A stretch of DNA of 8,075 nt. Source: Candidatus Latescibacterota bacterium. GTDB lineage: Bacteria; JAAXHH01; JACQVL01. The notes below the pieces were generated by a model. That model ran no database searches and was not told the origin of the DNA. It worked only from the letters and a program-made list of their open reading frames with translations. Location: contig JACQVL010000266.1 in NCBI GenBank assembly GCA_016209865.1, forward strand, positions 1 through 8,075, given 5' to 3'. A program made the position numbers and the translations under genes. Below, in pieces: positions 1-8,075 of the stretch; within the stretch, counting starts at the first letter, position 1; every line of letters starts with the position of its first letter.

Positions 1-598
1 CGATCACGGCCGCATCTGGTTTGAGATGCCTGAGCGCGGAGCCCACTCCGCCGATCAGCCCACCGCCGCCGACCGGCACGACGACGCCGTCCAGCGACGG
101 CTCATCCTCCAGCATCTCCAGCGCGATCGTCCCATGTCCGGCCATCACCTTGACGTCGTCGAACGGGGAGATGAACGTCCGGCCGCTGTCCCGGCATGCC
201 GCTAAGGCGATCTCTTCCGTCTCTTCATAGCCGCGACCGGCGAGGACGAGGTCGACCGGATACCGGCGAAGGGCGGCGAGTTTGGACTGGGAGACGGTCT
301 CAGGGACGAAGACCTGGCAGGAGAGTCCGAACCGGGCCGCGGCCCACGCCACCCCCTGCGCGTGGTTGCCGGTCGATGCGGTCGCGATCCCCCGCGTCCG
401 CTCGTCGTCCGTCAGGCACGCCACCCGGTTGTACGCCCCACGGATCTTGAACGACCCCGTCCGCTGGACGTTCTCCAGCTTCAGGTAGACGTGCCGCCCG
501 GTCCGCTCGCTCAGGGCAGTGGAGTATTCGAGCGGGGTACGATGGACGACCCCGTCGAGCCGGGCGCGAGCCGCGACGATCTCCTGGAGGTCGATCAT
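1..598 (-). CDS. PLP-dependent threonine/serine dehydratase, C-terminus beyond window edge
   Basis: The first 199 residues of a fold-type II PLP enzyme that deaminates threonine (to 2-oxobutyrate) or serine (to pyruvate) in the cytoplasm. Visible motifs are the PLP-lysine motif GSFKIRGA with Lys51, the substrate loop ASTGNHAQG at about residues 76-84, and the glycine-rich phosphate loop VPVGGGGLIGG near residue 180. The C-terminal part lies left of the window, so an ACT regulatory domain (biosynthetic IlvA type) versus a short catabolic form cannot be decided. I chose ATG at 598 because it gives the usual family N-terminus; an in-frame GTG at 610 is the only other candidate before the stop at 656-658. 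Neither has a Shine-Dalgarno sequence, and a dispersed hairpin repeat occupies 615-643 where one would be expected. It is in the same frame as the upstream peptidase, separated from it by tandem TGA stops and 60 nt, so co-transcription is plausible. It is a diverged paralogue of the dehydratase at 6980-7936. Confidence 0.93.
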   Translation of the reverse strand, partial: MIDLQEIVAARARLDGVVHRTPLEYSTALSERTGRHVYLKLENVQRTGSFKIRGAYNRVACLTDDERTRGIATASTGNHAQGVAWAAARFGLSCQVFVPETVSQSKLAALRRYPVDLVLAGRGYEETEEIALAACRDSGRTFISPFDDVKVMAGHGTIALEMLEDEPSLDGVVVPVGGGGLIGGVGSALRHLKPDAAVI

Positions 599-614
599 GA
601 TGATGTCCACGAAG

Positions 615-643
615 TGCGGGCGATGACAAGGATCGCCCCTACG
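615..643 (-). repeat. Half copy of dispersed hairpin repeat over the dehydratase start region
   Basis: On the minus strand this 29-nt segment matches 6811-6839 (plus strand) at 28 of 29 positions. It folds as GGGCGAT / ATCGCCC around a CCTTGTC loop. It represents one of the two hairpins of the element at 6812-6867 and fills most of the gap between the M28 peptidase stop and the downstream dehydratase start. Confidence 0.8.
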
Positions 644-658
644 CCTTTTCTCTTTTCA

Positions 659-2830
659 TCACGGCCCGCCCAACGCGTTCGTCGCCTCATCGACGCGCTT
701 CGCGGCGGCGTTCAGGACGCCCTGGACGACGACGATCATGTCGGCGGCCTCTTTCCAGTTCCGCCGGTCGATCCCCTCGCGCACGCCGGGGATCGTCTTC
801 ACGGCGTACCCGGTGTCGAGTCCGGGGGCGTAGACCTGATGCTTGAACCACTCCCGCTTGGGCAGACCCTTGTCGGACCCGAACGCCCGTTCCGTCTTGT
901 AGAGGATAGCGTTCACGGTCTTCAGCCGGGCCGCATCCGCCGTGCCCTTATTGAGCGCCTGGCGTACGGCCGCGTCGTACCGCTCAGCCGACCCCTTGAA
1001 CGTCGCTAATGCCGTCCGCAGGCCGGCGAAATCGAGCGCCGGGGCACCGTCCACTTTCTTGTGCTCCTTCTCGATCTCATCGAGGTACCGCACGATCGTC
1101 GTCGCGTAATCGACGAAATTGAACGGGAGGATGGACGCGTTCGTCAGACGCATGATGGCCGTCCCCATCGTCTGTGACAGCGCCTTGCCGTATTCAAAGG
1201 TGGTGTCATCAAACCGGGTATACCAGTCGTACGAGTCGTAGATCGAATGGTAGACGCCGCCCCCGCCGTCCCCGCCGTAGCCGAGGTTCAGACTGGCGAT
1301 CGTGAGAAAGTCGAGGAACACGGTGTAATCCGACCCCGACCCGAGCGCGCCGATGGGGGGATGAGGTCGTCCGATGATTTCCTTCTTCGCGCTGTCCGTC
1401 TTCGCCTGGGAGAGCTGCCGTTCTTTCAGCGCCTCAGCCACACTCTTGCCCGTCTTCGGGTCCTGGACGTCCCGCGCGACCTCGTTGACGAACTGCTCTA
1501 ACGAGTGCGACCCGCTCGCGCCCAGCCACCCCTTGCCGTTGCTGTCGGAGTTGATGTAGCAGACCGCCTTCTCCCGCAGCTCGACCTGGTGCTTCTCCGC
1601 CCATTCCGTCGACCCGATCAGTCCCCATTCCTCCGCGTCCCACGACGCGAGGATGATCGTCCGTCTGGGTTTCCAGCCCTGCTTCAGGAGGGTCGCTAAC
1701 CCGCGGGCGGTTTCCATCAACGCCACGTTCCCGCTGGTCGGGTCGTCCGCGCCGTTGACCCAGGCGTCATGATGGTTGCCGTAGATCACCCACTCATCCG
1801 GGAACGCGCTCCCGTCGATCCGGGCGATGACGTTGTAGATCGGACGGCTGCTCCAGTCGAACTTCAGCGTCAGCCGCACCGTCGCCGGGCCGGGGCCGAC
1901 GTGGTAGGTGAGGGGCAGCCCGCCGCGCCAGCCTTCCGGGGCGACCGGTCCGCGCAGGTTCTTCAGCAGGGGCATCGCGTCGCCGTACGAGATGGGGAGG
2001 ACGGGGATTTTCACCAGGGTCCTGGCCTCCGCGAACGTGAGTTTCTTCGCCCCTTTCTCGGAGGCCCAGCCCGGCGAGAGGGGATCGCCCGGATACGTCG
2101 GCATGTCCATCGTGCTCCCGCGCTGGACGCCCTGCCAGGGGCGGTACGCGCCCTCCGGGAGGATGTCCCCCTGGGCGTACCCGTCGTCCGCCGGGTCGGA
2201 GTAGATGAGACAGCCGATCGCCCCGCGCTCGCCGGCGAGCCGCGGCTTGATCCCGCGCCAGCTCCGGCCATAGCGCGCGAGGACGATCTTCCCCTTCACG
2301 TCGATGCCTAATTTATCGAGCGTCTCATAGTCCTCCGGGACGCCGTAGTTCACGTACACGACCTGGGCCGTCACGTCCCCATCAGGGGAATAGGCGTTGA
2401 ACGTCGGAAGCTGTCCTTCGTCCGACGAATCTTTATCCTGCAGGATCGGCGGTTCCTTCAACGCCGCCGTGTACTGCTCCGGTTCGAGGAGCTGGAGCCG
2501 CCGCTCGACCGGGGTCGGCAGCAGCGCCTCGAACGGCTCGATCCAGGCGTTCAGGCCCCACGACTTGAACTTCGCTACGATGTACTCGGCCACCTTCTTG
2601 CTGCCCGGTCCGCCCGCGTGGTGGGGCTCTTCCGTGATCCAGCGCATCGTCGCGCGGAGGGTGTCCGGCTGAGGGACGGCGCGGAATTTCGCCTCCCAGT
2701 CCTGCTGTGCGGCCAGTTCATTCGGGAAGAAACCAAAGATGGCGCTTCCTTTTGCATCTTGCGCTGAGGCCGGATGGATGGAGAAGACGGCGGCAAGGGT
2801 GAGGATGACAAGCGCGAACGTACGATGCAT
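659..2830 (-). CDS. Secreted M28 metallopeptidase, glutamate carboxypeptidase II / PSMA-like
   Basis: A 723-residue two-zinc exopeptidase of the M28B (PSMA/NAALADase, transferrin-receptor-like) group, expected to trim acidic or C-terminal residues from peptides outside the cytoplasm. Residues 1-23 form a Sec signal peptide: short basic start, hydrophobic core, then PASA before Gln24. A protease-associated domain spans roughly residues 140-290. The peptidase core carries every ligand position by analogy with human PSMA: His353, bridging Asp363 in GADDPTSG, Glu400-Glu401 in WDAEEWGL, Asp429 in INSDS, and His528 in YHSIYDSYD. GSGSDYTVFLD (497-507) also matches the family. Residues from about 590 form the helical dimerisation domain. 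The length is close to the 750 residues of human PSMA, which has an extra membrane anchor. The start is supported by AAAGGAGG at 2837-2844, six bases before the ATG. It lies 16 nt after the deacylase stop, so the two are very probably co-transcribed. Tandem TGA codons (659-661, 656-658) end it. Confidence 0.94.
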   Translation of the reverse strand: MHRTFALVILTLAAVFSIHPASAQDAKGSAIFGFFPNELAAQQDWEAKFRAVPQPDTLRATMRWITEEPHHAGGPGSKKVAEYIVAKFKSWGLNAWIEPFEALLPTPVERRLQLLEPEQYTAALKEPPILQDKDSSDEGQLPTFNAYSPDGDVTAQVVYVNYGVPEDYETLDKLGIDVKGKIVLARYGRSWRGIKPRLAGERGAIGCLIYSDPADDGYAQGDILPEGAYRPWQGVQRGSTMDMPTYPGDPLSPGWASEKGAKKLTFAEARTLVKIPVLPISYGDAMPLLKNLRGPVAPEGWRGGLPLTYHVGPGPATVRLTLKFDWSSRPIYNVIARIDGSAFPDEWVIYGNHHDAWVNGADDPTSGNVALMETARGLATLLKQGWKPRRTIILASWDAEEWGLIGSTEWAEKHQVELREKAVCYINSDSNGKGWLGASGSHSLEQFVNEVARDVQDPKTGKSVAEALKERQLSQAKTDSAKKEIIGRPHPPIGALGSGSDYTVFLDFLTIASLNLGYGGDGGGGVYHSIYDSYDWYTRFDDTTFEYGKALSQTMGTAIMRLTNASILPFNFVDYATTIVRYLDEIEKEHKKVDGAPALDFAGLRTALATFKGSAERYDAAVRQALNKGTADAARLKTVNAILYKTERAFGSDKGLPKREWFKHQVYAPGLDTGYAVKTIPGVREGIDRRNWKEAADMIVVVQGVLNAAAKRVDEATNALGGP

Positions 2831-2836
2831 GTGGAG

Positions 2837-2844
2837 CCTCCTTT
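2837..2844 (-). promoter_or_regulatory. Strong ribosome-binding site of the M28 peptidase
   Basis: AAAGGAGG on the minus strand with a 6-nt spacer to the ATG at 2830. It lies in the 16-nt gap after, and partly overlaps, the last bases around the deacylase stop codon, which points to coupled translation. Confidence 0.85.
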
Positions 2845-2846
2845 CT

Positions 2847-4520
2847 TCACTTCACCCACGGCGCCTTAAGCGCCCGGCCGGCCAGCGCCCGCGTGGGCTG
2901 CCCATTCTCGACGGCCAGTTGACCGTTGACGAACACGTGCGTGATGCCCTCCGCAAACCGGCGGCTGTCCTCGTACGTCGCCCGGTCGATGACCTTCTCC
3001 GGGTCGAACACGACTAAGTCAGCGGCGCACCCTTCGCGCACCTGCCCGCGGTCGGTCAGCAGGAACCGGCGCGCCGGGGCGGAGGTGATATGCCGGATCG
3101 CCTCTTCTAAATCGAGCGCCTTCTGCTCCCGTACGTACACCCCTAAGTACCGGGCGAACGCCCCGTGCGCCCGCGGGTGCGGCCGGCCGCCGATGAAGAT
3201 GGCGTCGCTGCCTAACATGTGCGCCCGGTGGCTCATCACCCGGTACAGATCGGCCTCGGTGTACGTCGGCTCCGGGAACTGTACGACGCCGACCGCCATG
3301 TTCTCCGCGACAAGGAGGTCGCAGACGAAGTCGGTGACGCTCTTCCCGGCCTTGTCCGCCGCCTGTTTCGGGTTCAGTCCCTCGTACCCCTTGTGCTCGG
3401 GACGGGTGACGGTGCTGATGTGCATCCGTTCCCACGGGAACGTCTCGAGCCGGTCGCGCAGCCGCTGGCGGGTGTCTGCGGCCTTCAAACGAGCTACCGT
3501 CGCCGCGATCCCCCCTTCCTGCGCCCATTCCGGCAGGGACATCATCGCTAAGATCGAACTGCCGGCTAAGTACGGGTAGGTGTCGAACGTGACGTCGATC
3601 CCGGCCGTCCGTCCGGCGTCGATCAGGCCGAGGATGTGCTCGGCTTTCCCCTTGTAATGGGAGATGTGTACGCCAACGCCCGATCGCTCCCCGATCTCAA
3701 GCGCTTCCTCTACTGCCGCATCGAAGCCTTTTCGATTGTACCGGATGTGGGTGACGTACGGCCCGCCGTAAGAGGCGACCGTCTTACACAGCTCGACTAA
3801 TTCATCCGTCGTCGCGTAGACACAGGGGATGTAGTCGAGGCCGGTCGAATACCCGGCCGCTCCTTCGTCCAGACTTTTGACGAGAAGGCGGCGCATCGTC
3901 TCCAGTTCGGAGGCGGTCGGCGGGCGCGTCTCTAAGCCCATCGCCTCTAAGCGGAGCGCGCCGTGCGGGACGAGGTAAGCGACGTTGATGGCGATGCGGC
4001 GGTCGAGCCGGTTCAGGTACTCGGCCACCGACTGCCAGTTCCAGTCGACGACCGGGTTGCCGTTCACGGCGGCGAAGTACTCCCGCATGAACGCCATGTT
4101 CTTCTGTGACATCGGCGCGTAGGAGGTGCCGTCCTGTCCTAAGATTTCCGTCGTCACTCCCTGACGCACGGCCGGCTCGTGGTACGGATCAGCCAGGAGC
4201 ACCGCGTCGGAATGGACGTGCGTGTCGATGAACCCCGGACAGACGATCTGTTCCCCGGCGTCGATCACGCGCTTCGCGTTCGCGCCGTTGAGCGGGCCGA
4301 CCGCGGCGATCCGGTCTCCGACGATCCCGATGTCGCCCCGGAACCACGGCGCACCCGTCCCGTCCACGATGCGGCCGTGTGTGATCAGAACATCGAACGT
4401 CGCCACAGTCCGCCTCCTTTGTGGAGATACGCTCTGAGATTGCGACTCCGCCGGCCTGTGGGTGAGGCCACCCGCCAGCGCAGCGAAGCCGACCGTGCGG
4501 AGAAACGTGCGTCGGTGCAT
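2847..4520 (-). CDS. Tat-signal amidohydrolase, N-acyl-D-amino-acid deacylase family
   Basis: A 557-residue member of the D-aminoacylase branch of the amidohydrolase superfamily, which hydrolyses N-acyl-D-amino acids or related amides at a zinc centre. The N-terminus HRRTFLRTVGFAALAGGL (residues 2-19) is a twin-arginine signal with a short hydrophobic core; no clear AxA cleavage site follows. The catalytic core shows HxH at His101/His103 in CPGFIDTHVH, His258 in YVTHIRY, His288 in HISHYK, and Asp439 in MLGSDA, followed by the family HPRAHGAF motif at 448-455. The cysteine ligand position of classical D-aminoacylases (GNCG) is here Asp130 in GQDG. The C-terminal beta-sandwich ends with the usual AADLVVFDPEKV and VFVNGQ segments. 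Two starts are possible: ATG 4520 (encodes the Tat signal, no Shine-Dalgarno) and GTG 4406 (strong Shine-Dalgarno, gives a 519-residue leaderless protein beginning just before FDVLITHGRIVDG). The substrate is not predictable from sequence. Confidence 0.9.
   Translation of the reverse strand: MHRRTFLRTVGFAALAGGLTHRPAESQSQSVSPQRRRTVATFDVLITHGRIVDGTGAPWFRGDIGIVGDRIAAVGPLNGANAKRVIDAGEQIVCPGFIDTHVHSDAVLLADPYHEPAVRQGVTTEILGQDGTSYAPMSQKNMAFMREYFAAVNGNPVVDWNWQSVAEYLNRLDRRIAINVAYLVPHGALRLEAMGLETRPPTASELETMRRLLVKSLDEGAAGYSTGLDYIPCVYATTDELVELCKTVASYGGPYVTHIRYNRKGFDAAVEEALEIGERSGVGVHISHYKGKAEHILGLIDAGRTAGIDVTFDTYPYLAGSSILAMMSLPEWAQEGGIAATVARLKAADTRQRLRDRLETFPWERMHISTVTRPEHKGYEGLNPKQAADKAGKSVTDFVCDLLVAENMAVGVVQFPEPTYTEADLYRVMSHRAHMLGSDAIFIGGRPHPRAHGAFARYLGVYVREQKALDLEEAIRHITSAPARRFLLTDRGQVREGCAADLVVFDPEKVIDRATYEDSRRFAEGITHVFVNGQLAVENGQPTRALAGRALKAPWVK
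4404..4420 (-). promoter_or_regulatory. Internal ribosome-binding site and GTG start inside the deacylase gene
   Basis: The minus strand reads AAAGGAGG (4413-4420), CGGACT spacer, then in-frame GTG (4404-4406, codon 39). The motif and 6-nt spacing are the same as at the M28 peptidase start. Initiation here would remove the whole Tat signal and linker while leaving the intact catalytic core, giving a cytoplasmic form. The GTG could also be the only real start. Confidence 0.6.
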
Positions 4521-4530
4521 GGGAGGATTA

Positions 4531-4699
4531 GGGGTCAGGAGTCAGGGGTCAGGGGTCAGGAAAACCATAAAAAGCAAAGGACAAGATCGAATGTCAAAGG
4601 TTGAAGGTCAGATTCCGACCTGCGACCTTATGACCTGCGACTTGTGACCTGTGATCTATTCCCTTCCCTGACCCCTGACCCCTGAATCCTGACCCCTGT
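4531..4699. repeat. Heptamer-repeat island 1 (TCAGGGG type) with inverted outer arrays
   Basis: The left array, 4531-4561, is four 7-bp units (GGGGTCA, GGAGTCA, GGGGTCA, GGGGTCA) plus GGA. The right array, 4665-4699, has five units of the reverse-complement type (TCCCTGA, CCCCTGA, CCCCTGA, ATCCTGA, CCCCTGT). The arrays can pair over a roughly 100-bp core that holds further heptamers. The island spans the gap between the cupin and deacylase genes, starts 10 bp before the deacylase ATG, and encodes the last 15 residues of the cupin. The organisation resembles the short tandemly repeated repetitive (STRR) heptamers known from filamentous cyanobacteria; homology to those is not shown. Confidence 0.88.
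4594..4659. repeat. Inner heptamer array (GACCTGC type) within island 1
   Basis: On the right, 4617-4659 reads GACCTGC, GACCTTA(+T), GACCTGC, GACTTGT, GACCTGT, GATCTAT, six 7-bp units with one extra base. On the left, 4594-4614 reads TCAAAGG, TTGAAGG, TCAGATT, which is loosely the reverse complement. It forms a second, shorter inverted arrangement nested between the outer TCAGGGG arrays. Confidence 0.75.
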
Positions 4700-5063
4700 C
4701 TCTTATCAAATGCCCTCCCCGCGCGCCCGGAGCGGGGGTGCTCGAAAACTGGAAGTACGTCAGCGGATGGTCGGCATGAAGGGTGTGCTCGACGCCCCGG
4801 AGGGTGGCGACCAAATCGCTGGATTCCAGATGGTAGACCTTCTGAGTTCCGTCCGGCAGGCGCAGCGTGACCGTCGGATGCCCGTCCGTGAACAGCCAAT
4901 ATTCATCAATATCGTGATAATGTAATTCCACGTCCGCGTTCGCGGGCAGGACGAACTCGTGCATCGACGCGATGTTGACCGGGTCGAGCAGGGCGGCTAA
5001 TTCTGCCGAGATTCGCTCGCGTGCGCGCAGACGGATGACGCAGAGATCGGGGTTAGTGATCAT
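4656..5063 (-). CDS. Small single-domain cupin protein
   Basis: A 135-residue cytoplasmic protein with one cupin barrel. Cupin motif 1 is exact: His48-x-His50, three residues, Glu54, six residues, Gly61 (HYHDIDEYWLFTDG). Motif 2 is present around LRGVEH with His93, though the usual proline is Leu88. His48, His50, Glu54 and His93 can form a complete metal site. Function within this very broad superfamily (isomerase, dioxygenase or binding protein) cannot be told. Start ATG 5063 has GGAGG at 5068-5072, a short 4-nt spacer. Residues 121-135 (RDRGQDSGVRGQGRE) are translated from the heptamer array at 4665-4699, so the natural fold probably ends near residue 110-120 and the tail is repeat-derived. 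It is separated from the FAH gene by 166 nt and from the deacylase by 135 nt, both filled by repeat islands. It also contains the window's only TTA codon not followed by G (TTA-CAT, residue 47). Confidence 0.85.
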   Translation of the reverse strand: MITNPDLCVIRLRARERISAELAALLDPVNIASMHEFVLPANADVELHYHDIDEYWLFTDGHPTVTLRLPDGTQKVYHLESSDLVATLRGVEHTLHADHPLTYFQFSSTPAPGARGGHLIRDRGQDSGVRGQGRE

Positions 5064-5075
5064 GAGGCCTCCGAA

Positions 5076-5225
5076 GGTCAGTGGTCAGTAAGGGCAAACA
5101 GCATAAGAGCGATAGTGGATGATCGATGGTTGGTAAAAAATTAGGAGTCATGAAGAATGGGTATGAATAAGCTCGTATACGTTCTTGCTCTTTGGTTTTA
5201 ACTGACTACTGACCACTGACCACTG
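5076..5225. repeat. Heptamer-repeat island 2 (TCAGTGG type)
   Basis: Left side GGTCAGT, GGTCAGT (5076-5089); right side ACTGACT, ACTGACC, ACTGACC, ACTG (5201-5225), the reverse complement. Inward of the arrays, AAGAGC (5105-5110) and GCTCTT (5187-5192) extend the inverted relation. The core is clearly lower in GC than the flanking genes and has no convincing open frame. It fills the 166-nt gap between the FAH stop and the cupin start; the left array ends only a few bases before the cupin ribosome-binding site at 5068-5072. I could not assign a promoter in the core. Confidence 0.85.
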
Positions 5226-5229
5226 TTTT

Positions 5230-6141
5230 CTATCCTTCCGCCTGCACTCCATTCCTCAGCGCGCCTAACTTCTCGATCTCCCCTTCGACGACATCCCCCG
5301 ACTGGAGGTACGTCCCGGTGGTGTCCCCGACGCCTGACGGGGTGCCGGTCGAGATGATGTCCCCCGGTTCGAGGGTCACCAGATGGGAGCAGAAGGAGAC
5401 GAGCTCGTAGACATTAAAGATCATCTGGCCGGTGTTCGCGTCCTGGCGGGTCTGGCCGTTGACCTTGAGTCTCATCGTCAGGGCGTGCGGATCGCCGACC
5501 TCATCGGAGGTGACGAGGTACGGCCCCATCGCGCCGAACGTGTCGAACCACTTCCCGTTCAGCCAATCGAAGAAGTCGTCCATCGGACGCGGTTCGCGTC
5601 CCTCCGCGATCGTGAGCGACCGGGCGGAGACGTCGTTGAAGATCGTGTACCCGGCGATGTACGCCGCGGCGTCTTCCGTCGAGACCTCCTTCGCGTGTTT
5701 CCCGATGACGACGGCGATCTCCAGCTCGTAGTCGACCGCGTTCGACCAGCGGGGAATCCGGATGGCGGTTCCGGTCCCGATGACCGACGTGCCCGGCTTC
5801 ATGAACACGCGCGGGGTGATTTTCGACTTATCGACCGCCTGGCCGCCGCCTTCCTGGATGTGCGCCTGGTAGTTGCCCGCTAAGGCGAGGACTTTCGACG
5901 GGTAGGGCACCGGGGCGAGCAGAGCGGCCTGGTCGAGGGAGATGTACGGGACGTTGTGGAGTTGAGCGGCCACACGCCGGGTGACCTCCAGTTCCTCATC
6001 GAGTGTCAGCAACGCCGTCATATCGGGCGGGAGGCTGGCGCCGACGGACGCGGCGGCGGCGGCGAGGTCGTACACCTTCTTGCCCTCGCAGATTCCGGCG
6101 CGCGGGGTTCCGTCAGCAGAAACGAACGTGACGAGTTTCAT
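5230..6141 (-). CDS. Fumarylacetoacetate hydrolase (FAH) family enzyme
   Basis: A 303-residue member of the FAH superfamily, whose enzymes cleave C-C bonds in acylpyruvate-type beta-diketo acids, or hydrate or isomerise 2-keto-dienoates. Residues 1-80 are the small N-terminal domain. The catalytic domain shows the lid motif NYQAHIQE (90-97; His94/Glu97 match the usual catalytic pair), metal ligands Glu139 and Glu141 in DYELEI and Asp170 in FNDVSAR, then KWFDTFGAMGPYLVT, PGDIISTGTPSGVG and the closing GEIEKLG. Within the family it looks like the homoprotocatechuate-isomerase / fumarylpyruvate-hydrolase / FAHD1-like group; the substrate cannot be set by sequence alone. The start at 6141 is fixed by GAAGGAG five bases upstream and by the typical MKLVTF opening. 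A longer reading back to 6255 is repeat-derived. The ATG overlaps the TGA of the upstream gene (ATGA), implying translational coupling. No other aromatic catabolism genes are nearby. Confidence 0.92.
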   Translation of the reverse strand: MKLVTFVSADGTPRAGICEGKKVYDLAAAAASVGASLPPDMTALLTLDEELEVTRRVAAQLHNVPYISLDQAALLAPVPYPSKVLALAGNYQAHIQEGGGQAVDKSKITPRVFMKPGTSVIGTGTAIRIPRWSNAVDYELEIAVVIGKHAKEVSTEDAAAYIAGYTIFNDVSARSLTIAEGREPRPMDDFFDWLNGKWFDTFGAMGPYLVTSDEVGDPHALTMRLKVNGQTRQDANTGQMIFNVYELVSFCSHLVTLEPGDIISTGTPSGVGDTTGTYLQSGDVVEGEIEKLGALRNGVQAEG

Positions 6142-6713
6142 AGGAGCTCCTTCGTTGGGATGATGGATTCCCGCGTGCGCGGGAATGACAGCAGCAAATC
6201 CGGTTGAATGTCTGCCTCTGGCACCGGTGGAGGGTCGACCCGGTGGGTCGCCCAATCCGGTTTCAATTCCTCATCCGTGGCCATGCGGATGAGGTCAGGA
6301 ATATGCTCCGGGCCGAGGCCGAGGTCAAGATAATTAGGCCATTCGTGGAAATTGAGACAATTCCCGAACGTGAGCAGCCTGTCCACGGGGGATGGGTAGA
6401 CCATCTTCACGACCGTGCGCTCCCCCGTTTCGATCGCGGCTTCAGTCTCTGCCGCCTGGTCGTCGCGTTCGTGCGCTTCTTCCTCGATGATCGCGTCGTC
6501 ATCCGACTGGAACCCGGACACGCTAAACTGTCCCAGCGCCCGGAGGAATTCGTCCCTGGAGACGCCCGCGATCTCCGCCGCTTTGTCTTGCGAGATGAGC
6601 CGCAGCTCGTACCATTTGACCGCCGCGGCTAAGCGGAGCTCCCGCGAGAACTGCTCCGGTTCCATGCGCAGGAGCGTCACGATGTCTTCGGGGATGTTGA
6701 TGGGCAGTTCCAT
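6138..6713 (-). CDS. UPF0175 (antitoxin-like HTH) fused to a truncated second domain
   Basis: A 191-residue protein. Residues 1-70 match UPF0175, a small helix-turn-helix family often found as putative antitoxins: INIPEDIVTLLRM, then AAAVKWYELRLISQDKAAEIAGVSRDEFLRALG, ending in the usual GVSGFQ-like segment (SVSGFQ, 64-69). UPF0175 proteins are normally about 80-90 residues. Here an acidic linker (about 70-100) leads to a second segment, VYPSPVDRLLTFGN...EWPNYLDLGLGPEHIPDLIRMATDEEL (from about residue 105). That segment resembles the opening of larger bacterial HEAT-repeat-like proteins, which normally continue much further. After about residue 160 the sequence is Pro-rich, and residues 176-186 (SFPRTRESIIP) are the translation of a dispersed palindromic repeat. 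I read it as a fusion whose 3' end was replaced by the repeat; it may be a decayed gene. The start has AGGAG eight bases upstream. No PIN-type toxin partner is adjacent. Confidence 0.72.
   Translation of the reverse strand: MELPINIPEDIVTLLRMEPEQFSRELRLAAAVKWYELRLISQDKAAEIAGVSRDEFLRALGQFSVSGFQSDDDAIIEEEAHERDDQAAETEAAIETGERTVVKMVYPSPVDRLLTFGNCLNFHEWPNYLDLGLGPEHIPDLIRMATDEELKPDWATHRVDPPPVPEADIQPDLLLSFPRTRESIIPTKELL
6164..6190. repeat. Dispersed palindromic repeat (ATTCCCGCG hairpin) in a gene 3' end
   Basis: ATTCCCGCGTGCGCGGGAAT at 6167-6186 is a perfect 9-bp inverted repeat around TG, flanked by the typical TGG and GACA. It belongs to the widespread type of dispersed repeat whose translations give SFPRTRESI or VIPAHAGIH. 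It is translated in the UPF0175-fusion frame and lies 25 bp upstream of the FAH start. Confidence 0.88.
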
Positions 6714-6811
6714 AGAGCAAGCTCCTGAGAGGGGGATTTGAGACGTTTCCCTTTATTACCTTACATTACTCACCGCTTCTAATGAGGTTTGATGATCAAA
6801 ACAGGTCATCC

Positions 6812-6867
6812 GTAGGGGCGATCCTTGTGATCGCCCGCATCGGGGCGAATACAAGATTCGCCCCTAC
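6812..6867. repeat. 56-bp double-hairpin repeat element
   Basis: Two adjacent hairpins: GGGCGATC-CTTGT-GATCGCCC (6816-6836) and GGGGCGAAT-ACAAG-ATTCGCCCC (6842-6864). The ends are an inverted GTAGGGGCGA / TCGCCCCTAC, so the whole element is also an imperfect palindrome, and the two 5-nt loops (CTTGT, ACAAG) are complementary. It looks like a REP/BIME-like or MITE-like non-coding element. It lies in the 266-bp gap between the right-hand dehydratase and the UPF0175-fusion gene. A half copy lies at 615-643. Confidence 0.85.
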
Positions 6868-6903
6868 AGGTCTTTACCGATTTTGTTCGTCAAAGTTCAT
6901 TAG

Positions 6904-6952
6904 TGTCATTCCCGCCCCCGCTTCCGCGAGGGTAAACTGCAGCGGGAATCCA
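6904..6952. repeat. Second ATTCCCGC repeat, opposite orientation, long loop
   Basis: TGTCATTCCCGC (6904-6915) and GCGGGAATCCA (6942-6952) are the two arms of the same repeat as 6164-6190, but separated by a 26-nt segment that itself contains GC-rich hairpin-like sequence (CCGCTTCCGCGAGGG). It starts 28 nt past the right-hand dehydratase stop and could serve as a transcript-end hairpin, though no T-run follows on the minus strand. Confidence 0.75.
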
Positions 6953-6979
6953 TGCTCTTCCCCCCTTTAAACACGTTCC

Positions 6980-7936
6980 TTACATCATCTCCCTCAGCAT
7001 CTCCGGTGCCAGGTTCCCCCCACTGAAGATGACGACGACCCGCTGGCCCGCCCAGGCGCGCGCCCGCTTGAGACAGAGCGCAAACGGCGCCGCGCCCGCA
7101 CCCTCCGCAATATATCCTGTCTTTTCCAGGATCAACGGGATGGCCTGCCACATCTCATCCTCGGTGACCAGATCGATGTCGTCGACCAGAGCCTTGAGCA
7201 CCTCGAACGCCAGTCCGCCGGGGTACCGGGTCGCCAATCCACCCGCGAACGTATCACACGATTCGGTCGTGACGAGATGTCCTTGTCGCCACGAAAGAAA
7301 GACCGAAGGCGCTTTCTCCGCCTGGACGCCGACGATGCGGACGTTCGGGCTCAGTCCCTTCACGGCCAGCGCCAGCCCAGCGATCAAGTTGCCGCCGCCG
7401 ACAGGCACGACGATCACCTCCGTCTCCGGCAACTCCTCGATAACCTCCAGCCCGATCGTCCCCGCGCCCGCCATCAGACCGGCATCATCCCCATCCTCGA
7501 TGTACACCATCCCGCTTTCCTGAGCAAGTTCTTTCGCCCGGTCGAACCCTTCCGCGATGTCATGCCCGAACACGATCAGCCGGGCGTCGAGGAGTTGGAT
7601 CGGCTCCGTCTTCACGGCCGGCGTGCCGTGCGGGACGATGACCGTCGCGGGTACCCCCAACGCGTTCGCTGCATACGCGATGCCCTGGCCGTGATTGCCC
7701 GTCGATGCGGTGATCACCCCGTGCGCCCGCTCCTCCTCGCTCAGGAGGGAGAGACGGTAAAGCGCGCCCCGGAGCTTGAACGACCGGATAGGCTGGTGGT
7801 TTTCGTACTTGATGAACAACTCAACACCTAACATCTGGCTGAACGCGGGCGAACGATAAAGCGGTGTCGGACGGAGGTGTGACCGGAGGACGGCACGGGC
7901 TTTGATGATCTCAAGGAGGGTGGGATGGGCAGGCAT
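6980..7936 (-). CDS. PLP-dependent threonine/serine dehydratase (complete, short form)
   Basis: A 318-residue fold-type II PLP enzyme without an ACT domain, so of the short catabolic or TdcB/serine-racemase-like architecture. Key features are Lys54 in RSFKLRGA (Schiff base), ASTGNHGQG (77-85), the phosphate loop VPVGGGNLIAG with Gly180-Gly182, and SGGN close to the C-terminus (about residue 305). The residue before SFK is Arg51 where Gly is usual, and the preceding ENHQPI differs from the common ENxQxTG, so substrate preference may differ from standard threonine dehydratase. The likely product is 2-oxobutyrate or pyruvate plus ammonia; a racemase or an unusual hydroxy-amino-acid lyase is possible. 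ATG 7936 is preceded by AAGGAG with an 8-nt spacer. It is the first gene of the minus-strand series in the window, with a heptamer island upstream and 266 nt of repeat-bearing DNA downstream, so it may be transcribed alone. Confidence 0.92.
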   Translation of the reverse strand: MPAHPTLLEIIKARAVLRSHLRPTPLYRSPAFSQMLGVELFIKYENHQPIRSFKLRGALYRLSLLSEEERAHGVITASTGNHGQGIAYAANALGVPATVIVPHGTPAVKTEPIQLLDARLIVFGHDIAEGFDRAKELAQESGMVYIEDGDDAGLMAGAGTIGLEVIEELPETEVIVVPVGGGNLIAGLALAVKGLSPNVRIVGVQAEKAPSVFLSWRQGHLVTTESCDTFAGGLATRYPGGLAFEVLKALVDDIDLVTEDEMWQAIPLILEKTGYIAEGAGAAPFALCLKRARAWAGQRVVVIFSGGNLAPEMLREMM

Positions 7937-7956
7937 GGCAGGGACTCCTTGTTGCT

Positions 7957-8075
7957 CGGGGTTCAGATAACACCCGGGGTTCGGGATTCGGGGAAATCAG
8001 AAGGCAGAGAGCCAGGCGTTAATTTTTGCTGCCCGCTGCTTTCTGTTTCCTGTCCCTTCCCGAACCCCGAACCCC
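7957..8075. repeat. Heptamer-repeat island 3 (TTCGGGG type), continues past window edge
   Basis: Left units CGGGGTT, CGGGATT, CGGGG (7975-7993), with a further CGGGGTT at 7957-7963. Right units AACCCCG and AACCCC (8063-8075) are the reverse complement, running off the edge. The core (about 7994-8055) is lower in GC and holds a loose inverted match (CAGAAGGCAG near 7998-8007 against CTGCTTTCTG near 8036-8045). It occupies the region upstream of the right-hand dehydratase. No gene is visible in it. Confidence 0.8.

Follow-up and report, generated by a model that had tools for sequence, protein, structure and literature searches.

Three heptamer islands of the window

The window analysed here (8,075 nucleotides) makes up contig C228 in full; the draft genome to which it belongs (3.75 Mb, 83% complete) is called the source genome below. 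It carries three intergenic islands built from heptamer arrays (Table 1). The left arm of island 1 lies upstream of the longest amidohydrolase ORF, 10 bp from its start codon (4520, minus strand), and the right arm runs into the 3' end of ORF 4656-5063. The left arm of island 2 begins 13 bp upstream of a start codon (5063, minus strand), while 5 bp separate the end of its right arm from the stop codon (5230, minus strand) of an FAA-hydrolase gene. Island 3 has its left arm upstream of a PALP-enzyme gene, at 21 bp from the start codon (7936, minus strand). It is incomplete, because the window is a whole contig and the contig end falls inside the island.

Table 1. Coordinates and composition of the three islands.
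Feature	Position	Strand	Description
Island 1 left arm	4530..4560	+	AGG(GGTCAGG)(AGTCAGG)(GGTCAGG)(GGTCAGG); 4.4 units of TCAGGGG; G-strand inward
Island 1 core	4561..4665		AAAACC..., then degenerate GGTCRNA heptads that pair mutually; GC 0.44
Island 1 right arm	4666..4698	-	TCAGGGG units, reverse-complemented, with one GGAT unit
Island 2 left arm	about 5076..5090	+	Only about two TCAGTGG units
Island 2 core	5091..5200		GC 0.39
Island 2 right arm	5201..5225	-	3.6 units of ACTGACC
Island 3 left arm	7957..7994	+	TTCGGGG/TTCGGGA units, interrupted
Island 3 core	7995..8056		GC 0.52; further CAG-led heptads that pair mutually
Island 3 right arm	8057..8075	-	CCCCGAA units, cut off at the contig end

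The cores have a lower GC content than the arms (0.52-0.68), as the preliminary description had proposed. Island 1 has a predicted DNA fold of -55.6 kcal/mol (z -12.2), and the predicted folds of islands 2 and 3 have z values of -3.9 and -4.7. Rfam gave 0 matches above the gathering score in the window. A plasmid collection showed no match to islands 1 and 2, in a search limited by the low-complexity filter. Literature searches with the array letters returned no account of such arrays in bacterial genomes. One match to the TTCGGGG word, in a genotyping paper, and three to the ATTTTNG letters were all unrelated.

Heptamer arrays in the source genome

A census of 767 kb of the source genome confirmed that such islands are a genome-wide feature. 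With a score cut-off of ≥14, we found 133 arrays of period 7. The runner-up periods were far rarer (9 arrays of period 14 and 4 of period 8), and shuffled sequence gave zero period-7 arrays even when the score threshold was relaxed to 11. Of 188 arrays, 154 lie entirely or in part outside called genes, although such sequence makes up about 12% of the total. Approximately one-third of the sizeable gaps between genes contain heptamer arrays, often facing a mirror image across the gap.

The source genome uses at least a dozen unrelated heptamers. The families include AGTGACN (50 arrays), ATTTTNG (29), AAGGACN (10), and CAGTGNT (10). None of these four has runs of three G, and all keep the same plan. 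The three words of the window are close to one another, as first described. However, words are very diverse genome-wide, so this kinship is not the rule. Most of the sampled genomes of the same order, the nearest relatives compared, lack arrays, so empty sites were looked for in a set of related phages. Genomes G000, G044, G055, and G186 are rich in arrays, and the sister genomes G002-G010 are array-free.

Position relative to genes

Next to a stop codon, arrays begin about 4 bp past it; where the gene border is a start codon, they begin about 21 bp in front of it. In 112 of 135 arrays, the gene behind the G-strand is nearer than the gene ahead (median distance 11.5 bp versus 99 bp). Of 44 divergent gaps, 13 contain arrays; the counts are 73 of 209 for tandem gaps and 4 of 19 for convergent ones. 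Arrays are equally common in divergent and tandem gaps, and therefore show no terminator-like orientation bias. The loops between facing arms are mostly 20-160 nt and not short. A role as classical intrinsic terminators is not supported.

Length, phase, and the variant unit

Array lengths cluster at 23-25 and 30-33 bp (the mode), which corresponds to set lengths of about 24 or 31. Among 150 arrays of six families, four units are preferred (86 arrays), followed by five (42), three (21), and nine (1). The five-unit parses are often inflated, since the parser adds the 3-nt end and its flank as a further unit. In the AGTGAC and ATTTT families, most arrays share both start phase and end phase.

The deviant unit is usually unit 2, in the source genome and in other genomes too. 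In four-unit AGTGACN arrays, unit 2 departs from GACGAGT in 22 of 28 cases. Likewise, it deviates in 14 of 20 ATTTTNG arrays, against 1 of 20 for unit 4. Long homogeneous arrays are few; one is the GGTCAGC array of genome G245.

Pairing of facing arms

All 50 pairs of opposite-strand neighbours within 300 bp have the G-strand inward (convergent). The shared plan seen in the window is supported. The same heptamer occurs in 34 of these 50 pairs, compared with an expectation of 14% (about 7). Partner arms thus match in word, as the preliminary description expected, but not in their variable bases. Their variant similarity was 745, versus 786 ± 15 for shuffled partners, and this permutation rejects fine-scale copying between arms. 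The earlier suggestion that the two arms were copied locally or co-evolved is not borne out, as partner arms are no more alike in detail than the arms of other islands. Matching in reversed unit order was only marginal (z 1.7, one-sided p 0.049).

A facing array is missing in 74 of the 135 arrays placed between two called genes. A weak complementary stretch was present in only 15 of 70 tested arrays of this kind. The cores of most islands have no common sequence, except for the island-1 family, a second small family, and common REP-like inserts. Island 1 is one of 8 alignable, dispersed copies in the source genome, and the core of this family occurs in both orientations between the arms. No predicted pair was changed on both sides among these 8 copies, a weak result, given the poor alignment and a consensus fold of only 11 inner pairs.

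Exact arrays in unrelated genomes and phages

One exact 31-mer, ATTTTGGATTTTAGATTTTGGATTTTGGATT, is found again in phage contigs and in genomes unrelated to the source genome. Its form with a non-G at unit 2 was found 29 times in the source genome and 18 times in four others (G055, G186, G044, and G039), related to it at the 'same domain' level only. The form with a non-G at unit 3 occurs 7 times in the source genome and 0 times in the eleven other genomes searched. In IMG/VR, A at unit 2 gave at least 13 matches in 10 stretches among the matches listed; A at unit 3 gave one and A at unit 1 three. Given the usual position of the odd unit, at unit 2, and the return of the 31-mer in unrelated genomes and phage contigs, the arms look like copies of defined sequences.

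Five related phages, with head and tail genes confirmed by PHROG matches, carry different islands (period 7, 8, 9 or none) at the same gene junctions, where the coding flanks are still alignable. The period class differs in 30 of 55 spacer comparisons. Less than 30% of the spacer is alignable in 18 of 55 comparisons, versus 0 of 87 coding segments. At junction 7799-8111, phage L237 has ATTTTNG arms, and L238, L239, and L245 have three different period-9 words. Junction 8561-8681 consists of only 12 bp in the more distant relative L242 and of GTCCAAG-type islands in close relatives. Different words at one junction often retain facing arms. We saw by eye no target-site duplication in the island-1 copies or the phage spacers. 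These apparent swaps of whole gaps point to a poorly described class of exchangeable intergenic DNA.

Interpretation of the islands

Our preferred reading, held tentatively and at somewhat less than an even chance, is that the islands are dispersed fold-back spacer cassettes that fill whole gaps and turn over in place. It starts from what was observed: the anatomy of the islands, the polarity of the arrays and their set length and phase, the agreement of partners in word, the exact 31-mer found again in unrelated genomes, and the differing cassettes at the same phage junctions. A typical cassette would have two arms of three or four heptads plus 3 nt, facing across a core, and would extend from the border of one gene to that of the next. 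The arms would be drawn from a limited vocabulary of defined arrays and would not be independent products of local slippage. Cassettes may multiply inside one genome, and some arms may also pass between unrelated bacteria and phages. With the flanking genes left in place, a gap may lose its cassette or swap it for one built from different words, of period 7, 8 or 9.

The spread would require DNA copying or transfer by a putative host- or phage-encoded activity that tolerates any core. The simplest explanation for cassettes sitting right at gene borders is that selection removes insertions elsewhere and that the remaining gap is compacted. The mobile non-coding element first proposed stays a live option. 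No transposase or recombinase was linked to the arrays. A RAYT/REPIN system was rejected, as the RAYT-type Y1_Tnp domain (PF01797) had no match in genomes G000 or G013, with the source genome 83% complete.

Some observations weigh against cassettes, among them the lack of a linked transposase or recombinase and of target-site duplications visible by eye. The cores are mostly unshared, unlike those of ordinary MITEs. Many arrays stand unpaired, and partner arms share their word and not their variants. Constraint instead of transfer could explain identical arrays in distant genomes.

The islands could instead be RNA-level insulators under selection, which we consider doubtful. Transcripts running through the gap would form a long hairpin, by which the messages of the neighbouring genes would be ended, cut (RNase III type), or protected. 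Words would be interchangeable because only pairing matters. The strict inward polarity, the word agreement of partners, the strong predicted folds of islands 1-3, and the facing arms kept at phage junctions despite different words are consistent with it, and the distances to stop and start codons would leave room for ribosome binding. However, partner arms match no better in detail than random partners, and the island-1 family, poorly aligned, gave no compensatory change on both sides. The RNA structures separating transcripts of the preliminary description are possible, but divergent gaps are as rich in arrays as tandem ones, and more than half of the arrays have no facing array, rarely even a weak complement.

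A wider form of the cassette reading seems unlikely to us. It supposes a pan-bacterial pool of fold-back spacer cassettes (words of 7, 8, and 9 bp) that would move between bacteria and phages. They would be exchanged in place between a stop codon and the next start codon, by a putative activity recognising structure more than sequence.

Independent local slippage is improbable. Here the polymerase would slip by 7 bp, and hairpin-guided template switching would copy one arm to the other. A polymerase-footprint idea for heptamers has been published, according to its citation in PMC4692102. One period serving many unrelated words and the few long homogeneous arrays agree with slippage. The replication slippage suggested at first fits badly, nevertheless, because the arrays have set lengths, a set phase, and their deviation at unit 2, also in other genomes. 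The same 31-mer in unrelated genomes, the unmatched variants of partner arms, and the periods 8 and 9 of phage islands argue against it as well.

If the arrays were border marks bound by DNA- or RNA-binding proteins, each word with its own protein, this would account for their defined sequence and for their phase and polarity with respect to the gene border, unpaired arrays included. We regard this as very improbable: a dozen words in one genome would require a dozen proteins, and islands with different words substitute for each other at the same phage junctions. Finally, G-quadruplex elements, as discussed for Xanthomonas and Nostoc, match the G-runs of the TCAGGGG and TTCGGGG arrays and the preference for four units (PMC4692102), but are hardly tenable as a general explanation, refuted by the four G-poor families; the G-tracts that they need occur in some families only, and the reading could hold for single families.

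Comparison with known systems

Heptamer repeats have been known since the 1990s as per-genome curiosities, explained by slippage or G-quadruplexes. The arrays described here put many words under one plan, most of them incapable of forming quadruplexes, with an exact array common to unrelated genomes and phages. The questions 'why seven?' and 'why four units?' become testable within a single set of related phages. Should whole islands be swapped as units, the space between genes would be subject to a common, uncatalogued kind of DNA turnover.

The closest precedent is the GGGAATC repeats of Xanthomonas and the GGGGA(C/T)T repeats of Nostoc (Rehm et al. 2015, PMC4692102). They are mostly intergenic, prefer four units, form 70-75 convergent pairs per Xanthomonas genome, and were discussed as G-quadruplexes. 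They share with our islands the heptamers, the intergenic location, the convergent pairs, the four units, and the proximity to the gene behind the G-strand. In contrast, they show one word per genome, read as a G-quadruplex, whereas the source genome has many words, most without G-runs. The unit-2 variant, the exact array common to unrelated genomes, and the exchange of whole islands in phages also set our arrays apart. Their repeats lie at conserved locations, while the content of phage junctions here often differs.

The P6b stem of the Nostoc trnL intron contains heptanucleotide repeats (Class I TDNGATT, PMC4476775), and our ATT(TTNGATT)4 family fits this word exactly. Heptads on both sides of that stem pair, and two unrelated words can build the same stem. 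Those heptads sit in intron RNA, whereas our arrays lie between genes. The TAACTGA direct repeats of Beggiatoaceae, Cyanobacteria, and Bacteroidetes, for which horizontal transfer was suggested (PMC4679880), are also intergenic heptamers common to distant lineages. However, they consist of one word in direct arrays, which lie mostly upstream of start codons and include a single inverted case.

The likeness to cyanobacterial STRR heptamers, proposed at the outset, holds for the period of 7, the intergenic location, and the use of several words, as far as the available descriptions go. In these partial accounts, the paired plan and the unit-2 pattern have no counterpart. REP/REPIN, BIME, and MITE elements are, like our islands, short, dispersed, extragenic, and hairpin-forming. 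They differ in that our islands have no RAYT-type gene found, cores conserved only in the island-1 family and a second small family, and arms iterated in heptads of many words, instead of the conserved imperfect palindrome of 20-40 bp of REPIN/RAYT systems.

The islands of the window

The source draft comprises 3.75 Mb in 356 contigs, and the 8075-bp window is one complete contig, C228. Its genes all lie on the minus strand and include an M28 peptidase, an amidohydrolase, an FAA hydrolase, a UPF0175 protein and a PALP enzyme. The closest matches of the PALP protein belong to Candidatus Latescibacterota and Gemmatimonadetes drafts (62-65% identity).

The preliminary description placed three islands here, each with two heptamer arms facing each other across a core. 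Their positions are confirmed, and the predicted folds of islands 1-3 are far stronger than for shuffled sequence. The contig end cuts island 3. Likewise, contigs C149, C282, C27, C223 and C298 end within or beside heptamer islands. Because several contigs end in this way, the assembly is probably interrupted by the islands. In island 1, the right arm extends into the 3' end of an ORF, so that repeat sequence encodes the predicted C-terminus (...GQDSGVRGQGRE). Other arrays overlap gene ends too.

Coordinates of the features and counts of heptamer words (L + number, individual sequence stretches analysed)
Feature	Location	Arrays in 767 kb
Island 1 right arm	window 4666-4698	
ORF overlapped by this arm	window 4656-5063	
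REP-like hairpin	window 6165-6190, 6904-6955; several island cores in L100, L107, L109, L113-L115	
Second dispersed hairpin	window 6820-6870, about 621-652; L011 near its end	
Nested or stacked arrays of different words	L088:6734-6917; L095:10061-10133; L112:3816-3877	
GGGGCGT facing CGCCCCA arrays, Gemmatimonadetes contig	L044:46-130	
Array of GGCATC + one variable base, Gemmatimonadetes contig	L048:2598-2680	
AGTGACN		50
TCAGGNN		31
ATTTTNG		29
GGTCGGT		20
TTCGGGG		11
AAGGACN		10
CAGTGNT		10

Census of the arrays

The genome search for 7-bp-period arrays proposed in the preliminary description was run with an ungapped detector on 767 kb, about one fifth of the draft and partly picked for TCAGGGG matches. 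It gave 133 arrays of period 7 at a score of at least 14, with 9 of period 14 and 4 of period 8. The less biased subset of 295 kb agrees (38 period-7 arrays, at most 2 for any other period). Word diversity is high, and further words exist beyond the seven families of the table. Array length has peaks at 23-25 bp and at 30-33 bp, matching 3 or 4 units with about 3 nt added. In the larger families, arrays mostly begin and end in a constant phase. Arrays of different words are also nested or stacked, as if islands lay within islands; one such order is GGTCGGT, then AAYAATC, then AGTGACN.

Polarity and partner arms

The G-strand points inward in all 50 neighbouring opposite-strand pairs, and 34 of the 50 have the same word in both partners (14% expected). 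With approximate gene calls (a simple purpose-built caller, coding fraction 0.88), 154 of 188 arrays fall wholly or partly outside called genes. The median outer edge lies 4 bp past a stop codon or 21 bp ahead of a start codon. Polarity is tied to the gene border, since arrays without a facing partner obey the same placement rule (median 8 bp, versus 12 bp for paired arrays).

Copying of one arm from the other should give partners the same rare variants. This is not the case: partner similarity is 745, against 786 ± 15 when partners are shuffled, and a second scoring gives z -1.9. The local copying of arms advanced earlier therefore fails. Perhaps long perfect palindromes are avoided, which might account for this small deficit, although this is only a suggestion.

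Cores

Island 1 can be aligned with seven other copies (roughly 75-85% over matched parts). The core of this family occurs in either orientation, and inner GGTCRNA heptads extend its hairpin. The cores of most other islands are unrelated to one another. A recurrent REP-like hairpin, ATTCCCGC...GCGGGAAT(GAC/CC), lies in gaps and within several island cores. A second dispersed hairpin, TAGGGGCGATCC...GGATCGCCC / GGGGCGAATAC..GATTCGCCCCTA, is found in two window gaps and elsewhere in the genome.

Defined arrays in other genomes

Counting from the outer edge, the deviant unit of four-unit arrays is unit 2 in 22 of 28 AGTGACN and 14 of 20 ATTTTNG cases. The four-unit ATTTTNG-family 31-mer, ATT(TTNGATT)4, with non-G at unit 2 was counted 29 times in the source genome and 18 times across four others, which belong to unrelated families (kinship given as "same domain" only). 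With non-G at unit 3, the count is 7 in the source genome and 0 in the eleven others searched. Among the IMG/VR matches listed, A stands at unit 2 in 13, at unit 3 in 1 and at unit 1 in 3.

The ATTTTNG pattern is patchy. It is carried by 17 of 288 genomes, is abundant in some (G055, G044; match counts include overlaps, and array numbers are lower) and is absent from most genomes of the same order. The reversed control matched in 2 of 288, both without the true pattern. AGTGACN is almost confined to the source genome, and GGTCAGN is seldom found outside it, save as GGTCAGC in G245. A period-9 word, ATCCTGTNN, is present in 8 of 288 genomes (control, 0). Two Gemmatimonadetes contigs also bear heptamer arrays.

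Phage junctions

Several array-bearing IMG/VR contigs encode head, portal, terminase or tail genes, so the arrays are also present in phages or prophages. We compared junctions in a small set of five such contigs (major head protein 94-100% identical). The period class differs in 30 of 55 spacer comparisons. Less than 30% of the spacer is alignable in 18 of 55, against 0 of 87 coding controls. Divergence by itself is unsurprising, since spacers evolve more quickly than genes do. What stands out is that unrelated iterated arms occupy the same place. At one junction, the word is ATTTTNG in the arms of L237 and one of three different period-9 words in L238, L239 and L245. At another, hairpins are present in L237, L238 and L245, where L239 has a short, array-free spacer. 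Some junctions are conserved: 8561-8681 has GTCCAAG-type heptamers in all four relatives compared. Gaps of the phage contigs L237-L240 and L245 also contain facing arms of period 8 (ATTGAGTG) and period 9 (GAGTTCATT, ACAGGATNN, AACGCAGAG-like).

Interpretation and known heptamer systems

We observed the arm anatomy, the polarity and the defined arrays, which recur in unrelated genomes, and we found that homologous junctions can hold different islands. Most likely, the islands are dispersed fold-back spacer cassettes, whose arms would be copied from a shared vocabulary and which would turn over in place. We infer that cassettes are transferred and exchanged through an active process. The main rival considers the islands an RNA insulator under selection. 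The even spread of arrays over gap orientations disfavours a classical terminator without counting against other RNA roles.

Rehm et al. 2015 (PMC4692102) described the same plan in Xanthomonas, with one word per species, discussed G-quadruplexes, and reported Nostoc heptamer repeats with few pairs. Most words of the source genome, in contrast, contain no G-runs, which calls for a cause of the four-unit preference other than the G-quadruplex. The ATT(TTNGATT)4 family fits the TDNGATT motif of Nostoc trnL introns (PMC4476775), and TAACTGA repeats are common to distant lineages (MacGregor 2015, PMC4679880). The plan itself is thus already known (Rehm et al. 2015); the exchange of islands would be new.
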